The notes below the pieces were generated by a model that was given only the letters and a program-made list of their open reading frames with translations, had not been told where the DNA came from and searched no databases. DNA of 64,000 nt from Ferruginibacter sp. (GTDB taxonomy: Bacteria; Bacteroidota; Bacteroidia; Chitinophagales; Chitinophagaceae): assembly GCA_019638575.1 (NCBI GenBank), contig JAHBTN010000001.1, forward strand, positions 248,001 to 312,000, read 5' to 3'. This document shows, piece by piece, positions 1 through 64,000 of the stretch. Position numbers and translations under genes: made by a program. The stretch's first letter is position 1; each line of letters opens with the position of its first letter.

Positions 1-2
1 CC

Positions 3-10
3 TACCTTTG
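3..10 (+). promoter_or_regulatory. -7 promoter element for rplS
   Basis: TACCTTTG matches the Bacteroidota -7 consensus TAnnTTTG and lies 23 nt before the rplS ATG. The -33 element would fall outside the window, so the promoter is only half visible. Confidence 0.5.
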
Positions 11-33
11 CCATCCGAAAAAAATATACAAAT

Positions 34-402
34 ATGAACGCAGTAGCATTTGTTCATGATCAACTGGACACAAAAGGAAAAGCAAAGCTTCCGAAATTTA
101 AAGCAGGCGATAACGTAACTGTTAATTATAAAATTATTGAGGGTACCAAAGAGCGTATCCAAAGTTTTAAAGGCGATGTGATAAAACGTCAGGGTACTGG
201 TGCAACAGCTTCATTTACAGTACGTAAAATGAGCGATGGTGTAGGAGTTGAACGATTGTTTCCACTTTATTCTCCAAACATAGAAAGTATTATTTTAAAT
301 AAAGTTGGTAACGTAAACAGAGCAAAGTTGTATTATTTGCGTGACAGGAGTGGTAAAAGTGCCCGGATTACCGAAAAAAGAAGGGCTATTGCAAAGGTAT
401 AG
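34..402 (+). CDS. rplS: 50S ribosomal protein bL19
   Basis: Component of the large ribosomal subunit near the subunit interface. The 122-residue product shows the family core: the [14 protein letters not shown] beta strand (about residues 22-35), the IQSFKGDVI segment, the [20 protein letters not shown] block (about 62-81), then the [14 protein letters not shown] tail. Length and motifs are typical. It is preceded by a TAnnTTTG promoter element and followed by a strong hairpin terminator, so it looks monocistronic here. Identification rests on whole-length similarity to the family as remembered; nothing is odd. Confidence 0.97.
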
Positions 403-426
403 TGTTGATTTTCAATATATTAAAAA

Positions 427-455
427 AGCAGAAAAATATTTTTCTGCTTTTTTTT
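427..455 (+). terminator. Rho-independent terminator after rplS
   Basis: AGCAGAAAAA and TTTTTCTGCT form an A/T-rich hairpin followed directly by a run of T residues, 25 nt after the rplS stop codon. Confidence 0.8.
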
Positions 456-556
456 GTTTTAAGCTTTCTTTATTAAAATATTTATTGTTTCTTTATGACT
501 CAAAATTACAGCCTTAGGTAAAACTTTACCCTTTTTAATCTTAAACCCTTTTATTT

Positions 557-685
557 ATGAGAAAGATTATGCTTTCCCTTGTTGTAATTTTTATTGTTGT
601 AACAGTAACTTCATGTGCCAGGGGTATATCACCCGAGCAGGCTGCAAATGGAAAAGCCAAATGTGGCAAAACTTACATTCGTTAA
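557..685 (+). CDS. Small lipoprotein, 42 residues
   Basis: A 43-codon frame with ATG start and TAA stop. Residues 1-19 form a lysine/arginine-led hydrophobic signal peptide ending in the lipobox VTSC, so Cys20 would be acylated and the mature part would be only about 23 residues, with a second cysteine in KAKCGK. It lies alone between the rplS terminator and the tatA promoter. Function is unknown. I believe similar tiny lipoproteins ending in an AANGKAKCG-like motif occur in other Bacteroidota, but that is memory and not a search. The lipobox and clean stop make it more likely real than chance. Confidence 0.65.
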   Translation: MRKIMLSLVVIFIVVTVTSCARGISPEQAANGKAKCGKTYIR

Positions 686-754
686 TTTTTTTAAGTTGAA
701 TTTTATTTTAAAAATGCAGTTAACCGGCAGTTAATTTGCTGGTATTAATTGCCA

Positions 755-782
755 TTGCAAACAATTATTTGGTTTATATTTG
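755..782 (+). promoter_or_regulatory. Promoter for tatA
   Basis: TTG (755-757), a 17-bp spacer, then TATATTTG (775-782): an excellent match to the Bacteroidota promoter consensus. The -7 element ends 17 nt before the tatA ATG at 800. Confidence 0.7.
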
Positions 783-799
783 CATTCTAAATCCAGTTT

Positions 800-1051
800 A
801 TGACTTTAAGTAACATTTTCTTATTATCTATGCCCGGTGGCAGCGAATGGATACTCATCATCATTGTAGTGCTATTAATGTTTGGTGGCAAAAAAATACC
901 AGAATTGATGAGAGGAATTGGCCGTGGCATGCGTGAATTTAACGATGCCAAAAACAATGTAAAAAGCGAAATTGAAGAAGGAATGAAAGAGAAAGATAAA
1001 GACGATGAAATTAGAAGATTAAAACAGCAACTTGAACAAAAGAATGCCTGA
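800..1051 (+). CDS. tatA: Twin-arginine translocase subunit TatA
   Basis: Pore-forming subunit of the Tat pathway, which exports folded proteins across the inner membrane. The 83 residues contain one N-terminal membrane helix (about 17-28), the hinge FGGKKIPEL, an amphipathic helix ([10 protein letters not shown]) and a charged, lysine/glutamate-rich cytoplasmic tail. The FGGKKIPEL signature favours TatA over TatB. The start could also be the ATG at 830 (MPGGSEW), ten codons downstream. No tatC is adjacent. A perfect promoter lies upstream and a hairpin downstream, suggesting its own transcript. Confidence 0.9.
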
Positions 1052-1078
1052 AATTAAAGGCATTTATTAAATAACCAA

Positions 1079-1116
1079 GGCTGAAATGTTTTGCTTTAAC
1101 AGCATTCATTTCAGCC
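1079..1116 (+). terminator. Hairpin after tatA
   Basis: GGCTGAAATG (1079-1088) pairs perfectly with CATTTCAGCC (1107-1116) around an 18-nt loop. Only a short ATTTTC stretch follows, so termination may be weak; it could also shape the leader of gatA. Confidence 0.55.
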
Positions 1117-1126
1117 ATTTTCATAT

Positions 1127-1140
1127 ATGCCTGCAGGCAT
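1127..1140. repeat. 14-bp perfect palindrome upstream of gatA
   Basis: ATGCCTGCAGGCAT reads identically on both strands and ends 6 nt before the gatA ATG. It could be an operator or a hairpin at the ribosome binding region; significance is unproven. Confidence 0.35.
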
Positions 1141-1146
1141 CAAATC

Positions 1147-2610
1147 ATGTTTATATTTAAGGATATTAATGATTATCATGAGCAGCTTCAATCTGGCTCA
1201 ATAAGCTGTGCAGAAATTATATCTTATTACCTCCAAAAGATAGAAGCCAATAAAAAACTTAATGCCTTTACGGATATTTATGCTGAAGAAGCAATAGAAA
1301 AAGCATCGTTACTGGATACAAAAAGAAAAAATGGCGAACCACTTAAAAAATTGCATGGTGTAGTAATTGCCATAAAAGATGTTATCTGTTATAAAAATCA
1401 TAAAGTAAGTGCGTCATCAAAAATGCTGGAGGGTTTTTATAGTTTATATACAGCAACGGCATTACAACGCCTGTTAGATGAAGATGCTATTATAATTGGA
1501 AGTTGTAATTGCGATGAATTTGCCATGGGCAGCAGTAACGAAAACTCGGCTTATGGCAATGTTTTAAATGCGCTTGATAATACCAGGGTTCCCGGAGGCT
1601 CATCAGGCGGAAGTGCCGTAGCCGTGCAAGCCGGTTTATGTATGGCCAGCCTGGGCAGCGATACCGGTGGTTCGGTAAGGCAACCTGCAGATTTTTGCGG
1701 CATCATCGGCCTTAAGCCCTCTTATGGAAAAATAAGCCGGTATGGTTTAATTGCTTATGCTTCTTCATTTGACCAAATAGGAATTTTCAGTAGATCAATA
1801 AATGATACAGCATTATTACTTGCAATAATGAGTGGTGCCGATGAGTTTGACAGCACTGCTTCCCAAAATAATAGCAGTGAAGATTTTTTTAAACAATTCT
1901 TGCAAGTAAATGATGTGCCTGGTGATAAAAAATTTAAAATTGCCTATTTTAAAGAAGCCCTCCATCATCCATCAATTGATAAAGAGATAAAGGAAAAAAT
2001 ATTAACCCTGGCAGTTGAATTGAAGTTAAAAGGACATACGGTAACCGAAATTGATTTTAACCTGCTTGATTATGTAGTGCCGGCCTATTATGTTTTAACA
2101 ACAGCAGAAGCAAGCAGCAACCTTAGCAGGTATGATGGTATTCGTTATGGGCATCAAACAAAAGCTAAAATTGAAGATTTAACAGAGTTTTATAAACGCA
2201 ACCGTACCGAAGGATTTGGTAAAGAAGTACAGCGCAGGATAATGCTGGGAACTTTTGTATTAAGCAGTGGTTATTATGATGCTTATTATAGTAAAGCACA
2301 ACAAGTACGCCGTATGCTGGTAGATAAAACTGAAAGTATATTTACTGATTATGATGCAGTTATAATGCCCGTAAGCCCATCAACTGCTTTTAAGTTTGGT
2401 GAAAAAAGTAAAGATGCAATTACCATGTACCTGGCCGATATTTTTACAGTTTTTGCAAATTTAACCGGTATCCCCGGCATTGCTGTGCCACTATTTACCC
2501 ATAGCAATGGAATGCCATTTGGTTTACAGGTTATGTGTAAAAAATCAGATGAATTAACTTTGCTGCAACTAGGCGATTACCTTATAAAACTTAATACAGA
2601 TAAAAATTAA
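1147..2610 (+). CDS. gatA: Aspartyl/glutamyl-tRNA amidotransferase subunit A
   Basis: Amidase subunit of GatCAB, which converts Glu-tRNA(Gln) or Asp-tRNA(Asn) to the amidated form using ammonia released from glutamine. The 487-residue protein has the amidase-signature fold with the Ser-cisSer-Lys triad: Lys77 in AIKD, Ser152 in PGGSSGGSAVA and nucleophile Ser176 in DTGGSVR. These are each offset by two from the known S. aureus positions. Length is normal. gatB and gatC are not adjacent, as is common in this phylum. The mltD-like gene starts 5 nt after its stop, so the two are probably cotranscribed. Confidence 0.96.
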   Translation: MFIFKDINDYHEQLQSGSISCAEIISYYLQKIEANKKLNAFTDIYAEEAIEKASLLDTKRKNGEPLKKLHGVVIAIKDVICYKNHKVSASSKMLEGFYSLYTATALQRLLDEDAIIIGSCNCDEFAMGSSNENSAYGNVLNALDNTRVPGGSSGGSAVAVQAGLCMASLGSDTGGSVRQPADFCGIIGLKPSYGKISRYGLIAYASSFDQIGIFSRSINDTALLLAIMSGADEFDSTASQNNSSEDFFKQFLQVNDVPGDKKFKIAYFKEALHHPSIDKEIKEKILTLAVELKLKGHTVTEIDFNLLDYVVPAYYVLTTAEASSNLSRYDGIRYGHQTKAKIEDLTEFYKRNRTEGFGKEVQRRIMLGTFVLSSGYYDAYYSKAQQVRRMLVDKTESIFTDYDAVIMPVSPSTAFKFGEKSKDAITMYLADIFTVFANLTGIPGIAVPLFTHSNGMPFGLQVMCKKSDELTLLQLGDYLIKLNTDKN

Positions 2611-2615
2611 ATTTA

Positions 2616-3785
2616 TTGAGACGAATATTTTTCATACTTATTTTTCACCTGCTTTTAGTTACGGTAAAAGCAGGTGATAATTATGTTGCCATGCAACAAC
2701 CGCCAACAACAGATACCGGTATTGTTGATGACCCTGTAGAGGATGAAATTATTTCGGAAGTTATAAAAACAAAAGCCCCTCCTCAAAAAGAAAAAGTGCA
2801 ATATTTTAGTCAGGTAACCAAATATGGTTTTAAAAACCTATTTGCTCAATATAATTATAATCCTGCACTTCCTTATTCGGCCCAGGTAAATCCTCATGCC
2901 GAAAGTTATATGCAGGATTACCTGAAAGCTCATACCAAAAGCCTAATGCAAATGAAAAGTTGGGGGCAACCATATTTTAACCTCATTGATAATATTCTAT
3001 CGCAATATGGCTTACCCCGTGAATTAAAATACCTGGCAGTAATTGAAAGTAATTTAAATACCCGGGCAACCAGTTGGGTTGGTGCAGGCGGCCCCTGGCA
3101 ATTTATGCCATATACTGCCAGGCAATATGGTTTGGTTGTAAATAATTTACTTGATGAAAGGAGAGATTATTATAAAAGTACACATGCTGCTGCAAGATAC
3201 CTGCTTACTTTATATGGGCAATTAAAAGACTGGCTATTGGTGATAGCAGCTTATAATGGTGGCCCCGGCAGGGTTTACAGCGCCATTAAAAAAAGCGGTA
3301 GTCGTAATTTTTGGAACCTTCAATATTATTTACCTACCGAAAGCCGTAATCATGTAAAGAAATTTATTGCCACACATTATATTATGGAAGGTACAGGGGG
3401 AGTAACCACCACACCAAACCTGGCCGGCAACCCGGGTGGCGGAATGAATTCATTTGACGCAAAGCCAGATTTAACAGAAGAGGAATTAAGTAATGCATCT
3501 ACGCAAAGCATTACCGGCAAATACAACTCAGCCGTAATTGCCAAAAACCTGGCAATGGATATAGTTACTTTTAACCGTTATAACCCCGATTTTGATAACC
3601 TGATGAGCATAAACGGCAACTATGATCTTCGCCTGCCGGCTGATAAAATGCAACTTTTTCTTGCAAACAAGTATGCAATATTAAATGAGTGTGTACAACT
3701 ATTACTGGGCGATAATCCTGTAAAGCCTGCTACTCAAACCACTACATACCCCACTCCAAAAAAATTAAAGAAAAAAGGAAAGTAG
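2616..3785 (+). CDS. MltD-like lytic murein transglycosylase
   Basis: Cleaves the MurNAc-GlcNAc bond of peptidoglycan, forming anhydro ends. The 389 residues start with a signal peptide (1-19), followed by a linker and an SLT/goose-lysozyme-type domain (about 115-255). Its catalytic glutamate is probably Glu144 in AVIES, followed by GAGGPWQFMP and AAYNGGPGRV motifs. The C-terminal part (about 280-370) resembles the degenerate, LysM-like end of Bacteroidota MltD proteins. The start is TTG at 2616, chosen because the first ATG would remove the signal peptide; it lies 5 nt after gatA. Envelope location is inferred. Confidence 0.88.
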   Translation: MRRIFFILIFHLLLVTVKAGDNYVAMQQPPTTDTGIVDDPVEDEIISEVIKTKAPPQKEKVQYFSQVTKYGFKNLFAQYNYNPALPYSAQVNPHAESYMQDYLKAHTKSLMQMKSWGQPYFNLIDNILSQYGLPRELKYLAVIESNLNTRATSWVGAGGPWQFMPYTARQYGLVVNNLLDERRDYYKSTHAAARYLLTLYGQLKDWLLVIAAYNGGPGRVYSAIKKSGSRNFWNLQYYLPTESRNHVKKFIATHYIMEGTGGVTTTPNLAGNPGGGMNSFDAKPDLTEEELSNASTQSITGKYNSAVIAKNLAMDIVTFNRYNPDFDNLMSINGNYDLRLPADKMQLFLANKYAILNECVQLLLGDNPVKPATQTTTYPTPKKLKKKGK

Positions 3786-3811
3786 GTGTACTAAACTTTT
3801 GCATACTTTTT

Positions 3812-5092
3812 TTACAATACTTTCATCATTGCTTCGGCTTTTAGCAAACACTCTTCATATTCCATTACAGCATTGCTGTTAAAAGTAATGCCACCACCTG
3901 TTTGAAAAGAAATATTTTTTTCCTTTTCGTTATACAGCATACTTCGTATCACTACATTAAAATCAAAATCGCCATTGGGTTTTACGTACCCAAGCGCACC
4001 TGAAAATAAGCCACGCCTGGTTTGTTCAAATTCTTCAATCAGTTCCATCACTCTTTTTTTGGGAGCTCCTGTCATTGAACCCATGGGAAATGTTGCTTTT
4101 ATACAATCAATCCAGTTCAGTCCATCTTCCGGTACCCCGCTAATGGTACTAATCATTTGGTGCACCTGCGGAAAACTGTATAAGCCAAACAATTCATCTA
4201 CTTGTACGGTACCCGGTTTACAAATACGGCTCAGGTCGTTTCTCACCAGGTCAACCACCATTACGTTTTCACTTTTTTCTTTTTCACTCAGCAATAAATA
4301 ATTTTTTGCTTTATCATCATTTACTTTATCTGATAAATCTCTTTTTGCTGTACCCTTAATGGGCTGAGAAAAAATGCGGCCTTTGTTTTTTTGCAGGTAC
4401 CGCTCGGGGCTGGCACATAAACAATACCTGTAATTAAATTTATAAAATGCCGAAAAAGGGTTGGGTGAAACTGCTGTTAATTGGTTATAGATAAACAAAG
4501 GGTCTATAGTAGTATTGGATGCGTAAAACTCCTGGCAAAAATTAATTTCGTAACAATCACCCCGTAAAATATGCTGTTTAAGTTTTTCAATTATGTGCAG
4601 GTAATCGCTTTTTTTTATTTTTGGTGTTACCGTTACATTGTTTTTTATATTACCGGTAATAACTGTAGGGCCCGAAATGATTGCTTTAAAAATTTCTGCA
4701 GCTTTCTGGTCGGCATATATTGCTGCTTCATTATTTTTTAATTCAATAATTATTTCGGGTACAAAAAAGTGAAGATCACAAAAACCAATTTTATCTTCAT
4801 GATGTGAGTGAAGACCTTCGATTTCATTTTTTAAATCGTAACAGAAATGGCCAAAAAGCCATTCATGCTTATGCTTATTGTAAAATTGCTGCAGCAATTC
4901 AAATGCGTTTCCGGCCGGTGCTTCAATATTTGTTTTTTTTCCTGCAGCCAGTAAACATTCAAATGATGGCTGATGAATATTGTATTGCTGATTATCCAAT
5001 AAACAAAAAATGTTGAATTGGTTTGCCCAATTCAACATTTGTATCTTAAAAACCTTTTCATCTTTAACAGGAAAAGAAACCATCTTTTTCAT
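3812..5092 (-). CDS. pabB: Aminodeoxychorismate synthase component I
   Basis: Converts chorismate and ammonia to 4-amino-4-deoxychorismate for folate synthesis. The 426-residue chorismate-binding protein shows the PIKGT motif (244-248). Its lysine (Lys246) separates aminodeoxychorismate synthases from anthranilate synthases, which have PIAGT. VVDLVRNDL, GSMTGAPK and the terminal TGGGITF motifs are present. The amphibolic PabA glutaminase and the lyase PabC are not adjacent. It is the last gene of a minus-strand run purA, poly-Asp gene, pabB; its 3' end converges with the mltD-like gene 26 bp away. Confidence 0.9.
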   Translation of the reverse strand: MKKMVSFPVKDEKVFKIQMLNWANQFNIFCLLDNQQYNIHQPSFECLLAAGKKTNIEAPAGNAFELLQQFYNKHKHEWLFGHFCYDLKNEIEGLHSHHEDKIGFCDLHFFVPEIIIELKNNEAAIYADQKAAEIFKAIISGPTVITGNIKNNVTVTPKIKKSDYLHIIEKLKQHILRGDCYEINFCQEFYASNTTIDPLFIYNQLTAVSPNPFSAFYKFNYRYCLCASPERYLQKNKGRIFSQPIKGTAKRDLSDKVNDDKAKNYLLLSEKEKSENVMVVDLVRNDLSRICKPGTVQVDELFGLYSFPQVHQMISTISGVPEDGLNWIDCIKATFPMGSMTGAPKKRVMELIEEFEQTRRGLFSGALGYVKPNGDFDFNVVIRSMLYNEKEKNISFQTGGGITFNSNAVMEYEECLLKAEAMMKVL

Positions 5093-5122
5093 ACGTATTT
5101 ATTCCTGCTAAAGTTTGGCAGC

Positions 5123-5545
5123 TTAAAAATCGTCGTCGTCGTCATCATCAAAATTCTCGCCATCGTCAAAACCTAAACCAAAATCTTCATCTCCTTTAAA
5201 ATCATCATCATCATCATCGTCTTTTCCTTTTCTGCCTTTTTTTGAAGGTGATCTTTTACCGCCTTTGGGAATATCAAACTCATCAAAATCGGGGTCCCAG
5301 TCATCATCTTCATCTACTTTATCCCAATCATCCTCCATATCATCATCATCGTCGTCGTCATCATCATCCCTGCCCTTTTTCTTTGGGGTTGATTTTTTCT
5401 TTGGCATAGGTTCATCATCAAAGTCATCATCATCGTCATCATCATCTTTACTTTTACGTTTTGCAGGTTTTTTTGCAGCCATAAGCACTTCAGTAAATCC
5501 TGCTGTTACAGTTTCGGTTGTAATACTTTCAGATGTTAATATCAT
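5123..5545 (-). CDS. Poly-aspartate/lysine low-complexity protein
   Basis: A 140-residue protein made almost wholly of Asp runs (7-10 long) alternating with basic linkers such as KKPAKRKSK, PKKKSTPKKKGR and KGGKRSPSKKGRKGK, with a few aromatic DDWD/DFDEFD patches. There is no signal peptide or membrane segment, so it is probably a cytoplasmic, intrinsically disordered polyampholyte. The first 21 residues are ordinary in composition; an alternative start is ATG at 5482 (MAAKKPAKRK). It lies between pabB (30 bp) and purA (80 bp) on the same strand. Similar acidic-repeat proteins are, to my memory, common near this point in Chitinophagaceae. Function unknown. GAT/GAC repeats make it prone to length change. 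Confidence 0.75.
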   Translation of the reverse strand: MILTSESITTETVTAGFTEVLMAAKKPAKRKSKDDDDDDDDFDDEPMPKKKSTPKKKGRDDDDDDDDDDMEDDWDKVDEDDDWDPDFDEFDIPKGGKRSPSKKGRKGKDDDDDDDFKGDEDFGLGFDDGENFDDDDDDDF

Positions 5546-5625
5546 AATTCAAAAATGGATTAATACTGTAAAATTTCCAAGAGTTTTTTAAATAGCCAAA
5601 AAATTATGACGTTTTTTTTATTTTT

Positions 5626-6888
5626 TTATGCTACTACCAGTTGGTCCCTTCCCGGGCCGTTGCTGATGTACTTTACAGGCACGCCTAAAAACTCATTCAG
5701 GTAGCTGATATAGCTTTTCATTTCGCCGGGCAGTGCATTAAATTCTTTAATTTGAGTTATATCTTTTTTCCAACCGGTAAATGTTTTATACAGGGGTTCT
5801 ATATTTACCTTTTGCATTTGAAAAGGAACATATTTTTTTTCTTCGCCATTTACCATATAGCTGTTACATACTTTCAATTCATCAAGGTTATCCAATATAT
5901 CGGCTTTAGTCATAATTATTTGAGTAACCCCATTAATCATACATGCAAATTGCAAAGCTACCAGGTCTATCCAGCCACAACGCCTTGGCCTGCCGGTTGT
6001 GCTGCCAAATTCATTACCTATAGTTCTTATTTTTTCACCTGTTTCATCAAGCAATTCTGTAGGGAATGGGCCACTACCCACCCTTGTACAGTAAGCTTTT
6101 GAAATTCCAAACACTTCATTAATTTTTTGTGGTGCAATTCCTAATCCAGTACAGACACCGGCCGATATAGTATTGCTGCTTGTTACAAAGGGGAAGGTTC
6201 CAAAATCTACATCCAGCATACTGCCCTGTGCGCCTTCGGCTAAAATTTTTTGTCCCTTTTGTATTTTTTCGTTGATGAAATATTCGCCATTTACAATTTT
6301 AAATTCTCGTAAAAATTCTACCGCTTCAAAAAATTCTTCTTCCCATGAACTTATATCTTCCTGGAAGTTAAAATTATCCAGCAGGCGCTGGTGCTTCATC
6401 CTTAATTTTATATAATCGGTAGTAAAACTTTTCTCTAATAAATTTCCAACCCTTAACCCGTTACGGCCGGTTTTATCCATATAGGCCGGGCCAATACCTT
6501 TTAAAGTGCTTCCAATTTTTTCGTTGCCTTTTGAAAGTTCACTGGCTTTATCAAGCGCCCGGTGTGTAGGTAATATCAGGTGGGCACGCTCACTAATGAA
6601 CAGATTTTTTTTATAATCTATTCCTAATGCAGCTACATTGGCACATTCTTTTTTTAACGTAACTGCATCCAGCACTACCCCATTGCCAATCAGGTTTGTT
6701 TTTCCGGTATGAAAAATACCGCTTGGTATTTGGTGCAGAACAATTTTTTTCCCTTCTACATACAATGTATGGCCGGCATTGGGGCCTCCCTGGAATCGGG
6801 CAATTACATCATAGTTTTTTGCAAAATAATCTACAATTTTTCCTTTGCCTTCGTCGCCCCATTGCATACCCAATATTACATCAACCAT
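5626..6888 (-). CDS. purA: Adenylosuccinate synthetase
   Basis: Joins IMP and aspartate with GTP to form adenylosuccinate, the first committed step to AMP. The 420-residue length is normal. It begins with the GTP-binding loop GDEGKGK (about 11-17) and carries the FQGGPNAGHT, STLKGIGPAYMDK, GAQGSMLDVDFGT and TTGRPRRCGW blocks that build the IMP and GTP sites. Cytoplasmic. It lies upstream of the poly-Asp gene on the same strand. Nothing is unusual. Confidence 0.97.
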   Translation of the reverse strand: MVDVILGMQWGDEGKGKIVDYFAKNYDVIARFQGGPNAGHTLYVEGKKIVLHQIPSGIFHTGKTNLIGNGVVLDAVTLKKECANVAALGIDYKKNLFISERAHLILPTHRALDKASELSKGNEKIGSTLKGIGPAYMDKTGRNGLRVGNLLEKSFTTDYIKLRMKHQRLLDNFNFQEDISSWEEEFFEAVEFLREFKIVNGEYFINEKIQKGQKILAEGAQGSMLDVDFGTFPFVTSSNTISAGVCTGLGIAPQKINEVFGISKAYCTRVGSGPFPTELLDETGEKIRTIGNEFGSTTGRPRRCGWIDLVALQFACMINGVTQIIMTKADILDNLDELKVCNSYMVNGEEKKYVPFQMQKVNIEPLYKTFTGWKKDITQIKEFNALPGEMKSYISYLNEFLGVPVKYISNGPGRDQLVVA

Positions 6889-7003
6889 GAAACTATTTAT
6901 TTAAGATTTGAAATTTGGCGTAAAAATAAAATGAAATAGTTCAGCCACCTAATATGATATTGCAGTTGTTTGAAAATTGGGGAGAAAGTTTGCCTGTGTT
7001 TGT

Positions 7004-8245
7004 TTATGCTACTTTAAGCATACTTAGTTTACTACTGCTGAATTTGCGTTGTGCATATTCAAGTGTAACTTCAAATTCTTTTAATTTTTGAGAAGGTAGT
7101 TCGTACATAGCATCGGTGAGTATGCTTTCGCAAATGCTGCGAAGGCCACGGGCCCCCAGTTTATACTCCATTGCTTTTTCTACCATAAAATCAAAAACAG
7201 TGGGTTCAAATTTAAGTGCAATACCTTCTATCGCAAATAGGCGTGTAAACTGTTTTATCAGTGAGTTTTTAGGTTCGGTTAATATGTTGCGAAGTGTAAC
7301 AGCATCTAATGGGTTTAAATATGTTACTACCGGTAAACGGCCCAATAGTTCCGGTATTAATCCAAAATGTTTTAAATCAACCGCATTTACAAAATGCAGC
7401 AGGTTATCGTGCTGGTAATTCTGTAATTCTTTATTTACATTAAACCCTATTGCATTGGTATTTACACGGCGGGCAATTATTTTATCTACTCCATCAAATG
7501 CACCACCGCAAATGAATAAAATATTTTGTGTATTTACTTTTATCAGTTTTTGTTCGGGATGTTTACGGCCGCCTTGTGGTGGCACTAATACTTCGGTACC
7601 TTCAAGCAATTTAAGCAATCCCTGTTGTACACCTTCGCCGCTTACGTCACGGGTAATGGAAGGGTTATCGCTTTTACGGGCAATTTTATCAATTTCATCA
7701 ATAAAAACTATTCCTCTTTCGGCTGATGGCACATCATAATTGCTTGCTTGTAATAAACGGCTAAGCATACTTTCCACATCTTCGCCTACATAACCGGCTT
7801 CTGTAAAAACGGTTGCATCCACAATGGCAAAGGGTACATTTAGCATACGGGCAATAGTTTTTGCCAGCAGGGTTTTCCCTGTACCTGTTTCGCCAACCAT
7901 TATAATGTTGCTTTTCTCTATCTCTACATCATTTTCTACTTTTTGGTTTAATCTTTTATAGTGATTGTATACAGCAACAGCCAGTATTTTTTTTGCATCT
8001 TCCTGCCCTATCACATAATCATCCAGGAACTTCTTTATTTCGATAGGTTTTCTTATTGTTAGTTTATGATTGGGTGTATTGTGTTGCTTATTTGCTTTTG
8101 AAGTGCCCAGTTCCTGTTCAATAATTTCTTCGGCATGTTCTACACAGTTTTCACAAATATGCCCATCCTGCCCGGCTATAAGGATTTTTACTTCATCACG
8201 GCTTCGTCCGCAGAAAGAACAATATAAAGTCTGTTGTTTTGCCAT
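7004..8245 (-). CDS. clpX: ATP-dependent Clp protease ATP-binding subunit ClpX
   Basis: Hexameric AAA+ unfoldase that feeds substrates to ClpP. The start is placed at ATG 8245 ([13 protein letters not shown]), giving 413 residues; an upstream in-frame ATG at 8317 would add 24 unrelated residues. The zinc-binding domain has Cys9, Cys12, Cys31 and Cys34. Walker A GETGTGKT is at 118-125, and Walker B is FIDEIDKIA, followed by sensor and C-terminal domains. ClpP is not adjacent. A possible promoter with near-consensus TAACTTTA (8291-8298) lies about 45 nt upstream of the chosen start. Confidence 0.96.
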
Positions 8246-8381
8246 ATTGGTATAACGGTTAAGTAAACCGTTCATTGTAATTTGAGGCTGTAAAGTTACT
8301 AAAAAGCATATTAACAAGAAAAGTTATGTGCCTGCACTTTATGCCGGGGGTAAGACAAGGAAAAATTCAATAATGTTGCTT

Positions 8382-10205
8382 TTAACGCACTTCCTGCATA
8401 TCAACCAGTTTTTTGTAAAACCCGTTTAATGCCACCAGGCTGTCGTGGGTTCCCCTTTCGGCTATTTCGCCTTTTTGTAATACTATTATTTCATCGGCAT
8501 GGCGTATGGTACTTAGCCGGTGGGCTATTACCAGCGATGTTCGGTTATTCATCAAATTATTAATAGCATCCTGCACCAATCTTTCGCTTTCTGTATCTAA
8601 TGATGAGGTAGCTTCATCTAAAATTAATATTGGTGGGTTTTTTAATACGGCCCTGGCAATAGTCATACGTTGGCGTTCTCCCCCACTTAACTTACTACCC
8701 CGGTCTCCAATATTAGTATTATAACCTTCTTCTTTATTTAAAATAAAATTATGTGCATTAGCAATTTTGGCTGCTTGCTCAATAGCCTGGGGCGTGGCAT
8801 CATCAATACCCAGCGAAATATTACCGGCAATGGTATCATTAAATAAAATAGGCTCTTGTGTTACTATCCCCATCAGGCCACGCAACTCATTAAGCGAATA
8901 TTCTTTTATGTTAACGCCGTCAATCAGTAATTCGCCGCTGCTCACATCATGAAACCTGGGTACCAGGTCGGCCAGGGTGCTTTTACCTGCACCGCTGCTG
9001 CCAACCAAGGCAACAGTTTTCCCTTTTTCAATTTTTAAATTGATATTTTTTAAGATAGTTATATCATCGTATGCAAAACCAACATTTTTAAACTCGATAG
9101 AATGCTCAAAGCTTTTTATCGGTTTTGAATTTTCGGCTTCCTGTACCATCACCTGCGCCTTTAATACTTCTTCTATACGGGTAATAGCCGCAGTGCCTTT
9201 TTGCATATTGTAATAAGAAGTGGATAATGCTTTTGCCGGGCTTATAACCTGTGTAAAAATGCCAATGTACATGATGAACCCTTTATCGGTTAATCTGCCT
9301 GCATTACCCCCCAGTACCAATTGCCCTCCAAAATAAAGAATGCCGCAGAGTACCAATACGCCCAAAAATTCTGAGAGTGGCGAAGCCAGGTCTCGCCGGT
9401 ACTGCATTTTATTTTTTATATGGTAAAGGTCTTCATTATAATTATCAAATTTTTTACCCACCAGTTTTTCGGCTGTAAAAGCCTTTATCACCCTAAGGCC
9501 GCCAAGTGTTTCATCCAATACTGATAAGGCTTCGCCCTGTTTGATGGCGGCATCATTTGATTGTTTTTTTAAACTGCGGCTAATGCGCCCAATAATAAAA
9601 CCAGTAACCGGTAAAAAAATGAGCAGGAACAAAGAAAGTTTTGGGCTTATAAAAACCAGTGTACCTAAAAGTATAATAAGGTTTAAAGGGTCTTTAATCA
9701 ATCCTTCTAATGTACCAACAACCGAATTTTCCAACTCACCTACATCATTGGTCATACGACTCATGATATCGCCTTTACGCTGCTCGGTAAAATAACCAAT
9801 AGGCATTACAAGTATTTTATGAAACAGTTCTTCCCTAAGCCGGTTCATCACACCGTTACGAATGGGTGCTAAAACATAATAAGACAAATAAGTAAACAGG
9901 TTTTTAAAAAACACGGCAATAAGAACCATGATACAGATAACAGCCAGTACAAATATTTTTCCATTTGTTTTAACCAGTTCCTGCAGGTAAAAACTAATAT
10001 ACCGTATAAAGTCTTGTGATGAATTTACCACTTCGGGCTTTATAACTTCTGCCTTACCTTTTGTAAAAATAAGGTCAAGAAAAAAAGGAAGAGAACCAAT
10101 GGATACAATAGAAAAAACTATAGCCAATATGATGAACAGGAAATATAAGCCTATATTTATTTTGTAAGCGCCCAGGTAGCTAAACAGCCTTGCATATTTC
10201 TTCAT
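8382..10205 (-). CDS. MsbA-like ABC exporter (fused permease and ATPase)
   Basis: A 607-residue half-transporter. The N-terminal six-helix ABC membrane domain (about 1-325) is followed by a nucleotide-binding domain with Walker A GSSGAGKS, Q-loop TQEPILFN, signature LSGGERQR, Walker B ILILDEATSSLD and the switch histidine in VIAHRLST. It probably works as a homodimer in the inner membrane. By family resemblance it may flip lipid A or other lipids, but substrate cannot be read from sequence. It diverges from rbfA across a region containing a large palindrome. Confidence 0.88.
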   Translation of the reverse strand: MKKYARLFSYLGAYKINIGLYFLFIILAIVFSIVSIGSLPFFLDLIFTKGKAEVIKPEVVNSSQDFIRYISFYLQELVKTNGKIFVLAVICIMVLIAVFFKNLFTYLSYYVLAPIRNGVMNRLREELFHKILVMPIGYFTEQRKGDIMSRMTNDVGELENSVVGTLEGLIKDPLNLIILLGTLVFISPKLSLFLLIFLPVTGFIIGRISRSLKKQSNDAAIKQGEALSVLDETLGGLRVIKAFTAEKLVGKKFDNYNEDLYHIKNKMQYRRDLASPLSEFLGVLVLCGILYFGGQLVLGGNAGRLTDKGFIMYIGIFTQVISPAKALSTSYYNMQKGTAAITRIEEVLKAQVMVQEAENSKPIKSFEHSIEFKNVGFAYDDITILKNINLKIEKGKTVALVGSSGAGKSTLADLVPRFHDVSSGELLIDGVNIKEYSLNELRGLMGIVTQEPILFNDTIAGNISLGIDDATPQAIEQAAKIANAHNFILNKEEGYNTNIGDRGSKLSGGERQRMTIARAVLKNPPILILDEATSSLDTESERLVQDAINNLMNNRTSLVIAHRLSTIRHADEIIVLQKGEIAERGTHDSLVALNGFYKKLVDMQEVR

Positions 10206-10256
10206 TGTTTTAAATTCAGATAAATCAGGGCAAAGTAACTAATTTTACGCCAAACC

Positions 10257-10282
10257 CCGGTAGTGTTTATAAACAGTACCGG
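10257..10282. promoter_or_regulatory. 26-bp near-perfect palindrome between ABC exporter and rbfA
   Basis: Half-site CCGGTAGTGTTTA is followed by TAAACAGTACCGG. All positions pair except one G opposite G on each arm. It lies in the 111-bp divergent intergenic region, 35 nt from rbfA, and looks like a dimeric repressor operator or a cruciform. The binding protein is unknown. Confidence 0.5.
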
Positions 10283-10316
10283 TAGTTAATTTATAACTGT
10301 TATAAAATAAATACTG

Positions 10317-10679
10317 ATGATAGAAGGAAAAAGACAAAAACAGGTTGCAGGCTTATTGCATAAGGAGTTGAGTGAAATTTTTCAAAGAATGGGTATTTCG
10401 ATGATGGACGGAGGTATGGTTTCTATATCATCGGTAAAGATTACCCCCGATTTATATGAAGCCAGGATTTACCTGAGTTTTTTTAAGGTGCATAACAACG
10501 AAGAAGTACTTAAAAAAATTGAAGAAAGAAGCTGGGAAATAAAAAAAGAATTAACTGCCAGGGTTAGGCACCAGTTACGCATTATGCCCACACTTACATT
10601 TTTTATTGATGATACACTGGAATATGTAGATAAAATGGAAAAGATTTTTAAGGATATTAAGAAAGAAGAAGGTAAATAA
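10317..10679 (+). CDS. rbfA: Ribosome-binding factor A
   Basis: Assembly factor for the 30S subunit that aids maturation of the 16S 5' end. The 120-residue KH-like protein begins with RQKQVAGLLHKELSEIF, carries ISSVKITPDLYEARIYLSFF in the middle and ends with RIMPTLTFFIDDTLEYVDKMEKI; all are family hallmarks. Cytoplasmic. It is followed 59 bp later by a Lol-type permease on the same strand, an order I recall as common in Bacteroidota. Confidence 0.95.
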   Translation: MIEGKRQKQVAGLLHKELSEIFQRMGISMMDGGMVSISSVKITPDLYEARIYLSFFKVHNNEEVLKKIEERSWEIKKELTARVRHQLRIMPTLTFFIDDTLEYVDKMEKIFKDIKKEEGK

Positions 10680-10738
10680 AAACAAATGATTTAATGATAA
10701 TTTACCTGTAACAAACAATTACAAATTGCCAATTACCG

Positions 10739-11959
10739 ATGTATTTAACCTTTGCATGGAGGTATTTTAAAGCAAAAAAAAGCACTAACGCCATAAATAT
10801 AATTGCATGGGTTACTGTAGGTGTTATAGCTTTTGCTACCTGTTGCCAGGTTTTGGTTTTAAGTGTTTTTAATGGTTTTGAAGAATTGGTTAAATCATTG
10901 TATTCTTCTTTTTATACCGATATAAAAGTGGTGCCGGATGTAGGCAAAACATTTACACTTACTCAAGAACAAATAAATTCTATCCGTAACCAGCCATCGG
11001 TTCAAAATTTTTCGCTTGTTGCCGAAGAAAAGGCATTACTTAAAAACCAGGATGCTCAAACAGTAGTGTATCTTAAAGGGGTAGATGATAACTATAAATA
11101 TGTATGTGGTGTTGCAGAAAAAACCAATCGTGGCAAATACGATCTTGGTACTACCGATGCACCATTGCTGGTTGCCGGTTCGGGCATTCAAAATGCAGCA
11201 GCATTTAGTATTAATCCTGCTCTTCCGACCCAAGAACTAACAGTGATACTTCCCAGGAAAAACAGTTTAAACAACGATCCGCTGCAATCATTAAGCCAGG
11301 GATTTATTTACCCCGCCGGCGTTTTTACCATTCAACAGGAGTTTGATGATAAATATGCTTTAACAAATATTGGTTTTGTAAAACAACAAATGGGCTTTGC
11401 TGCAGACGAATACAGTGCTGTAGAAATAAAATTAAAAGAAAAAACCAATGCCAATGAAGAAAAGAAAAAGCTAAGTATGTTACTGGGTAAAGATTACCGT
11501 GTACTTACCAGGTATGAGCAAAATACCACCTTATACAACACCATGAAACTTGAAAAATGGGCCATTTATGCCATACTAACTTTAATATTGGTTATTGCAG
11601 CCTTTAATATGGTAAGTGCTTTAACCATGCTTGTGTTAGAAAAAAAGAAAGATATCAGTGTATTACAAAGCATGGGTGCAAATCAAAGAAGTATTTTAAA
11701 AATATTTTTATCAGAAGGTTTATTATTAGGCGTAATAGGCACAATCATAGGTGTATTGATGGCAATTTGTATTTGCCTGCTGCAATTAAAGTTTAAATTA
11801 ATAAAGTTGGCGGGGGGGTCTTTCCTGTTGGATTATTTTCCTGTAAAACTTATGGTTACCGATTTCTTACTGGTTGCAGCAACGGCTATTGCCATTGCAT
11901 TTATTGCTTCCTGGTTTCCTGCTCAAAAAGCCAGCAGGCAGGTATTTGAATTGAGATAG
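10739..11959 (+). CDS. LolC/LolE-type ABC transporter permease
   Basis: A 406-residue MacB/FtsX-superfamily permease. It has one N-terminal helix (about 22-45, after the WRYFKAKKSTNAINIIAWV start typical of LolC/E), a large periplasmic domain (about 50-270), then three C-terminal helices (about 270-300, 320-350, 370-390). In the Lol system such permeases release lipoproteins from the inner membrane with the LolD ATPase, which is not present here. It is probably cotranscribed with rbfA. Substrate is inferred from family resemblance. Confidence 0.85.
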   Translation: MYLTFAWRYFKAKKSTNAINIIAWVTVGVIAFATCCQVLVLSVFNGFEELVKSLYSSFYTDIKVVPDVGKTFTLTQEQINSIRNQPSVQNFSLVAEEKALLKNQDAQTVVYLKGVDDNYKYVCGVAEKTNRGKYDLGTTDAPLLVAGSGIQNAAAFSINPALPTQELTVILPRKNSLNNDPLQSLSQGFIYPAGVFTIQQEFDDKYALTNIGFVKQQMGFAADEYSAVEIKLKEKTNANEEKKKLSMLLGKDYRVLTRYEQNTTLYNTMKLEKWAIYAILTLILVIAAFNMVSALTMLVLEKKKDISVLQSMGANQRSILKIFLSEGLLLGVIGTIIGVLMAICICLLQLKFKLIKLAGGSFLLDYFPVKLMVTDFLLVAATAIAIAFIASWFPAQKASRQVFELR

Positions 11960-11985
11960 AAGAGTTGGTATAAACATTCATAAAA

Positions 11986-12063
11986 AAAACAGGTAATAAC
12001 AACCTTTGTAATTGCTAATTCAATTCTTTTGCAATCCATTTAATTCTATACAAAACCTGTTTT
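11986..12063. terminator. Possible bidirectional terminator between convergent genes
   Basis: AAAACAGGT (11986-11994) is complementary to ACCTGTTTT (12055-12063), with an inner ATTGC/GCAAT pair. It lies between the convergent permease and transketolase genes, with A-run and T-run on the outer flanks. The loop is long, so support is modest. Confidence 0.35.
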
Positions 12064-12087
12064 CTTTATTATCAGTATTCATTAGCA

Positions 12088-12921
12088 TCAATAATCACCC
12101 AGGGTTTCGGGCAACTGGGCCAATGCTTTTTGTAATTGCTCATCATTAGGGGCAATACCATGCCATTCGTGAGTGCCTTCCATAAAATCAACACCTTTAC
12201 CCATTACTGTTTCCATGATGATAACAATGGGTTTACCCTTTCCTAAGTACGATTTTGCATTGTTAAATCCTGCAATTACAGCATCCATATCGTTACCATT
12301 CATCTCCAACACCTGCCAGTTAAATGCCTCAAACTTGGCTTTTAGGCTACTTAGGCTCATTACCGATTTAGTGGTACCGTCAATTTGCTGGCCATTACGG
12401 TCAATAGTAGCAATTAAATTATCTACGTTTTTATGTGCTGCAAACATAATTGCTTCCCAGTTTTGCCCTTCATCCAGCTCTCCATCTCCATGTAATGAAT
12501 AAACAATATTTGGGTCGTTATTCAATTTTTTTGCCAGGGCAGCCCCAATTGCTACACTCATGCCCTGCCCTAACGAACCGCTTGCTACCCTTACACCGGG
12601 TAAATGTTCGTGTGTGGTTGGGTGGCCTTGTAACCTGCTGTTTATTTTTCTGAAAGTACTTAATTCTGAAATGGGAAAATATCCACTACGTGCCAGTGTA
12701 CTGTAAAATACAGGTGAAATATGGCCATTACTTAAAAAGAAAACATCCTCTCCCTTACCATCCATATTAAAACCGGGGTTACGTTTCATTATTTCAAAAT
12801 AAAGAGCTGTAAAATATTCAGTACAACCTAATGATCCACCCGGATGGCCACTTTGAACCGCATGAACCATACGAACAATATCTCTGCGAATTTGAGTGGC
12901 TATATCTTTTAAATTATTCAT
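12088..12921 (-). CDS. Transketolase, N-terminal subunit
   Basis: The 277-residue product equals only the thiamine-diphosphate-binding N-terminal third to half of transketolase: HPGGSLG start, DPNIVYSLHGDGELDEGQ and the NGQQIDG segment of the TPP motif, ending in EWHGIAPNDEQ. Split transketolases made of N and C subunits are known in bacteria and archaea. The C subunit, normally next door, is absent from this window: the neighbours are a Lol-type permease (convergent) and WecA (divergent). The stop is natural, not a window edge. It has a good upstream promoter. The pentose phosphate role is inferred. Confidence 0.88.
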   Translation of the reverse strand: MNNLKDIATQIRRDIVRMVHAVQSGHPGGSLGCTEYFTALYFEIMKRNPGFNMDGKGEDVFFLSNGHISPVFYSTLARSGYFPISELSTFRKINSRLQGHPTTHEHLPGVRVASGSLGQGMSVAIGAALAKKLNNDPNIVYSLHGDGELDEGQNWEAIMFAAHKNVDNLIATIDRNGQQIDGTTKSVMSLSSLKAKFEAFNWQVLEMNGNDMDAVIAGFNNAKSYLGKGKPIVIIMETVMGKGVDFMEGTHEWHGIAPNDEQLQKALAQLPETLGDY

Positions 12922-12988
12922 TTTGTATGTATTAGCTGTTATTTTATTGTTGCTTATTTTTAAAATCCAATTTTATATTTTAAAGCTG

Positions 12989-13020
12989 CAAACCTACTTT
13001 AAAACATGCGCAATATCAAA
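12989..13020 (-). promoter_or_regulatory. Promoter for transketolase subunit
   Basis: On the minus strand TTTG (13020-13017), a 20-bp spacer and TAGGTTTG (12996-12989) match the Bacteroidota consensus, 67 nt upstream of the ATG at 12921. Confidence 0.6.
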
Positions 13021-13196
13021 GTAAAAATTGAAGGATAATATAAAGGTTAATAATAAGTTTATAATTTTACCGTTATTATCGTACTTTTCTAAGAATTTAT
13101 ATTGATGTAACGGCCCGATTTTTGCCAACATCAATCATATAAAACCAGGCATCTGTATATTTTTATTTTATGTTTTTATCCTCAAAACATATTTAA

Positions 13197-13204
13197 TACT
13201 TTTG
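13197..13204 (+). promoter_or_regulatory. -7 element for the WecA/TagO-like gene
   Basis: TACTTTTG fits TAnnTTTG and leaves a leader of roughly 25-30 nt before the ATG at 13237. No convincing TTG is at the -33 distance. Confidence 0.45.
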
Positions 13205-13236
13205 CATTATTAGAAGAGACTGATTAAATTAGAAGA

Positions 13237-14361
13237 ATGGACAATATTTTACTTAGTGCGACTCTTGCTTTTTTAATAACTTTTTTTGCCATTCCGGTAA
13301 TTATACAGGTAGCAAAGGATAAAAAGCTTTTTGATGAACCCGATGAACGTAAAGTTCATAAAAATGTTATTCCTACTTTAGGTGGCCTTGGAATTTTTGC
13401 CGGCTTTATTATAGCAACACTAATGGGTGTGCCTTCCGGCATCACTTCAGAACTTCAATATTTTGCTGCAGCAGCTACAGTAATTTTCTTTTTAGGTATC
13501 AAAGATGATATCCTTATTTTATCGGCCAGTAAAAAATTTATAGGCCAATTAATAGCCGCAGGCATCATTATTAAATTTGGTGGCGTTCAAATAAGTAATA
13601 TGCATGGTTTTTTGGGTATAAATGAAATACCGCATATTGCCAGTATTGTAATTTCTATTTTTACAATTATAGTTATCACCAATTCATTTAACTTAATTGA
13701 TGGAGTTGACGGGCTTGCGGGCAGCCTGGGTTTACTAACCACACTTGTATTTGGGGTTTACTTTTTTTATGCAGGCCAGTTAACCTATGCAGTAATGGCC
13801 CTGGCTTTATCTGGAAGTATAATTGGTTTTTTAATTTATAATTTTTCGCCTGCAAAAATATTTATGGGCGATACCGGCTCTCTCTTAATTGGGTTAATTA
13901 ATTCTATTTTGGTTATCAAATTTATTAATGTTGCCGGCAACCCTGCTTCAAACTTTCCTATTGAAGCCGCACCGGCAATAGGTTTTTCTATTTTGATGAT
14001 TCCTTTGTTTGATACACTACGTGTATTTGGGCTTCGCATTCTTGACAGAAGATCTCCATTTAGCCCCGACAGGAACCATGTTCATCATTTTTTACTTGAC
14101 CTGGGCCTTAGCCACCGTATGGTAACCCTTACCTGTGTAAGTGTTAATATATTATTCATTTGCCTGGCTTTTTTTCTGCGCCATTTAGGTACCACTACCG
14201 TAATAGGTATCTTATTATGCTCAGCTTTTGTTTTCATTGGAGCTATTTATTACAACAGGCCTAAAAACCGAAATGTTGCTAATATGAAAGTAGAAAATGC
14301 TGAAATAATAAAAACTCACAAACTCCTAAAATTAGCCGGCGAACCTGTAGAAGCTGAATAA
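13237..14361 (+). CDS. Undecaprenyl-phosphate sugar-1-phosphate transferase (WecA/TagO/MraY family)
   Basis: Transfers a HexNAc-1-phosphate from a UDP-sugar to undecaprenyl phosphate, starting surface glycan synthesis. The 374-residue multi-span membrane protein shows DEPDERKVHKN...TLGG near residue 33-50, the Mg-binding NLIDGVDGLAGS, FMGDTGSLLIG and, in the last cytoplasmic loop, a histidine-rich RNHVHH. These fit WecA/TagO rather than MraY. Likely product is lipid-linked GlcNAc-1-P, but the exact sugar is inferred. It stands alone with its own promoter. Confidence 0.88.
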   Translation: MDNILLSATLAFLITFFAIPVIIQVAKDKKLFDEPDERKVHKNVIPTLGGLGIFAGFIIATLMGVPSGITSELQYFAAAATVIFFLGIKDDILILSASKKFIGQLIAAGIIIKFGGVQISNMHGFLGINEIPHIASIVISIFTIIVITNSFNLIDGVDGLAGSLGLLTTLVFGVYFFYAGQLTYAVMALALSGSIIGFLIYNFSPAKIFMGDTGSLLIGLINSILVIKFINVAGNPASNFPIEAAPAIGFSILMIPLFDTLRVFGLRILDRRSPFSPDRNHVHHFLLDLGLSHRMVTLTCVSVNILFICLAFFLRHLGTTTVIGILLCSAFVFIGAIYYNRPKNRNVANMKVENAEIIKTHKLLKLAGEPVEAE

Positions 14362-14413
14362 TTTTTTCATCTCATTTTTTAGTAGTATTTAACAAAAAGC
14401 AGTAGAAGGTTAT

Positions 14414-14446
14414 TTTGTAAATAACTGTAGTTTTTACATAGCTTTG
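14414..14446 (+). promoter_or_regulatory. Promoter for frr
   Basis: TTTG (14414-14417), a 21-bp spacer and TAGCTTTG (14439-14446), 23 nt before the frr ATG. Confidence 0.6.
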
Positions 14447-14469
14447 CAGCCAATTAATACAAATCGTAT

Positions 14470-15033
14470 ATGTCAGCAGATGTAAATAAAATAATTAGCG
14501 ATATAGGCGCCTCTATGCAAAAAGCATTGAACCACCTGGAAGCAGAACTGGTTAAGATACGTGCCGGTAAAGCAAACCCCAATATGATTGATGGTATAAT
14601 GGCTGATTATTATGGTAACCCCACACCAATAAACCAGGTTGCCAATATTTCCATATTAGATGCCCGTACTATTTCTGTACAACCCTGGGAAAAAAACATG
14701 CTGCAGGTTATTGAAAGAGCCATTATTATGGCCAACATTGGAATAAATCCTCAAAACGATGGCAACATTATACGTTTATTTTTACCGCCATTAACTGAAG
14801 AGAGAAGAAAAGAACTGGTAAAAAAATGTAATGCCGAAGGTGAAAATGCAAAAGTTGCCATGCGTAATATACGCAGGGAAGCCATTGAAGCCATAAAAAA
14901 ACTACAGAAAGACGGATTAAGCGAAGACATCAGTAAAGATGCTGAAAATGCTGCCCAGCAGGAAACTGATAAATATATTGTTTTAATAGAAAAACATCTT
15001 GCCGCAAAAGAAAAGGAAATTATGGCTGTGTAA
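14470..15033 (+). CDS. frr: Ribosome recycling factor
   Basis: Splits the post-termination ribosome together with EF-G. The 187 residues form the expected tRNA-mimic: long helical domain with LVKIRAGKANPNMIDGI near the start, the small beta domain around YYGNPTPINQVANISI, and the C-terminal helices with LTEERRKELVKK and MRNIRREA. Length is normal. pyrH, its usual partner, is not adjacent, and it has its own promoter. Confidence 0.97.
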   Translation: MSADVNKIISDIGASMQKALNHLEAELVKIRAGKANPNMIDGIMADYYGNPTPINQVANISILDARTISVQPWEKNMLQVIERAIIMANIGINPQNDGNIIRLFLPPLTEERRKELVKKCNAEGENAKVAMRNIRREAIEAIKKLQKDGLSEDISKDAENAAQQETDKYIVLIEKHLAAKEKEIMAV

Positions 15034-15246
15034 TGCTTAATTTACTTTTAAAATTATTTTATACACCTGTTTAAACTGTTCAATCAATTTTTACAATACT
15101 GTAGAGTTCTGCTTTAAAATATCCCTGCATAAGTATATAAGTTTGAGTTATAAAACTTTAAACTTCAGTAATCACTGCAAATGTTTGTACCTTGGCATCA
15201 AACTATATTAAAGAGTAATTAGGTTTTAAAACATTTAACCATTACT

Positions 15247-16137
15247 ATGTTTCAACAGGCAATAGAAAAAGTTTTACAATTTACAAGGCCGCTGCACAGC
15301 ATATCCCGTACGTATGGCGGTTTGCTATTACCCGGTAGTGCAACCTTTTTTTTTGTAAACAATAAAGGTGTGGCCATTACCTGCAAGCATGTAATGAACC
15401 TTATACCATCAGCAGAACAAATAAATCTCACTTATGAAAAATATAAATCCGAAAGAAATAAGATAGCCAACGATGCAAAATACAAGCGTAACATACAGGG
15501 GCTGCAACTTAAATATAAATACCTGCCCGAAACTGTTGTACAACTAAAAAACAATTTTTTAAATTGTTTTGATACCATCAGCGAAATCACCTGCCATGCA
15601 CACCCAACCTTAGACCTGGCCATTTTAGAATTTAAAGGCTTTAATAAGATTTATTATACCTCACATGCCAGCTTCATTAAAGATAGCAGTATCATTAAAC
15701 AGGGTAAATCGCTTTGCCGCATTGGTTTTCCATTTCCTGAGTTCAACAATTTCAGGCACAATGCCCAAACAGATGATATAGAATGGACAAATACAGGCAA
15801 CCCCAATTCGCCCTCGTTTCCTATAGATGGCATTGTTACAAGATTTGTAGCAAGTCCACCCCATAACGAAATTACAGGTATTGAAATGAGTACAGCTGGC
15901 CTGCGTGGGCAAAGCGGTGGCCCGCTATTTGACAGTAATGGTAATATATATGGGATGCAGTTTGCCACCAATCACCTGCACCTGGGTTTTGACATGAAAG
16001 ACTTTGAAATTATCAGCAATGGAAAGAAAAGCAGGATCTCTAATAACCCTTTTTTACACGTGGGTATTTGTGTACATGTAGATAAGATAAAAGAGTTTTT
16101 GAAGGAAAAGAATATTTCGTTTTATGAAACTGATTAA
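15247..16137 (+). CDS. Trypsin-like serine protease without signal peptide
   Basis: A 296-residue chymotrypsin-fold protein with an apparently complete triad: His48 in ITCKHVMNL, Asp123 in HPTLDLAILEF and Ser223 in LRGQSGGPLFD. There is no signal peptide, membrane helix or PDZ domain, unlike DegP/HtrA proteins, so it is predicted to be cytoplasmic. A charged insert (about 60-110) separates His and Asp. It stands alone after frr; its 3' end lies 4 bp from the convergent EamA gene. Substrate and role are unknown. Such cytosolic trypsin-like domains occur in stress and defence proteins, but nothing nearby supports that here. Confidence 0.75.
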   Translation: MFQQAIEKVLQFTRPLHSISRTYGGLLLPGSATFFFVNNKGVAITCKHVMNLIPSAEQINLTYEKYKSERNKIANDAKYKRNIQGLQLKYKYLPETVVQLKNNFLNCFDTISEITCHAHPTLDLAILEFKGFNKIYYTSHASFIKDSSIIKQGKSLCRIGFPFPEFNNFRHNAQTDDIEWTNTGNPNSPSFPIDGIVTRFVASPPHNEITGIEMSTAGLRGQSGGPLFDSNGNIYGMQFATNHLHLGFDMKDFEIISNGKKSRISNNPFLHVGICVHVDKIKEFLKEKNISFYETD

Positions 16138-16141
16138 AAAC

Positions 16142-17014
16142 CTATCGTCTTAAGTTAGCGATAAAAACGCCTGATAAAATCAAAAACAGGCAACCGAATT
16201 GTTTCAACCCAACTTCTTCTCCATAAACCATCCCCCAAAAATTTGCAATAATAGGAATACCATAAGTTACCATAGAAGCAAAAACTGCACCGGCTCTTTT
16301 AATCAATACATAAAAAATTATTGATGCAATGGCTGTACCAAAAACCCCTAACATAGCTGCGTATGCTGTGGAATATAAAACTCCGTAATCGGTTAAGGGC
16401 AAATTGAAATACCCGGTAAAATAAAGTACAACCAAGGCGGGAATGGCATTTGAAACAAGTGCTATAGAAGCAATTTGCAGCGAGCCTATGTGTTGCAGGT
16501 ATTGGTACACCATATTTACATTAAATCCATAACAAATGGTTGCTATTATTACAAAAGACACATACTCTATATACTGGCTTTGCAACATATTACCTTTGCT
16601 TAACAACAACAGCACACTACCGGTAAAAGCTATTAAAATACCCAATATTTTGTTTGCTGATGTTTTTGACCTGAAGAAAAGGGCACCGGTTATTATAACA
16701 AAAATGGGAGTTAACGAATTGAGTGTTCCTGCCAAAGCGCCGTCAATACGGGTTTCGGCTATGCAAAACAGGTAGGCCGGTAATAAACTACCTAAAACTC
16801 CCGACAAAAAGATAATCCACAATTTATCCGAAGGAATATTTCTAAAATGCTTTATTGCCGTAGGCAATAAAACAATACCAGAAAAAACAATACGCAGTGA
16901 TGCAACCTGGAAAGCAGATAAGTGAAGTAACCCTTCCTTCATCATTATAAAACTGCTGCCCCAAATAACAGATAGGATGATAAAAATAAACCAGTTAAAA
17001 AATCCCTTATTCAA
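16142..17014 (-). CDS. EamA/DMT-family transporter
   Basis: A 290-residue membrane protein with ten predicted helices made of two EamA repeats; family marks are the N-terminal SVIWGSSFIMMKEGL and the repeated LRIVFSG / TPIFVIITGALFF segments. Members export amino acids, metabolites or sugars; the substrate cannot be inferred. Single gene, convergent with the protease gene. Confidence 0.85.
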   Translation of the reverse strand: MNKGFFNWFIFIILSVIWGSSFIMMKEGLLHLSAFQVASLRIVFSGIVLLPTAIKHFRNIPSDKLWIIFLSGVLGSLLPAYLFCIAETRIDGALAGTLNSLTPIFVIITGALFFRSKTSANKILGILIAFTGSVLLLLSKGNMLQSQYIEYVSFVIIATICYGFNVNMVYQYLQHIGSLQIASIALVSNAIPALVVLYFTGYFNLPLTDYGVLYSTAYAAMLGVFGTAIASIIFYVLIKRAGAVFASMVTYGIPIIANFWGMVYGEEVGLKQFGCLFLILSGVFIANLRR

Positions 17015-17163
17015 AAAAAAATATTTTGCGCAAAGTTGTAGTAATTACATGACATAACATAATAAGGTATAAAACCCTTTATATAAACTTTTGATGTATG
17101 TAGATAAAACAATAATTTTACATACAGGATTTATAACATGATTCATCACTAAAATTTATCATT

Positions 17164-17568
17164 ATGGGATTTATTAAAGAGTTTAAAGATTTTGCCATGA
17201 AGGGCAACCTTGTAGATATTGCAGTTGCCTTCGTTATGGGTGGCGCATTTGGCAAAGTTGTTACTTCATTTACCGATGGTATAGTTTCTCCAATTATAGG
17301 TATGATAGGAGGAGCTGATTTAAGTAAAAATATGTACCAGTTAAAAGCGGCCGTAACCGATGCCACAGGCAAAGTGGTTACCGAAGCTGTTTATGTAAAA
17401 TGGGGCGATTTTTTAACCGCCATCATCAACTTCATCATTGTAGCATTTGTAATGTTTTTGGTTATAAAAGGCATCAACAAAATGAAGAAGAAGCAGGAAG
17501 AAGCACCTGCTGCACCATCATCAACCGATGCATTGCTGATGGAAATAAGAGACTCCCTGAAAAAATAA
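17164..17568 (+). CDS. mscL: Large-conductance mechanosensitive channel
   Basis: Homopentameric inner-membrane safety valve that opens on hypo-osmotic shock. The 134 residues show N-terminal amphipathic GFIKEFKDFAMKGN, TM1 with VDIAVAFVMGGAFGKVVTSF, a periplasmic loop, TM2 (about 80-103) and a cytoplasmic charged helix. Length and motifs are normal. A hairpin terminator follows. Confidence 0.96.
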   Translation: MGFIKEFKDFAMKGNLVDIAVAFVMGGAFGKVVTSFTDGIVSPIIGMIGGADLSKNMYQLKAAVTDATGKVVTEAVYVKWGDFLTAIINFIIVAFVMFLVIKGINKMKKKQEEAPAAPSSTDALLMEIRDSLKK

Positions 17569-17587
17569 TTTGTATTAACCCCCTCCG

Positions 17588-17623
17588 GGTAGCAGCATTA
17601 AACCAATGCTGCTGCCTGTTTTT
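17588..17623 (+). terminator. Hairpin after mscL
   Basis: AGCAGCATT (17591-17599) pairs with AATGCTGCT (17605-17613) around AAACC, extended by G-C pairs at the base and followed by TGTTTTT. It sits between mscL and the first DUF3078 gene. Confidence 0.7.
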
Positions 17624-17636
17624 AAACCTATCTGTT

Positions 17637-18578
17637 ATGAAAAAGATATTTGCTATTTTATTACTTGTTTGCTTTACAGCTTTTTGCCAGGCACAAGACC
17701 CAACTGTTAAAGGATTAAAAGATGAAGCTGCAAAAACAATCAATAAAGACCCTAAAGACACCACCCATAAAACCTGGAAACTGGGAGGGCTTTTCAACCT
17801 CAACATCAACCAGGGCACATTAAGCAACTGGAGTGCCGGCGGCGATAAGTTTTCCTTTTCATTAAATGCATACCTCAATGTTTTTGCATTTTATAAAAAA
17901 AATAAACATTCGTGGGATAACAGTTTAGACCTTGCTTATGGCATTGTAAACACTACCAGCCTTGGCTCACGCAAAGCCAGCGACAGGATTGACTTTTTAT
18001 CAAAATACGGGTATAGCATTGCACCCAAATGGAGCATATCAACCTTATTTAACCTGCGTACCCAGTTCACCAATGGATATGCTTATTCAAAAACCGCAAG
18101 TGGTGCCGATACTTCAAACATAATTTCAAAAACTTTTGCACCTGCTTATTTATTACTTTCACTTGGTGTTGATTATAAACCAACCGATAATTTTTCGGTA
18201 TTTATATCGCCATTAACCGAGCGTTGGGTTATTGTGGGCGATAGTGCCATTGCTCCTTTGTATGGTGTGTTGCCCGGCAAAAAATCTAAAAACGAACTGG
18301 GCGCATTTGTAACGGCAAACTATACTGCAAAGCTGGGCGCTAATTTTGTGTATAAAACAAGGCTCGATCTTTTTTCGAACTACAAACAAAAACCACAGAA
18401 CATTGATGTTTACTGGACCAATGCCTTAACAGCCAAACTAACAAAGTATATTAACTTTTCTTTTAACCTGGATATGATTTATGATGATGACACCAAAAAT
18501 GTAAACCCTGCAAAAGGCCCTGCTCCTCAATGGTTGCAGTTAATGGGTGTTGGCTTTGCTTATAATTTTAAAAATTAA
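17637..18578 (+). CDS. DUF3078 family outer-membrane-type protein, copy 1
   Basis: A 313-residue protein. The start at ATG 17637 is chosen because it gives a clean signal peptide (1-20, ending CQAQ); the longer frame upstream overlaps mscL. The mature part has the family hallmark LFNLNINQGTLSNWSAGG, then alternating strands rich in aromatic residues (YGYSIAPKWSISTLFNLRTQF and similar) and a terminal YDDD motif, suggesting a beta-barrel in the outer membrane. Function unknown. It is about the same length as, and clearly paralogous to, the next gene. Confidence 0.82.
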   Translation: MKKIFAILLLVCFTAFCQAQDPTVKGLKDEAAKTINKDPKDTTHKTWKLGGLFNLNINQGTLSNWSAGGDKFSFSLNAYLNVFAFYKKNKHSWDNSLDLAYGIVNTTSLGSRKASDRIDFLSKYGYSIAPKWSISTLFNLRTQFTNGYAYSKTASGADTSNIISKTFAPAYLLLSLGVDYKPTDNFSVFISPLTERWVIVGDSAIAPLYGVLPGKKSKNELGAFVTANYTAKLGANFVYKTRLDLFSNYKQKPQNIDVYWTNALTAKLTKYINFSFNLDMIYDDDTKNVNPAKGPAPQWLQLMGVGFAYNFKN

Positions 18579-18605
18579 TTGATATCGCATTCTTATACAT
18601 CGGCC

Positions 18606-18634
18606 ATCCGCAGTGCAATACTGCGGATTTTTTT
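18606..18634 (+). terminator. Strong terminator after DUF3078 copy 1
   Basis: ATCCGCAGT (18606-18614) and ACTGCGGAT (18620-18628) form a 9-bp GC-rich stem with loop GCAAT, followed by seven T residues. It separates the two DUF3078 paralogues. Confidence 0.9.
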
Positions 18635-18674
18635 ATTTTCTAAAACTATTAACAAATCACAACTTGTATTTTTT

Positions 18675-18682
18675 TAATTTTG
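18675..18682 (+). promoter_or_regulatory. -7-like element abutting DUF3078 copy 2 start
   Basis: TAATTTTG ends only 4 nt before the ATG at 18687. If used, the transcript would begin at or near the start codon (leaderless). No good -33 TTG is visible, so support is limited. Confidence 0.35.
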
Positions 18683-18686
18683 CCGA

Positions 18687-19586
18687 ATGATAAAACCCTT
18701 ATTGTGTGTAACTGTATTGCTGGCTACAGTAATACAGTTATCGGCACAAGACCTTACCGTAAAAGAGTTTCAGAAAGTGGCCTTTAAGGAGTTAAAACCT
18801 TTGGAAAAAGACGGTTGGAAAAAAAACGGCACTTTTATATTAAATGTTAACCAGGGTGCATTGCGTAACTGGGCAGGAGGCGGTGAGCAAAATACTTTAG
18901 GGTTTACCACATTATTGAATTATAACATTAACCACCGTAAAGGAAAAATTACCTGGACCAATTATATTGATATTGCACTGGGGTTTCAAAATGCAACCAG
19001 TTTTGGACGATTTAGAAAAGTAGATGACCGCATAGACCTTACCAGTAAGTTAGGCCTGCAGTTTTCAAATCAATGGTATGTAGCCTTACTTGCTAATTTT
19101 AATACCCAGGCTTTAGCCGGGTATAGCTACACCGATAGTGGCAGTACCAAGATCTCCAATTTTTTAACCCCCGGTAAAATTTTACTATCGCCGGGTATTG
19201 ATTTCAGGCCCGATAAAAGCTTTTCGCTTTTTGTTTCGCCAATTACAGTTCGTTTTATTATTAAAAATGATACAGATTTTTATGCAATAGATAAATTTGG
19301 AGTTCCTGCAAATCATACCAACTATACCGAACTGGGAGCTTTTGCCACAGCTAAATACACAAAAAAAATTACTCACTGGGCATACTATAATGGCCGACTG
19401 GACCTATTCAGCAATTATAAGCGTAACCCCAAAAACGTAGATGTATATTTTACAAACCTGGTAACTATGAAATTTAATAAATGGTTGGCCACCAATGTAA
19501 GCGTAGATATCGTGTATGATGATGATGTACTGATGAAAACACAGCTAAAAGAAGTGCTGGGCTTAGGTTTAACGCTCAAGCTATAA
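18687..19586 (+). CDS. DUF3078 family outer-membrane-type protein, copy 2
   Basis: A 299-residue paralogue of the preceding gene: signal peptide (1-20, ending SAQ), FILNVNQGALRNWAGGG, DRIDLTSKLGLQ, FRPDKSFSLFVSPITVRF and YDDDV motifs align in order with copy 1. It is probably an outer-membrane beta-barrel of unknown function. A strong terminator lies between the two copies, so they appear separately expressed and perhaps functionally distinct. Confidence 0.82.
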   Translation: MIKPLLCVTVLLATVIQLSAQDLTVKEFQKVAFKELKPLEKDGWKKNGTFILNVNQGALRNWAGGGEQNTLGFTTLLNYNINHRKGKITWTNYIDIALGFQNATSFGRFRKVDDRIDLTSKLGLQFSNQWYVALLANFNTQALAGYSYTDSGSTKISNFLTPGKILLSPGIDFRPDKSFSLFVSPITVRFIIKNDTDFYAIDKFGVPANHTNYTELGAFATAKYTKKITHWAYYNGRLDLFSNYKRNPKNVDVYFTNLVTMKFNKWLATNVSVDIVYDDDVLMKTQLKEVLGLGLTLKL

Positions 19587-19655
19587 AAAAAGTAAAAGTT
19601 TTTCCACATTATTGTTCAGCCGGGTTATTATTACAAAACTCTATCAACTTATTAA

Positions 19656-19663
19656 TACATTTG
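19656..19663 (+). promoter_or_regulatory. -7 element for scpA
   Basis: TACATTTG fits TAnnTTTG, 46 nt before the TTG start of scpA. No clear -33 element. Confidence 0.4.
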
Positions 19664-19709
19664 CTGCTGCTTAATAAAGCGGCATTATTAAAATATTAAA
19701 TTTCAACAG

Positions 19710-20510
19710 TTGAACACAGCATCGTACCAGATAAAGTTAGAGCAGTTTGAAGGGCCATTTGACCTGCTATTGTTTTTTATTGAAAGAGACGAACTGGATA
19801 TTTACAATATCCCCATCACTAAAATAACAAACGATTTTTTAGATTACATACACACTTCAGAAAAACTGAATATTGAATTAAGCAGCGAATTCATCCTTTT
19901 CATTAGCACACTTATGCGTATTAAAGCAAAAATGCTTATCCCCCGCAAAGAGGTTGATGCCGATGGAAATGAAATTGATCCCAGGCAAGAACTTATCAAT
20001 AAAATTCTGGAATATAAAAGATTTAAAGAAGCATCGGCAAAGATGGCCGAACTGGAAGCCGACAGAATGTATATGATGAAGCGTGGCAATCTACAGCAGG
20101 AATTAGCACAAATTGGAGAAGAAGCCGGAGAAGGGACAGAGATACAGACGGTAACGCTCTTTAAATTAATGAAGGCTTTTGAAAGGGTGATTGCCAAATT
20201 GCAGGAACGCAATTTTAAACCTGTGCATACGGTAGTGCAATATAATTATACCATGGAAGAAAGCCGGGAATACATGCTTACTACCTGCAAGGCCCAAAAA
20301 ACGGTTTCGTTTGAAAAGATTTTCGAAATTTGCCAAGACCGCATTCATGCTATCTTTCTTTTCTTATCATTGTTAGAATTGGTACAGCTTAGATACATGA
20401 GCCTGCTTACCGGTGAAGGCAGAAATAATTTTATAGTAGAATGGAACGAAAACCGGGAGGAAGATATACAGGGCCTGCTACCTAATGAAGATATTACTAC
20501 ACTTAATTAA
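19710..20510 (+). CDS. scpA: Segregation and condensation protein A
   Basis: Kleisin subunit that bridges SMC heads in the bacterial condensin. The 266 residues begin with YQIKLEQFEGPFDLLLFFIERDELDIYNIPI, the N-terminal SMC-neck-binding domain, with EFILFISTLMRIKAKMLIPR near 65, a middle acidic linker and a C-terminal winged-helix (about 190-250). The start is TTG at 19710 directly before the conserved motif; no ATG is available upstream in frame. scpB is not adjacent. Confidence 0.92.
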   Translation: MNTASYQIKLEQFEGPFDLLLFFIERDELDIYNIPITKITNDFLDYIHTSEKLNIELSSEFILFISTLMRIKAKMLIPRKEVDADGNEIDPRQELINKILEYKRFKEASAKMAELEADRMYMMKRGNLQQELAQIGEEAGEGTEIQTVTLFKLMKAFERVIAKLQERNFKPVHTVVQYNYTMEESREYMLTTCKAQKTVSFEKIFEICQDRIHAIFLFLSLLELVQLRYMSLLTGEGRNNFIVEWNENREEDIQGLLPNEDITTLN

Positions 20511-20516
20511 TACATA

Positions 20517-20541
20517 CCCCGTTACAACGGGGCTTTTTTTT
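20517..20541 (+). terminator. Terminator after scpA
   Basis: CCCCGT and ACGGGG form a compact stem around TACA, followed by C and eight T residues, 7 nt after the scpA stop. Confidence 0.88.
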
Positions 20542-20576
20542 ACAAGGACTTTTTGTCAGGTAAATGGTTTGGTATC

Positions 20577-20602
20577 ATTTTTGATGTTTAAACATCAAAA
20601 AT
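20577..20602. promoter_or_regulatory. 26-bp perfect palindrome upstream of pirin
   Basis: ATTTTTGATGTTT is followed immediately by its exact complement AAACATCAAAAAT with no spacer. It ends 17 nt before the pirin ATG, in the position of an operator overlapping the transcription start. A dimeric repressor or activator is implied; none is encoded next to it. Confidence 0.6.
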
Positions 20603-20619
20603 TACATAAAATAAAAATT

Positions 20620-21330
20620 ATGAAAACAAAATTGTTTAAAGCTGCCGACCGTGGCAGTGCTGATTATGGATGGTTGAAACCCAATTATTATTTCAGTTTT
20701 GCCCAATACCGTGATGCTGCCAAAACACATTTTGGTTTGTTAAGGGTACTAAATGATGATTTTATTGCAGGTGGTGGTGCATTTGCCACACATCCACACG
20801 ATAATATGGAGATTGTAACCATACCTTTTACAGGCGCTTTAAAACATAAAGACAGCACAGGTGGTGAAGGCGTGATAAAGGCCGGCGATATACAAATAAT
20901 GAGTGCCGGCACAGGTGTGCAACATTCAGAGGCCAATGCATCGGCAACAGAGCCGGTAACACTTTTCCAGGTTTGGGTTTTTCCAAAAGTGAGGAATATT
21001 AAACCCAGGTACCAACAAAAGGCTTTTGATGTTAATGAAAGGGAAAACAAATGGCAAACAGTGGTATCGCCCATTAAAGAAGATAATGCTTTATGGATAA
21101 ACCAGGATGCAAAATTTTCTTTAACAAAACTTAATGCAGGTAAAAAAATTACTTATAAAAATGCATTTGCCAATAACGGAGTTTTTCTTGTAACAATTAA
21201 TGGAGCCGTAACAGTTGATGGACAGGATTTGAAGAAGAGGGATGCAATTGGTATTTCAGAAACAGAAGATTTTACAATAACTGCCCAAGAAGATGCTGAG
21301 TTATTGGCTATTGAAATACCCATGAATTAA
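20620..21330 (+). CDS. Pirin family protein
   Basis: A 236-residue bicupin. The start at ATG 20620 (MKTKLFKAADRG) is chosen over an upstream ATG at 20485 that overlaps scpA. The N-terminal cupin carries GGGAFATHPHDNMEIVTI with the metal-ligand histidines and AGTGVQHSE. The C-terminal cupin is less conserved, as in YhaK-type short pirins. Members bind iron or other metals; some act as quercetin dioxygenases or redox sensors. Exact function unknown. The palindrome just upstream suggests tight transcriptional control. Confidence 0.88.
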   Translation: MKTKLFKAADRGSADYGWLKPNYYFSFAQYRDAAKTHFGLLRVLNDDFIAGGGAFATHPHDNMEIVTIPFTGALKHKDSTGGEGVIKAGDIQIMSAGTGVQHSEANASATEPVTLFQVWVFPKVRNIKPRYQQKAFDVNERENKWQTVVSPIKEDNALWINQDAKFSLTKLNAGKKITYKNAFANNGVFLVTINGAVTVDGQDLKKRDAIGISETEDFTITAQEDAELLAIEIPMN

Positions 21331-21332
21331 TT

Positions 21333-22028
21333 TCAATAGTATATCCATAGTAAGATTGGTTTGGATGATTTATCTATATAAGTTTTTAATTGTTGTAAAA
21401 ATAAAGCAGAAACAGTTGGGCACCCCAAGCTAACACAAATTGGCTGGGGTGCTACTTCATAATCGGGAACACAATCAAATGCATGCAATACAATAAACCT
21501 ATCAAAAGCATTACTATTAGTAATATCAAGGCCATATAACTTATACGCTAATCCAAATTTTCCTTCATAAGCATTGCCAATTTTATATTTTCCTATTGAT
21601 GTACAATTGCTATTTGGGGTATTGGAGAAGATTAGCTCGTTTGCATCGCCTACCGATCCGCTGCCATGCGTTACCAACCCTTCTTTTTCAATAGTATCTG
21701 ATGTTAGGTTATACACAAAAAACCGGTATTTACCCGAAGGCAATCGCATATCAATTAAAAAACAGGTGCTTTTATTGAATTGATGATCTTTTATATAATC
21801 CTTTGCCAGCAAGGCTTTCTGTCGTACCCGTGAAAGTGTTTCTTTGTTATAACCGTTTTTTTCTAAAGTAACAGGTTGTTCAGTTTTTACAAAGCCTGTA
21901 TTAATAGGTTGATGGTAGAAAAAATATCCAAATGATGAAATGGCTATTAAAAGCACAATGGGTACACCGATTATTTTGCTGGCCATGTAATTTTTTATGG
22001 TTTTGATTCTGAACGAACCCGATTCCAT
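21333..22028 (-). CDS. Murein L,D-transpeptidase catalytic-domain family protein
   Basis: A 231-residue protein with one N-terminal membrane helix (about 19-38) and a periplasmic YkuD_2-like domain. It carries FIVLHAFDCVPDY with His182 and CVSLGCPTVS with candidate catalytic Cys203, the His...Ser-x-Gly-Cys pattern of L,D-transpeptidases. It probably remodels or anchors to peptidoglycan. An alternative start is ATG 21986 (MASKIIGVP). It lies 2 bp from the convergent pirin gene and is separated from dxs by a terminator. Confidence 0.78.
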   Translation of the reverse strand: MESGSFRIKTIKNYMASKIIGVPIVLLIAISSFGYFFYHQPINTGFVKTEQPVTLEKNGYNKETLSRVRQKALLAKDYIKDHQFNKSTCFLIDMRLPSGKYRFFVYNLTSDTIEKEGLVTHGSGSVGDANELIFSNTPNSNCTSIGKYKIGNAYEGKFGLAYKLYGLDITNSNAFDRFIVLHAFDCVPDYEVAPQPICVSLGCPTVSALFLQQLKTYIDKSSKPILLWIYY

Positions 22029-22100
22029 AAAAATTTTTTAAACCGTGTTAAAATAAATTCGTTTACATTTTATTTAACACAAAAGCCGAATTTGTTATAC

Positions 22101-22133
22101 AAAAAAACCCGGCCATTATGTATGCCGGGTTTT
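22101..22133 (-). terminator. Terminator after dxs
   Basis: ACCCGGC (22107-22113) pairs with GCCGGGT (22124-22130). On the minus strand the hairpin is followed by seven T residues, and the plus strand also has a short T run, so it may be bidirectional. It lies 19 nt beyond the dxs stop. Confidence 0.85.
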
Positions 22134-22151
22134 AATTGAAAATTTTTTTTA

Positions 22152-24074
22152 TCAATGTACTTTAACTTTCGATTCGGCCATAGTTCTTACTACGTTGGCA
22201 ATACCATTGGCATCAATACCAATTTCATCGTATAATTGTTTAGGGCTGCCGTGTTCTACAAGCCTGTCGGGTATGCCCAAAATCTTTACATCGGCTTTGT
22301 AACCATGTTCATTCATAAATTCAAGTACGGCAGAACCAAATCCGCCAACAATAGTGCCATCTTCTACCGTAATTATCTTTTTATATTTACTAAAAACCTC
22401 GTGCAGCATTTCTTCATCAATAGGTTTTACAAAACGCATATCGTAATGCGCCGGGTTAATGCCTTCGGCTTTTATATCCCTGATAGCGGCTGCGGCAAAA
22501 TTACCTACATGCCCAAATGTTAAGATGGCAATATCTTTTCCATCTTTTAATTTGCGCCCTTTACCAATTTCAATTTCCTGCATTTCTGTTTTCCATTCAG
22601 GCATCACCCCTTCGCCCCTTGGATAACGGATAACAAAAGGCAATTCGGTTTTATCAAGCTGTGCCGTGTACATCAGGTTACGTAACTCGGCTTCGTTCAT
22701 GGGGGCGCTAACAATCATGTTGGGTATGCACCGCATATATGCTATATCATAGCAGCCATGATGAGTGGGGCCGTCTTCACCTACAAGCCCTGCCCTGTCT
22801 AAACAAAATATTACAGGCAGTTTTTGTATAGCCACATCATGTATCACCATATCGTAAGCCCGCTGCATAAACGAAGAATAGATATTGCAGAACACTTTCA
22901 TCCCCTGTGTAGCCATACCTGCACTTAAGGTTACAGCATGCTGTTCGCAAATACCCACATCAAATGCACGGTCGGGCATTTGCTCCATCATAAATTTTAA
23001 AGAAGAGCCGCTTGGCATTGCAGGAGTGATACCAAATATCTTTTTATTTTTTTCTGCCAGTTCAATTATTGTATGGCCAAATACATCCTGGTATTTGGGT
23101 GGCTGTGGAATATCAAATTTTTTCTTTTGTATTTCGCCGGTTACTTTATCAAACAGCCCCGGTGCATGCCATTTGGTTTGGTCTTTTTCTGCCAGGTGAT
23201 ATCCTTTACCTTTTACTGTTTTAATATGCAAAAGTTTAGGCCCGGGTATATCTTTTAAATCTTTTAAAGTATCAACCAGTTTAGTGATATTGTGCCCATC
23301 TATAGGGCCAAAATAACGCAGCTTAAGCGCTTCAAATAAATTACTGCTTTGGCTTACCATTCCTTTTAAACTTGCTTCCAGTTTGCTTGCCATGCCTCTT
23401 GTGAAAGATTTACCAACCGGTAGTTTGCCTAATGCTTTCCAAACATTATCCCTAAGGTCGTTGTAAGTATGTGAAGTGGTAATGTCTGTGAGATATTCTT
23501 TTAATGCGCCCACATTGGGGTCGATGCTCATGCAATTATCATTTAAAATAATAATTACATTGCTTTTTTCGATGCCGGCATGGTTCATAGCTTCAAAAGC
23601 AAGGCCGGCCGTCATGGCGCCATCGCCGATGATGGCAACATGTTGACGGTTGTTTTCGCCTTTATAATGCGATGCCATTGCCATACCGAGTGCTGCAGAT
23701 ATTGAAGTGGATGAATGGCCAACACCAAATGTATCGTATTCACTTTCGCTTCTTTTGGGAAAACCGCTAAGGCCTTTGTATTTACGGTTTGTAGTAAAAT
23801 TATCCCTGCGGCCTGTTAATATTTTATGGCCATAAGCCTGGTGGCCCACATCCCATACCAACTGGTCGTATGGGGTATTAAAAACATAATGCAATGCAAC
23901 ACTTAATTCCACCACGCCAAGGCTGGCGCCAAAATGGCCCCCATACACACTAACCACATCAATAATATACTGACGCAGTTCATCACAAACCTGGTGTAAT
24001 TGTTCCCTGTTTAATTTTTTTAAGTCGTCGGGATTATTAATGTTTTTTAATAATTCGCCAGCTTTTATTTCCAT
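22152..24074 (-). CDS. dxs: 1-deoxy-D-xylulose-5-phosphate synthase
   Basis: Condenses pyruvate and glyceraldehyde 3-phosphate, the first step of the MEP isoprenoid pathway. The 640 residues have the expected order: N-terminal TPP domain with GHSSTSISAALGMA and IIGDGAMTAGLAFEAMNHAG, the central pyrimidine-binding domain with FDVGICEQHAVTLSAGMA and FCLDRAGLVGEDGPTHHG, and a C-terminal transketolase-type domain. Normal length. ispG of the same pathway lies at 46.4-48.3 kb. It may be cotranscribed with the M23 gene and leuS upstream. Confidence 0.97.
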   Translation of the reverse strand: MEIKAGELLKNINNPDDLKKLNREQLHQVCDELRQYIIDVVSVYGGHFGASLGVVELSVALHYVFNTPYDQLVWDVGHQAYGHKILTGRRDNFTTNRKYKGLSGFPKRSESEYDTFGVGHSSTSISAALGMAMASHYKGENNRQHVAIIGDGAMTAGLAFEAMNHAGIEKSNVIIILNDNCMSIDPNVGALKEYLTDITTSHTYNDLRDNVWKALGKLPVGKSFTRGMASKLEASLKGMVSQSSNLFEALKLRYFGPIDGHNITKLVDTLKDLKDIPGPKLLHIKTVKGKGYHLAEKDQTKWHAPGLFDKVTGEIQKKKFDIPQPPKYQDVFGHTIIELAEKNKKIFGITPAMPSGSSLKFMMEQMPDRAFDVGICEQHAVTLSAGMATQGMKVFCNIYSSFMQRAYDMVIHDVAIQKLPVIFCLDRAGLVGEDGPTHHGCYDIAYMRCIPNMIVSAPMNEAELRNLMYTAQLDKTELPFVIRYPRGEGVMPEWKTEMQEIEIGKGRKLKDGKDIAILTFGHVGNFAAAAIRDIKAEGINPAHYDMRFVKPIDEEMLHEVFSKYKKIITVEDGTIVGGFGSAVLEFMNEHGYKADVKILGIPDRLVEHGSPKQLYDEIGIDANGIANVVRTMAESKVKVH

Positions 24075-24170
24075 GTATATTTTTATTTCCTAAGTAAAGT
24101 TACTGTTTTTACAAACCTTTCAGGTTGCTAACACACTATTTTTTACAATGCTGATTCAATAACGGCCTAT

Positions 24171-24863
24171 TTAATGTAAATATTTCATCATATTCAAAAT
24201 CAAATCAGCATCGGGGCAATTAGCCAAATATGTTTCACTTTCAGATAACTTGCAAACACCTGGATAATCACCTTCCTTTAATTGCATATCATGTATAATT
24301 TGAAAATGCAGGTGTGGCGGCCAGTTCCCGTTTTCGGCCGGGGTACCAAAATGCCCAAGCAACTCTCCTCTTGTTACATAAGCGCCTGCAGTTAGTTTAG
24401 ATATGTCGGCCAGGCTTACATGGCCATACAGAGTATAAAAAGCTACTGTTTCTAACTGATGTAAAAGGATTATGGTGGCGCCATAATCGCCAAAATTATT
24501 ATTGTAAGCAAAGCTATGTACCATCCCGCCTAATGGTACATAAACAGGCGTGCCTGCAGCCCCCCATATATCAACACCTAAATGTACAGAACGAGGCTCA
24601 TCACTATCAAACAATTTACTTCGCTTGTACAACTTGCGGTTTTCATTATATCCACCAATACCATATTTGGCATTGTTGTTTTTTAATTGCTTATCAATAT
24701 AAATCGAAAATAAATTGGTATCTGCAATTATTTCCTGGCTCAGTTCTGTATTTGTTTCAGAAAAATTAAGCCTGGTTAATTTTTCTGTAGCCGGATTAAA
24801 TTGTACTACAGGATGAAATTGTGACCTGTTTTTTACCAATGCATTTTCCAGTTCTGTTATCAT
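24171..24863 (-). CDS. M23 family metallopeptidase without signal peptide
   Basis: A 230-residue protein with a LytM-type domain (about 90-195): zinc ligands His94 and Asp98 in HLGVD and His186 in the HLH motif, with active-site His184 and His148 (LYGHVSL). Such enzymes cut peptide bridges of peptidoglycan. No signal peptide or membrane helix is visible, so either export is non-classical or it acts inside on other substrates. It sits between leuS and dxs on one strand (57-bp and 96-bp gaps). Confidence 0.8.
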   Translation of the reverse strand: MITELENALVKNRSQFHPVVQFNPATEKLTRLNFSETNTELSQEIIADTNLFSIYIDKQLKNNNAKYGIGGYNENRKLYKRSKLFDSDEPRSVHLGVDIWGAAGTPVYVPLGGMVHSFAYNNNFGDYGATIILLHQLETVAFYTLYGHVSLADISKLTAGAYVTRGELLGHFGTPAENGNWPPHLHFQIIHDMQLKEGDYPGVCKLSESETYLANCPDADLILNMMKYLH

Positions 24864-24920
24864 AGTTTATATTTTGCCCAACTTAAAAATGGATAAAGTT
24901 GGGTTTGTATAGTTATACTT

Positions 24921-27900
24921 TTATACCACTACATTTATCATTTTGTTTTTTACAAAGATGATTTTCTTTGGAAGCTTACCATCGAGCCATTTTTTAACAA
25001 TATCATTTTCGAGTATCATTTCCTCTACTTGTTTTTGTTCAAGATTAAGTGATAACTCAATATTAGTACGAAGTTTACCATTTACAGAAACAGGGTAGTC
25101 TTTTGTACTCTCAACCAATAATGCCGGGTTAAAGGTTGGATAATTGGCATCAAGGACAGAACCTTTATTGCCCAATTGGTGCCACAACTCTTCACTGATA
25201 TGCGGTGCATACGGTGCAAGCAAAATAAGCAGTTGTTCAATAACCACTTTTTTACTGCACTTTAAATCAGCAAGTTCATTTACACATATCATAAATGTAC
25301 TTACTGCCGTATTAAACGAAAAGCGTTCTGTATCTTCTTCAATTTTTTTTATGGTGCGATGTAAAACTTTTAATTCTGTATCGGTTGCTTTCTCATCCGT
25401 CCAAATTTTACCTTTTACTTCATCAAATAACAGCCTCCACAGTTTTCTTAAAAAACGATGAACACCTTCAATACCCTTGGTATCCCAGGGCTTGCTTGCT
25501 TCTACCGGGCCCAGGAACATTTCATACATGCGGAAAGTATCGGCACCATATTTATCACACAATTCATCCGGGTTTACGGTATTGAATTTTGATTTTGACA
25601 TTTTTTCTGTTTCAACTCCACAGATATATTTGCCATCTTCTAAAATAAATTCAGCATTTGCATATTCACCATTTCTCCATTTTTTAAATTCTTCTATATC
25701 TAATTCTACTCCATCAACAATGTTTACATCAACATGTAAAGGAGAGGGTTGTGAAATTTTAAATTCACTTAATGAAGTATTTTTAAAAATTTCATCATAC
25801 TCTGCTTGGATCAGCTTTTTTGTTTCTGGTAAATGAAAATTGTCATAATGGAATTTTGAAAGGAAGGGCAACTTTTTCCAAAGTAATTTTTCATCAAAGT
25901 TTAACTTAGATTCAGTAAAAGGAATTTCAACATTAAGCCTATACACAAACCTGCTACTTCCCTGTATCATTCCTTGGTTCAATAATTTTTTATATGGTTC
26001 ATCAAAACCAATCAATCCTAAATCAAACAAAACTTTTGTCCACATACGGCTGTACAGTAAATGCCCAACAGCATGCTCGGTACCGCCAATGTACAGGTCA
26101 ACCTGGTTCCAGTAATCGCTTGCTTTGCGGTCGCAAAAAGTTTTATCATTGTGCGGATCCATGTAGCGCAAAAAATACCAACTGCTTCCTGCATAGCCGG
26201 GCATGGTAGATGTTTCTCTTCTGACCTCTCCCCCCGCCCTCTCCAGAGGAGAGGGAGTCAAACCTTCTGATTTTAATGACTCATATTTTGAACTTTCACT
26301 CTCCTGAGGAGAGGGAGCCAAACCCTCATTTTCTAAAGCAGGTTGTTTTTCTAATTCTGAATTAATATTTGTTTCCGTTTTCAATTCTTCTTTTTCTAAT
26401 ACCTTCTTATTTAGTAATGCTTGTTCAATGCTTTTTAAAACATTTTTCACACTATTTTTTACTTCATCATTTGTAAACCTTATCATTGTAAAGCCACACT
26501 CTGCAAGCCAGGCTTCTCTACCAGCATCATATATTTTCTGTTCCTCCTTATTATGATACCCACCATCAATCTCAACAATTAACTTTTTTTCAAGACATAC
26601 AAAGTCGGGGATATATCCTGCAATCGGATGTTGCCTTCTGAATTTAAAACCTCCAATTTTCCTGTTTCTTAATTTCTGCCAGATAATATTCTCTTCGATT
26701 GTTGGCTCTTTTCTATTTTGCTTTGCAAAGCCAATTGTTTTTTTCCATTCTGCAATTGTACTGTTATAATACCCGGGAGCTTTTGTCCCCCTCTCATTAG
26801 GAGAGGGGTTAGGGGAGAGGTCAACCCAATCTGTTAGATTTGCCAATGGGCCTTCGCCATTAGGCCCGGGGCTGTATTTATCTACATGCGGTAACTCAAG
26901 CGGCAATTCGCTTGCATCTATAGGATTGGCAATACCATCGCTCCAGGTTATGGGGAAAGGCTCGCCCCAATAACGTTGCCTGCTAAAGCCTGCATCACGC
27001 ATGCGGTAATTCACTTTGCGTTTTCCAATACCCAGTTCTTCAACTTTATTAATTGCTACTGCCATGGCATCTTTCATTATCATACCATTTAAAAAATCTG
27101 AGTTTTGTAAAACAGCATCTTTTGTTGCATTAGCTTCCTGGCCATTAAAATGTGAACCAATGATATTGGTTATTGGAATTTTAAAATGATTGGCGAATGC
27201 AAAGTCACGCTGATCGCCGCAAGGCACAGCCATAATGGTGCCTGTTCCATATCCAGCTAAAACATATTCCGCTATCCAAATTGGTATTTCTTTGCCATCA
27301 AAAGGATTTATTGCATAAGCGCCTGTAAAACATCCTGTGATTATTTTTGCTTCGGCAAGACGCTCTCTTTCGCTACGGCTTTTTACATACGCTAAATATT
27401 TTTCTACTTCAGCTTTTTGATTTGCTGTTGTTATATTTAAAACAATTTCATGTTCGGGGGCAATCACCATAAAGTCAACACCAAAAATGGTATCGGGCCT
27501 TGTGGTATATACATTTAATTTGCTGTCCGAATTTTTAATATTGAATTCAATTTCTGCTCCTTCGCTTTTACCAATCCAGTTACGTTGCATTTCTTTCATG
27601 CTATCGCTAAAATCTACTGTTTCCAGGCCTTGCAACAGCCTGTTGGCATAAGCAGTAATACGTAAAAACCACTGGCGCATTTTTTTTCTTTCAACCGGGT
27701 GGCCGCCACGTTCGCTAACACCATTCACTACTTCATCATTGGCAAGTACGGTTCCTAAGGCTTCGCACCAGTTAACTTCGCCATAAGCGCTAAAAGCCAG
27801 CCGGCGGTTCATCAATATGTCTTCCTGCTCTTTTTTAGTAAAAGCATTCCATTGATCAGCAGTAAAATTTTTACAGCCTTTTGTTTCATACTTTTTCACC

Positions 27901-28379
27901 AAATCGGCAATTGGCCTTGCTTTTTGCTGAGTGTTGCAAAAATAACTATTGTACAACTGCAGGAAAATCCATTGTGTCCATTTATAATATTGGGGGTCGC
28001 TGGTACGCAGTTCCCGATCCCAGTCGTAACAAAATCCTATTTTATCAAGCTGAGCTTTAAAAGTTGTGATATTTTTTTCGGTTGTGGTAGCCGGGTGCTG
28101 CCCTGTTTCCAGTGCATATTGTTCGGCAGGCAAACCAAAACTATCAAAGCCCATTGGGTGCAACACATTAAACCCCTTCAATCTTTTATACCTACTGTAA
28201 ATATCGCTTGCTATGTATCCCAACGGGTGGCCCACATGCAGGCCTGCACCGCTTGGATAAGGAAACATATCCAATACATAGTATTTGGGTTTGCCCGAAT
28301 TGTTTGAAACCCGGTAAACTTTATTTTCCCGCCAATAGTCCTGCCATTTTTTTTCTATTTCATTAAACTTGTATTCCAT
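24921..28379 (-). CDS. leuS: Leucyl-tRNA synthetase with an in-frame DUF559 endonuclease insert
   Basis: Attaches leucine to tRNA(Leu) and edits mischarged tRNA. The frame encodes 1152 residues, about 200 more than usual. The HIGH-type motif HVGH is at 48-51, the editing domain follows (VYTTRPDTIFGVDFMVIAPEHE), KMSKS is at 926-930, then the anticodon-binding domain. Residues 520-719 are foreign to the family: a DUF559 domain (EENIIWQKLRNR, PDFVCLEKK, IVEIDGGYHN) flanked by proline/serine-rich repeat-derived peptides (SPNPSPNERG, LTPSPLERAGGEV). The insert sits between WV and RRETSTMPGYAGSSWYF, a surface loop of variable length. The flanks resume exactly in frame, so the host protein minus insert would be 952 residues, normal for the phylum. 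It is not an intein: no splice-junction Cys/Ser or terminal His-Asn is present. The protein is probably translated whole, but that is inference. Confidence 0.93.
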   Translation of the reverse strand: MEYKFNEIEKKWQDYWRENKVYRVSNNSGKPKYYVLDMFPYPSGAGLHVGHPLGYIASDIYSRYKRLKGFNVLHPMGFDSFGLPAEQYALETGQHPATTTEKNITTFKAQLDKIGFCYDWDRELRTSDPQYYKWTQWIFLQLYNSYFCNTQQKARPIADLVKKYETKGCKNFTADQWNAFTKKEQEDILMNRRLAFSAYGEVNWCEALGTVLANDEVVNGVSERGGHPVERKKMRQWFLRITAYANRLLQGLETVDFSDSMKEMQRNWIGKSEGAEIEFNIKNSDSKLNVYTTRPDTIFGVDFMVIAPEHEIVLNITTANQKAEVEKYLAYVKSRSERERLAEAKIITGCFTGAYAINPFDGKEIPIWIAEYVLAGYGTGTIMAVPCGDQRDFAFANHFKIPITNIIGSHFNGQEANATKDAVLQNSDFLNGMIMKDAMAVAINKVEELGIGKRKVNYRMRDAGFSRQRYWGEPFPITWSDGIANPIDASELPLELPHVDKYSPGPNGEGPLANLTDWVDLSPNPSPNERGTKAPGYYNSTIAEWKKTIGFAKQNRKEPTIEENIIWQKLRNRKIGGFKFRRQHPIAGYIPDFVCLEKKLIVEIDGGYHNKEEQKIYDAGREAWLAECGFTMIRFTNDEVKNSVKNVLKSIEQALLNKKVLEKEELKTETNINSELEKQPALENEGLAPSPQESESSKYESLKSEGLTPSPLERAGGEVRRETSTMPGYAGSSWYFLRYMDPHNDKTFCDRKASDYWNQVDLYIGGTEHAVGHLLYSRMWTKVLFDLGLIGFDEPYKKLLNQGMIQGSSRFVYRLNVEIPFTESKLNFDEKLLWKKLPFLSKFHYDNFHLPETKKLIQAEYDEIFKNTSLSEFKISQPSPLHVDVNIVDGVELDIEEFKKWRNGEYANAEFILEDGKYICGVETEKMSKSKFNTVNPDELCDKYGADTFRMYEMFLGPVEASKPWDTKGIEGVHRFLRKLWRLLFDEVKGKIWTDEKATDTELKVLHRTIKKIEEDTERFSFNTAVSTFMICVNELADLKCSKKVVIEQLLILLAPYAPHISEELWHQLGNKGSVLDANYPTFNPALLVESTKDYPVSVNGKLRTNIELSLNLEQKQVEEMILENDIVKKWLDGKLPKKIIFVKNKMINVVV
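26223..26258. repeat. Left terminal inverted repeat with nested hairpin
   Basis: GACCTCTCCCC is followed by CCG and a perfect hairpin CCCTCTCC-AGA-GGAGAGGG. Its layout matches the other end of the element in reverse complement. Confidence 0.75.
26310..26333. repeat. Internal third copy of the hairpin repeat
   Basis: CTCTCC-TGA-GGAGAG followed by GGAGCCAAACC closely matches the left-end copy, which reads GGAGTCAAACC after its hairpin. It lies about 85 bp inside the left end, in the reading frame region encoding EGLAPSPQES, and suggests repeat duplication within the element. Confidence 0.65.
26786..26822. repeat. Right terminal inverted repeat with nested hairpin
   Basis: CCCCTCTC-ATTAG-GAGAGGGG, then TTA and GGGGAGAGGTC. 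The reverse complement aligns with the left end over about 35 bp with few differences. Confidence 0.75.
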
Positions 28380-28684
28380 ATTCTTTTCTACTGCTACTTA
28401 AATTTTATTTTACTATCAACTGTGTTGGTTTGTTTTTTAAAGAACCAATCTTATATACTTTCTTTTATTTTATTGAACATAGTATTTCTTTAGCTTCCAG
28501 GTTATTAAACTGTGAAAGAAAAGTTATTTAATCCTCAATCACACTTCATATTTTACTTTTACAGAAATAAACAGGGAAGACTGTCGTTTTGAAGACAGCA
28601 AAAATACGGCAAAGCAGCTAAAAACCTTTATTTTTGCAACGCTCAAAAAAGTAAAACTGTACTAATCCCCTAACAAAACAAAAT
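28380..28684. other. 305-bp divergent intergenic region leuS / ftsX
   Basis: Holds the TATTTTTG element for ftsX (28629-28636) and a small hairpin CTGTC/GACAG at 28581-28598. No coding frame, tRNA or clear leuS promoter or T-box-like structure is recognised. Confidence 0.5.
28629..28636 (+). promoter_or_regulatory. -7 element for ftsX
   Basis: TATTTTTG fits TAnnTTTG, 48 nt before the ATG at 28685; no clear -33 element is at the usual distance. Confidence 0.45.
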
Positions 28685-29563
28685 ATGGCTCAGTTCGGAA
28701 AAGCAAGTAGCAAACGTGGCAAACCAACTTATGCTTATGCTATCATTGGCGTATCGCTGGTTTTATTTTTATTTGGAATTGTTGGCTGGTTTTTTTTAAA
28801 TCTTCGTAAAACCGGCGATTATGTAAAAGAAAACATACAGGTACATGCCTGGCTTAACCCCAATTCGCCAAAGAAAAAGATAGATAGCCTGAAAAATTAT
28901 ATTTCATCAATACCCTATGCAAAGGATGTAAAATATGTTACTAAAGAAATGGCTATTGAGATTTGGAATAAAGACAATGATACTACCTGGAAAAAATTCC
29001 TGGATGAAAACCCCTTGCCCGAAAGTATAGATTTTTATATAAAGGCCGACCATGTACAAAAAGACAGTTTGGATTTATTGTCGCTGGATTTGTTAAACCG
29101 GTTCCCGGGGCTCATTAATGAATTCCAGTTTCCTACAGATACTATAACACAAGTAAGCAAGTTTGTAAAAACTGCCGCTTATATCTTTTTAATTGCAGCA
29201 ATTATATTAACTGTACTGGTTGTATTTTCTATTGATAACACCATTCGCCTGGCCATGTACAGCAACCGTTTTTTAATTAAAACCATGCAAATGGTTGGCG
29301 CCACCCGATGGTTTATTGCCAGGCCTATCAATAAAAGGGCTATTTTAAACGGGTTGATAGCGTCGTGTATTGCAATTGTTGCTTTATGGTTTACGGTAAT
29401 GCTTATTGAGTCGTTAACACCAAGTTTTAAAGTATTACACGATAATACAAGTATGATTTTGCTATTTTTAGTGATAATTGTTTTAGGTATAAGTATTACC
29501 CTAATTAGTACCCACCGCTCGGTTATTAAATACCTGCGTATGAAATTGGATGATTTATATTAA
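28685..29563 (+). CDS. ftsX: Cell division protein FtsX-type permease
   Basis: Membrane partner of the FtsE ATPase that controls peptidoglycan hydrolases at division. The 292 residues have TM1 (about 21-43), a periplasmic domain (about 45-160, WLNPNSPKKKIDSLKNYI) and three C-terminal helices with NTIRLAMYSNRFLIKTMQMVG between them, the typical FtsX coupling loop. FtsE is not adjacent, as is usual in Bacteroidota. It is followed closely by the DUF3098 gene and uppP, an order I recall as conserved in the phylum. Confidence 0.88.
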   Translation: MAQFGKASSKRGKPTYAYAIIGVSLVLFLFGIVGWFFLNLRKTGDYVKENIQVHAWLNPNSPKKKIDSLKNYISSIPYAKDVKYVTKEMAIEIWNKDNDTTWKKFLDENPLPESIDFYIKADHVQKDSLDLLSLDLLNRFPGLINEFQFPTDTITQVSKFVKTAAYIFLIAAIILTVLVVFSIDNTIRLAMYSNRFLIKTMQMVGATRWFIARPINKRAILNGLIASCIAIVALWFTVMLIESLTPSFKVLHDNTSMILLFLVIIVLGISITLISTHRSVIKYLRMKLDDLY

Positions 29564-29586
29564 TTTGCAGCGTTAATTTTAAAAAT

Positions 29587-29844
29587 ATGAATAAAGATAA
29601 AAAACAAGTCCCATCAACTTCCAATCAATTGTTTGGTAAAGAAAATTATTTGTGGATGCTGATAGGATTAGCCGTACTGGCGCTTGGCTTTTTTTTAATG
29701 GCAGGTGGCAAAAGCAGCAATCCAAAGGTTTTTAATGATGCAGAAGTGTACAGTACTACCCGTATAACAATTGCACCCATGCTAATTATTGCCGGCTTTA
29801 TTATTGAAATATTTGCCATCATGAAAAAATCAAAGACAAATTAA
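29587..29844 (+). CDS. DUF3098 family membrane protein
   Basis: An 85-residue protein with two membrane helices (about 24-41 and 60-76) separated by the conserved-looking AGGKSSNPKVFNDAEVYSTTRITIAP segment, split here across the loop. Matches DUF3098, found next to ftsX in Bacteroidota. Function unknown; the position between ftsX (23-bp gap) and uppP hints at a cell-envelope role. A terminator follows. Confidence 0.85.
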   Translation: MNKDKKQVPSTSNQLFGKENYLWMLIGLAVLALGFFLMAGGKSSNPKVFNDAEVYSTTRITIAPMLIIAGFIIEIFAIMKKSKTN

Positions 29845-29875
29845 TTTTTTAAAAAAAAGAACATTAAATATTATT

Positions 29876-29902
29876 AGCGAAGATTATACCTTCGCTTTTT
29901 TT
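29876..29902 (+). terminator. Terminator after DUF3098 gene
   Basis: AGCGAAG (29876-29882) pairs with CTTCGCT (29890-29896), followed by a T run. It ends only about 15 nt before the uppP ATG, so it might also work as an attenuator in the uppP leader. Confidence 0.78.
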
Positions 29903-29917
29903 ATGTAACAAATTTTT

Positions 29918-30712
29918 ATGGATACCATACAAAGCATTATAATTGGAGTGGTAGAAGGACTTACAGAATTTCTCCCTGTTTCTTCAACGGGCCACATGAT
30001 TATCACCGAAAAGCTGCTTCATATTGATGAAAATGATTTCAGCAAAGTGTTTACCATTGCCATACAGTTAGGCGCCATATTAGCCGTAGTGGTTTTATAT
30101 TGGAAGAAATTTTTTGATTTTAAAAACTGGAAGTTTTATTTAAAAATTGCGGCCGGAGTAGTGCCGGCGCTTATACTGGGTTTTTTGTTTTCAAAAAAGA
30201 TTGATGCATTGCTTGAAAGTTCTACTACAGTTGCCATATCCTTACTGGCTGGTGGTATCATCTTATTATTTATTGATAATATTTTTAAAAATCAGCAAGT
30301 AGATAAAGAAGAAGACATTTCATTTTTTAAAGCCATTATAATTGGTATTTGGCAATGTATTGCCATGATACCGGGCATTAGCCGCAGTGCAGCTTCTATC
30401 ATTGGCGGTATGCAACAAAAATTAACCAGAAGTGCTGCTGCTGAGTTCTCATTCTTTTTAGCAGTGCCAACCATGCTGGCAGCCACCGGTTATAAACTTT
30501 TAAAATACTGGCAGGATTATGGCGGCTTTTCATCGAACGAAATAAAACAACTTGCCATTGGTAATGTGGTTGCTTTTGTGGTTGCCATGCTGGCTATTAA
30601 ATTCTTTATCGGTTTTTTAAAAAAACATGGATTTAAAATTTGGGGTTATTACAGGATAGCGGTGGGTATTATTTTGCTTATTCTAATTTACACGGGGTAC
30701 ATAAAACCCTAA
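29918..30712 (+). CDS. uppP: Undecaprenyl-diphosphatase UppP (BacA)
   Basis: Dephosphorylates undecaprenyl diphosphate to recycle the lipid carrier for peptidoglycan and other glycans. The 264-residue polytopic protein has the two signature regions: EGLTEFLPVSSTGHM (about 13-27) and PGISRSAASIIGG (about 151-163), which hold the catalytic glutamate, serine/histidine and arginine. Length is normal. It supplies the carrier used by the WecA-like enzyme at 13.2 kb. Confidence 0.96.
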   Translation: MDTIQSIIIGVVEGLTEFLPVSSTGHMIITEKLLHIDENDFSKVFTIAIQLGAILAVVVLYWKKFFDFKNWKFYLKIAAGVVPALILGFLFSKKIDALLESSTTVAISLLAGGIILLFIDNIFKNQQVDKEEDISFFKAIIIGIWQCIAMIPGISRSAASIIGGMQQKLTRSAAAEFSFFLAVPTMLAATGYKLLKYWQDYGGFSSNEIKQLAIGNVVAFVVAMLAIKFFIGFLKKHGFKIWGYYRIAVGIILLILIYTGYIKP

Positions 30713-30738
30713 ATACCCATTGCAGGGTATATATTTTT
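30713..30738 (+). terminator. Possible terminator after uppP
   Basis: ATACCC and GGGTAT pair around ATTGCA, followed by ATATTTTTT. The stem is short (6 bp). Confidence 0.5.
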
Positions 30739-30784
30739 TCAGCATGATTCATTAATTATGCATTTATTACCAAAACTAACTGTT

Positions 30785-31213
30785 ATGAAAATTTTAACCC
30801 GGTTTTTTACAGCCCTTATCATCACTGCTGTATTAGCAGCCTGCAATGCCGGTTATGGCAAAGAGTATAAATTAGACAGCAAACACAATGTGTATTATAA
30901 AGGCGATAGTGTTACAGAAGCACAGGCAAAAAAACTGGCTGAGTATTTAAAAGAACAAAAATATTTCCAGGATACTATAGAATCTACCGTACAGTTGGTA
31001 AAAGTGAAAGACACTTTTAATATAAATTTTGTGGTGGATGAAACCAAACTAACTAAAGGATACGAAACTAACTTTTTATTGTTTGGCGGATTTATTTCTG
31101 AAAGTGTATTTAATAAAGCGCCGGTAGTTATACAGCTCACCAATAACAGGTTGGAGCCATTTAAAAACCTGGGTTATGCAAGCCCCATATCCGAAGAAAA
31201 AGAAAAAGAATAA
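30785..31213 (+). CDS. Hypothetical lipoprotein
   Basis: A 142-residue protein. ATG at 30785 (MKILTRFF) is preferred over an ATG nine codons upstream because it gives a standard lipoprotein signal ending in the lipobox LAAC, with acylated Cys20. The mature part (YGKEYKLDSKHNVYYKGDSVTEAQAKKLAEYL and on) is a small alpha/beta domain of no family I recognise. It lies after uppP and before a long terminator; function unknown. Confidence 0.78.
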   Translation: MKILTRFFTALIITAVLAACNAGYGKEYKLDSKHNVYYKGDSVTEAQAKKLAEYLKEQKYFQDTIESTVQLVKVKDTFNINFVVDETKLTKGYETNFLLFGGFISESVFNKAPVVIQLTNNRLEPFKNLGYASPISEEKEKE

Positions 31214-31232
31214 CAAATAAATAAACCTCATT

Positions 31233-31268
31233 AAAACAACCCCTGTAATATTAAACAGGGGTTGTTTT
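31233..31268. terminator. Strong bidirectional-looking terminator
   Basis: AAAACAACCCCTGT (31233-31246) and ACAGGGGTTGTTTT (31255-31268) pair over 14 bp around an 8-nt loop, ending in a T run on the plus strand, 20 nt after the lipoprotein stop. Confidence 0.88.
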
Positions 31269-31319
31269 GTTTTCTTTACATTGATATTTACTATATTCAT
31301 TATTCCTTAATTAAAAACC

Positions 31320-32612
31320 ATGCAAACTGCTTCTAAAAAAGTCATTAACGGCTGGGCCATGTACGACTGGGCCAACTCGGTGTACAACCTTGTAATTACT
31401 ACTACTTTTTTCCCGGCTTATTATGCAGCAGTTACCAGCACTGTAAAATTTCCGGATGGCATTACTTTTTTAGGTCGCCGTTTTGTAAATACCGAACTAA
31501 AAGATTATGTTCTTGCATTTGGTTTTTTAGTTATTGCATTGCTCTCTCCAATCTTATCATCCATTGCCGATTACAAAGGCAATAAGAAAAATTTTATGCG
31601 TTTTTTTTGTTACATGGGGGCAGCAAGCTGTTCACTTATGTATTTTTTTGATGAGCACCATGTTACCCTGGGCCTTATGTGCTTTATGTTTGCCGGTATT
31701 GGTTTTTATGGCAGCCAGGTTTTTTATAATTCGTACTTGCCAGAGATTGCTATGGAAGAAGACAGGGACAGGGTGAGTGCAAGAGGTTATAGCTTTGGTT
31801 ATATAGGCAGCGTAATTATGCAGATGATTGGCTTTGCATTGGTAATATTAATGCCCGAAGGAGAAATGCCATTAAAACTTACTTTTTTACTGGTGGGTAT
31901 TTGGTGGGTAGCATTTGCACAAATAACATTTAACAGGTTGCCCATTAGCCCAAAAACAGAAAGAAAAAGCAGGAAACATGCTTTGGTAAATGGTTTTCAT
32001 GAATTACAAAAGGTATGGCATGAAGTTAAAATTATGCCGCAGTTAAAAAGGTTTTTAACAGCTTTCTTTTTTTATAATATGGGTGTACAAACAGTTATGC
32101 TGGTTGCAATTGATTTTGGTATTAAAGAATTAAAACTTGAAAACTCAAAGCTCATCATCACGGCTGTTATCATTCAGCTAGTAGCCATTGCAGGCGCTGT
32201 TGGCATGAGCCGTATATCGGCATTATACGGTAATATAAAAGTGCTTTCTTTAACTGTTTGTTTGTGGATTGTGGTTTGTATTGCAGGCTATTTTATGCAA
32301 ACAGAAATACATTTTTATATCATAGCATCGCTGGTTGGACTTGTCATGGGCGGCATTCAGTCGCTTAGCCGTTCTACCTACAGCAAACTGATGCCCGAAA
32401 CAAAAGACACCGCATCGTTTTTTAGTTTTTATGATGTAACTGAAAAATTTTCGATAGTAATTGGCCTATTTTGTTTTGGATTTATTGAAGGATTAACCAA
32501 TAATATGCGTAACTCTATTTTAGCGTTGATTATATTTTTTATCATTGGGCTTTTATTTCTGTTACTTACTTACAGGGTTCAAAAGAAACAATCCGTAACT
32601 TTAATAAATTGA
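31320..32612 (+). CDS. UMF1/Atg22-type MFS transporter
   Basis: A 430-residue polytopic protein with about 12 helices. The opening WAMYDWANSVYNLVITTTFFPAYY and the MGGIQSLSRSTYSKLMP motif are hallmarks of the UMF1 branch of the major facilitator superfamily related to yeast Atg22, a vacuolar amino-acid effluxer. Bacterial substrate is unknown. Single gene with terminators on the upstream side. Confidence 0.88.
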   Translation: MQTASKKVINGWAMYDWANSVYNLVITTTFFPAYYAAVTSTVKFPDGITFLGRRFVNTELKDYVLAFGFLVIALLSPILSSIADYKGNKKNFMRFFCYMGAASCSLMYFFDEHHVTLGLMCFMFAGIGFYGSQVFYNSYLPEIAMEEDRDRVSARGYSFGYIGSVIMQMIGFALVILMPEGEMPLKLTFLLVGIWWVAFAQITFNRLPISPKTERKSRKHALVNGFHELQKVWHEVKIMPQLKRFLTAFFFYNMGVQTVMLVAIDFGIKELKLENSKLIITAVIIQLVAIAGAVGMSRISALYGNIKVLSLTVCLWIVVCIAGYFMQTEIHFYIIASLVGLVMGGIQSLSRSTYSKLMPETKDTASFFSFYDVTEKFSIVIGLFCFGFIEGLTNNMRNSILALIIFFIIGLLFLLLTYRVQKKQSVTLIN

Positions 32613-32688
32613 AAATAAACAACAGTAACCACATGTTGTTGGTTAATTTAACAATACAGGGTTTTAAACAGGATACAAGAACTATTTC

Positions 32689-33567
32689 ATGAAACTTTAT
32701 ACAATTAATACGGGCTATTTTAAATTAGATGGCGGGGCCATGTTTGGCGTGGTACCCAAAAGCATCTGGAACAAACTTAACCCTGCCGATGAAAACAATA
32801 TGTGCAGTTGGGCCCTGCGCTGTTTATTGATTGAGGATGAAGGAAGGCTTATTTTGATTGATAATGGTATGGGCAATAAACAGGATGCAAAATTTTTTGG
32901 CCATTATTACTTGCATGGCGATGATACCTTAGAGGCGTCATTAGCAAAAAATGGATTTACAAAAAATGATATCACCGATGTTTTTTTAACACACCTGCAT
33001 TTTGACCACTGCGGGGGCAGCATTGTAAAAGATGGAGAAAAACTTGTACCTGCATTTAAAAATGCAACTTACTGGAGCAACCATCATCACTGGAAATGGG
33101 CTACAGAACCCAATGCCAGGGAAAAAGCAAGTTTTTTAAAAGAAAATATACTGCCCATTCAGGAAAGCGGGCAGTTGAAATTTTTTGATGTTAATAATAC
33201 AATTACAGCAATAAACGGAAAAACTCTTCCTGAATATAACTCCGGCATTATTACCAACCTGTCTTTTTACACCGTTAACGGTCATACCGAATGTATGATG
33301 CTGCCCAAAATTAATTACCATGGCAAAACTATTGTTTACATGGCCGACCTGTTGCCTTCAGCAGCACATATTCCCCTGCCCTATGTAATGGCATACGATA
33401 TGTTTCCTTTGCAAACACTACAGGAAAAGAAACTATTTCTTACAGAAGCAGAACAAAACAATTTTATCTTGTTTTTTGAACATGATCCTAAAATTGAATG
33501 CTGCAATGTACAGGCTTCAGAAAAAGGAATAAAGTTAAAAGATACTTTTACACTAAATGATATTTGA
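32689..33567 (+). CDS. MBL-fold metallo-hydrolase
   Basis: A 292-residue metallo-beta-lactamase fold enzyme with the dinuclear metal motif THLHFDH (His102, His104, Asp106, His107), followed by NGHTECM and YMADLLPSAAHI carrying later ligands. The class includes AiiA-like lactonases and many hydrolases; substrate is not evident. No signal peptide, so cytoplasmic. It converges with the DUF3108 gene 7 bp away. Confidence 0.85.
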   Translation: MKLYTINTGYFKLDGGAMFGVVPKSIWNKLNPADENNMCSWALRCLLIEDEGRLILIDNGMGNKQDAKFFGHYYLHGDDTLEASLAKNGFTKNDITDVFLTHLHFDHCGGSIVKDGEKLVPAFKNATYWSNHHHWKWATEPNAREKASFLKENILPIQESGQLKFFDVNNTITAINGKTLPEYNSGIITNLSFYTVNGHTECMMLPKINYHGKTIVYMADLLPSAAHIPLPYVMAYDMFPLQTLQEKKLFLTEAEQNNFILFFEHDPKIECCNVQASEKGIKLKDTFTLNDI

Positions 33568-33574
33568 TTTTCAT

Positions 33575-34378
33575 TTATCTCAATCCTATAAATGAGGTTA
33601 ACTTGTGACGCAGGTTTTTATAACTCATCATATCTACTTTTATACTTCCAACAGCAATCGGGCTTTCAACACGAAGCAATAAATGATTAGGGTCATCGCT
33701 CAGCCAGGCAGTCATCTTTTCGCCACCTTCAAAAATGGTTCCTTTAATTAAAAGCGGTTTTATTTTAATAGCATTAAATCTTCCATACCTGGTTTTTATT
33801 TTCTCTTTTCCCATATACCTAATGTATAAATGATACACTTCATCATCTAAAAACATATCAAAAGGAATTTTATCATCCACTTTATATTTATCAAAATCAA
33901 TATTGCGGGCATAATAAACCATGCTTACCACATCCTGTATACAATCTGTAACTTTAAAAACACCATTGGTACTTATGGCTGTGTTGGCTGCCTGGTTAAA
34001 AGTTACATTGTTATATTTTTTGTAACCACCCTCATCTACATTACGCACAAACTTGTATGGAAGCAGGTTGGCGGTATCTACATAACTTTCATATTTATCC
34101 CTTACCTTAAAAAAATTATCAAAAGCCGAATAAGTTTTTCCTACCCCTTCCAGGTGATAAACAGGTTTGCCATTAAAGCGCTCCAGCGTAGAAGTAAATA
34201 TTGCTTCGCCTGCGCCAATATACATACCCAATGTGCTGTAAAATACTTTCATGCGTACTTCTTCATCTGCTTTAAAGGCGTTGTTCCTCATATTGCAGGC
34301 ATCGTTTTGTGTTGTGGTAAAACTAAAACTGCAAAAACCCGTAATAAACAAAAGCGTCTTTAAAAATCTAATCATCAT
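33575..34378 (-). CDS. DUF3108 domain protein, exported
   Basis: A 267-residue protein with signal peptide (MMIRFLKTLLFITGFCSFSF). The start at ATG 34378 overlaps the stop of the upstream gene by four bases (ATGA), a translational-coupling arrangement; an upstream frame extension lies inside that gene. The mature part is a DUF3108 beta-rich domain (FYSTLGMYIGAGEA, YVDTANLLPYKFVRNVDEGGY, PLLIKGTIFEGGEKMTAWLSDD). Probably periplasmic, function unknown. Confidence 0.84.
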   Translation of the reverse strand: MMIRFLKTLLFITGFCSFSFTTTQNDACNMRNNAFKADEEVRMKVFYSTLGMYIGAGEAIFTSTLERFNGKPVYHLEGVGKTYSAFDNFFKVRDKYESYVDTANLLPYKFVRNVDEGGYKKYNNVTFNQAANTAISTNGVFKVTDCIQDVVSMVYYARNIDFDKYKVDDKIPFDMFLDDEVYHLYIRYMGKEKIKTRYGRFNAIKIKPLLIKGTIFEGGEKMTAWLSDDPNHLLLRVESPIAVGSIKVDMMSYKNLRHKLTSFIGLR

Positions 34379-35352
34379 TTTTTTATTTTGATTCCTAAAA
34401 TTAACAAACTGCCAATTAAAGCAGGTATAAAAAGGTTTACAAACCATATTCCAAAAGTTGCTGTAAGTATTCCTAAAGTATTTAAACTATAAGAAAACAA
34501 AGTTTTTGCCACTGTACCCCTAATACCAAGTTCGGCAATGGCAAATGAAGGAATAATTGCCAGTATCCAGAACATGACGGTGATTATCCAAAAACCAGTC
34601 CACATATTTTGCTCTACATGCAACAACTGTAACATAAAGATGTATTGTAAAACGAAAACTATATACCTGAAAAAGGAAATAGACAGTAACCTTAACAAAA
34701 CTTTTGCTTCAAATGTTTGCAATATGTTAATGTATTTCGAAAACCTGTTAGCATAAGGAAGTTTTTCAAGCAGCCGTATTAAAAGCCCCAGTTTAAAAAA
34801 GAAAAAAATAAAAACAATAGTTCCAATAACACTGCCGTACAAAAATATTTTTATCCAAAAAACAGAAACACCCATAAGTGTTGATGAAACATCTTTACCA
34901 ATTAAAAGGAACAGTAAACCAAAACAGCCCATAAGCATAGTTATAATTAATTGTGCCATGCCGCCGGCAATTGAAAGTGTTATTGCTTTTAACCGGTTAC
35001 CTTCATTTACAAAAAGTATGCGGCCGCCATATTCACCCATACGGTTAGGAGTATTTAATGAAAGTGTAACGCCGCATAAAACAGATTTAAAGGCAGTAAT
35101 AAAACTTAATGGTTGCAAGGGTTTCATTAAAATTTGCCATTTGCGTGCCTCCATACCCCAGTTTACAAATACAAACAAAATAACCAGCCAAAATTTCCAG
35201 GCTTGCGGGCCAAAGGGCATGGCTTTTATTAATGCGATGGAACTGTCAATATCTGGCTGGGCCTTTATTTGCTTATATAAAGACCAAAACAACCATGCAG
35301 CCAGCGCCGGGCCAATAATCCACTTGATTAATATTTTAATACTTTTGTTCAA
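34375..35352 (-). CDS. Flippase-like (LPG synthase TM-region / UPF0104) membrane protein
   Basis: About 325 residues with some eight membrane helices, matching the lysylphosphatidylglycerol-synthase transmembrane family (TPNRMGEYGGRI and AELGIRGT motifs). The frame extends to ATG 35415, but that overlaps the divergent ruvC start; a TTG at 35352 before NKSIKILIKW is more likely. It is coupled by a 4-bp overlap to the DUF3108 gene. A lipid-related role is inferred only from family. Confidence 0.78.
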   Translation of the reverse strand: MNKSIKILIKWIIGPALAAWLFWSLYKQIKAQPDIDSSIALIKAMPFGPQAWKFWLVILFVFVNWGMEARKWQILMKPLQPLSFITAFKSVLCGVTLSLNTPNRMGEYGGRILFVNEGNRLKAITLSIAGGMAQLIITMLMGCFGLLFLLIGKDVSSTLMGVSVFWIKIFLYGSVIGTIVFIFFFFKLGLLIRLLEKLPYANRFSKYINILQTFEAKVLLRLLSISFFRYIVFVLQYIFMLQLLHVEQNMWTGFWIITVMFWILAIIPSFAIAELGIRGTVAKTLFSYSLNTLGILTATFGIWFVNLFIPALIGSLLILGIKIKK

Positions 35353-35399
35353 TACACAATGATAGTTTAAAAATAAAGGCCGAAAAAATAATAACCACA

Positions 35400-35969
35400 T
35401 TGCAAAAGAAAACAAATATCATTTTAGGTATCGACCCCGGTACTATTATTATGGGCTATGGGCTGATACGTGTACACGGCAATAAAATTTCATTATTGGA
35501 AATGGGTGTTTTACAACCGGGCAAAGTAAAAGACAGTTATAAAAAACTACAACTAATTTTTAATACAGTTAGCGGATTGGTAACCAAATACCAGCCTGAT
35601 ACTTTTGCCATTGAAGCTCCTTTTTTTGGCAAAAATGTTCAAAGTATGCTTAAACTTGGCAAGGCACAGGGAGTGGCTATAGCTGCTGCTTTACGGCACG
35701 GGCTGGAGGTAACAGAATACCAGCCTAAAAAAGTAAAACAATCTGTAACGGGTAATGGCAATGCATCTAAAGAACAGGTACAAAAAATGTTGCAGCAAAT
35801 TTTAGCTTTTGATGACAGCCCTAAATATTACGATGCAACCGATGCGCTGGCAGTAGCCGTATGTCATCATTTTCAACAAAAAGCTTCATTGCCCAGCAAC
35901 AAACAAAAGGCAAACGGCTGGAAAGACTTTATTGCCAAACATCCCGAAAAAATAATAGTGGTAAAGTAA
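35400..35969 (+). CDS. ruvC: Holliday junction resolvase RuvC
   Basis: Cleaves Holliday junctions with RuvAB. The 189 residues keep all four acidic catalytic positions: Asp12 (GIDPGT), Glu72 (FAIEAPFFGKN), Asp145 and Asp148 (YDATDALAVA), matching E. coli Asp7, Glu66, Asp138 and Asp141. The start is TTG at 35400; no in-frame ATG precedes the first motif. Its start region overlaps the opposite-strand frame of the flippase gene. ruvAB are not adjacent. Confidence 0.94.
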   Translation: MQKKTNIILGIDPGTIIMGYGLIRVHGNKISLLEMGVLQPGKVKDSYKKLQLIFNTVSGLVTKYQPDTFAIEAPFFGKNVQSMLKLGKAQGVAIAAALRHGLEVTEYQPKKVKQSVTGNGNASKEQVQKMLQQILAFDDSPKYYDATDALAVAVCHHFQQKASLPSNKQKANGWKDFIAKHPEKIIVVK

Positions 35970-36042
35970 TGGTACTTAACCTGCGGTTAACAATATTTAG
36001 CAAGTAGCTTTATAATTTCAACATCGTTTATATAAACACCTG

Positions 36043-37314
36043 ATGGTTATTCGTTCAAAAACATTGCGGTTGGTGATTTTAATCAGTACTGTTTTAATCA
36101 CACTCATCATAGCCATACAACTTATATGGCTGCAGAAAGTGTATATGTACGAAGAAAAACAGTTTAATATAAATGTATCAAAAAGTATACGCAGTTTATA
36201 TACCGATATGGAGTTGGTTAATGATGCCAGCGATAATGGTCAAAAAGTAATTGAAAACATAAACCCCGATGTTTATTTATTAAAGATAGACTGCAGCCCC
36301 AACCTGCCACAGTTGTGGGAAAACCTTAAGGCCGAACTAACCGATTTTGATGTATATACAGATTGCAGGGCCAGTATTTACGATCCGGTACAAAATAAAT
36401 ATGTTACCGAAGAATATATTAATCTTCCGGATTCTTACTTTCCATCTGAAAAAGAAAATGAATTACAGGTATATACCCGCTCATATCCTTACATAGCCTT
36501 GTATTTTCCACACCGTGGGCAATATATTATTAAACAAATGTTGTTTTGGATAGCTTCAAGCGGATTGTTGCTGCTTGTACTTACCGGTTTTGGTATCAGT
36601 ATATTTTACCTGTACCGACAAAAATTTTATAACGAAACACAAAAAGATTTTGTAAATAATTTTACACATGAATTTAAAACCCCCCTGGCTGTAATAAAAA
36701 TTGCATCTGATGTACTTAAGCAAAAAAACATTATTGACAAGCCCGAAAAACTTAACAACTATGCAGGCATCATAAACGAACAAACAAACCACCTGCAAAT
36801 GCAGGTGCAGCGTTTGTTAGAAATAGCCTATACCGACCGTAGCCACCTGCCACTTGAAAAAGAATCGTTTAATGCCAACGAACTGATACAACAATCCATA
36901 AATGATTTACAACCGTATATTGAGCAAAAAAATGCCATTGTACATACCGGTTTTTCTATTCCTGTTTCCATCATTAAAGCAGATAAGGCTTACCTTAGAT
37001 TATGCCTAATAAACCTTATTGAAAATGCCATTAAATACGCCGAAAAACCGGTTATTGATATCAACACTTCTATCGAAGGTGCAAATTTCTGTATTAGTGT
37101 AAAAGACAATGGCATAGGTATTGCACCCGAGCATCAAAAAAAGGTATTTGAACGCTTTTACCGTATTACCGAAGGTGAACTTCGCAGCAGTAAAGGTTTT
37201 GGGCTTGGCTTAAATTTTGTGAAAAAAGTTGTGGATACACATAACGGCAAGATTGAAGTGAAAAGTGAATTAGGCAAAGGAAGTACGTTTACCATTAAAA
37301 TACCCCGTAATTAA
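36043..37314 (+). CDS. Sensor histidine kinase
   Basis: A 423-residue membrane kinase: TM1 (about 9-30), a periplasmic sensor region (about 31-165) without recognised fold, TM2 (about 167-191), then a HisKA domain with phospho-acceptor His209 in NNFTHEFKTPL and an HATPase domain with N-box NLIENAIKYAE, DNGIGIAPE and GFGLGLNFVK. It pairs with the response regulator starting 10 bp after its stop. Signal unknown. Confidence 0.92.
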   Translation: MVIRSKTLRLVILISTVLITLIIAIQLIWLQKVYMYEEKQFNINVSKSIRSLYTDMELVNDASDNGQKVIENINPDVYLLKIDCSPNLPQLWENLKAELTDFDVYTDCRASIYDPVQNKYVTEEYINLPDSYFPSEKENELQVYTRSYPYIALYFPHRGQYIIKQMLFWIASSGLLLLVLTGFGISIFYLYRQKFYNETQKDFVNNFTHEFKTPLAVIKIASDVLKQKNIIDKPEKLNNYAGIINEQTNHLQMQVQRLLEIAYTDRSHLPLEKESFNANELIQQSINDLQPYIEQKNAIVHTGFSIPVSIIKADKAYLRLCLINLIENAIKYAEKPVIDINTSIEGANFCISVKDNGIGIAPEHQKKVFERFYRITEGELRSSKGFGLGLNFVKKVVDTHNGKIEVKSELGKGSTFTIKIPRN

Positions 37315-37324
37315 AAAATACCGT

Positions 37325-38017
37325 ATGCAAAAAGGAAAAGTATTATTAGCCGAAGACGACCTGGCACTTGGCTTTGTTATTAAGGACTCGCTACAGGACA
37401 TTGACTTTGAAGTAACGCATTGCCCCGATGGCGAAACAGCCTGGCAGCAATTTCAAAAAAAGGAATTTGATATTTGCCTGCTGGATGTTAATATGCCCGT
37501 AAGGGATGGTTTTTCGCTGGCAAAAAAAATAAGGCAGTTAAGCGATGTGGTACCCATCATTTTCTTAACAGCTAAAAGTATGCAGGAAGACAAAATAAAG
37601 GGTTTTCAATCGGGTGCCGATGATTATTTGACAAAACCTTTTAGTATGGAAGAGCTGATATTGCGTATGGAAGTTTTTTTACGACGCACAAAAAAGTTAC
37701 AGGCCGATGCAGACGAAGTGTACCAGTTAGGAAAATTAAAGTTTGTAGTTAATGAATTAAAAATATATACAGGTAAAGAAGAAATAACACTTACCCAAAA
37801 AGAATCGGACCTGTTACGCTTTTTTGCCCAACACGAAAACAAGGTATTAAAACGTGAAGAAGTTTTATTACATGTGTGGGGTAAGGATGATTATTTTTTA
37901 GGCCGCAGCATGGATGTATTTATAACAAAACTTCGCAAGCATTTTAAAGCCGACCCCAACATTGTGCTGGAAACCATACATGGAGTAGGTTTCAGGTTAC
38001 AGGTAATGCAAGCCTGA
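37325..38017 (+). CDS. OmpR/PhoB-family response regulator
   Basis: A 230-residue regulator. The receiver domain (about 1-120) has Asp11/Asp12, phospho-acceptor Asp54 in CLLDVNMP, Thr in FLTAKS and Lys in LTKPF. It is followed by a winged-helix DNA-binding domain (about 132-228, ESDLLRFFAQHENKVLKREEVLLHVWG region, in part). It forms an operon with the kinase upstream. Targets are unknown. Its stop lies 1 bp from the end of the convergent HIT gene. Confidence 0.93.
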   Translation: MQKGKVLLAEDDLALGFVIKDSLQDIDFEVTHCPDGETAWQQFQKKEFDICLLDVNMPVRDGFSLAKKIRQLSDVVPIIFLTAKSMQEDKIKGFQSGADDYLTKPFSMEELILRMEVFLRRTKKLQADADEVYQLGKLKFVVNELKIYTGKEEITLTQKESDLLRFFAQHENKVLKREEVLLHVWGKDDYFLGRSMDVFITKLRKHFKADPNIVLETIHGVGFRLQVMQA

Positions 38018-38018
38018 G

Positions 38019-38408
38019 CTACATTTGGGCCAATATCATTTCCCGGGTATTTTTTAATTCATCCTGAGAAGGATTAAGTTTGGGCCTGGTAAAATTTAGG
38101 TCGTTAGCCGAGTTGATAGGAATTAAATGCATGTGGGTATGTGGCACCTCAAGCCCAACTACACTTAAACCACAACGTTTACATGTAAATGCTTTTTCAA
38201 TTGCTTTAGCAATGGGTTTTGCAAATACAAGCATTTCGGCCAGGTATTCATCAGGTACATCAAAAATTTTATCTATTTCAATTTTAGGCACCACCAGTAC
38301 ATGGCCTGTTACCAATGGCTCTATATCCAAAAAAGCGATAAACTTTTCGCTCTCTGCAATTTTATACGAAGGCAATTGCCCGTTAATAATTTTTGTAAAT
38401 ACTGTCAT
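38019..38408 (-). CDS. HIT family protein
   Basis: A 129-residue histidine-triad nucleotide-binding protein. ATG at 38408 (MTVFTKIINGQLPSYKI) is preferred to an ATG nine codons upstream. Motifs: FLDIEPLVTGHVLVVPK and the triad HTHMHLIP (His-x-His-x-His). Members hydrolyse nucleoside phosphoramidates or AMP-linked compounds. It lies just downstream of greA, behind a terminator. Confidence 0.92.
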   Translation of the reverse strand: MTVFTKIINGQLPSYKIAESEKFIAFLDIEPLVTGHVLVVPKIEIDKIFDVPDEYLAEMLVFAKPIAKAIEKAFTCKRCGLSVVGLEVPHTHMHLIPINSANDLNFTRPKLNPSQDELKNTREMILAQM

Positions 38409-38431
38409 TGTTTTTTTTGTAAATATACAAC

Positions 38432-38463
38432 ACAAAAAAGCCCGTTCGGATTTTGAACGAGCT
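38432..38463 (-). terminator. Terminator after greA
   Basis: On the minus strand AGCTCGTTC (38463-38455) pairs with GAACGGGCT (38447-38439) with one G-T pair, followed by a T run. Confidence 0.82.
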
Positions 38464-38483
38464 AAGAAGATCAGTCTTTTTGC

Positions 38484-38957
38484 TTACAATTCAATTTTTT
38501 CAACTTTAAATTTAAGTATGCCTGCAGGTACCTGCACTTCCACCACATCACCTACAACTTTTCCTAACAGGCCTTTACCAATGGGTGATGTTACAGAAAT
38601 TTTACCTTGTTTAAGATCGGCTTCGTTTTCTGATACAATTTTATAAGTTACCTGCTTTTTAGTTGAAAGGTTTGTTAGTGTAACTTTAGTTAGAATAGAA
38701 ACTTTACTGGTATCAATATTACTTTCATCTAAAATACGGGCATTGGCAATTACGCTCTCAAGGTGTTTAATTTTAGCTTCCAATATACCTTGTGCTTCTT
38801 TGGCAGCGTCGTATTCTGCATTTTCTTTCAAATCGCCCTTTTCCCTGGCTTCTGCAATAGCATGGCTTGCAGCAGGCCTTTCAACTCCTTTCATGTGTTG
38901 CAGTTCTTCTTTTAATTTTTCAAAAGTTTCGGCTGTAACATAATTTGTCTTGTTCAT
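38484..38957 (-). CDS. greA: Transcription elongation factor GreA
   Basis: Stimulates transcript cleavage by backtracked RNA polymerase. The 157 residues show the N-terminal coiled coil with conserved acidic tip (AEAREKGDLKENAEYDAAKEAQ, split across the helix turn) and the C-terminal FKBP-like domain ending ISVTSPIGKGLLGKVVGDVVEV. Length is normal. Terminators lie on both sides, suggesting a monocistronic unit. Confidence 0.96.
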   Translation of the reverse strand: MNKTNYVTAETFEKLKEELQHMKGVERPAASHAIAEAREKGDLKENAEYDAAKEAQGILEAKIKHLESVIANARILDESNIDTSKVSILTKVTLTNLSTKKQVTYKIVSENEADLKQGKISVTSPIGKGLLGKVVGDVVEVQVPAGILKFKVEKIEL

Positions 38958-38971
38958 AATATTCAGTTTAA

Positions 38972-39009
38972 CAAAAAAAATACAACGCCTCAGATTGCCT
39001 AAGGCGTTG
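38972..39009 (-). terminator. Terminator after the 2-hydroxyacid dehydrogenase gene
   Basis: CAACGCCT (38983-38990) and AGGCGTTG (39002-39009) form a stem; on the minus strand eight T residues follow. It ends just upstream of the greA start. Confidence 0.82.
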
Positions 39010-39035
39010 CATGTATTACAAAAATAGTAAAAATT

Positions 39036-39974
39036 TTATATTTTGAGCTTTTCGATAATAATGGCGCTCATTTTATAAAAAGCCTCATTTGAATAACCGG
39101 CAATATGTGGTGTGAGCAGTACATTAGGGTTACCTGCCAGGTACCTCATCTCTTCTTTTTCTTGTTCAGTATAGGTATCTAACCGCTCATTTTCCAATAC
39201 ATCTAACGCTGCGCCGCTTATAATATTTTGTTGTAATGCCTTAATTAAGGCAGGGGTTTTTACTACGGCTCCCCTGGCAGTATTGATGATGACCGGTTTT
39301 TGTTTAAGCATAGCAAAAAAATTTTCATCTGCCATATGCCGGGTTTGTGCAGTTAAAGGAACATGAAAACTAATTACATCTGCATATCGGCAAACCTGCT
39401 CAAGATTAGCCTCTTTTATATGAGCTTTGCCAAAATCAAACTTAGCAATATCATTAGCTAATACAGTAACATCAAACGCACCCAGTAATTTAGCTAAAGT
39501 ACTACCTGTATTTCCGTAGCCAATAATGCCTACAGTTTTACCGGCCAGTTCGGTTCCCCTGTTTTCTTCCCTTATCCAGCGGCCATTTTTCACTTCTTCA
39601 AAACTGCTGCTGATTTTATTTAGTAAATTAAGTAACATACCCAAAGCATGCTCGGCTACAGCATTACGGTTTCCCTCGGGACTACTTACACATTTTATCC
39701 CTTTTGAAGTTGCATATTCCACATCAATCAATTCCATCCCGCTGCCAAGCCTGCCAATCCATTCAAGCCGGCTTGCTTTATCAATTAAAGTCTTATCAAT
39801 CTTTAACCTGGTAGTTACAATAAATCCAGTAGCTTCATCAGCTACTTCCATCAATTCATCATAAGTGATTTGTGGATTATATAAAATTTTGTACCCCTTT
39901 TGCTGTAACTCCCGGGGCAACAAATCGTGCACCTTTGCTGTAATTACCACTAATTTTCCTGTAGACATAATCAT
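39036..39974 (-). CDS. D-2-hydroxyacid dehydrogenase (SerA-like)
   Basis: A 312-residue NAD-dependent dehydrogenase. The cofactor domain has [16 protein letters not shown]. The catalytic Arg is in INTARGAVV, the Glu in ALDVLENER and the His in LTPHIAGYS. Similar to 3-phosphoglycerate dehydrogenase but lacking the ACT domain, so substrate could be phosphoglycerate or another 2-hydroxyacid. It starts 2 bp after the ridA stop on the same strand; ATG 39968 is an alternative start. Confidence 0.86.
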
Positions 39975-39976
39975 GC

Positions 39977-40360
39977 TTATTTTATTGCAATCATGCTAAT
40001 CTCTACATTAACATTTTTAGGCAAACCTTTTACTGCAACTGTTTCTCTTGCCGGGTAACCGTCTTCTTCCGAAAAATAACTTCCATAAACATCATTTACC
40101 TGGGTAAACAAAGCCATATCGCTTAAAAATATGGTTGTTTTTACAATATGCTTAAAATCCATTCCGGCTTCTGTTAATACAGCTTTTAAGTTTAGCATTA
40201 CCTGGTTTGTTTCAGTTGCAATATCTGCATTGGCAAGTTCTGATGTTCCCGGTACAAGGGCTATCTGGCCCGAAATAAACAACATGCCGCCATTTAAAAT
40301 AGCCTGGTTATATGGCCCAATAGGTGCAGGCGCCTGTGTAGTTTTAATGATTGTTTTCAT
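39977..40360 (-). CDS. ridA: RidA family deaminase
   Basis: Hydrolyses reactive 2-aminoacrylate-type enamines and imines. The 127-residue trimeric-fold protein has [23 protein letters not shown] at the start and [19 protein letters not shown] at the end, with the substrate-binding Arg in ARETV. Cytoplasmic. It forms an apparent operon with the hydroxyacid dehydrogenase and has a divergent promoter region shared with the next gene. Confidence 0.9.
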
Positions 40361-40389
40361 CTTTATTAAAGTTTATTTTTTTTGATTAG

Positions 40390-40421
40390 CAAATATATCT
40401 TTTATCAACCACCTATTTTTG
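40390..40421. promoter_or_regulatory. Back-to-back -7 elements for ridA (-) and the 3HCDH-like gene (+)
   Basis: Minus strand TATATTTG at 40397-40390 faces ridA; plus strand TATTTTTG at 40414-40421 faces the ATG at 40434. Both fit TAnnTTTG; neither has a clear -33 TTG. Confidence 0.5.
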
Positions 40422-40433
40422 TAAAAAAATTAC

Positions 40434-41054
40434 ATGAAGGTAATAGTATTTGCTAACGATACACAGTGGAATGAACTTACAAACAACCGAACAGGTATTG
40501 ATTGGCAAAAGGTAGATGACTACAATGATTTTAATAAATATACTGATGCAGATGCATTCTTTTGTTTACTGCAAGGGGTTGATGTAACAGCTTTTAAAAA
40601 TTTAAATAAACCCGTTATTATAAATTCAACCATCAACAGTTTAAATGCATTAAAAGCACCGTCAAATGTTTTACGCATTAATGGATGGACTACATTTTTA
40701 AACAGGCAAACATGGGAAATTGCCGGCAAGCTAAATGAACAAGCGACAGCATTATTTAACAGCCTAAATATAAAAATACAAACAGTAGCTGATGAGCCTG
40801 GTTTTATTGCTGCAAGAGTAATTGCTATGATAATTAATGAAGCTTATTTTGCATTGGGAGAGGATGTAAGCAGTAAGAAAGAGATAGACATAGCCATGAA
40901 ACTTGGAACTAATTATCCTTACGGCCCTTTTGAATGGGGAGCGCTCATTGGAGAAGAAAACATTTTATTACTATTACAAAAATTATCTGAAACTGATACC
41001 CGTTACCTACCGGCTGATTTTTTGGTAAACGAAGTAAAGAATAAAAAAGCATGA
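40434..41054 (+). CDS. 3-hydroxyacyl-CoA dehydrogenase C-terminal-domain-like protein
   Basis: A 206-residue protein. The C-terminal half (about 115-200) matches the helical dimerisation domain of 3-hydroxyacyl-CoA dehydrogenases: DEPGFIAARVIAMIINEAYFALGEDVSSKKEIDIAMKLGTNYPYGPFEW (given in parts; key GFIAARV and YPYGPFEW). The N-terminal half lacks the GxGxxG NAD site, so catalysis as a dehydrogenase is doubtful. Its stop overlaps the tsaB ATG by four bases. Function unknown. Confidence 0.75.
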   Translation: MKVIVFANDTQWNELTNNRTGIDWQKVDDYNDFNKYTDADAFFCLLQGVDVTAFKNLNKPVIINSTINSLNALKAPSNVLRINGWTTFLNRQTWEIAGKLNEQATALFNSLNIKIQTVADEPGFIAARVIAMIINEAYFALGEDVSSKKEIDIAMKLGTNYPYGPFEWGALIGEENILLLLQKLSETDTRYLPADFLVNEVKNKKA

Positions 41055-41740
41055 GCCTCATTTTAAATATAGATACAGCATCTGAAAAAGCACATGTATG
41101 CTTTGCTAATGATGGAAAAGTTATTTCGGTATTGTATAGCAATTTGCAAAAAGAGCATGCATCTTTTGTACAAACAGCCATTCAGCAACTTGAAAAAAAT
41201 ACCGGTATCGTTTTATCAAAAATAGATGCTGTTGCAGTAACTGCAGGCCCGGGCTCATATACAGGGCTAAGGGTTGGTATGGCCAGCGCCAAAGGAATTT
41301 GTTATGCTTTACAAAAACCATTGATAGCTATTAACACGCTTGAGATGATGGCTGCATCGGCAATACTATCTTTAAAAGAAACTGATAATGATTTATTACT
41401 ATGCCCCATGATGGATGCCAGGCGTATGGAAGTTTTTACTGCCATTTATAAACAAAGTTTGCAAATAGTATTAGAACCGTGTGCAATGATTTTGGATGAA
41501 ATGTCTTTTAAAAATGAGTTGCTTGAAAAAGAAATATTGTTTTTTGGTAATGGGTCTTTAAAATGGGAAAAAATTTGTATAAACAAAAATGCCCGCTTCA
41601 GGCAAATAGAAAATGAGCCCGCAGCCCTTAGTAACTTATCATACAGGTATTTTTTAAAAAATAATTTTGCCAGCCTGGCATACAGCGAACCCTTCTATCT
41701 AAAAGAGTTTCAATTCGTTAATCCCGATAAAAAATATTAA
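41051..41740 (+). CDS. tsaB: tRNA threonylcarbamoyladenosine biosynthesis protein TsaB
   Basis: Scaffold partner of TsaD in making the t6A37 modification of ANN-decoding tRNAs. The 229 residues show ILNIDTASEKAHVCF and AVTAGPGSYTGLRVGMASAKGICYAL, the ASKHA-fold signature. Length is typical. The ATG overlaps the preceding stop (ATGA), indicating coupled translation. TsaD and TsaE are elsewhere. Confidence 0.92.
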   Translation: MSLILNIDTASEKAHVCFANDGKVISVLYSNLQKEHASFVQTAIQQLEKNTGIVLSKIDAVAVTAGPGSYTGLRVGMASAKGICYALQKPLIAINTLEMMAASAILSLKETDNDLLLCPMMDARRMEVFTAIYKQSLQIVLEPCAMILDEMSFKNELLEKEILFFGNGSLKWEKICINKNARFRQIENEPAALSNLSYRYFLKNNFASLAYSEPFYLKEFQFVNPDKKY

Positions 41741-41775
41741 AATAAAAAAAACGTTATTTAAGTTTAAATATATGG

Positions 41776-41802
41776 TTGCATAAGCAATTAATAGTATATT
41801 TG
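41776..41802 (+). promoter_or_regulatory. Promoter for arsR-type regulator
   Basis: TTG (41776-41778), a 16-bp spacer and TATATTTG (41795-41802), a strong consensus match 41 nt before the ATG. Confidence 0.68.
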
Positions 41803-41806
41803 TAAA

Positions 41807-41828
41807 GTTCAAACATTGTTCAAGCATT
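41807..41828 (+). promoter_or_regulatory. Tandem 11-bp repeat just downstream of the promoter
   Basis: GTTCAAACATT is followed directly by GTTCAAGCATT (one difference). The repeats lie on one helical face right at the predicted transcription start of the ArsR-type gene, a natural place for an autoregulatory operator. Confidence 0.5.
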
Positions 41829-41843
41829 TAAAATTTTATCCTT

Positions 41844-42197
41844 ATGATGGTTACGTCACAAACACGTGAACAGGAAGCCATAGCTTCAGCAAAAAATTCA
41901 ATTTCCTCAGTTACTATGGATTACAATGCACTTAAAAAAGCAGCATTAGTATTGAGGGCGCTAAACCATAAACTGCGCCAGCAATTACTTAAATTAATAG
42001 AGGAAGAAAAAAAGATTACTGTTACAGAAATTTATGTTCGTTTACGGTTAGAACAATCTGTAGCATCGCAGCACCTTGCCATTTTACGTAAAGCGGGCAT
42101 AGTGAATACAGAACGTGATGGAAAATTTATTTTTTATACCGTTAATTTTAAACGGTTAGAAGATATTAGCCAGTTTGTAAAAAACTTGGTTGGTTAA
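41844..42197 (+). CDS. ArsR/SmtB-family winged-helix regulator lacking cysteine
   Basis: A 117-residue regulator: helix with LVLRALNHKLRQQLLKLIEE, HTH with VTEIYVRLRLEQSVASQHLAILRKAGIV (recognition helix around SVASQHLAIL) and wing ERDGKFIFYTV. The protein contains no cysteine, so it cannot use the Cys-based metal site of ArsR/CadC or the dithiol persulfide switch of SqrR/BigR. A start a few codons later (M25) is possible. It precedes the CstB-like gene but is separated by a terminator. Inducer unknown. Confidence 0.86.
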   Translation: MMVTSQTREQEAIASAKNSISSVTMDYNALKKAALVLRALNHKLRQQLLKLIEEEKKITVTEIYVRLRLEQSVASQHLAILRKAGIVNTERDGKFIFYTVNFKRLEDISQFVKNLVG

Positions 42198-42217
42198 ATT
42201 TTCTATATCTTTTTTAT

Positions 42218-42250
42218 AAAGCGCTCCGGAATACCCGGTGGCGCTTTTTT
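42218..42250 (+). terminator. Terminator between arsR-type gene and CstB-like gene
   Basis: AAAGCGC (42218-42224) pairs with GCGCTTT (42241-42247); inner CCGG/CCGG extends the hairpin; a T run follows. Confidence 0.82.
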
Positions 42251-42255
42251 ATTTT

Positions 42256-42263
42256 TATCTTTG
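42256..42263 (+). promoter_or_regulatory. -7 element for CstB-like gene
   Basis: TATCTTTG directly after the terminator, 31 nt before the ATG at 42295. The upstream -33 position falls in the terminator stem and has no TTG. Confidence 0.45.
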
Positions 42264-42294
42264 CGGCTATCATTTTAAAAAATTATTTATAGCT

Positions 42295-43698
42295 ATGCTA
42301 ATAAAACAATTATACACCGGATGCCTTAGTGAGGCAGCGTATTATATAGAAAGCGATGGAGAAGCGGCCATCATTGATCCGTTAAGAGATATTGATGAAT
42401 ATATTAAACTGGCTAAAGAAAATAATGCCCGCATTAAATATATTTTTGAAACACATTTTCATGCCGATTTTGTAAGCGGCCATATTGATTTAAGCAAACA
42501 AACAGGCGCCCCCATTATATATGGCCCAAATGCAAAAACCAATTACGAAATATACAGCAGTAAGGATAAAGAAAAATTTAAACTTGGTAAACTTACAATT
42601 GAAGTAATTCATACACCCGGCCATACTTTAGAAAGCAGTTGTTATTTATTAAGAGATGAAAATGACAAACCGCATGCAATTTTTACGGGCGATACATTAT
42701 TTGTAGGCGATGTTGGCCGGCCCGATCTTAGCAGTGGTAATATGAGCAGTGCCGAATTAGCAGGTATCATGTACGATACTATTCAAAACAAAATCCTTCC
42801 ATTGGCTGATGATATACTGGTATATCCTGCACATGGTGCAGGCAGCAGTTGTGGTAAAAACATGGGACCCGAAACTTTTAGTACCATTGGTGAACAAAAG
42901 AAATTCAATTATGCCTTACAGCCACAAACTAAAGAAGAATTTGTTGCTGCTGTAACCGAAGGTTTAGGCATTGCTCCCAAATATTTCGCCATCAATGCAA
43001 AAATAAATATGCAGGGATACGAAAGCCTTGATACTATTAAACATAAAGGACTAACTCCTTTATCTATTGCTCAATTCAAAAAATTACAAGCATCTGATGC
43101 AGTAGTGTTAGATACCAGGCATGCAAATATCTTTACCATCGGCTTTATCCCCGGTAGTATTTTTATAGGATTGGAAGGACGATTTGCCGAATGGGCAGGC
43201 TGTTTATTATCATTTAACAAACCAATTATTTTAGTTACCGAACCGGGAAAAGAAGAAGAGACTATTATTCGTTTATCAAGAGTAGGCTTTGCAAAAATAT
43301 TAGGGTATTTAGATGGTGGATTTGATACCTGGAAAAATGCCGGTGAATCAATAGATATGATTATTGATGTGGAAGCTGATGAACTGGCAATGGATATACC
43401 GCACGACCCTAATTTAACAGTAGTGGATGTTAGGAGAGAAACTGAATTTGCCGACGGGCATATAAAAGATGCTCAAAACCTACCGTTAGATGAAATGAAT
43501 GACATTGTAAACCTTGCTCATTTTGAAGACAAGCAAAATTTATACATTCATTGTGCCGGCGGTTACAGAAGTGTGATTGCCGCTTCGTTGTTAAAAAGAG
43601 AAGGTATACACAACCTGCGTAATATTTTAGGAGGCTGGAATAAGATTAAAGAGCAAAACAATATTACAATTGAAAAAGAAGCCAGTGTTTTAAATTAA
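42295..43698 (+). CDS. CstB-like MBL persulfide dioxygenase fused to two rhodanese domains
   Basis: A 467-residue enzyme; ATG 42295 (MLIKQLYTG) is chosen over an ATG 19 codons upstream that runs into the terminator. Residues 1-240 form an ETHE1-type MBL domain with metal motif HFHADFVSGH (His54, His56, Asp58, His63). Residues about 265-360 are a rhodanese-like domain whose active-site loop has no cysteine (ILVTEPGKEEE). Residues about 370-460 are a complete rhodanese with Cys420 in HCAGGYRS. The order active MBL, dead rhodanese, active rhodanese matches S. aureus CstB, which oxidises persulfides to thiosulfate. Sulfide or persulfide detoxification is inferred. Confidence 0.85.
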   Translation: MLIKQLYTGCLSEAAYYIESDGEAAIIDPLRDIDEYIKLAKENNARIKYIFETHFHADFVSGHIDLSKQTGAPIIYGPNAKTNYEIYSSKDKEKFKLGKLTIEVIHTPGHTLESSCYLLRDENDKPHAIFTGDTLFVGDVGRPDLSSGNMSSAELAGIMYDTIQNKILPLADDILVYPAHGAGSSCGKNMGPETFSTIGEQKKFNYALQPQTKEEFVAAVTEGLGIAPKYFAINAKINMQGYESLDTIKHKGLTPLSIAQFKKLQASDAVVLDTRHANIFTIGFIPGSIFIGLEGRFAEWAGCLLSFNKPIILVTEPGKEEETIIRLSRVGFAKILGYLDGGFDTWKNAGESIDMIIDVEADELAMDIPHDPNLTVVDVRRETEFADGHIKDAQNLPLDEMNDIVNLAHFEDKQNLYIHCAGGYRSVIAASLLKREGIHNLRNILGGWNKIKEQNNITIEKEASVLN

Positions 43699-44598
43699 TT
43701 GCTTTTGCGGGGGGGTGTTATCAATCCATAAATTATTGTATGTTTCATTCCACTCAAACTTAAATCGTTTATGGCTCCATAAATACAGGTCAGGTTGTTT
43801 TCTTATTGCATCTTCTATAAAATCACGGTATAGTAAAGTAAGTTCGCCGGGCTTTAATGTTGATGCATCTTCGCAAGCCAATACAAGACTGGTTTGGTAT
43901 TTACCACGGGCTGTTTTAAATGCCCTTCCAAATATTACCGGGCATTTTTTTAATATCGCATTCTTATCTGGGCCGGGTATAAATGCTGTTGGCCTGTTAA
44001 AAAAGTTTAGCCAGTTACTGTATGCAGGGCTAGCCGGCTTTTGGTCGGCGACAAGGGTAAGGCAATGCGCCCTGTTGCGCCAGGCTACAAAACCTGCACG
44101 GGAATTGGTGGCCGAAATTAAATGTGTACCATATTTTGTACGCATCTTATAAAATAATTTATCAAGAGGTTTACTGCTAATAGGCATGTACACAATTACC
44201 AGCGGCATTTTAAAATGTAACGACCAATAAAGATTTATCCACTCCCAATTAAACTGGTGGCAGGCATGCATTTGGAAGCTTTTATTTTCGGCAGCCATTT
44301 TATCAAACAAAGTAAAATCAGTTTTACAATGCTTTTCATAAAAACTTTTTGAAGCCGAAAGGCATTTTATTGTTTCAATAAAAGAATCGGTAAAGTTGCG
44401 GTGAAATTTTCTTGCTATCACCTCCCTTTCAGATACAGACTTTTCGGGAAAAGCAATAAGTAAGTTTTTTTGGATTATTTTTCGGCGGTACCCAAAAACC
44501 CTGAACATAAAAAATCCAATCACATCGCTCATTACATAAAGTACCCTTAATGGCAATAAGGATAGTAAGTAAAGCAAAACATATATGAAATAGTACAT
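43690..44598 (-). CDS. LpxL/HtrB-type lysophospholipid acyltransferase
   Basis: A 302-residue protein with an N-terminal membrane segment (about 3-25) and an acyltransferase domain with HACHQFNWEW, the H-x4-(D/E) catalytic motif. KYGTHLISA and FFNRPTAFIPGP regions follow. It likely adds a secondary acyl chain to lipid A. Its 3' end overlaps the convergent CstB-like gene by 9 bp. A G7 run lies near its stop codon. Confidence 0.86.
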   Translation of the reverse strand: MYYFIYVLLYLLSLLPLRVLYVMSDVIGFFMFRVFGYRRKIIQKNLLIAFPEKSVSEREVIARKFHRNFTDSFIETIKCLSASKSFYEKHCKTDFTLFDKMAAENKSFQMHACHQFNWEWINLYWSLHFKMPLVIVYMPISSKPLDKLFYKMRTKYGTHLISATNSRAGFVAWRNRAHCLTLVADQKPASPAYSNWLNFFNRPTAFIPGPDKNAILKKCPVIFGRAFKTARGKYQTSLVLACEDASTLKPGELTLLYRDFIEDAIRKQPDLYLWSHKRFKFEWNETYNNLWIDNTPPQKQLI

Positions 44599-44669
44599 GG
44601 AGCCTGGTTACAGTTCAAGATATTTACAAAGATACATGGCAGTAAGTGAAGTTAACCGGGTAAAATATT

Positions 44670-46277
44670 TTATTGAACAATATTTTGAATCCTGGTTAGT
44701 TTGTTTGGATAATCGGTATTAAAATGCAAACCCCTGCTCTCCTGCCTAAACTGTGCACACTTTACAATAAGGTATGCTACTGTTATCATATTCCTTAGTT
44801 CGCATAATTGTGGCGATACAATAGTTTTTTGATACAATGCTTCTGTTTCTTCAAATAAAAGATCAAGCCTTTTCATAGCACGATGCAGCCTTTCGTTATT
44901 ACGTACAATACCTACATAATCGCTCATTAGCAATTTTAATTCTTTTACACTTTGTGTAATAAGGATCATTTCCTTAGGCGCATTTGTTCCGTCAGTTTTC
45001 CAGTCGCCAATACCAGCGGTTATTGAACCATTTTGAATGCTGTCAATCTTGCTTATTGAATCTTTAAATGCACGGTGAGCAAATACCATAGCCTCTAACA
45101 GCGAATTGCTGGCAAGCCTGTTGGCGCCATGCAAGCCGGTGCTGGCACATTCTCCGGCAGCATACAGGTTTTTAACAGACGTTCTCCCGTGTTCATCTGT
45201 TTTAATACCTCCGCAACTATAATGTGCGGCAGGTGCCACAGGAATTAGGTTAGTTGTTATATCTATTCCTATACTTAAACATTTTTCATAAATGTTAGGA
45301 AAATGCTCCACGAATTTTTCTTTGCTAAAATGACGGCAATCGAGAAAAACATTTTCGGTACCGGCAATCTTCATTTCATTATCAATAGCTCTTGCCACGA
45401 TATCCCTTGGTGCCAGGTCTTTACGTTCATCATATAGTTCCATAAATGCCTCACCTGCATGATTACGCAGGATACCTCCATCGCCCCGTACTGCTTCAGT
45501 AATTAAAAAACATTGACCTCTTATTCCTGTTTCGTATAAAGCTGTTGGATGAAATTGGATAAACTCCATATTTTCAATTCTGCCTTTTGCCCTGTAAACC
45601 ATGGCCACACCATCGCCTGTAGCTATAGCCGGGTTAGTTGTAGAACGGTACACCTGCCCATTGCCGCCGGTTGCCAATAATGTAATTTTAGAAATTATTT
45701 TTTCTGTTTTATTTGTTGCAAGATTTAAAACATACACACCATAACATTCTACATCGGTTGTTGATTTTGTAATAAGATAACCTAGATGATGCTGAGTAAT
45801 AATATCTAAAACAAAACAGTGGTTAAGCAGATGTATGTTGGGTTTAAGATTAATTGCTTCAAGTAATGCCCTTTCTATTTCTTTGCCGGTTATATCTTTA
45901 TGATGTAATATCCTGAATTCGCTGTGGCCACCTTCCTTGCCCAGTTTATAATCGCCATCGGGTTCTTTATCAAACCGGGCTCCCCATTCAATTATTTCAT
46001 TAATGCGGCTTACCCCTTCTTTTATCACAATCTCTACTATTTGTTTATTGCAAAGTCCGTCGCCTGCAATTAATGTATCATCAATATGTTTCTGAAAACT
46101 ATCGTGATCGAAATCCATTACACCTGCAATACCACCCTGTGCATATTTAGTATTAGTTTCGTCACTTTGTGTTTTGGTAAGAATGGTTACTTTTTTTTGG
46201 GGACAAGCTTCTGCTACTTTTAAAGCATAGGTAAGCCCTGCAATACCCGAACCAATAACTAAAAAATCTGTTTCCAT
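44670..46277 (-). CDS. nadB: L-aspartate oxidase
   Basis: FAD enzyme that makes iminoaspartate, the first step of de novo NAD synthesis. The 535 residues show GSGIAGLTYALKVA (dinucleotide binding), NTKYAQGGIAG, TGGNGQVYRSTTNP, the substrate-site PVAPAAHYSCGGI and HGANRLASNSLLEA. Length is normal. nadA and nadC, often adjacent in this phylum, are not here. It lies downstream of ispG on the same strand. Confidence 0.95.
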   Translation of the reverse strand: METDFLVIGSGIAGLTYALKVAEACPQKKVTILTKTQSDETNTKYAQGGIAGVMDFDHDSFQKHIDDTLIAGDGLCNKQIVEIVIKEGVSRINEIIEWGARFDKEPDGDYKLGKEGGHSEFRILHHKDITGKEIERALLEAINLKPNIHLLNHCFVLDIITQHHLGYLITKSTTDVECYGVYVLNLATNKTEKIISKITLLATGGNGQVYRSTTNPAIATGDGVAMVYRAKGRIENMEFIQFHPTALYETGIRGQCFLITEAVRGDGGILRNHAGEAFMELYDERKDLAPRDIVARAIDNEMKIAGTENVFLDCRHFSKEKFVEHFPNIYEKCLSIGIDITTNLIPVAPAAHYSCGGIKTDEHGRTSVKNLYAAGECASTGLHGANRLASNSLLEAMVFAHRAFKDSISKIDSIQNGSITAGIGDWKTDGTNAPKEMILITQSVKELKLLMSDYVGIVRNNERLHRAMKRLDLLFEETEALYQKTIVSPQLCELRNMITVAYLIVKCAQFRQESRGLHFNTDYPNKLTRIQNIVQ

Positions 46278-46377
46278 ATTTTGTAAACCCTCAGTGGTTT
46301 TTTATAGAAAAATTTGTTAGAGAAATTTTTTTTTGAATACAATTCTGTTGTTTATGTTCTAATAAGGAATAATTTGT

Positions 46378-48345
46378 TTATGAAACAGTGGGGGCAACCC
46401 ATGCATTGTTCTCTTTTAATAAATTTATCAGTTCATCAACAGCAATTTTGCTGTCGATATTTCTTTTTACCACTTCTTTTCCTTTGTATAAAGTTATCTT
46501 ACCAACTCCGCTGCCCACATAACCAAAATCGGCATCGGCCATTTCGCCGGGGCCATTTACAATACAACCCATGATAGCAATTTTTACACCTTTTAAATGA
46601 TTGGTTACAGCACGAATTTTTGCTGTAGTTTCCTGGAGGTCGAACAAAGTTCGTCCACAACTTGGGCAACTGATGTATTCTGTTTTCGAAATCCTGGTAC
46701 GGGTGGCTTGCAATATCCCAAAGGCGATGGAGTTTAATAATTTTGTTTGGGGTGCAATATTTGTATTTCCATAATGATGCCCCAGGCATAGGCCATCCCC
46801 AAACCCATCAAGCAATAAGCCACCGGTTTCTATCGAATAATGTATAAGGCTTTCATCGTTGTTTGCATAGGTACTATCGCAAATAACAATTACAGGGTTT
46901 TGAATTTTTTTATTCATTAGTTCTACAAACATCCTGCGAATACTTTGCATGGCATTTGTATTGGTGCTGCTTAAACATATAACTGTAAGCTTATCATTGG
47001 CAAGTTTTGCAAAAACTTTTTCGTAATCATTACCGGGGCCTGCATCCGAATAGCAATCTAACATCACAAAATTCATATAGTTTGATTGCTCAATAAAATC
47101 ATCAAGGTATTGCTGTGTATTTAAAACAGGCACATATTTCATTTTATCTTTTACTGCCAACCATTCTTCCTGGTATAGTAAAACTTTTAATGTGCCCGGC
47201 AAATCAAAATCCAATGCTTTGTTGCAAAAAATATAATCGGCTGCAGCATCGCCAATATTCCATTTATCAGTAGCTGCATCATAGCTATAACCAATAGGCT
47301 GTAAATCTGCTGGAATGATATTTTTATACTTGCTAAAATCGGCCACCACTACAGGTACATGTTTAGCACCAATATTACTCACTTCAAAAGTGTTTCTTTT
47401 ACTATATTCAAATGGAGAATAAGTGATTTTTTCAATTTCAGGTACTATGTTGTTACTTATCCTGTTTGAATAACGTTTTACAATATCATTACAAACCGGT
47501 ATTTCCAGTTCAGGGTCTTCGGTTAATGAAACACGAATGGTATCACCAATTCCGTCTTCCAGTAAAGTACCAATACCTACGGCAGATTTTATCCGGCCAT
47601 CTTCTCCATCGCCTGCTTCGGTTACCCCCAAATGCAATGGGTAGGCTTCTCCAAATTCATCCATCATATGGTTTATAAGTAAACGATAAGCCTGTACCAT
47701 CACCTGCGGATTACTGCTCTTCATACTCAATACTACCTGGTGATAGTCTTCGGCACGTGCAATACGCAAAAATTCCATGGCGCTTTCTACCATACCCATT
47801 GCCGTATCGCCATAGCGGCTCATAATGCGGTCGCTTAGGCTTCCATGATTTGTGCCAATACGCATGGCAGTACCATGTTGTTTACAAATTTTTACCAGGG
47901 GCGTAAACCTTTCTCTTATTCTTTCAATTTCCTCTGCATATTCTTCATCCGTATATTCAATCTGTTCAAATTTTTTCTTGTCAACATAATTGCCGGGGTT
48001 CACTCTTACTTTTTCAACTATTCTTGCAGCTATCTCTGCGGCATTGGGTGTAAAATGAATATCTGCCACTAAAGGTGTATGGTATCCTCTCTTCCTTAAT
48101 TCATCTTTTATATTCTGTAAATTTTCTGCATCGTTTTTTGATGGAGCAGTAATACGTACCAACTGGGCTCCTGCCTCAATACATCGTATAGTTTGTTCTA
48201 CTGTTGCCATGGTATCCATTGTATCGGTAGTGGTCATGGTTTGAACAAGAATGGGATGATTGTTACCAATAAAAAGGTTCCCGATTTTAACTTCACGGGT
48301 TTTAAGACGCTTGTATGATGTAAGGGATTGGCTGTAAAATTGCAT
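46378..48345 (-). CDS. ispG: 4-hydroxy-3-methylbut-2-en-1-yl diphosphate synthase, long form
   Basis: [4Fe-4S] enzyme of the penultimate MEP-pathway step. ATG 48345 gives 655 residues; the upstream ATG at 48378 lies before the promoter's -7 element and is unlikely. N-terminal TIM barrel (RVNPGNYVDKKKF, MRIGTNHGSLSDRIM), a large middle insertion (about 300-530) and a C-terminal ferredoxin-reductase-like domain with CPSCGRTLF and MGCIVNGPGE supplying cluster cysteines. The insertion is the form known from plants, Chlamydia and Bacteroidota, so the size is normal. Its promoter abuts the start codon, suggesting a leaderless mRNA. Confidence 0.95.
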   Translation of the reverse strand: MQFYSQSLTSYKRLKTREVKIGNLFIGNNHPILVQTMTTTDTMDTMATVEQTIRCIEAGAQLVRITAPSKNDAENLQNIKDELRKRGYHTPLVADIHFTPNAAEIAARIVEKVRVNPGNYVDKKKFEQIEYTDEEYAEEIERIRERFTPLVKICKQHGTAMRIGTNHGSLSDRIMSRYGDTAMGMVESAMEFLRIARAEDYHQVVLSMKSSNPQVMVQAYRLLINHMMDEFGEAYPLHLGVTEAGDGEDGRIKSAVGIGTLLEDGIGDTIRVSLTEDPELEIPVCNDIVKRYSNRISNNIVPEIEKITYSPFEYSKRNTFEVSNIGAKHVPVVVADFSKYKNIIPADLQPIGYSYDAATDKWNIGDAAADYIFCNKALDFDLPGTLKVLLYQEEWLAVKDKMKYVPVLNTQQYLDDFIEQSNYMNFVMLDCYSDAGPGNDYEKVFAKLANDKLTVICLSSTNTNAMQSIRRMFVELMNKKIQNPVIVICDSTYANNDESLIHYSIETGGLLLDGFGDGLCLGHHYGNTNIAPQTKLLNSIAFGILQATRTRISKTEYISCPSCGRTLFDLQETTAKIRAVTNHLKGVKIAIMGCIVNGPGEMADADFGYVGSGVGKITLYKGKEVVKRNIDSKIAVDELINLLKENNAWVAPTVS

Positions 48346-48349
48346 ACTG

Positions 48350-48378
48350 CAAAAATAGTGATATTCGTTTATTGGCAA
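48350..48378 (-). promoter_or_regulatory. Promoter for ispG, abutting the start codon
   Basis: On the minus strand TTG (48378-48376), an 18-bp spacer and TATTTTTG (48357-48350). Only 4 nt separate it from the ATG at 48345, so transcription would begin at about the start codon. Confidence 0.68.
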
Positions 48379-48428
48379 GGTTAATAACCCATTATAGTTG
48401 TATGTACTCTTTAAGGTGCGCTAATTTC

Positions 48429-50117
48429 TTACCAATCTTTTTCGGGTTTGGCAGAGGTAGTAGTATTAACCCGGCGCAGGCGGTCTTGCAGGTTCTTTTC
48501 CTGCTGCAGTAAAGCTTTTAGTTTTTCTTCAGCTTCCTGCTTGCTTAATTTTGACGGCTGTGGTTTAGGCTGATTATTCTTATCCTCTTCGTTTTGTTTT
48601 TGCTGCTGTTTATTTTTTTTATCTTCCTTTGGCTTCTTTTGATCTTTATTGTCCTTATTATTTTTTTGTTGTTCCTGTTTTTGCTGTTGTAAGGCTTTCT
48701 GTAAATTTTGCCTTGCATCTTCATCATCAGGATTCAGCTTCAAAGCATTCTTATAGGCTTCTATACATTCGGGCAGCTTTTTGTTATTCTGCAATACCAC
48801 AGCTTTATTATAAAAAACTTTTGATTTTTCGGCTTTAGTTATATTGGCAGCAATTGCATTATCATAAGCCTGTATGGCTTCATCGGGTTTTTTATTTTTA
48901 TACAGCGCATTACCAAGGTTATATTGTGCCGTAGCATTTGCGGGAGATTTTTCAGTTACTTTTTTATAATCATTGATAGCATTGTTGTAATCTTTTTTCT
49001 CATACGCTTGGTTACCTTTGTCAATGATGGAATTATCATTTTGTGCTGATGATGTTAATGGCAATAAACAAATACCTAACAGTAATAAAGAAGTAAATGC
49101 TGCAGTACTTGCTTTTGGCAGGTACTTCTTTTTTCGTTCGGAAATAAAAAGTTCAACAATCATTAAAGCAAGGGCAAGCATTAAAAACCATTGAAAATAA
49201 TATTTATAATTTATCAGCGAATCTTCGGTAATCGTATGCTTTTCCATCGAGTTCAATTGTGTTTCAAGTTGGTTAACAAGTTCATCAGTATTGCTGTATA
49301 AACTGTAAATGCCATTTCCTTTTTCTGCAATCTTTTTTAGTTCATCTTCATTTAACCTGGTAACAACAATATTACCTTCACGATCTGTTTTAGGCTGATT
49401 GGTGAGTTCATCAAAAATGGTAGCTCCCTGCGGTGAGCCTATGCCTACCGTATTAATAGCAATTCCATCATCACCCATCTGCTTTGCCTGGCTAATGGCG
49501 CCTTCATCGTGATCTTCGCCATCGCTTATTAAAATAACCGCCTTATATTTTTTTTCTGCCGGGTTAAAAGATGAATAACACATCCTAAGTGCATCGGCAA
49601 TTACCGTTCCTTGCGTAGGCACCACATCGGGTGTGGCAGATGAGAGATACATTTTAGCAGCACTATGATCGTTTGTTAAGGGCATTTGCAGGTATGCCCT
49701 GCCGGCAAACACTACAATACCAATGCGGTCGTTGCTTAGTTTATCAATCAATTTACTTATTACCTGCTTGGCCCTGTCGAGCCGGGTTGGTTTAATATCC
49801 TGCGCCAGCATGCTTTTGCTAACATCCAATGCAATCATTACATCAATACCGTTTCGGTTAACCTTTTCAACAGTTTTAGGCGAACGAAGGTTTGCCAATG
49901 CAAAAACACCAGCTGTAAAAGCAATCAACATCAGTATAAATTTTAATACAAATTTTTGAGGAGAATAATTTTTGATAAGTTCTTTTACTAATAAAGGATT
50001 GCCTATTTTTTTTATTGTTTTTTTCTTCCACTGCACTAAAAAAAAATACAGCAGCAGCAAAAAGGGGATAGCCGCCAGTAATATAAACACGATAGGGTGT
50101 TGAAAAGATACATCCAT
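48429..50117 (-). CDS. BatB-BatC fusion: VWA domain plus TPR protein
   Basis: A 562-residue membrane protein. Residues 1-76 hold two helices, then a von Willebrand A domain (about 90-290) with MIDAS motif DVSKS (98-102) and a third helix (about 308-324): this is BatB. Immediately after, residues about 328-358 form a signal-peptide-like segment (basic KKKYLPK, hydrophobic SLLLLGICLLP, ending SSAQ), then TPRs (about 365-475) and a Gln/Lys-rich tail: this is BatC. The pair is fused in frame with the BatC signal still visible. Bat proteins were named for Bacteroides aerotolerance and usually lie in a moxR-batABCDE operon, absent here: a beta-lactamase gene lies upstream. Confidence 0.85.
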   Translation of the reverse strand: MDVSFQHPIVFILLAAIPFLLLLYFFLVQWKKKTIKKIGNPLLVKELIKNYSPQKFVLKFILMLIAFTAGVFALANLRSPKTVEKVNRNGIDVMIALDVSKSMLAQDIKPTRLDRAKQVISKLIDKLSNDRIGIVVFAGRAYLQMPLTNDHSAAKMYLSSATPDVVPTQGTVIADALRMCYSSFNPAEKKYKAVILISDGEDHDEGAISQAKQMGDDGIAINTVGIGSPQGATIFDELTNQPKTDREGNIVVTRLNEDELKKIAEKGNGIYSLYSNTDELVNQLETQLNSMEKHTITEDSLINYKYYFQWFLMLALALMIVELFISERKKKYLPKASTAAFTSLLLLGICLLPLTSSAQNDNSIIDKGNQAYEKKDYNNAINDYKKVTEKSPANATAQYNLGNALYKNKKPDEAIQAYDNAIAANITKAEKSKVFYNKAVVLQNNKKLPECIEAYKNALKLNPDDEDARQNLQKALQQQKQEQQKNNKDNKDQKKPKEDKKNKQQQKQNEEDKNNQPKPQPSKLSKQEAEEKLKALLQQEKNLQDRLRRVNTTTSAKPEKDW

Positions 50118-50189
50118 TGGTTTGCAAATTAGCTTATATGCATTTAAGCCAATGTTAAAAAACTAATTCAGTTTGTATGAAACCTATTA

Positions 50190-51008
50190 TTATTTCTTCC
50201 CTTCAAAAAAGCCATATTGCTTTAAAATTGATCTGGTGATTTCCAAACGCATGTTACCGATATCGGTATCCTTTGAAGGCGCTTTAATAAACGTAACAAA
50301 AAAGTAAACATGCCTGTTTTCTTCAATCCAGCCAACCAGCCATCCTATGGCTTTACCATCATCATCAAAGCCCCATCCGGTTTTATAACTTAGTTTATAC
50401 GCAGTATTATTTTCCTGCAGCATTACATCACGTACCTGTTGCTGTACGCTTTTACGAAATGGCAACTGGTCGAAATATAATTTCTTAACAAGGCCCAACT
50501 GCTCATCGGGAGATATTTTTAAAGTACCATTCAGCCAAAATGAATCAATGGGGCCGTTTAAATTTTTATTGCCATAACCAATACTGTCAATCCATTGCTG
50601 CATGGTATCTTTTCCAATGCGGCGGGCCACTTCCTGGTAATAAGGCACACAACTTACTTTAAACGCTTCGGCCATATCCATATCCTTATTCCATGCAGCG
50701 ATGCTTCTTTGTACACCGTCCCATTTTATAATCATATGCTCGTCAATAATTTTTCCTGTTTGTAACCCTACCAGCGAATTAAAAATTTTAAAAGTGGATG
50801 CAGGCGAAAACCGCATGGTATCATACTTCATATTATATACCGTTATTTTACCATCCTGGTTATTAAGCATGGTAAAACAGCCTTCTACTTTATTATCATC
50901 AAAATATTTTTTTAAGCTTTCGTCGTTATGTGCTTTGTTTACTGAGCAGGCAGAAAAAATTGATAGCAGTAATAAATTGGCCAACAGGCGAAGTGGAAAT
51001 TTTTTCAT
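50190..51008 (-). CDS. Class D (OXA-type) beta-lactamase, lipoprotein
   Basis: A 272-residue serine beta-lactamase. It has a signal peptide with lipobox FSAC (Cys21), active-site STFK (Ser71, Lys74), second motif SCV (119-121), YGN (145-147), FWLN with Trp158 and KTG (209-211). All class D motifs are intact, so hydrolysis of penicillins, perhaps other beta-lactams, is likely. The lipobox predicts membrane anchoring. No mobile element or regulator lies beside it, so it seems chromosomal and native. Spectrum cannot be read from sequence. Confidence 0.9.
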   Translation of the reverse strand: MKKFPLRLLANLLLLSIFSACSVNKAHNDESLKKYFDDNKVEGCFTMLNNQDGKITVYNMKYDTMRFSPASTFKIFNSLVGLQTGKIIDEHMIIKWDGVQRSIAAWNKDMDMAEAFKVSCVPYYQEVARRIGKDTMQQWIDSIGYGNKNLNGPIDSFWLNGTLKISPDEQLGLVKKLYFDQLPFRKSVQQQVRDVMLQENNTAYKLSYKTGWGFDDDGKAIGWLVGWIEENRHVYFFVTFIKAPSKDTDIGNMRLEITRSILKQYGFFEGKK

Positions 51009-51017
51009 TAAATTATT

Positions 51018-51605
51018 TTAAACCTTTTTTTTATTTATATGCTGAGCGGTGGCATCAAGTGCCTCATAAAATTTTTTTCCAAATTTACGAATCAATGCTT
51101 CTTTTAAAAAAACATATACTGGCACTTTTAGTTTTTTGCCAAGTGTACAGGCAGCCCTGCAGTTATCTTCACGTGGTTCGTAATTAACATATATGTCATT
51201 GCTGCGTTTACTTTCTTTAACAATAACAGGAAACAGGTGGCAACTGATTGGCTTTTTCCAATTTATTTTACCATCTAAAAAAGCCTGTTCAATTCCGCAT
51301 TTTACAATACCGGCAGCATCTTTTATGCCATATACACATACTTTGCTGTTGATGGTAGGTGTAACCCAACCATATTCTTTATCATACACATAACGGCCCT
51401 GCCTGTTTAGTTCATTTTTACTTTCCTGGTTCAAATAAGGCAATACTTTTTCGTACACTTCATTTATCTTATCCAGTTCATCATTAGCAAGCGGTGCGCC
51501 GGCATCGCCATCAACGCAGCAGGCGCCTTTGCATTTGCCCAAATCGCATACAAACTGTTCTTTAATTACTGCATCTGCTACAAGAATATTATCAATTGCA
51601 ATCAT
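51018..51605 (-). CDS. DUF3109 family cysteine-rich protein
   Basis: A 195-residue cytoplasmic protein with clustered cysteines (CDLGKCKGACC near 20-30, VCVYG, KCGIEQ, ISCHLFP, NCRAAC), matching DUF3109/YkgJ-like proteins that may bind iron-sulfur or other metal. Function unknown. It lies 9 bp upstream of the beta-lactamase gene on the same strand. A TAnnTTTG element abuts its start. Confidence 0.85.
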   Translation of the reverse strand: MIAIDNILVADAVIKEQFVCDLGKCKGACCVDGDAGAPLANDELDKINEVYEKVLPYLNQESKNELNRQGRYVYDKEYGWVTPTINSKVCVYGIKDAAGIVKCGIEQAFLDGKINWKKPISCHLFPVIVKESKRSNDIYVNYEPREDNCRAACTLGKKLKVPVYVFLKEALIRKFGKKFYEALDATAQHINKKKV

Positions 51606-51610
51606 AGCTG

Positions 51611-51618
51611 CAAAAATA
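51611..51618 (-). promoter_or_regulatory. -7 element abutting the DUF3109 start
   Basis: Minus-strand TATTTTTG (51618-51611) ends 5 nt before the ATG at 51605. A leaderless transcript would result; no strong -33 TTG is visible. Confidence 0.45.
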
Positions 51619-51684
51619 CTGAAACGAAGTGAAGGTTTATTGTAGGAGAGAAATCATTTTGCAATGGAATGATTGGGTTTCACC

Positions 51685-51716
51685 AGGTGAGCCACCCTTT
51701 TGGGGTGACTCAACCT
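51685..51716. repeat. Hairpin repeat, copy 1 (downstream side of TlpA-like gene)
   Basis: GAGCCACCC-TTTT-GGGGTGACTC forms an imperfect hairpin with flanking AGGT and AACCT. It matches the copy at 53157-53187 almost base for base. It sits between the TlpA-like gene and the DUF3109 gene. Confidence 0.7.
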
Positions 51717-51727
51717 GTTGTAAAAAA

Positions 51728-53071
51728 CTAATATCCCAGTTTTTCTTTTAGCAGTTCAGCTATCTGTTCTGTACCCTTATAACCAATAATCCTCATTATA
51801 ATCCTGCCTTCTGCATTTATCATTAAAAAACTTGGATAGGCATTTATCCTGAATTTGTATAAAAGTGAATTGGGGTTTTCTGAATCTAAGTTTTTAACGA
51901 GTAACTGCTGCCAAGTCATTTTATATTTTTTAATTGCTTCCAATACCAACGATGTATCCATATTCTTTTCACTTGCCACACTTATCAGTTCAATGTCATT
52001 TTTATATTTTTCATACACTTTAATAAGGCCCGGGATGCCTGCAATGCATGGCTGGCACCATGTACCCCAAAAATCTATAAGGAGGAACTTTTTTTTCTTC
52101 AATACAGAATCGGTATTGAAGGATTTTCCGGTAACAAGCTCAACATAATCAAAAACAGGATATTTATAACCTTTATTGAACCCTACAATACCTGCATTTG
52201 ATTTACCAAGGTTTGTATATTTTATTTTTTTACCGCCGAATGAAATTTCAGTAAACATAATATCATAGCCATTGATATGAATTGTGTCGCCAATTTTATA
52301 ATCCTGCTTTCTAAAATTGTTGCTTTCCTTGCTTAATATTTTTATCATGGTCGTTTTCTTGTTGAAATAATTAGCAAAAAAATCTGGCTTTAAAGCGAAC
52401 CTTATCTTTTGGCTGTTGATATTTAAAAAACCATAAGTAAAATAGCTATGGAATACTTGTATTCCCAGGAATTTATTATCGTAAGTTGTATCAACAAATA
52501 GCGTTAAAAATGCAGGCCTTTTTATCAGTGTCCGGTTTTCAAATAATTCTATGGGGTTAAATGTTAAATAATGGCTTGTTGTAGTGTTGATTTTGGTGTA
52601 GTTCCTGGTGATAGCATTGAATGGTACTTTCTTCCATATCTTAAAATCAGCAGATGGGTTATTGTTTAATGCAAACAACGTATCATTTTTTATTTTATCA
52701 TAAAGCAATAACAGGTAGAAAGTAGAATGTAATGGCTGTGCAGTAAATGCTGTTGTATCAACTGAAGGTCTATACATCTCCTTTTTAATGGTATCAAAGG
52801 AAAATTTTCCGGCTTTATAATTTTGCCACAGGTATTGATTTCGCTGAAAATGGCAGGTTGCCTTTTTGATGATTGAATACCTGTTGCTATCAATAAATGT
52901 TGTAGTAAAATCTGAAGAATGAATATTCAAACTAGTTAAACCAAACGGGTTTTGCCTATACCCTTCATGCAGGTTAATCACAATATTTTTTTGTGCTTTT
53001 GTTTCCTGCACGTTTATAAAAACAACATTTATTGTTAGCAGGCATATTATTTTAAGATAGGCACTTCTCAT
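51728..53071 (-). CDS. TlpA-like thioredoxin-domain protein, exported
   Basis: A 447-residue protein: signal peptide (about 1-26), a long region (30-290) without recognised family, then a TlpA/AhpC-TSA-type thioredoxin domain (about 315-447) with WGTWCQPC, active cysteines 339 and 342, and the cis-Pro region NAYPSFLMI. It probably acts as a periplasmic or surface thiol reductase. Palindromic repeats of one family lie on both sides, which may mark an insertion of this gene or simply intergenic repeats. Confidence 0.82.
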   Translation of the reverse strand: MRSAYLKIICLLTINVVFINVQETKAQKNIVINLHEGYRQNPFGLTSLNIHSSDFTTTFIDSNRYSIIKKATCHFQRNQYLWQNYKAGKFSFDTIKKEMYRPSVDTTAFTAQPLHSTFYLLLLYDKIKNDTLFALNNNPSADFKIWKKVPFNAITRNYTKINTTTSHYLTFNPIELFENRTLIKRPAFLTLFVDTTYDNKFLGIQVFHSYFTYGFLNINSQKIRFALKPDFFANYFNKKTTMIKILSKESNNFRKQDYKIGDTIHINGYDIMFTEISFGGKKIKYTNLGKSNAGIVGFNKGYKYPVFDYVELVTGKSFNTDSVLKKKKFLLIDFWGTWCQPCIAGIPGLIKVYEKYKNDIELISVASEKNMDTSLVLEAIKKYKMTWQQLLVKNLDSENPNSLLYKFRINAYPSFLMINAEGRIIMRIIGYKGTEQIAELLKEKLGY

Positions 53072-53156
53072 TTATATATTTTTTACAAGAATAAATTTAT
53101 TTTAAAACTTCATCTAAATCTTGTATTTATTTTTCCGATTAAGAAAAGTTTTTACC

Positions 53157-53187
53157 GGGTGAGCCACCCTTTTGGGGTGACTCACCC
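53157..53187. repeat. Hairpin repeat, copy 2
   Basis: GGGTGAGCCACCC, TTTTG and GGGTGACTCACCC pair over 13 bp with a single C/A mismatch; the same mismatch occurs in copy 1. Confidence 0.75.
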
Positions 53188-53202
53188 TTGGGATTGTTGT
53201 AC

Positions 53203-53233
53203 GGTTGAGCAACCCTTTGGGGATGGCTCACCC
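53203..53233. repeat. Hairpin repeat, copy 3 (diverged)
   Basis: GGTTGAGCAACCC, TTT and GGGGATGGCTCACCC: the same family as copies 1 and 2 but with substitutions in both arms. It lies 16 bp after copy 2, between the TlpA-like gene and gldD. Confidence 0.65.
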
Positions 53234-53257
53234 TGTGTTTGATAACATGTACTCAAC

Positions 53258-54040
53258 CTATGGTTTCTTTTTTACCCATTTGAATGTGCTGATGAGATGG
53301 TCTAAATCTTTTTGTAAAAAATCCTGCACAGGTTTTAAAGAATCGGCATTGGGTGTAGCATCAAAGTACAAGGCGCCACGAAAGAAATTTTTTGTAGTAT
53401 CGCTCATAAAAAATTGTTTGGCAGTAGCTGCATTACCTCCCACACGGAAAAATACACCGGTAATGCCGTTTTTTGTGTGAAACAGGCTGTCTTTTATAGA
53501 TGTAGCAACAGTTTCGTTTTTACTGGTGAGTTTAAAGGCATCGTTAACCATGTAATCAAAAATATTTACCCCTACCGAATCTTTATAGCTGCCATTGGGC
53601 TGCTTTACTTTATAGATTGATTTACCACCTATAGCCTTATAACTTAAAAATATTCTTGCGCCAAAAGTTGGAAAATCTACATTTATCCAATATGGATTTA
53701 AAGTATCCTGGTCAAAATAAGTGCTGTCTTTAATCACCTCTGCATAAGCAGGATACTCAAAACTGTAGGGGAACCCTTCTTTATGAAAACTTTGATATTC
53801 TCTTTGCGGAAAATCAATTTTAAAATAACCCTTTTTTTTTGATGTATAGGTAGAGTTACAAGCCGAAAAAAATAAACAACCAACAACAGGTAATAACCAA
53901 TATGCAGCAAATTTTAAATCTGGCAAGGGTTGCTGCGGAATAAAAAACTTTAGAATAAATTTTTTAACTGCATTAATTCTTAAACTTAAAAATGCCCGGC
54001 ATTTTACAGTAAACAATAAATAAGGTTTTATTATTTTCAT
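53258..54040 (-). CDS. gldD: Gliding motility lipoprotein GldD
   Basis: Lipoprotein needed for gliding and type IX secretion-linked functions in Flavobacteriia. The 260-residue frame has a lipobox FFSAC with Cys61, then the GldD body (GYFKIDFPQREYQSF, YWINVDFPTF, GGNAATAKQFF...RGALYFDATPNADSL). The 60 residues before the lipobox are too long for a signal peptide; a TTG at codon 39 would give a standard 22-residue signal. It lies 7 bp after gldE, an order known from Flavobacterium. Confidence 0.9.
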   Translation of the reverse strand: MKIIKPYLLFTVKCRAFLSLRINAVKKFILKFFIPQQPLPDLKFAAYWLLPVVGCLFFSACNSTYTSKKKGYFKIDFPQREYQSFHKEGFPYSFEYPAYAEVIKDSTYFDQDTLNPYWINVDFPTFGARIFLSYKAIGGKSIYKVKQPNGSYKDSVGVNIFDYMVNDAFKLTSKNETVATSIKDSLFHTKNGITGVFFRVGGNAATAKQFFMSDTTKNFFRGALYFDATPNADSLKPVQDFLQKDLDHLISTFKWVKKKP

Positions 54041-54047
54041 AAACTAC

Positions 54048-55379
54048 TTACTCAGCTCCTTTTTTTATTGTTACTTTAATTTTATTTAAGCGGTTCTTTT
54101 TTATCTCCAGCGGAACAAAAACAAAATCGCCGCTTATCACTTCTGTATTTACCTGCGGAAACTCGCCGGCAATTTCCAATACTAACCCGGCTAATGAATC
54201 ACTCTCACCCCGTATGGCTTCAAATGTATCTGCCGATAAACCCATTGCTTTACATGCATCGTTAATCATGGTTTTACCTTCAAATATATAATTGTAGTTA
54301 TCAATCTTTTTATTCCCGCTTTCTTCATCATCAAACTCATCTTTTATTTCACCAATTATTTCTTCCATTACATCTTCCAAAGTAACAATACCCGATGTGC
54401 CACCAAACTCATCTACCACAACCGCAAAATGCATACGGCGGTTACGAAATTCCTGAAGCAGGTCTTCAATCAATTTTTGTTCATGCACAAAATAAGGTTG
54501 CCTTAATAATGTATGCCAGTCAAAATCTGCTGCTTCGTTCAAATACGGCAGTATGTCTTTTGTATGCAACATGCCTACTACTTCATCCAGGTTATTTTTA
54601 TATACCGGTAGCCGGGAATAATGTAACGAACCTACTTTTTTAATAGTTTCAGTAAAACTTGTATTCACTTCAATGCCATGTACATCAAGCCTGGTACGCA
54701 TAACCTGCTTAACTGTGGTATCGCTAAATTTTCTTATTCCTTTTAAGATAGATTTTTCTTCGGTGCTTGCTTCATGCTCGGGCAGGTTATCAATTGCATA
54801 ATCAAGATGGCTGCGGTCGAGTGTGGATGAATTTTCGGTTGCAAATTTTTTTTCTACCTTGTCGCCATATCTAACCATTCGTTTGCTAAACCTGTAAAAA
54901 AGGCTGCGAAAAATTTCAACTGTTAAAGAAGCAGTGGCAGCAAACCAAATTTTATGGTGAGTAGCCCAAACTTTTGGCAGCACTTCGCCAAAAAGTAAAA
55001 GCAGGAAAGTAACTGATGCAATCTTTATTAAAAATAAAGGCCAAAAAGCAAGATGTGCATCAGTAGCCCAGCTATCAATTAAAACATTTGCAATAAGTAC
55101 TATGCCAATATTTACAAAACTGTTGCTTATATACATTGAAGTTAGCAACGTCTTTGGCTCATCAAGCAAACTAACAATGCGGCGGTAAGCTGGTTGTTTT
55201 TTATTTCGTAAAATATTTATGTCTTTATAATTTAAAGAAAAAAATGCTATTTGTGAGCCTGATATAAGAAAAGAAAGTATAAACAGGATGATAATGATAA
55301 AAATAAGTACTGTAGTAGCGGCAGGTGTAATTGCCAAAAAGTAAAAAGAAAAATAATTCAATGCCGAATGGTAATCCAA
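54048..55379 (-). CDS. gldE: Gliding motility-associated protein GldE (CorC/CNNM-like)
   Basis: A 443-residue membrane protein: DUF21 domain with three to four helices (about 18-200), two CBS domains (about 225-345, with LPVYKNNLDEVVGMLHTKDIL) and a CorC_HlyC domain (about 360-440). Related to Mg/Co efflux CNNM proteins. In Flavobacterium gldE supports GldD. It sits between ssb and gldD. Confidence 0.9.
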   Translation of the reverse strand: MDYHSALNYFSFYFLAITPAATTVLIFIIIILFILSFLISGSQIAFFSLNYKDINILRNKKQPAYRRIVSLLDEPKTLLTSMYISNSFVNIGIVLIANVLIDSWATDAHLAFWPLFLIKIASVTFLLLLFGEVLPKVWATHHKIWFAATASLTVEIFRSLFYRFSKRMVRYGDKVEKKFATENSSTLDRSHLDYAIDNLPEHEASTEEKSILKGIRKFSDTTVKQVMRTRLDVHGIEVNTSFTETIKKVGSLHYSRLPVYKNNLDEVVGMLHTKDILPYLNEAADFDWHTLLRQPYFVHEQKLIEDLLQEFRNRRMHFAVVVDEFGGTSGIVTLEDVMEEIIGEIKDEFDDEESGNKKIDNYNYIFEGKTMINDACKAMGLSADTFEAIRGESDSLAGLVLEIAGEFPQVNTEVISGDFVFVPLEIKKNRLNKIKVTIKKGAE

Positions 55380-55466
55380 GACAATAATTTTAAGTTAAGA
55401 TTGAATTTTTATCTATTTAAGTAAATAAAAATTTATTTATCGTTTTTGTGTATGCTTTTAAAAAAT

Positions 55467-55892
55467 TTAAAATGGTAATCGTTCGGGTCCAAAACCTGGC
55501 GAAGGCATATCCGGTTCAGAACTATCTGTACCATCTCCCTGCATCTCTGCATTGCCATCGCTTCTTTTATCAAGCATAATAAGATTATCGCCCACTATTT
55601 CGGTCGCAAATTTTTTATTCCCTTCTTTATCTTCCCAGCTACGGGTTTTTAAACGGCCTTCTATATAAACTAAACTGCCTTTATGCAAATATTTTTGCGC
55701 CAGTTCAGCCAGGCCTCTCCATAATACAATTGTATGCCATTCTGTTTGTGAAACCAGTTTGCCGCTTCTGTCTTTAAAGGTTTCGGTGGTGGCCAACGAA
55801 AATTTTGCCACTCCTATATTACCTTCTAAAAACTGCATCTCAGGTTCTTTACCTAAATTTCCTATCAGCATTACCCTGTTAACCCCTCTCAT
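55467..55892 (-). CDS. ssb: Single-stranded DNA-binding protein
   Basis: A 141-residue OB-fold protein: RGVNRVMLIGNLGKEPEMQF start, EWHTIVLWRGLAELAQKYL and VYIEGRLKTRSWEDKEGNKKF. The C-terminal tip ends ERLPF, keeping the final Pro-Phe that recruits partner proteins but with fewer acidic residues than the usual DDIPF. It is part of the mutY-ssb-gldE-gldD run. Confidence 0.95.
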   Translation of the reverse strand: MRGVNRVMLIGNLGKEPEMQFLEGNIGVAKFSLATTETFKDRSGKLVSQTEWHTIVLWRGLAELAQKYLHKGSLVYIEGRLKTRSWEDKEGNKKFATEIVGDNLIMLDKRSDGNAEMQGDGTDSSEPDMPSPGFGPERLPF

Positions 55893-55978
55893 AAAATTTT
55901 ATTTAGCCTTTTATTTATTGCTTACCTTATAATTTAATAAATTTAAAGGTACATTTTTATACCGATTTTAAGAGCAAA

Positions 55979-57040
55979 TCATAGCTGTAAAGTTTCCAGG
56001 TAAGTAGTGATAAATTTAGGAAAGGCCAATTTTTTTAATTGTGCAAAAGTTACAGGCTTATATCCTTTTATTTTCTCTTGGTTTTTAATATTTATTTTTA
56101 TAAACCTGCCCCGGATATTTTGATGAGTTAACTGCTGCTTGTATTTTTTTGATACAACAATTTCTGTTTCAATAATATTTACCGGCATTATCTTTTTGCT
56201 TTTTAAATTAGCTACCGTTATTTCCTTTTTGCTTTCCTGTAATATAAATTCAAAAAGGTTTTGCCAAATATCGTTTGCTGTTCTTTTTCTTACATATACT
56301 TTGTTTTTATAAACAACTAAAAAATAGTAAAACCATCTTTCTTTTTTTAATAACCGTTTTTCTTTTACAGGCAAGCCGTTTACCATACCAAGCTTAAAAG
56401 CTTTACACCTTTTTGCTAAAGGGCAATTTGTGCAAACAGGGTTTTGCGGTTTACAAATTACTGCCCCAAAATCCATTATTGCCTGGTTGTAATTGCCGGG
56501 ATTAGATGTATCTAAAAGTTCTTTTGCCAGCCGGGCATAATATTTTTTGCCGGCATTATTGTCAATTGGTAAATTAATAGCAAAAAAACGGGCTAATACT
56601 CTAAAAACATTGCCATCTAAAACAGCATAAGGCAAATTATAAGCAAAAGAAGCAATGGCCGCTGCGGTGTATGGGCCAATTCCTTTAAGCTTAATTATCT
56701 CTTCATAATTATCAGGAAATTTTCCATCTTTATTATTTGTAATAAATTTAGCTGTTGCAATAAGATTTTTACATCTTGTATAATATCCCAGGCCTTCCCA
56801 AAGTTTAAAAATCTTTAGGTCGGGCGCTTTGGCCAGCTTTGTTATGGTAGGAAATTCGTTTATAAACTTTTTATAATAGTTCCACCCCTGCTCTACCCGG
56901 GTTTGTTGAAGTATAATTTCACTAAGCCAAATCTTATATGGATCTTTTTCTCCCTTCCAGGGCATATCCCTGGTATTTTTTTTACTGTTCCATAATAATA
57001 AATGGGTAGAAAAATATTTTTTCTCGTTATTTAAATTCAT
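55979..57040 (-). CDS. mutY: A/G-specific adenine glycosylase MutY
   Basis: Removes adenine mispaired with 8-oxoguanine. The 353 residues show LSEIILQQTRVEQ (catalytic Glu), the helix-hairpin-helix LKGIGPYTAAAIASFA with AVLDGNVFRVLAR (catalytic Asp), the cluster motif C-x6-C-x2-C-x5-C (CKPQNPVC...CPLAKRC) and a C-terminal NUDIX-like 8-oxoG recognition domain (about 225-350). Length normal. It opens the ssb-gldE-gldD run and diverges from the HU gene. Confidence 0.95.
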   Translation of the reverse strand: MNLNNEKKYFSTHLLLWNSKKNTRDMPWKGEKDPYKIWLSEIILQQTRVEQGWNYYKKFINEFPTITKLAKAPDLKIFKLWEGLGYYTRCKNLIATAKFITNNKDGKFPDNYEEIIKLKGIGPYTAAAIASFAYNLPYAVLDGNVFRVLARFFAINLPIDNNAGKKYYARLAKELLDTSNPGNYNQAIMDFGAVICKPQNPVCTNCPLAKRCKAFKLGMVNGLPVKEKRLLKKERWFYYFLVVYKNKVYVRKRTANDIWQNLFEFILQESKKEITVANLKSKKIMPVNIIETEIVVSKKYKQQLTHQNIRGRFIKINIKNQEKIKGYKPVTFAQLKKLAFPKFITTYLETLQL

Positions 57041-57237
57041 TTTTACTAAATTTTGTTCAAATTATTTACAATAAGCGAACATAATATACTTGATTAAAAA
57101 TCAATATGTTATATAATAAGATTTTGTAAAAGAAGCTTATATTTTATAATAAACATCCTGATAATCACTAACTTATTTGGAAATTTCGGAATTTTTGTTG
57201 TATTTTTCATAGCCTTATATTTATTAAATTGTTTTAT

Positions 57238-57564
57238 ATGAGAAAAGCAGACCTCATTAATCAAATATCAGACAAAACCGGCATACCTAAAGTAGATGTG
57301 CTGGTAACATTAGAAACAATGTTTAAAGCCGTTAAAAGCTCGCTTGCAGAAGGTGAAAATATTTATATACGAGGTTTTGGAAGCTTTATAACAAAAAAGA
57401 GAGCAGCCAAAATAGGCCGTAACATTAAAAAAAATATTGCTGTAGAGATACCTGAACATTTTATTCCGGCATTTAAGCCTGCAAAAGAATTCATGCACGA
57501 GATAAAAACATCTAAAAACATAAAAGAGAATAACGAAAAGGAAGAGGATGACAGCGAAGAGTAA
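57238..57564 (+). CDS. HU/IHF-family DNA-binding protein
   Basis: A 108-residue bacterial histone-like protein; ATG 57238 (MRKADLINQISDKTG) is preferred over a TTG three codons upstream. The DNA-binding arm is in IYIRGFGSFITKKRAAKIGRN, followed by VEIPEHFIPAFKPAKEF. An acidic/lysine tail (about 92-108) extends beyond the usual end. It diverges from mutY; HU-type genes next to mutY are, as I recall, common in Bacteroidota. Confidence 0.94.
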   Translation: MRKADLINQISDKTGIPKVDVLVTLETMFKAVKSSLAEGENIYIRGFGSFITKKRAAKIGRNIKKNIAVEIPEHFIPAFKPAKEFMHEIKTSKNIKENNEKEEDDSEE

Positions 57565-57604
57565 CGTAACTTTGCAGTCCTGTTAAAAGAACAGGAGATT
57601 TAAA

Positions 57605-58453
57605 ATGCAAAAGAAACAAATTATATTGGCCTTATGTGGCCTTTTTACAGTTACCTTACTTTTTTTATTTGGCAAAACCACAGCGCCAAAACAATCAATA
57701 CCTCAAGCAGCCGATTCATCTGTAAAAATTTTTGAAATAAAGCAATTTATTACTAAAGAAAAGGCACACTTAACCCCCACGCAGTTAGAAGAAGTAAACA
57801 AATTAGAAAACAGTGTAACACGTGGTGATGTAACTGAGCAACTTATTAAAGCAAATACAGCCCTGGCAAATTTTTGGAAAGACAGTGCTCATGTAGCCGA
57901 GCCATATTTTTATTATTTATCTGAGGCTGCTAAGTTGGATAAGTCGGAAAAAAACCTCACCTTTGCTGCCCAATTAATTTTACACAATCTTCGCAGCGAG
58001 CAGGATGAAGCAAAGTTAAACTGGAAAACAGAGCAGGCAATAGCCTTATTTGAAAAAGGGATAGAGCTTTATCCTGCCAATGATAACTTTAAAGTTGGGC
58101 TGGGAAGTTGCTACATATTTGGAAGAAGCAGGGTTGGTGGGCCTGAAGAAGCCATGAAGGGGATTCAACAACTGTTAAGCGTTGTTCATAAGGATTCTAA
58201 CAATATGCAGGCGCAAATGATGCTGGGGGTTGGCGGTTACGTTTCGGGGCAATATGATAAAGCCATTGAGCGTTTGCTAAAAGTTGTAAAGGCACAGCCG
58301 CAAAATATGGAAGCTATAGCATTTTTAGCTGATACCTATGCAGCCAAAGGCGATAAGCAGGAAGCAATAAAATGGTACCAGGTAAGTAAAAGGCTGATAA
58401 ATGATTCGCATTATAGCCAGGAAGTGGATGAACGGATAAAACAATTACGGTAA
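57605..58453 (+). CDS. TPR-repeat protein with N-terminal membrane anchor
   Basis: A 282-residue protein with one N-terminal hydrophobic helix (about 5-24) and a periplasmic alpha-helical region with several TPR-like repeats (AIALFEKGIELYPANDNFKVGLGSCYIF, ERLLKVVKAQPQNMEAIAFLADTYAAKGD, described in parts). It lies 40 bp after the HU gene. No enzymatic domain; a scaffolding role is likely but unproven. Confidence 0.82.
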   Translation: MQKKQIILALCGLFTVTLLFLFGKTTAPKQSIPQAADSSVKIFEIKQFITKEKAHLTPTQLEEVNKLENSVTRGDVTEQLIKANTALANFWKDSAHVAEPYFYYLSEAAKLDKSEKNLTFAAQLILHNLRSEQDEAKLNWKTEQAIALFEKGIELYPANDNFKVGLGSCYIFGRSRVGGPEEAMKGIQQLLSVVHKDSNNMQAQMMLGVGGYVSGQYDKAIERLLKVVKAQPQNMEAIAFLADTYAAKGDKQEAIKWYQVSKRLINDSHYSQEVDERIKQLR

Positions 58454-58518
58454 AATATCGAAGTAATATTCGATTTACATATTTTAAAAAATTATTTTAA
58501 ACAAAAAAAAGACTAGTT

Positions 58519-58608
58519 ATGCCTTGTGGTAAAAAGAGAAAACGTCATAAAATTGCAACACACAAGCGTAAAAAACGTTTAAGAAAGAATCGTCATAAAA
58601 AGAAGTAA
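58519..58608 (+). CDS. AURKAIP1/COX24-domain small basic protein (candidate ribosomal protein)
   Basis: A 29-residue frame starting MPCGKKRKRHKIATHKRKK, with 18 Lys/Arg residues. It matches the very short basic proteins annotated in Bacteroidota as AURKAIP1/COX24-domain proteins, related to mitochondrial mS38 and resembling actinobacterial bS22. I recall a similar protein being seen in a Flavobacterium ribosome structure, but cannot verify it. The ATG, 29 codons and TAA are clean. It lies between the TPR gene and RNase G, possibly cotranscribed with the latter. Confidence 0.82.
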   Translation: MPCGKKRKRHKIATHKRKKRLRKNRHKKK

Positions 58609-58622
58609 TTTCTTTTTATTGA

Positions 58623-58694
58623 AGCCGTAAATCTTCACTACGGCTCATATACCTGCATTTATAATAACTGGAATATAGTTGTTGTGCATGCAGG
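58623..58694 (+). promoter_or_regulatory. Two hairpins in the RNase G leader
   Basis: AGCCGTA/TACGGCT (58623-58629 with 58639-58645) and CCTGCAT/ATGCAGG (58652-58658 with 58688-58694) lie in the 131-nt gap before rng. Neither has a T run, so they look like leader structure rather than terminators. Confidence 0.45.
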
Positions 58695-58739
58695 CGTATT
58701 TCACTTTCCGGATGTATTGGTCTTTGCAAAAAGTTATAC

Positions 58740-60290
58740 TTGACCAAGGAACTGATTATTAATGCTGCACCGCAAGGTGTGGAAATTGCCTTGTTGGAAG
58801 ACAAAAAATTGGTAGAGCTGCATAATGAAAAAGCAGATGCCAGTTTTGGTGTGGGCGACCTGTATCTTGGAAAAGTTAAAAAACTCATCCCCGGGCTTAA
58901 TGCAGCATTTATTGATGTAGGGTTTGAAAAAGATGCTTTCCTGCATTACACCGACCTAAGCCCTTATGTACGCTCCATCCTTAAGTTTACAAATGAATCC
59001 ATTAATGATAAATCGGAAAATGGAATTGATTTTACCAAATTTAAAGTTGAACCTGAAATTGTAAAAACCGGCAAGATAGCTGAAGTGCTAAGTGGCAAAC
59101 CCAATGTGCTGGTTCAAATACTTAAAGAACCCATTGCCGCCAAAGGCCCTCGCCTTAGTTGCGAACTATCGCTGCCCGGTCGCTTTGTGGTGGTTACTCC
59201 TTTTAATGACATCATTGCTATTTCCCGTAAAATACATTCATCTGACGAAAGGAAGAGGCTGCATAAAATAATTGAAGCAATAAAGCCTAAAAATTTAGGC
59301 GTTATTGTTAGAACTGCTGCTGAAGGTAAAAACACCGCCGAACTTCACGAAGACCTGTTAAGCCTTGTTGCCACCTGGAAAACAATACAAACCAATTTGA
59401 AAGGCGCTACGCCGCCTGCAAAAATTTTAAGTGAGCAGGGCAAAACTACCAGTATACTTCGAGATTTGTTGAATGAAGACTTTAATAAGATAGTTGTAAA
59501 CGACAAGAACATTTACAGCGATGCTAAAACTTATATACAGCGCATTGCACCCGATAAGGCCGATATCGTTTCGCATTACAATAATGGTTCGCCAATTTTC
59601 GACAGCTTTGGTATTACCAAACAGGTAAAAGCCGCATTTGGCAAAACGGTTAACCTGCCAAGCGGCGCTTATTTAATTATTGAACATACCGAAGCCCTGC
59701 ATGTAATTGATGTAAACAGCGGATATAAAAGTGTAAGTAATAACCAGGAGCAAAATGCACTTGAAACAAACCTTGAAGCAGCAGAAGAGATTGCACGGCA
59801 GATGCGGTTGAGAGACCTGGGTGGTATTATTGTAGTTGATTTCATTGATATGAAATTGATGGAGAACAAGAAAAAACTGGCCGATGCCATGGATGGGTTT
59901 ATGCGTTCAGACAGGGCTAAGCATGCCATTCTTGCTATCAGCAAATTTGGTTTGATGCAGATTACACGCCAGCGCATGAAGCCCGAGATGAACATTAATA
60001 CCAGCGAAGTTTGCCCAAGCTGCAATGGCACCGGAAAAATATCTTCCACCCTTATATTAGAAGACGAGATTGAAAAAAACCTTAGCTACCTGATTATGCA
60101 AAAGCATACCGGATTAACTATCGAGGTTCACCCCATCCTGCATTCATATCTTACAAAAGGATTTTTATTTAGCAAGCTTAGTAAGTGGCGCCGTAAATAT
60201 AAACAGCGCATTAAATTAAATGCCAACACCAATTATCATTTAACCGAGTTTCATTTTTTTGATGATAGTGATGAAGAAATAAAATTGTAA
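58740..60290 (+). CDS. rng: Ribonuclease E/G
   Basis: Endoribonuclease for rRNA/mRNA processing. The 516 residues match RNase G length: S1 domain (about 35-130, LYLGKVKKLIPGLNAAFIDVGF region, in part), the catalytic DNase-I-like domain with HVIDVNSG and GGIIVVDFIDM (Asp ligands) and the Zn-link CPSCNGTG. There is no long RNase E scaffold tail. The start is TTG at 58740; no in-frame ATG precedes the conserved MTKELIIN-type opening. Its leader contains hairpins. Confidence 0.94.
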   Translation: MTKELIINAAPQGVEIALLEDKKLVELHNEKADASFGVGDLYLGKVKKLIPGLNAAFIDVGFEKDAFLHYTDLSPYVRSILKFTNESINDKSENGIDFTKFKVEPEIVKTGKIAEVLSGKPNVLVQILKEPIAAKGPRLSCELSLPGRFVVVTPFNDIIAISRKIHSSDERKRLHKIIEAIKPKNLGVIVRTAAEGKNTAELHEDLLSLVATWKTIQTNLKGATPPAKILSEQGKTTSILRDLLNEDFNKIVVNDKNIYSDAKTYIQRIAPDKADIVSHYNNGSPIFDSFGITKQVKAAFGKTVNLPSGAYLIIEHTEALHVIDVNSGYKSVSNNQEQNALETNLEAAEEIARQMRLRDLGGIIVVDFIDMKLMENKKKLADAMDGFMRSDRAKHAILAISKFGLMQITRQRMKPEMNINTSEVCPSCNGTGKISSTLILEDEIEKNLSYLIMQKHTGLTIEVHPILHSYLTKGFLFSKLSKWRRKYKQRIKLNANTNYHLTEFHFFDDSDEEIKL

Positions 60291-60372
60291 AGCACTTATT
60301 CCTTTAGCCCCATTTCGCCTCTGACAGTGTTTCTTATGTATCTGAAAGCCAGCTCTCAAACTCTTATGCGCC

Positions 60373-60397
60373 GTGGTCTGGCTTCCTGACCAGCCAC
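60373..60397 (+). other. Hairpin downstream of rng
   Basis: GTGG-T-CTGG pairs with CCAG-CCAC around an 8-nt loop, one bulged base. No T run follows. It could stabilise the rng 3' end or be part of a small RNA; evidence is only the fold. Confidence 0.3.
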
Positions 60398-60502
60398 AAA
60401 AATAGGATTGATATATTAGCCTATTTATAAAGGCAATTAGTTGGGTATTAATTCCTGTTGGTTAGAAAACCAGGCCGGTGTATTCGGGAATGGAGAAAGA
60501 TT

Positions 60503-60868
60503 TTAATTTTGGAGAATGAACACCAACCTCGGTGAAATGAGTAATTTAAAAAAGCTTACCCCCCCCCCGAGTTTATTTAAAAAAATGTCAAGCCTTAATC
60601 GTTGTTCCAATAGAAATTGGACAACTTCATTCTCAAATTTATCAGACATATGATCATGCTCCATATTACTTTTATTTGTTTCCATTAACCATTCCATACT
60701 TACTTTAAAAGTATTTGAAACTCGTTGTATAATATGTATCCCCGGATTAGCTCTTCCTGATTCGTACCTGCTATAAGAAGATTGATTCATCAGTAATTTA
60801 TCAGCCATTTCAATTTGAGTAAGTTTCAATTGTTTTCTTAAATTTTTTATTTTATTTCCAAAACTCAT
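60503..60868 (-). CDS. XRE-family transcriptional regulator with a G10 tract
   Basis: About 121 residues; ATG 60868 (MSFGNKIKNLRKQLKL) is preferred to one three codons upstream. A Cro/C1-type HTH (about 3-60) shows LTQIEMADKLLMNQSSYSRYESG, in part. A helical tail follows (EWLMETNKSN, VVQFLLEQRLRLDIFLNKL). A run of ten G (plus-strand C at 60559-60568) encodes GGG near the end. With nine G the frame stops at once after GGG; with eleven it ends a few codons later. It diverges from the small secreted protein gene and probably controls it. Confidence 0.83.
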   Translation of the reverse strand: MSFGNKIKNLRKQLKLTQIEMADKLLMNQSSYSRYESGRANPGIHIIQRVSNTFKVSMEWLMETNKSNMEHDHMSDKFENEVVQFLLEQRLRLDIFLNKLGGGVSFFKLLISPRLVFILQN

Positions 60869-60891
60869 AGGTAACAAGAATTAAATTTTAT

Positions 60892-60944
60892 ATGCATTAA
60901 TATAATAAATTTATGCAATAAATGCATTGTTTACAAATAAATTT
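60892..60944. promoter_or_regulatory. Candidate operator region of the XRE regulator
   Basis: Two ATGCAT palindromes at 60892-60897 and 60922-60927 lie exactly 30 bp apart, with ATGCAA between them and AAATTTAT/ATAAATTT inverted arms at 60907-60914 and 60937-60944. The region is very AT-rich, so some of this may be chance. Confidence 0.35.
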
Positions 60945-60985
60945 AATGTGAAATTTATTTTTTTAACTTAAAACCAATTTAAACA

Positions 60986-61246
60986 ATGAAAAAATTATTA
61001 TTTTCCCTGTTTCTAACAGGCATTATGTTTGTTGCTAATGCAGCAACCATTGAGACATCAGTTACAAACAATCGCCCGAACCAGGTTATTAATCCTTCTG
61101 AAATTAATTATGTCTGGGAACTTCAATTTAGCTGCGATGGTGGAGAGACATGGGGTACAGTGTGTTGTTTTAATACTCAGCAGGAAGCTATAGATTTTTG
61201 GAATACACACCAGGACATGCTTTGTGGATGGACTATTGAAGATTAA
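60986..61246 (+). CDS. Small secreted four-cysteine protein
   Basis: An 86-residue protein with a classic signal peptide (1-19, ending ANA) and a mature part of about 67 residues. It carries Cys50, Cys60, Cys61 and Cys80, enough for two disulfides. Tryptophans and acidic residues are frequent (YVWELQFSCDGGETWGTVCC in part; C-terminus CGWTIED). I recognise no family. It diverges from the XRE regulator and is followed by a strong hairpin, then a GLPGLI protein and a receptor-like protein. It could be a secreted signal, bacteriocin-like peptide or receptor ligand; none is shown. Confidence 0.78.
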   Translation: MKKLLFSLFLTGIMFVANAATIETSVTNNRPNQVINPSEINYVWELQFSCDGGETWGTVCCFNTQQEAIDFWNTHQDMLCGWTIED

Positions 61247-61258
61247 TTAAGAACTAAA

Positions 61259-61298
61259 AGTTACCTGTTGCATCTTTTTATACATGCAACAGGTAACT
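61259..61298 (+). other. 15-bp perfect hairpin between the small protein and GLPGLI genes
   Basis: AGTTACCTGTTGCAT (61259-61273) pairs perfectly with ATGCAACAGGTAACT (61284-61298) around a 10-nt loop. A T run is lacking, so it is more likely an mRNA-stabilising or processing structure, or a leaky terminator, setting different levels for the genes on its two sides. Confidence 0.65.
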
Positions 61299-61315
61299 CT
61301 AAATTAAATAAAAGT

Positions 61316-62125
61316 ATGAAAACAAACTTATTACTTCTATGCACTTTCTTGTTGATCAGACAAGTAATTTTTGCTCAAACCGACTCCTCAAGTGTATTAC
61401 TTGCAAAATATGATTTTTCGATATTAAATGATACAACAAACCAAAATGCCAATAGGCATACCGATATAATGCTTTTAGATATAAGAAAAAACTTTTCCAT
61501 ATTTTACAGCTACTTAAAGCATCTTGGTCAAAAACAATCAAATGAAGCTAATAATATTCAGATTTCCGGTACAACAGTTAAAGCTTCAACTCGAATTCCT
61601 TTTGCTGATAAAGAATCTGAATATATTGAAATAAATTATGAAGCAAATAATTATAAGGTATATGACTGGATTTCAAAGCAGCCACATTATTATGAAGACA
61701 GCCTAATCAAACCTCAATGGGTACTATGGCCAGATACGGTTACTATTTTAAATGTACCCTGCCAAAAAGCAACTACATCATACAGGGGTAGAAACATTAT
61801 TGCTTGGTTTGCAAAAAATATTCCATTACAATATGGCCCATGGCTATATAATGGCTTGCCTGGGTTAATTATGAAACTGGAAGATGACCGTAATCAGTTT
61901 TCATTTATTTGCAGGGAAATAGTTACAAAAGTAGAGAAAGAGCCTGCTTTTGTACCTTATAAAAATCCAGAAAAAATATCAAAGAAATTAGCACAGGAAA
62001 GAAAACGCCTTCGCCAAGAAGACCCTATTGCTTCTAGTCAAAAAGAATGGGGAATATCTTTTAGCTATGGTGATAGTAATAAACCTCATAAAAAGAGGGC
62101 ATATAACCCAATAGAACTTCAATGA
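61316..62125 (+). CDS. GLPGLI family protein
   Basis: A 269-residue exported protein; ATG 61316 gives a signal peptide (about 1-20, ending FAQ) and follows the hairpin, whereas an upstream ATG lies inside it. The family signature LYNGLPGLIMKLED is present, preceded by IIAWFAKNIPLQYGPW. GLPGLI proteins are Bacteroidota envelope proteins of unknown function, often beside TonB-receptor-like genes. Here the next gene starts with a 4-bp overlap (ATGA), so the two are translationally coupled. Confidence 0.86.
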   Translation: MKTNLLLLCTFLLIRQVIFAQTDSSSVLLAKYDFSILNDTTNQNANRHTDIMLLDIRKNFSIFYSYLKHLGQKQSNEANNIQISGTTVKASTRIPFADKESEYIEINYEANNYKVYDWISKQPHYYEDSLIKPQWVLWPDTVTILNVPCQKATTSYRGRNIIAWFAKNIPLQYGPWLYNGLPGLIMKLEDDRNQFSFICREIVTKVEKEPAFVPYKNPEKISKKLAQERKRLRQEDPIASSQKEWGISFSYGDSNKPHKKRAYNPIELQ

Positions 62126-64000
62126 AGTTATTCAGCAAATTAATAGTTTTTATTACTGTACTCTTTTTATTTCCCAAATTATTGCCTGCCCAAATTTTTA
62201 AATTAACGGGTAGAATAACTGATAGTAGCGGCCAGGCAATTGCTAATGCCAGTATCAGCATTATTAACAAAACTTCTCTTAATGTAGTTGCTTACACCAT
62301 TAGCAACAAAACAGGGAACTTTAGCATTATAATTGACTCAGTCGACAAAAGGAGAATTAGCATAAGTTGCATAGGGTATAAAAAAATTGAAGAAAACATT
62401 AGTACCGCAGCTCATAAGGATACGTATATTTTAGAAAAAATACTAACCTTGTTGCCCAATGTTACAATTATAAATAAACCTATAAGCATACAAGGCGACA
62501 CCATAAATTATACTACTAGTTTTTTTACAAACTCACAAGACAGGGTAATTGGAGATGTAATTGCCAATCTGCCAGGTATTGAAATAGATGCCAATGGAAG
62601 AATTACTTACAATGGAAACCCAATAAGTCATTATTATATTGACGGACTTGATTTATTAGGCACAAAGTACAATATAGCCAACAACAATATTCCAGCCGAT
62701 ATAGTTGAAAAGATTCAGCTTTTAAACAGGCACCAGCCAATAAAAGCGCTTGATAGTTTTGCAAAGGGTAATGAAATTGCCATCAATTTAAAACTAAAAG
62801 CGAAAGCAAAAAATCGGTTAATAAGTAAAGCAAAACTGGGCTTAGGTATCGCCCCCCTACTTTGGGACAATGAGGTTACTACTATGAATTTTAGAAAAAA
62901 TCTGCAACTGATTGGTGCTTATAAGAATAATAATGCAGGCAATTACTTATATACCGAAGTTGATGAGGTGGCGGCAGCAGTACCACTCGGAGAACAAATT
63001 AATGAGGCTGCCGATTCTAAATTATTAAATCTTGTTAATTTGCCGGGCATCAACCTTACAACTAAAAGATATAGGTTCAATAATTCGCACCTGTTACATT
63101 TTAATATTTTATACCAGTTAAAAAACAAAGCGCAGCTTAAACTAAATACCAGCGAATACATTGATAAGACACAGAAAGAAGGGAAAAATGAAACCTATAT
63201 CTATTTACCAGCAGATACCATAAGCTTTAATGAAACTTATAAAACGGTTGTTTCAGAAAAAAAGTTTAAAACTGAATTGAACTATACTATCAATAAAGAA
63301 AAATACTATTTGAACAATAAGCTGGTTTATAAAAACAATTATATTTTTGAAGACGGGTCTGTGCATACTTCTCAAAATAACCTGCAGAGCCTGGTATCAA
63401 ACTTAAATGATTTAAACAATGACTTTATAGTAACCAAAGTAAAAAACAAAAATGTAATAAGTATAAGCAGTAAGTTAATCTACAGCTCAGCTCCTCAGGA
63501 ACTGGATGTGCAGCCTGGTTCATTTGCCGATGTTTTTAATGGACGCATGGGGTTTCAGCTATTGACACAAAAAACACGTTTAAAAAATTTCCTTACAAAC
63601 ACAGCCATAAAATTTATCCGAAAAAAGAAAAATTTTCAATATGAAAGCAAGTTGGGTATTAAAACAGCCGGTATACATCTTCAGTCATTTTTTACAGAGC
63701 CATCAAACAGCTCTGGTCAGTTGACGGCTGACAGTTTAAATAATAATATAGCCTGGTCAACTCTAAATCCGTATTTACAGACTGCTTTTAGTATAGAAAA
63801 AAACAGGAAGAAAATTGAACTTTCATTACCTACAGAAATCAATATAACCATAAAAAAGAATTTACTAACCGCTGGCAAAACATCTTACACAAACACGTTC
63901 TTTAACCCACGAATAAACATAAATATTCCTGTTTCTCCTTTATTTGAGATACAGGCGGGTTTTACCAAACAAACCGATATAAAATCAGTTTCAGAAATAT
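62122..64000 (+). CDS. TonB-receptor-like outer-membrane protein, partial
   Basis: The frame stays open from ATG 62122 to the window end (626 codons), so the 3' part is missing. The signal peptide (about 1-23, ending LPAQ) is followed by a carboxypeptidase-regulatory-like beta-sandwich (about 25-105, LTGRITDSSGQAIANASISI). A plug-like domain (about 115-215, VIGDVIANLPGIEIDANGRI in part, with YYIDGLDLLG) and a beta-rich barrel region come next. The start overlaps the GLPGLI stop. It probably forms an outer-membrane barrel; ligand unknown. Confidence 0.83.
   Translation, partial: MKLFSKLIVFITVLFLFPKLLPAQIFKLTGRITDSSGQAIANASISIINKTSLNVVAYTISNKTGNFSIIIDSVDKRRISISCIGYKKIEENISTAAHKDTYILEKILTLLPNVTIINKPISIQGDTINYTTSFFTNSQDRVIGDVIANLPGIEIDANGRITYNGNPISHYYIDGLDLLGTKYNIANNNIPADIVEKIQLLNRHQPIKALDSFAKGNEIAINLKLKAKAKNRLISKAKLGLGIAPLLWDNEVTTMNFRKNLQLIGAYKNNNAGNYLYTEVDEVAAAVPLGEQINEAADSKLLNLVNLPGINLTTKRYRFNNSHLLHFNILYQLKNKAQLKLNTSEYIDKTQKEGKNETYIYLPADTISFNETYKTVVSEKKFKTELNYTINKEKYYLNNKLVYKNNYIFEDGSVHTSQNNLQSLVSNLNDLNNDFIVTKVKNKNVISISSKLIYSSAPQELDVQPGSFADVFNGRMGFQLLTQKTRLKNFLTNTAIKFIRKKKNFQYESKLGIKTAGIHLQSFFTEPSNSSGQLTADSLNNNIAWSTLNPYLQTAFSIEKNRKKIELSLPTEINITIKKNLLTAGKTSYTNTFFNPRININIPVSPLFEIQAGFTKQTDIKSVSEI

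Follow-up and report, generated by a model that had tools for sequence, protein, structure and literature searches.

Introduction

A nuclease gene housed in an essential gene is, as a rule, carried by an intron or an intein, and the question raised by the present locus is how a nuclease-coding sequence may reside, in frame, in the gene of leucyl-tRNA synthetase (LeuRS) with no sign of either. The locus belongs to a stretch of 64,000 nucleotides from Ferruginibacter sp., analysed as a whole and referred to here as the window, in which leuS occupies positions 24921-28379 of the minus strand as a single open frame of 1152 amino acids, the insert included. The insert (26223-26822, minus strand; residues 520-719) comprises 600 bp, is in frame and codes for a DUF559 nuclease; its ends are those of the first reading of the sequence, with the empty loops of relatives as further evidence, and the exact junction would need a near-identical empty allele.

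The leuS Gene and Its Nuclease Insert

The DUF559 domain, a Vsr/EDxHD-like nuclease, was matched in Pfam at residues 550-655 (26415-26732, minus strand) with 120 bits against the cut-off of 20.6, with the conserved residues E563, W567, Q583, D592, E603, D605 and H609, and with LeuRS domains on both sides, which bears out the original prediction of such an insert at residues 520-719 of a 1152-residue protein. By its profile match and nuclease fold, the insert belongs to the DUF559/Vsr-like PD-(D/E)XK nucleases, its structure model (mean pLDDT 63.9, built from 4 sequences) being good only in the DUF559 domain; the model of the full-length LeuRS (mean pLDDT 36.7) was discarded. No further Pfam family was found within residues 520-719 at E ≤ 0.001, nor, at the same threshold, any other DUF559 in the genome. 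The leuS protein scored 947 bits against TIGR00396, whose cut-off is 548, and no second frame in the genome exceeded this cut-off; therefore, the leuS of the window, the sole LeuRS gene found, should supply the LeuRS of the cell. In the alignment to the Thermus thermophilus LeuRS (1h3n), the query departs at residue 513 (chain 474) and rejoins at residue 713 (chain 485), and the flanks thus amount to an ordinary LeuRS, as had been expected from their joining into a normal synthetase. The G+C content of the insert (0.373) is close to that of the host gene (0.382), thus the insert is not obviously recent foreign DNA. An artefact of assembly or annotation is unlikely because the arrangement recurs across many separate genomes and named records.

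Neither kind of splicing was indicated, in agreement with the earlier claim that the insert is neither intein nor intron. An intein was rejected by the absence of a splicing domain in Pfam or NCBIfam and by the residue that follows the insert at the boundary of the first reading, which is R, not C/S/T; a known group I/II intron was rejected with Rfam, which on 25800-27300 gave only SNORD59 at 21.4 bits against the cut-off of 45. We infer from the sequence that the insert stays in LeuRS as an unspliced, translated loop. The copy of the window has no in-frame Met from the 5' end of the insert to residue 632. In 46 of the 69 copies of its clade (described below), an in-frame Met is located shortly before or early in the DUF559 domain, therefore separate translation is possible for those copies, and a "startless" state as a trait of the lineage is unsupported, such a Met being present in the scanned stretch of 46/69.

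Terminal Repeats, Palindromes and Nuclease-Free Loops

The inverted repeats at the insert ends, earlier given as 11 bp, are indeed perfect and inverted, but their length is 12 bp, TGACCTCTCCCC, with one arm at 26222-26233 (the 3' end of the element in the leuS sense) and the other at 26812-26823 (the 5' end). The 12-mer by itself is weak evidence, because the window holds ten perfect 12-bp inverted pairs spaced 400-800 bp, mostly A+T-rich and some of them overlapping. Each insert end also bears a palindrome, CCCTCTCC-AGA-GGAGAGGG at 26237-26255 and CCCTCTC-ATTAG-GAGAGGG at 26789-26807, both read through as peptide in the LeuRS frame, within SPLERAGGEV and PNPSPNERG, respectively. Judged from the sequences compared, a palindrome at each end, together with the same arrangement around the DUF559 of relatives, is not chance. 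The pattern CCCTCTCCN{1,8}GGAGAGGG, which matches one terminus only, has a single match in the genome, namely the palindrome at 26237-26255, and no second exact copy of this palindrome was found there. The region of the 3'-end palindrome (leuS sense) is tandemly duplicated at 26239-26336, as two 38-nt copies, 82% alike and 60 bp apart; no target-site duplication could be defined.

Flanking inverted repeats were found around 44 of 68 copies of the clade and 60 of 89 free ones (shifted controls 3/131 and 4/61), as well as around all 8 of the other in-gene copies and 6 of the 11 other fusions (shifted controls 2/15 and 1/21); at the cut-off used, such a repeat was absent from 24 of the 68 clade copies. 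Of the 195 family genomes, 73 have the palindrome CCCTCTCC-n-GGAGAGGG and one has the reversed pattern. Among the matches listed, the palindrome was present in 55/95 genomes with DUF559 versus 18/100 without (Fisher odds ratio 6.3), an association that ignores kinship and in which the element's own ends are counted.

Two LeuRS loops receive the nuclease, site A, which is the loop of the window, and site B, directly before TTRPDT of the editing domain, and the loops with DUF559 amount to 148-236 amino acids in total. In several LeuRS alleles, the loop lacks the nuclease but has a short palindrome in frame, at site A (e.g., L022, L098, L101, L148) or, in L152, at site B; L152 also has a site-A loop (QSESSQVSPEGGDLEGA) similar to the tails of DUF559 elements such as that of L123. 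A third LeuRS loop bears a palindrome without nuclease in L149 (G091) and L150 (G167), with a similar peptide in L005, the peptide coded in frame by the palindrome being APSPLERAGGEV or APSPAERAGGEA in these three. Palindrome-only loops may be scars or landing pads, and the search of relatives for the termini, proposed at the outset, thus returned both inverted ends around DUF559 and palindrome-only loops. Short in-frame tandem repeats, CATTCAA- and GGAAGTT-like, are held by the nuclease-free site B of L007 (G010) and L010 (G181), as if the LeuRS loop collects different repeats.

The palindromes bring in a reading in which other machinery inserts palindrome cassettes that persist only where they land in loops, the nuclease being directed at palindromes or mismatches with no part in the choice of the gene. 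The frequency of the palindrome relative to the reversed pattern, its association with DUF559, the in-frame palindrome-only inserts (the third LeuRS loop included), the inverted flanks around free DUF559 copies too, and the insert devoid of an extra DNA-binding domain are all consistent with it; what speaks against it comes from the relationships among the copies.

Host Genes and the In-Gene Clade

By profile search, DUF559 is present in at least 95 of the 195 family genomes among the matches listed, and the examination covered all listed matches whose open frame had at least 250 amino acids and nearly all of the listed shorter ones; in the first set, 71 of the 87 DUF559 frames had at least 250 amino acids, two of the 71 (L034, L035) being outside the family. 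At least 25 of the 195 family genomes have leuS with DUF559, site A being filled in 8, site B in 19 and both in two. The comparison with the LeuRS of relatives, suggested together with the original prediction, thus found insert-free alleles, the same insert elsewhere and a patchy distribution. The LeuRS of L067 (G123) and L071 (G013) reach 1327 and 1315 amino acids with DUF559 in each of the two loops, the pairs differing by 59% and 50%, respectively. Two different LeuRS genes with DUF559 at site B (L100 and L119) are found in G012, a genome 72% complete in 350 contigs, which may be a mixed assembly.

The tree was built from 179 DUF559 domains (89 + 61 + 29), a copy being counted as free if its stop-to-stop frame was below 250 amino acids. 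Of the in-gene copies, 69 form one clade with zero free-standing members, while the 91 free copies lie elsewhere; the support is SH-aLRT 96, and bootstrap 100 with SH-aLRT 96 in the careful tree, with the positions resting on 117 columns and the careful bootstrap not fully settled. In the clade, as in the count of hosts by copies, LeuRS has 30 (28 in the family), IcmF 8, MetH 8, AroC 5, CinA 4, MetG 2 and adenine deaminase 2, and the clade also includes single copies in Lhr helicase and an M23-like protein and 8 copies of the phylum sample. Eight further in-gene copies (in IspG, HsdR and genes of the restriction-modification type) are placed outside the clade, as are 11 fusions of different types. 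The remaining hosts are ArgB with 5 copies (N-terminal), IspG, HsdR, an Eco57I-type methylase and a Type ISP-like fragment with one copy each, and the single N-terminal joins to GHMP kinase, HisA and a nucleotidyltransferase. The host names come from NCBIfam and Pfam with one example per host, whereas ThrB (for the GHMP kinase) and M23-like are our own labels, the NCBIfam match of the latter being a hypothetical-protein model.

Beyond the family, the lineage was found in genes of other Bacteroidota, and also in a single MAG of the Ignavibacteria. The scan of genome_contigs for the insert gave three loci, all at site B of leuS, in a Chitinophagaceae MAG (L033, on the same contig as L101), the Ignavibacteria MAG and Haloflavibacter putidus. 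In the phylum sample, 163 of 395 genomes have DUF559 at E ≤ 1e-10, and among the 29 new loci returned, 15 long frames were assigned, from sequence alone, to LeuRS (3), MetH (4), HsdR (3) and restriction-modification or related genes (4), with 1 unassigned. As for possible carriers, one scan of viral_contigs gave no relative, and in phages (27 records) and plasmids (48 records) all matches stayed below 60% identity.

An insert unique to LeuRS is therefore rejected, the same lineage being in frame in MetH, IcmF, AroC, CinA, MetG, adenine deaminase and others. The idea of a third strategy, next to intein and intron, stands as regards an in-frame nuclease loop with neither of them, but the strategy is special neither to LeuRS nor to this loop. 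As far as sampled, the insert of the window appears as one copy of a lineage that occupies nine named host genes and is met only inside genes. That the in-gene and free copies are separate lineages argues against the insertion of palindrome cassettes by other machinery.

Mobility Versus Descent

On a LeuRS tree of 68 rows, the occupancy of site A requires 7 changes and that of site B 16, close to shuffled labels; the rows were chosen as insert carriers and their best matches, therefore these counts are not frequencies. In the congeneric pairs G133/G044 and G030/G124, the LeuRS differ by 12-13%, whereas the site-B elements differ by 54-56%. Because of this scattered occupancy and such different congeneric copies at one site, simple vertical descent fits poorly. 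On the element tree, the neighbours of the window copy are AroC, site-B and Lhr copies, while several other site-A copies are placed apart from it, and the starred branches require the site-A label to change at least three times. The host-site labels are clustered on this tree (29 changes versus a shuffled mean of 61). For 44 of the 71 copies, the nearest relative occupies the same host site, and in no case (0/71) does it come from the same genome, although 32 of the 71 are in genomes with at least two copies; this preference for the same site in other genomes also tells against palindrome cassettes set in place by other machinery, a reading that we consider unlikely.

The distances of element and host are correlated weakly, though above chance, at site B (Spearman 0.21, p 0.03, 20 copies); at site A, the values are Spearman 0.29, p 0.13 with 8 copies. 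This site-B correlation and the clustering by host site count against mobility, as vertical descent would give both. The synonymous divergence of element and host is alike in most same-site pairs and near saturation, therefore no recent transfer is visible, and a recent transfer by this measure is not supported. An ancient insertion followed by vertical descent with many losses would accommodate the similar synonymous divergence, the clustering of copies by host site and the weak distance correlation, but it has to face the forced changes of the site-A label, the congeneric pairs with such different elements and the grouping of the window copy away from several site-A copies, and is regarded as very improbable. 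Nevertheless, a pattern partly like that of mobility can result from vertical descent combined with loss and replacement, and old descent with loss may explain part of the distribution. From the sequence comparisons, the element seems to spread between genomes at favoured sites and to jump to others now and then. The pattern named beforehand as contrary to the original prediction, with the position filled in all relatives, no repeats and vertical descent, is not what is seen.

Selection and Likely Activity

Across the 71 inserted copies (61 of the clade and 10 outside), the residues E23, W27, Q43, D52 and H69, corresponding to 563, 567, 583, 592 and 609 of the window protein, are invariant, while E63 and D65 (603 and 605) are retained in 70/71; the 16 free copies of the same set likewise retain those conserved residues. 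The dN/dS values range within 0.05-0.25 in the 25 closest pairs where dS is finite. By these measures, the inserted copies are under purifying selection with the likely active-site residues kept. Because a mere open frame would not preserve these residues, the fused nuclease probably retains activity.

The same near-invariant residues and strong purifying selection, together with the persistence of related copies at one site across genera, would also suit a domesticated fusion, in which the host recruited the nuclease (e.g., for defence or repair) and gains from its tie to an essential, well-expressed enzyme. This is quite improbable in view of the patchy presence on the LeuRS tree, the hosts without evident common function, the very different copies at one site in congeners and the palindrome-only loops of other alleles.

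The reading that we favour, and hold to be probable, is that the insert is a palindrome-flanked, Vsr/EDxHD-like selfish nuclease that survives as an unspliced translated loop and is presumably active and homing. In this reading, a DUF559 frame flanked by inverted REP-like palindromes lies within the coding frame of an essential enzyme, at a variable loop, and would be made as part of the host protein without excision, the host enzyme tolerating the loop. Within the fusion, the nuclease would attack an allele lacking the insert or a lone palindrome at the loop, and the break repair would copy the cassette in, in the fashion of homing endonucleases, whereas a deletion could leave an in-frame palindrome as a scar. 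The residence in an essential gene would protect against imprecise deletion, as for inteins, minus the splicing domain. However, site-specific homing normally needs an extra DNA-binding domain, and the insert, with DUF559 only in Pfam, speaks against the homing part of this model. More tentatively, the phylum may harbour a lineage of homing-type nucleases that has lost both splicing and free life, is confined to housekeeping enzymes as a loop that is always translated, relies on the host gene for its expression, and acts as a fusion, so that LeuRS would double as a homing endonuclease; it would spread by converting insert-free or palindrome-bearing alleles and be anchored by essential genes.

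Comparison with Known Systems

The nearest systems are the ShiLan domain in idea, the Rickettsia palindromic elements (RPEs) in form, the EDxHD homing endonucleases in fold, and the WHO elements in needing no splicing. The ShiLan domain and similar hidden HNH insertions in phage DNA methylases are alike by a nuclease insertion that leaves the host frame open with no recognised intein or intron, by a homing-like distribution and perhaps by a tolerated loop; their HNH nuclease occupies a frame other than that of the host and has a start and a stop of its own (PMC11855218). In contrast, the DUF559 of the insert shares the host frame and belongs to the host polypeptide; its hosts are housekeeping genes of cells, and its ends are palindromic. 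The RPEs are likewise small palindromic sequences placed in frame in conserved protein genes, a likeness of form, and one RPE-bearing protein, guanylate kinase, has been demonstrated as made and active; they have 105-146 bp with no enzyme named in them in the pages concerned (PMC2229807), whereas the insert carries a conserved nuclease domain.

The fold of the catalytic domain of the EDxHD enzyme I-Bth0305I (structure 3r3p) is found in the insert, a likeness in fold. I-Bth0305I is described as a long multi-domain dimer with a target of nearly 60 bp (PMC3943268), while in the insert only the catalytic domain was found, with no intron, and Pfam showed nothing further in residues 520-719 at E ≤ 0.001 that could correspond to the extra DNA-binding region. 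A DUF559 gene has been placed in the EDxHD family in an intein survey (PMC9403480). The WHO elements and the HO endonuclease of yeasts resemble the insert by homing into a metabolic gene without protein splicing, but the WHO elements replace the 3' end of FBA1 on integration (PMC7282813), whereas the nuclease of the window is inside the host chain. Inteins, also described in PMC11855218, share the in-frame position, the nuclease inside and the housekeeping-gene hosts, and differ by their splicing domain, none being found in the insert, which is followed by R and not C/S/T. As far as these sources go, none of the ShiLan domains, RPEs, EDxHD homing endonucleases or WHO elements is an in-frame, unspliced, enzyme-coding insert, and no report of DUF559 inside LeuRS or other housekeeping genes was found among the open-licence papers listed by full-text search.

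The lineage of the insert seems to represent a new mode of life for selfish DNA inside genes, and its unspliced persistence in nine named conserved genes across the phylum would be another solution to living in essential genes. If true, some LeuRS, methionine synthases and other enzymes of Bacteroidota would be natural enzyme-nuclease fusions. The filled, empty and palindrome-only alleles make ready testable pairs, and the host sites point to protein loops into which a folded domain of about 100 residues can apparently be fitted.

Other DUF559 Joins and Minor Observations

DUF559 also occurs in restriction-modification genes outside the 69-copy clade, namely in HsdR (L065, L174, L177, L182) and in Eco57I-like or other genes of this kind (L121, L165, L166, L170). 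A separate group is joined N-terminally to biosynthetic enzymes with no intervening stop, as in the ArgB copies L096, L099, L103, L110 and L120, which constitute one starred group on the element tree; the other N-terminal joins are L118 (GHMP kinase), L116 (nucleotidyltransferase) and L126 (HisA). Elsewhere in the window, two short tandem repeats with ATC-rich units are located at 5327-5446.
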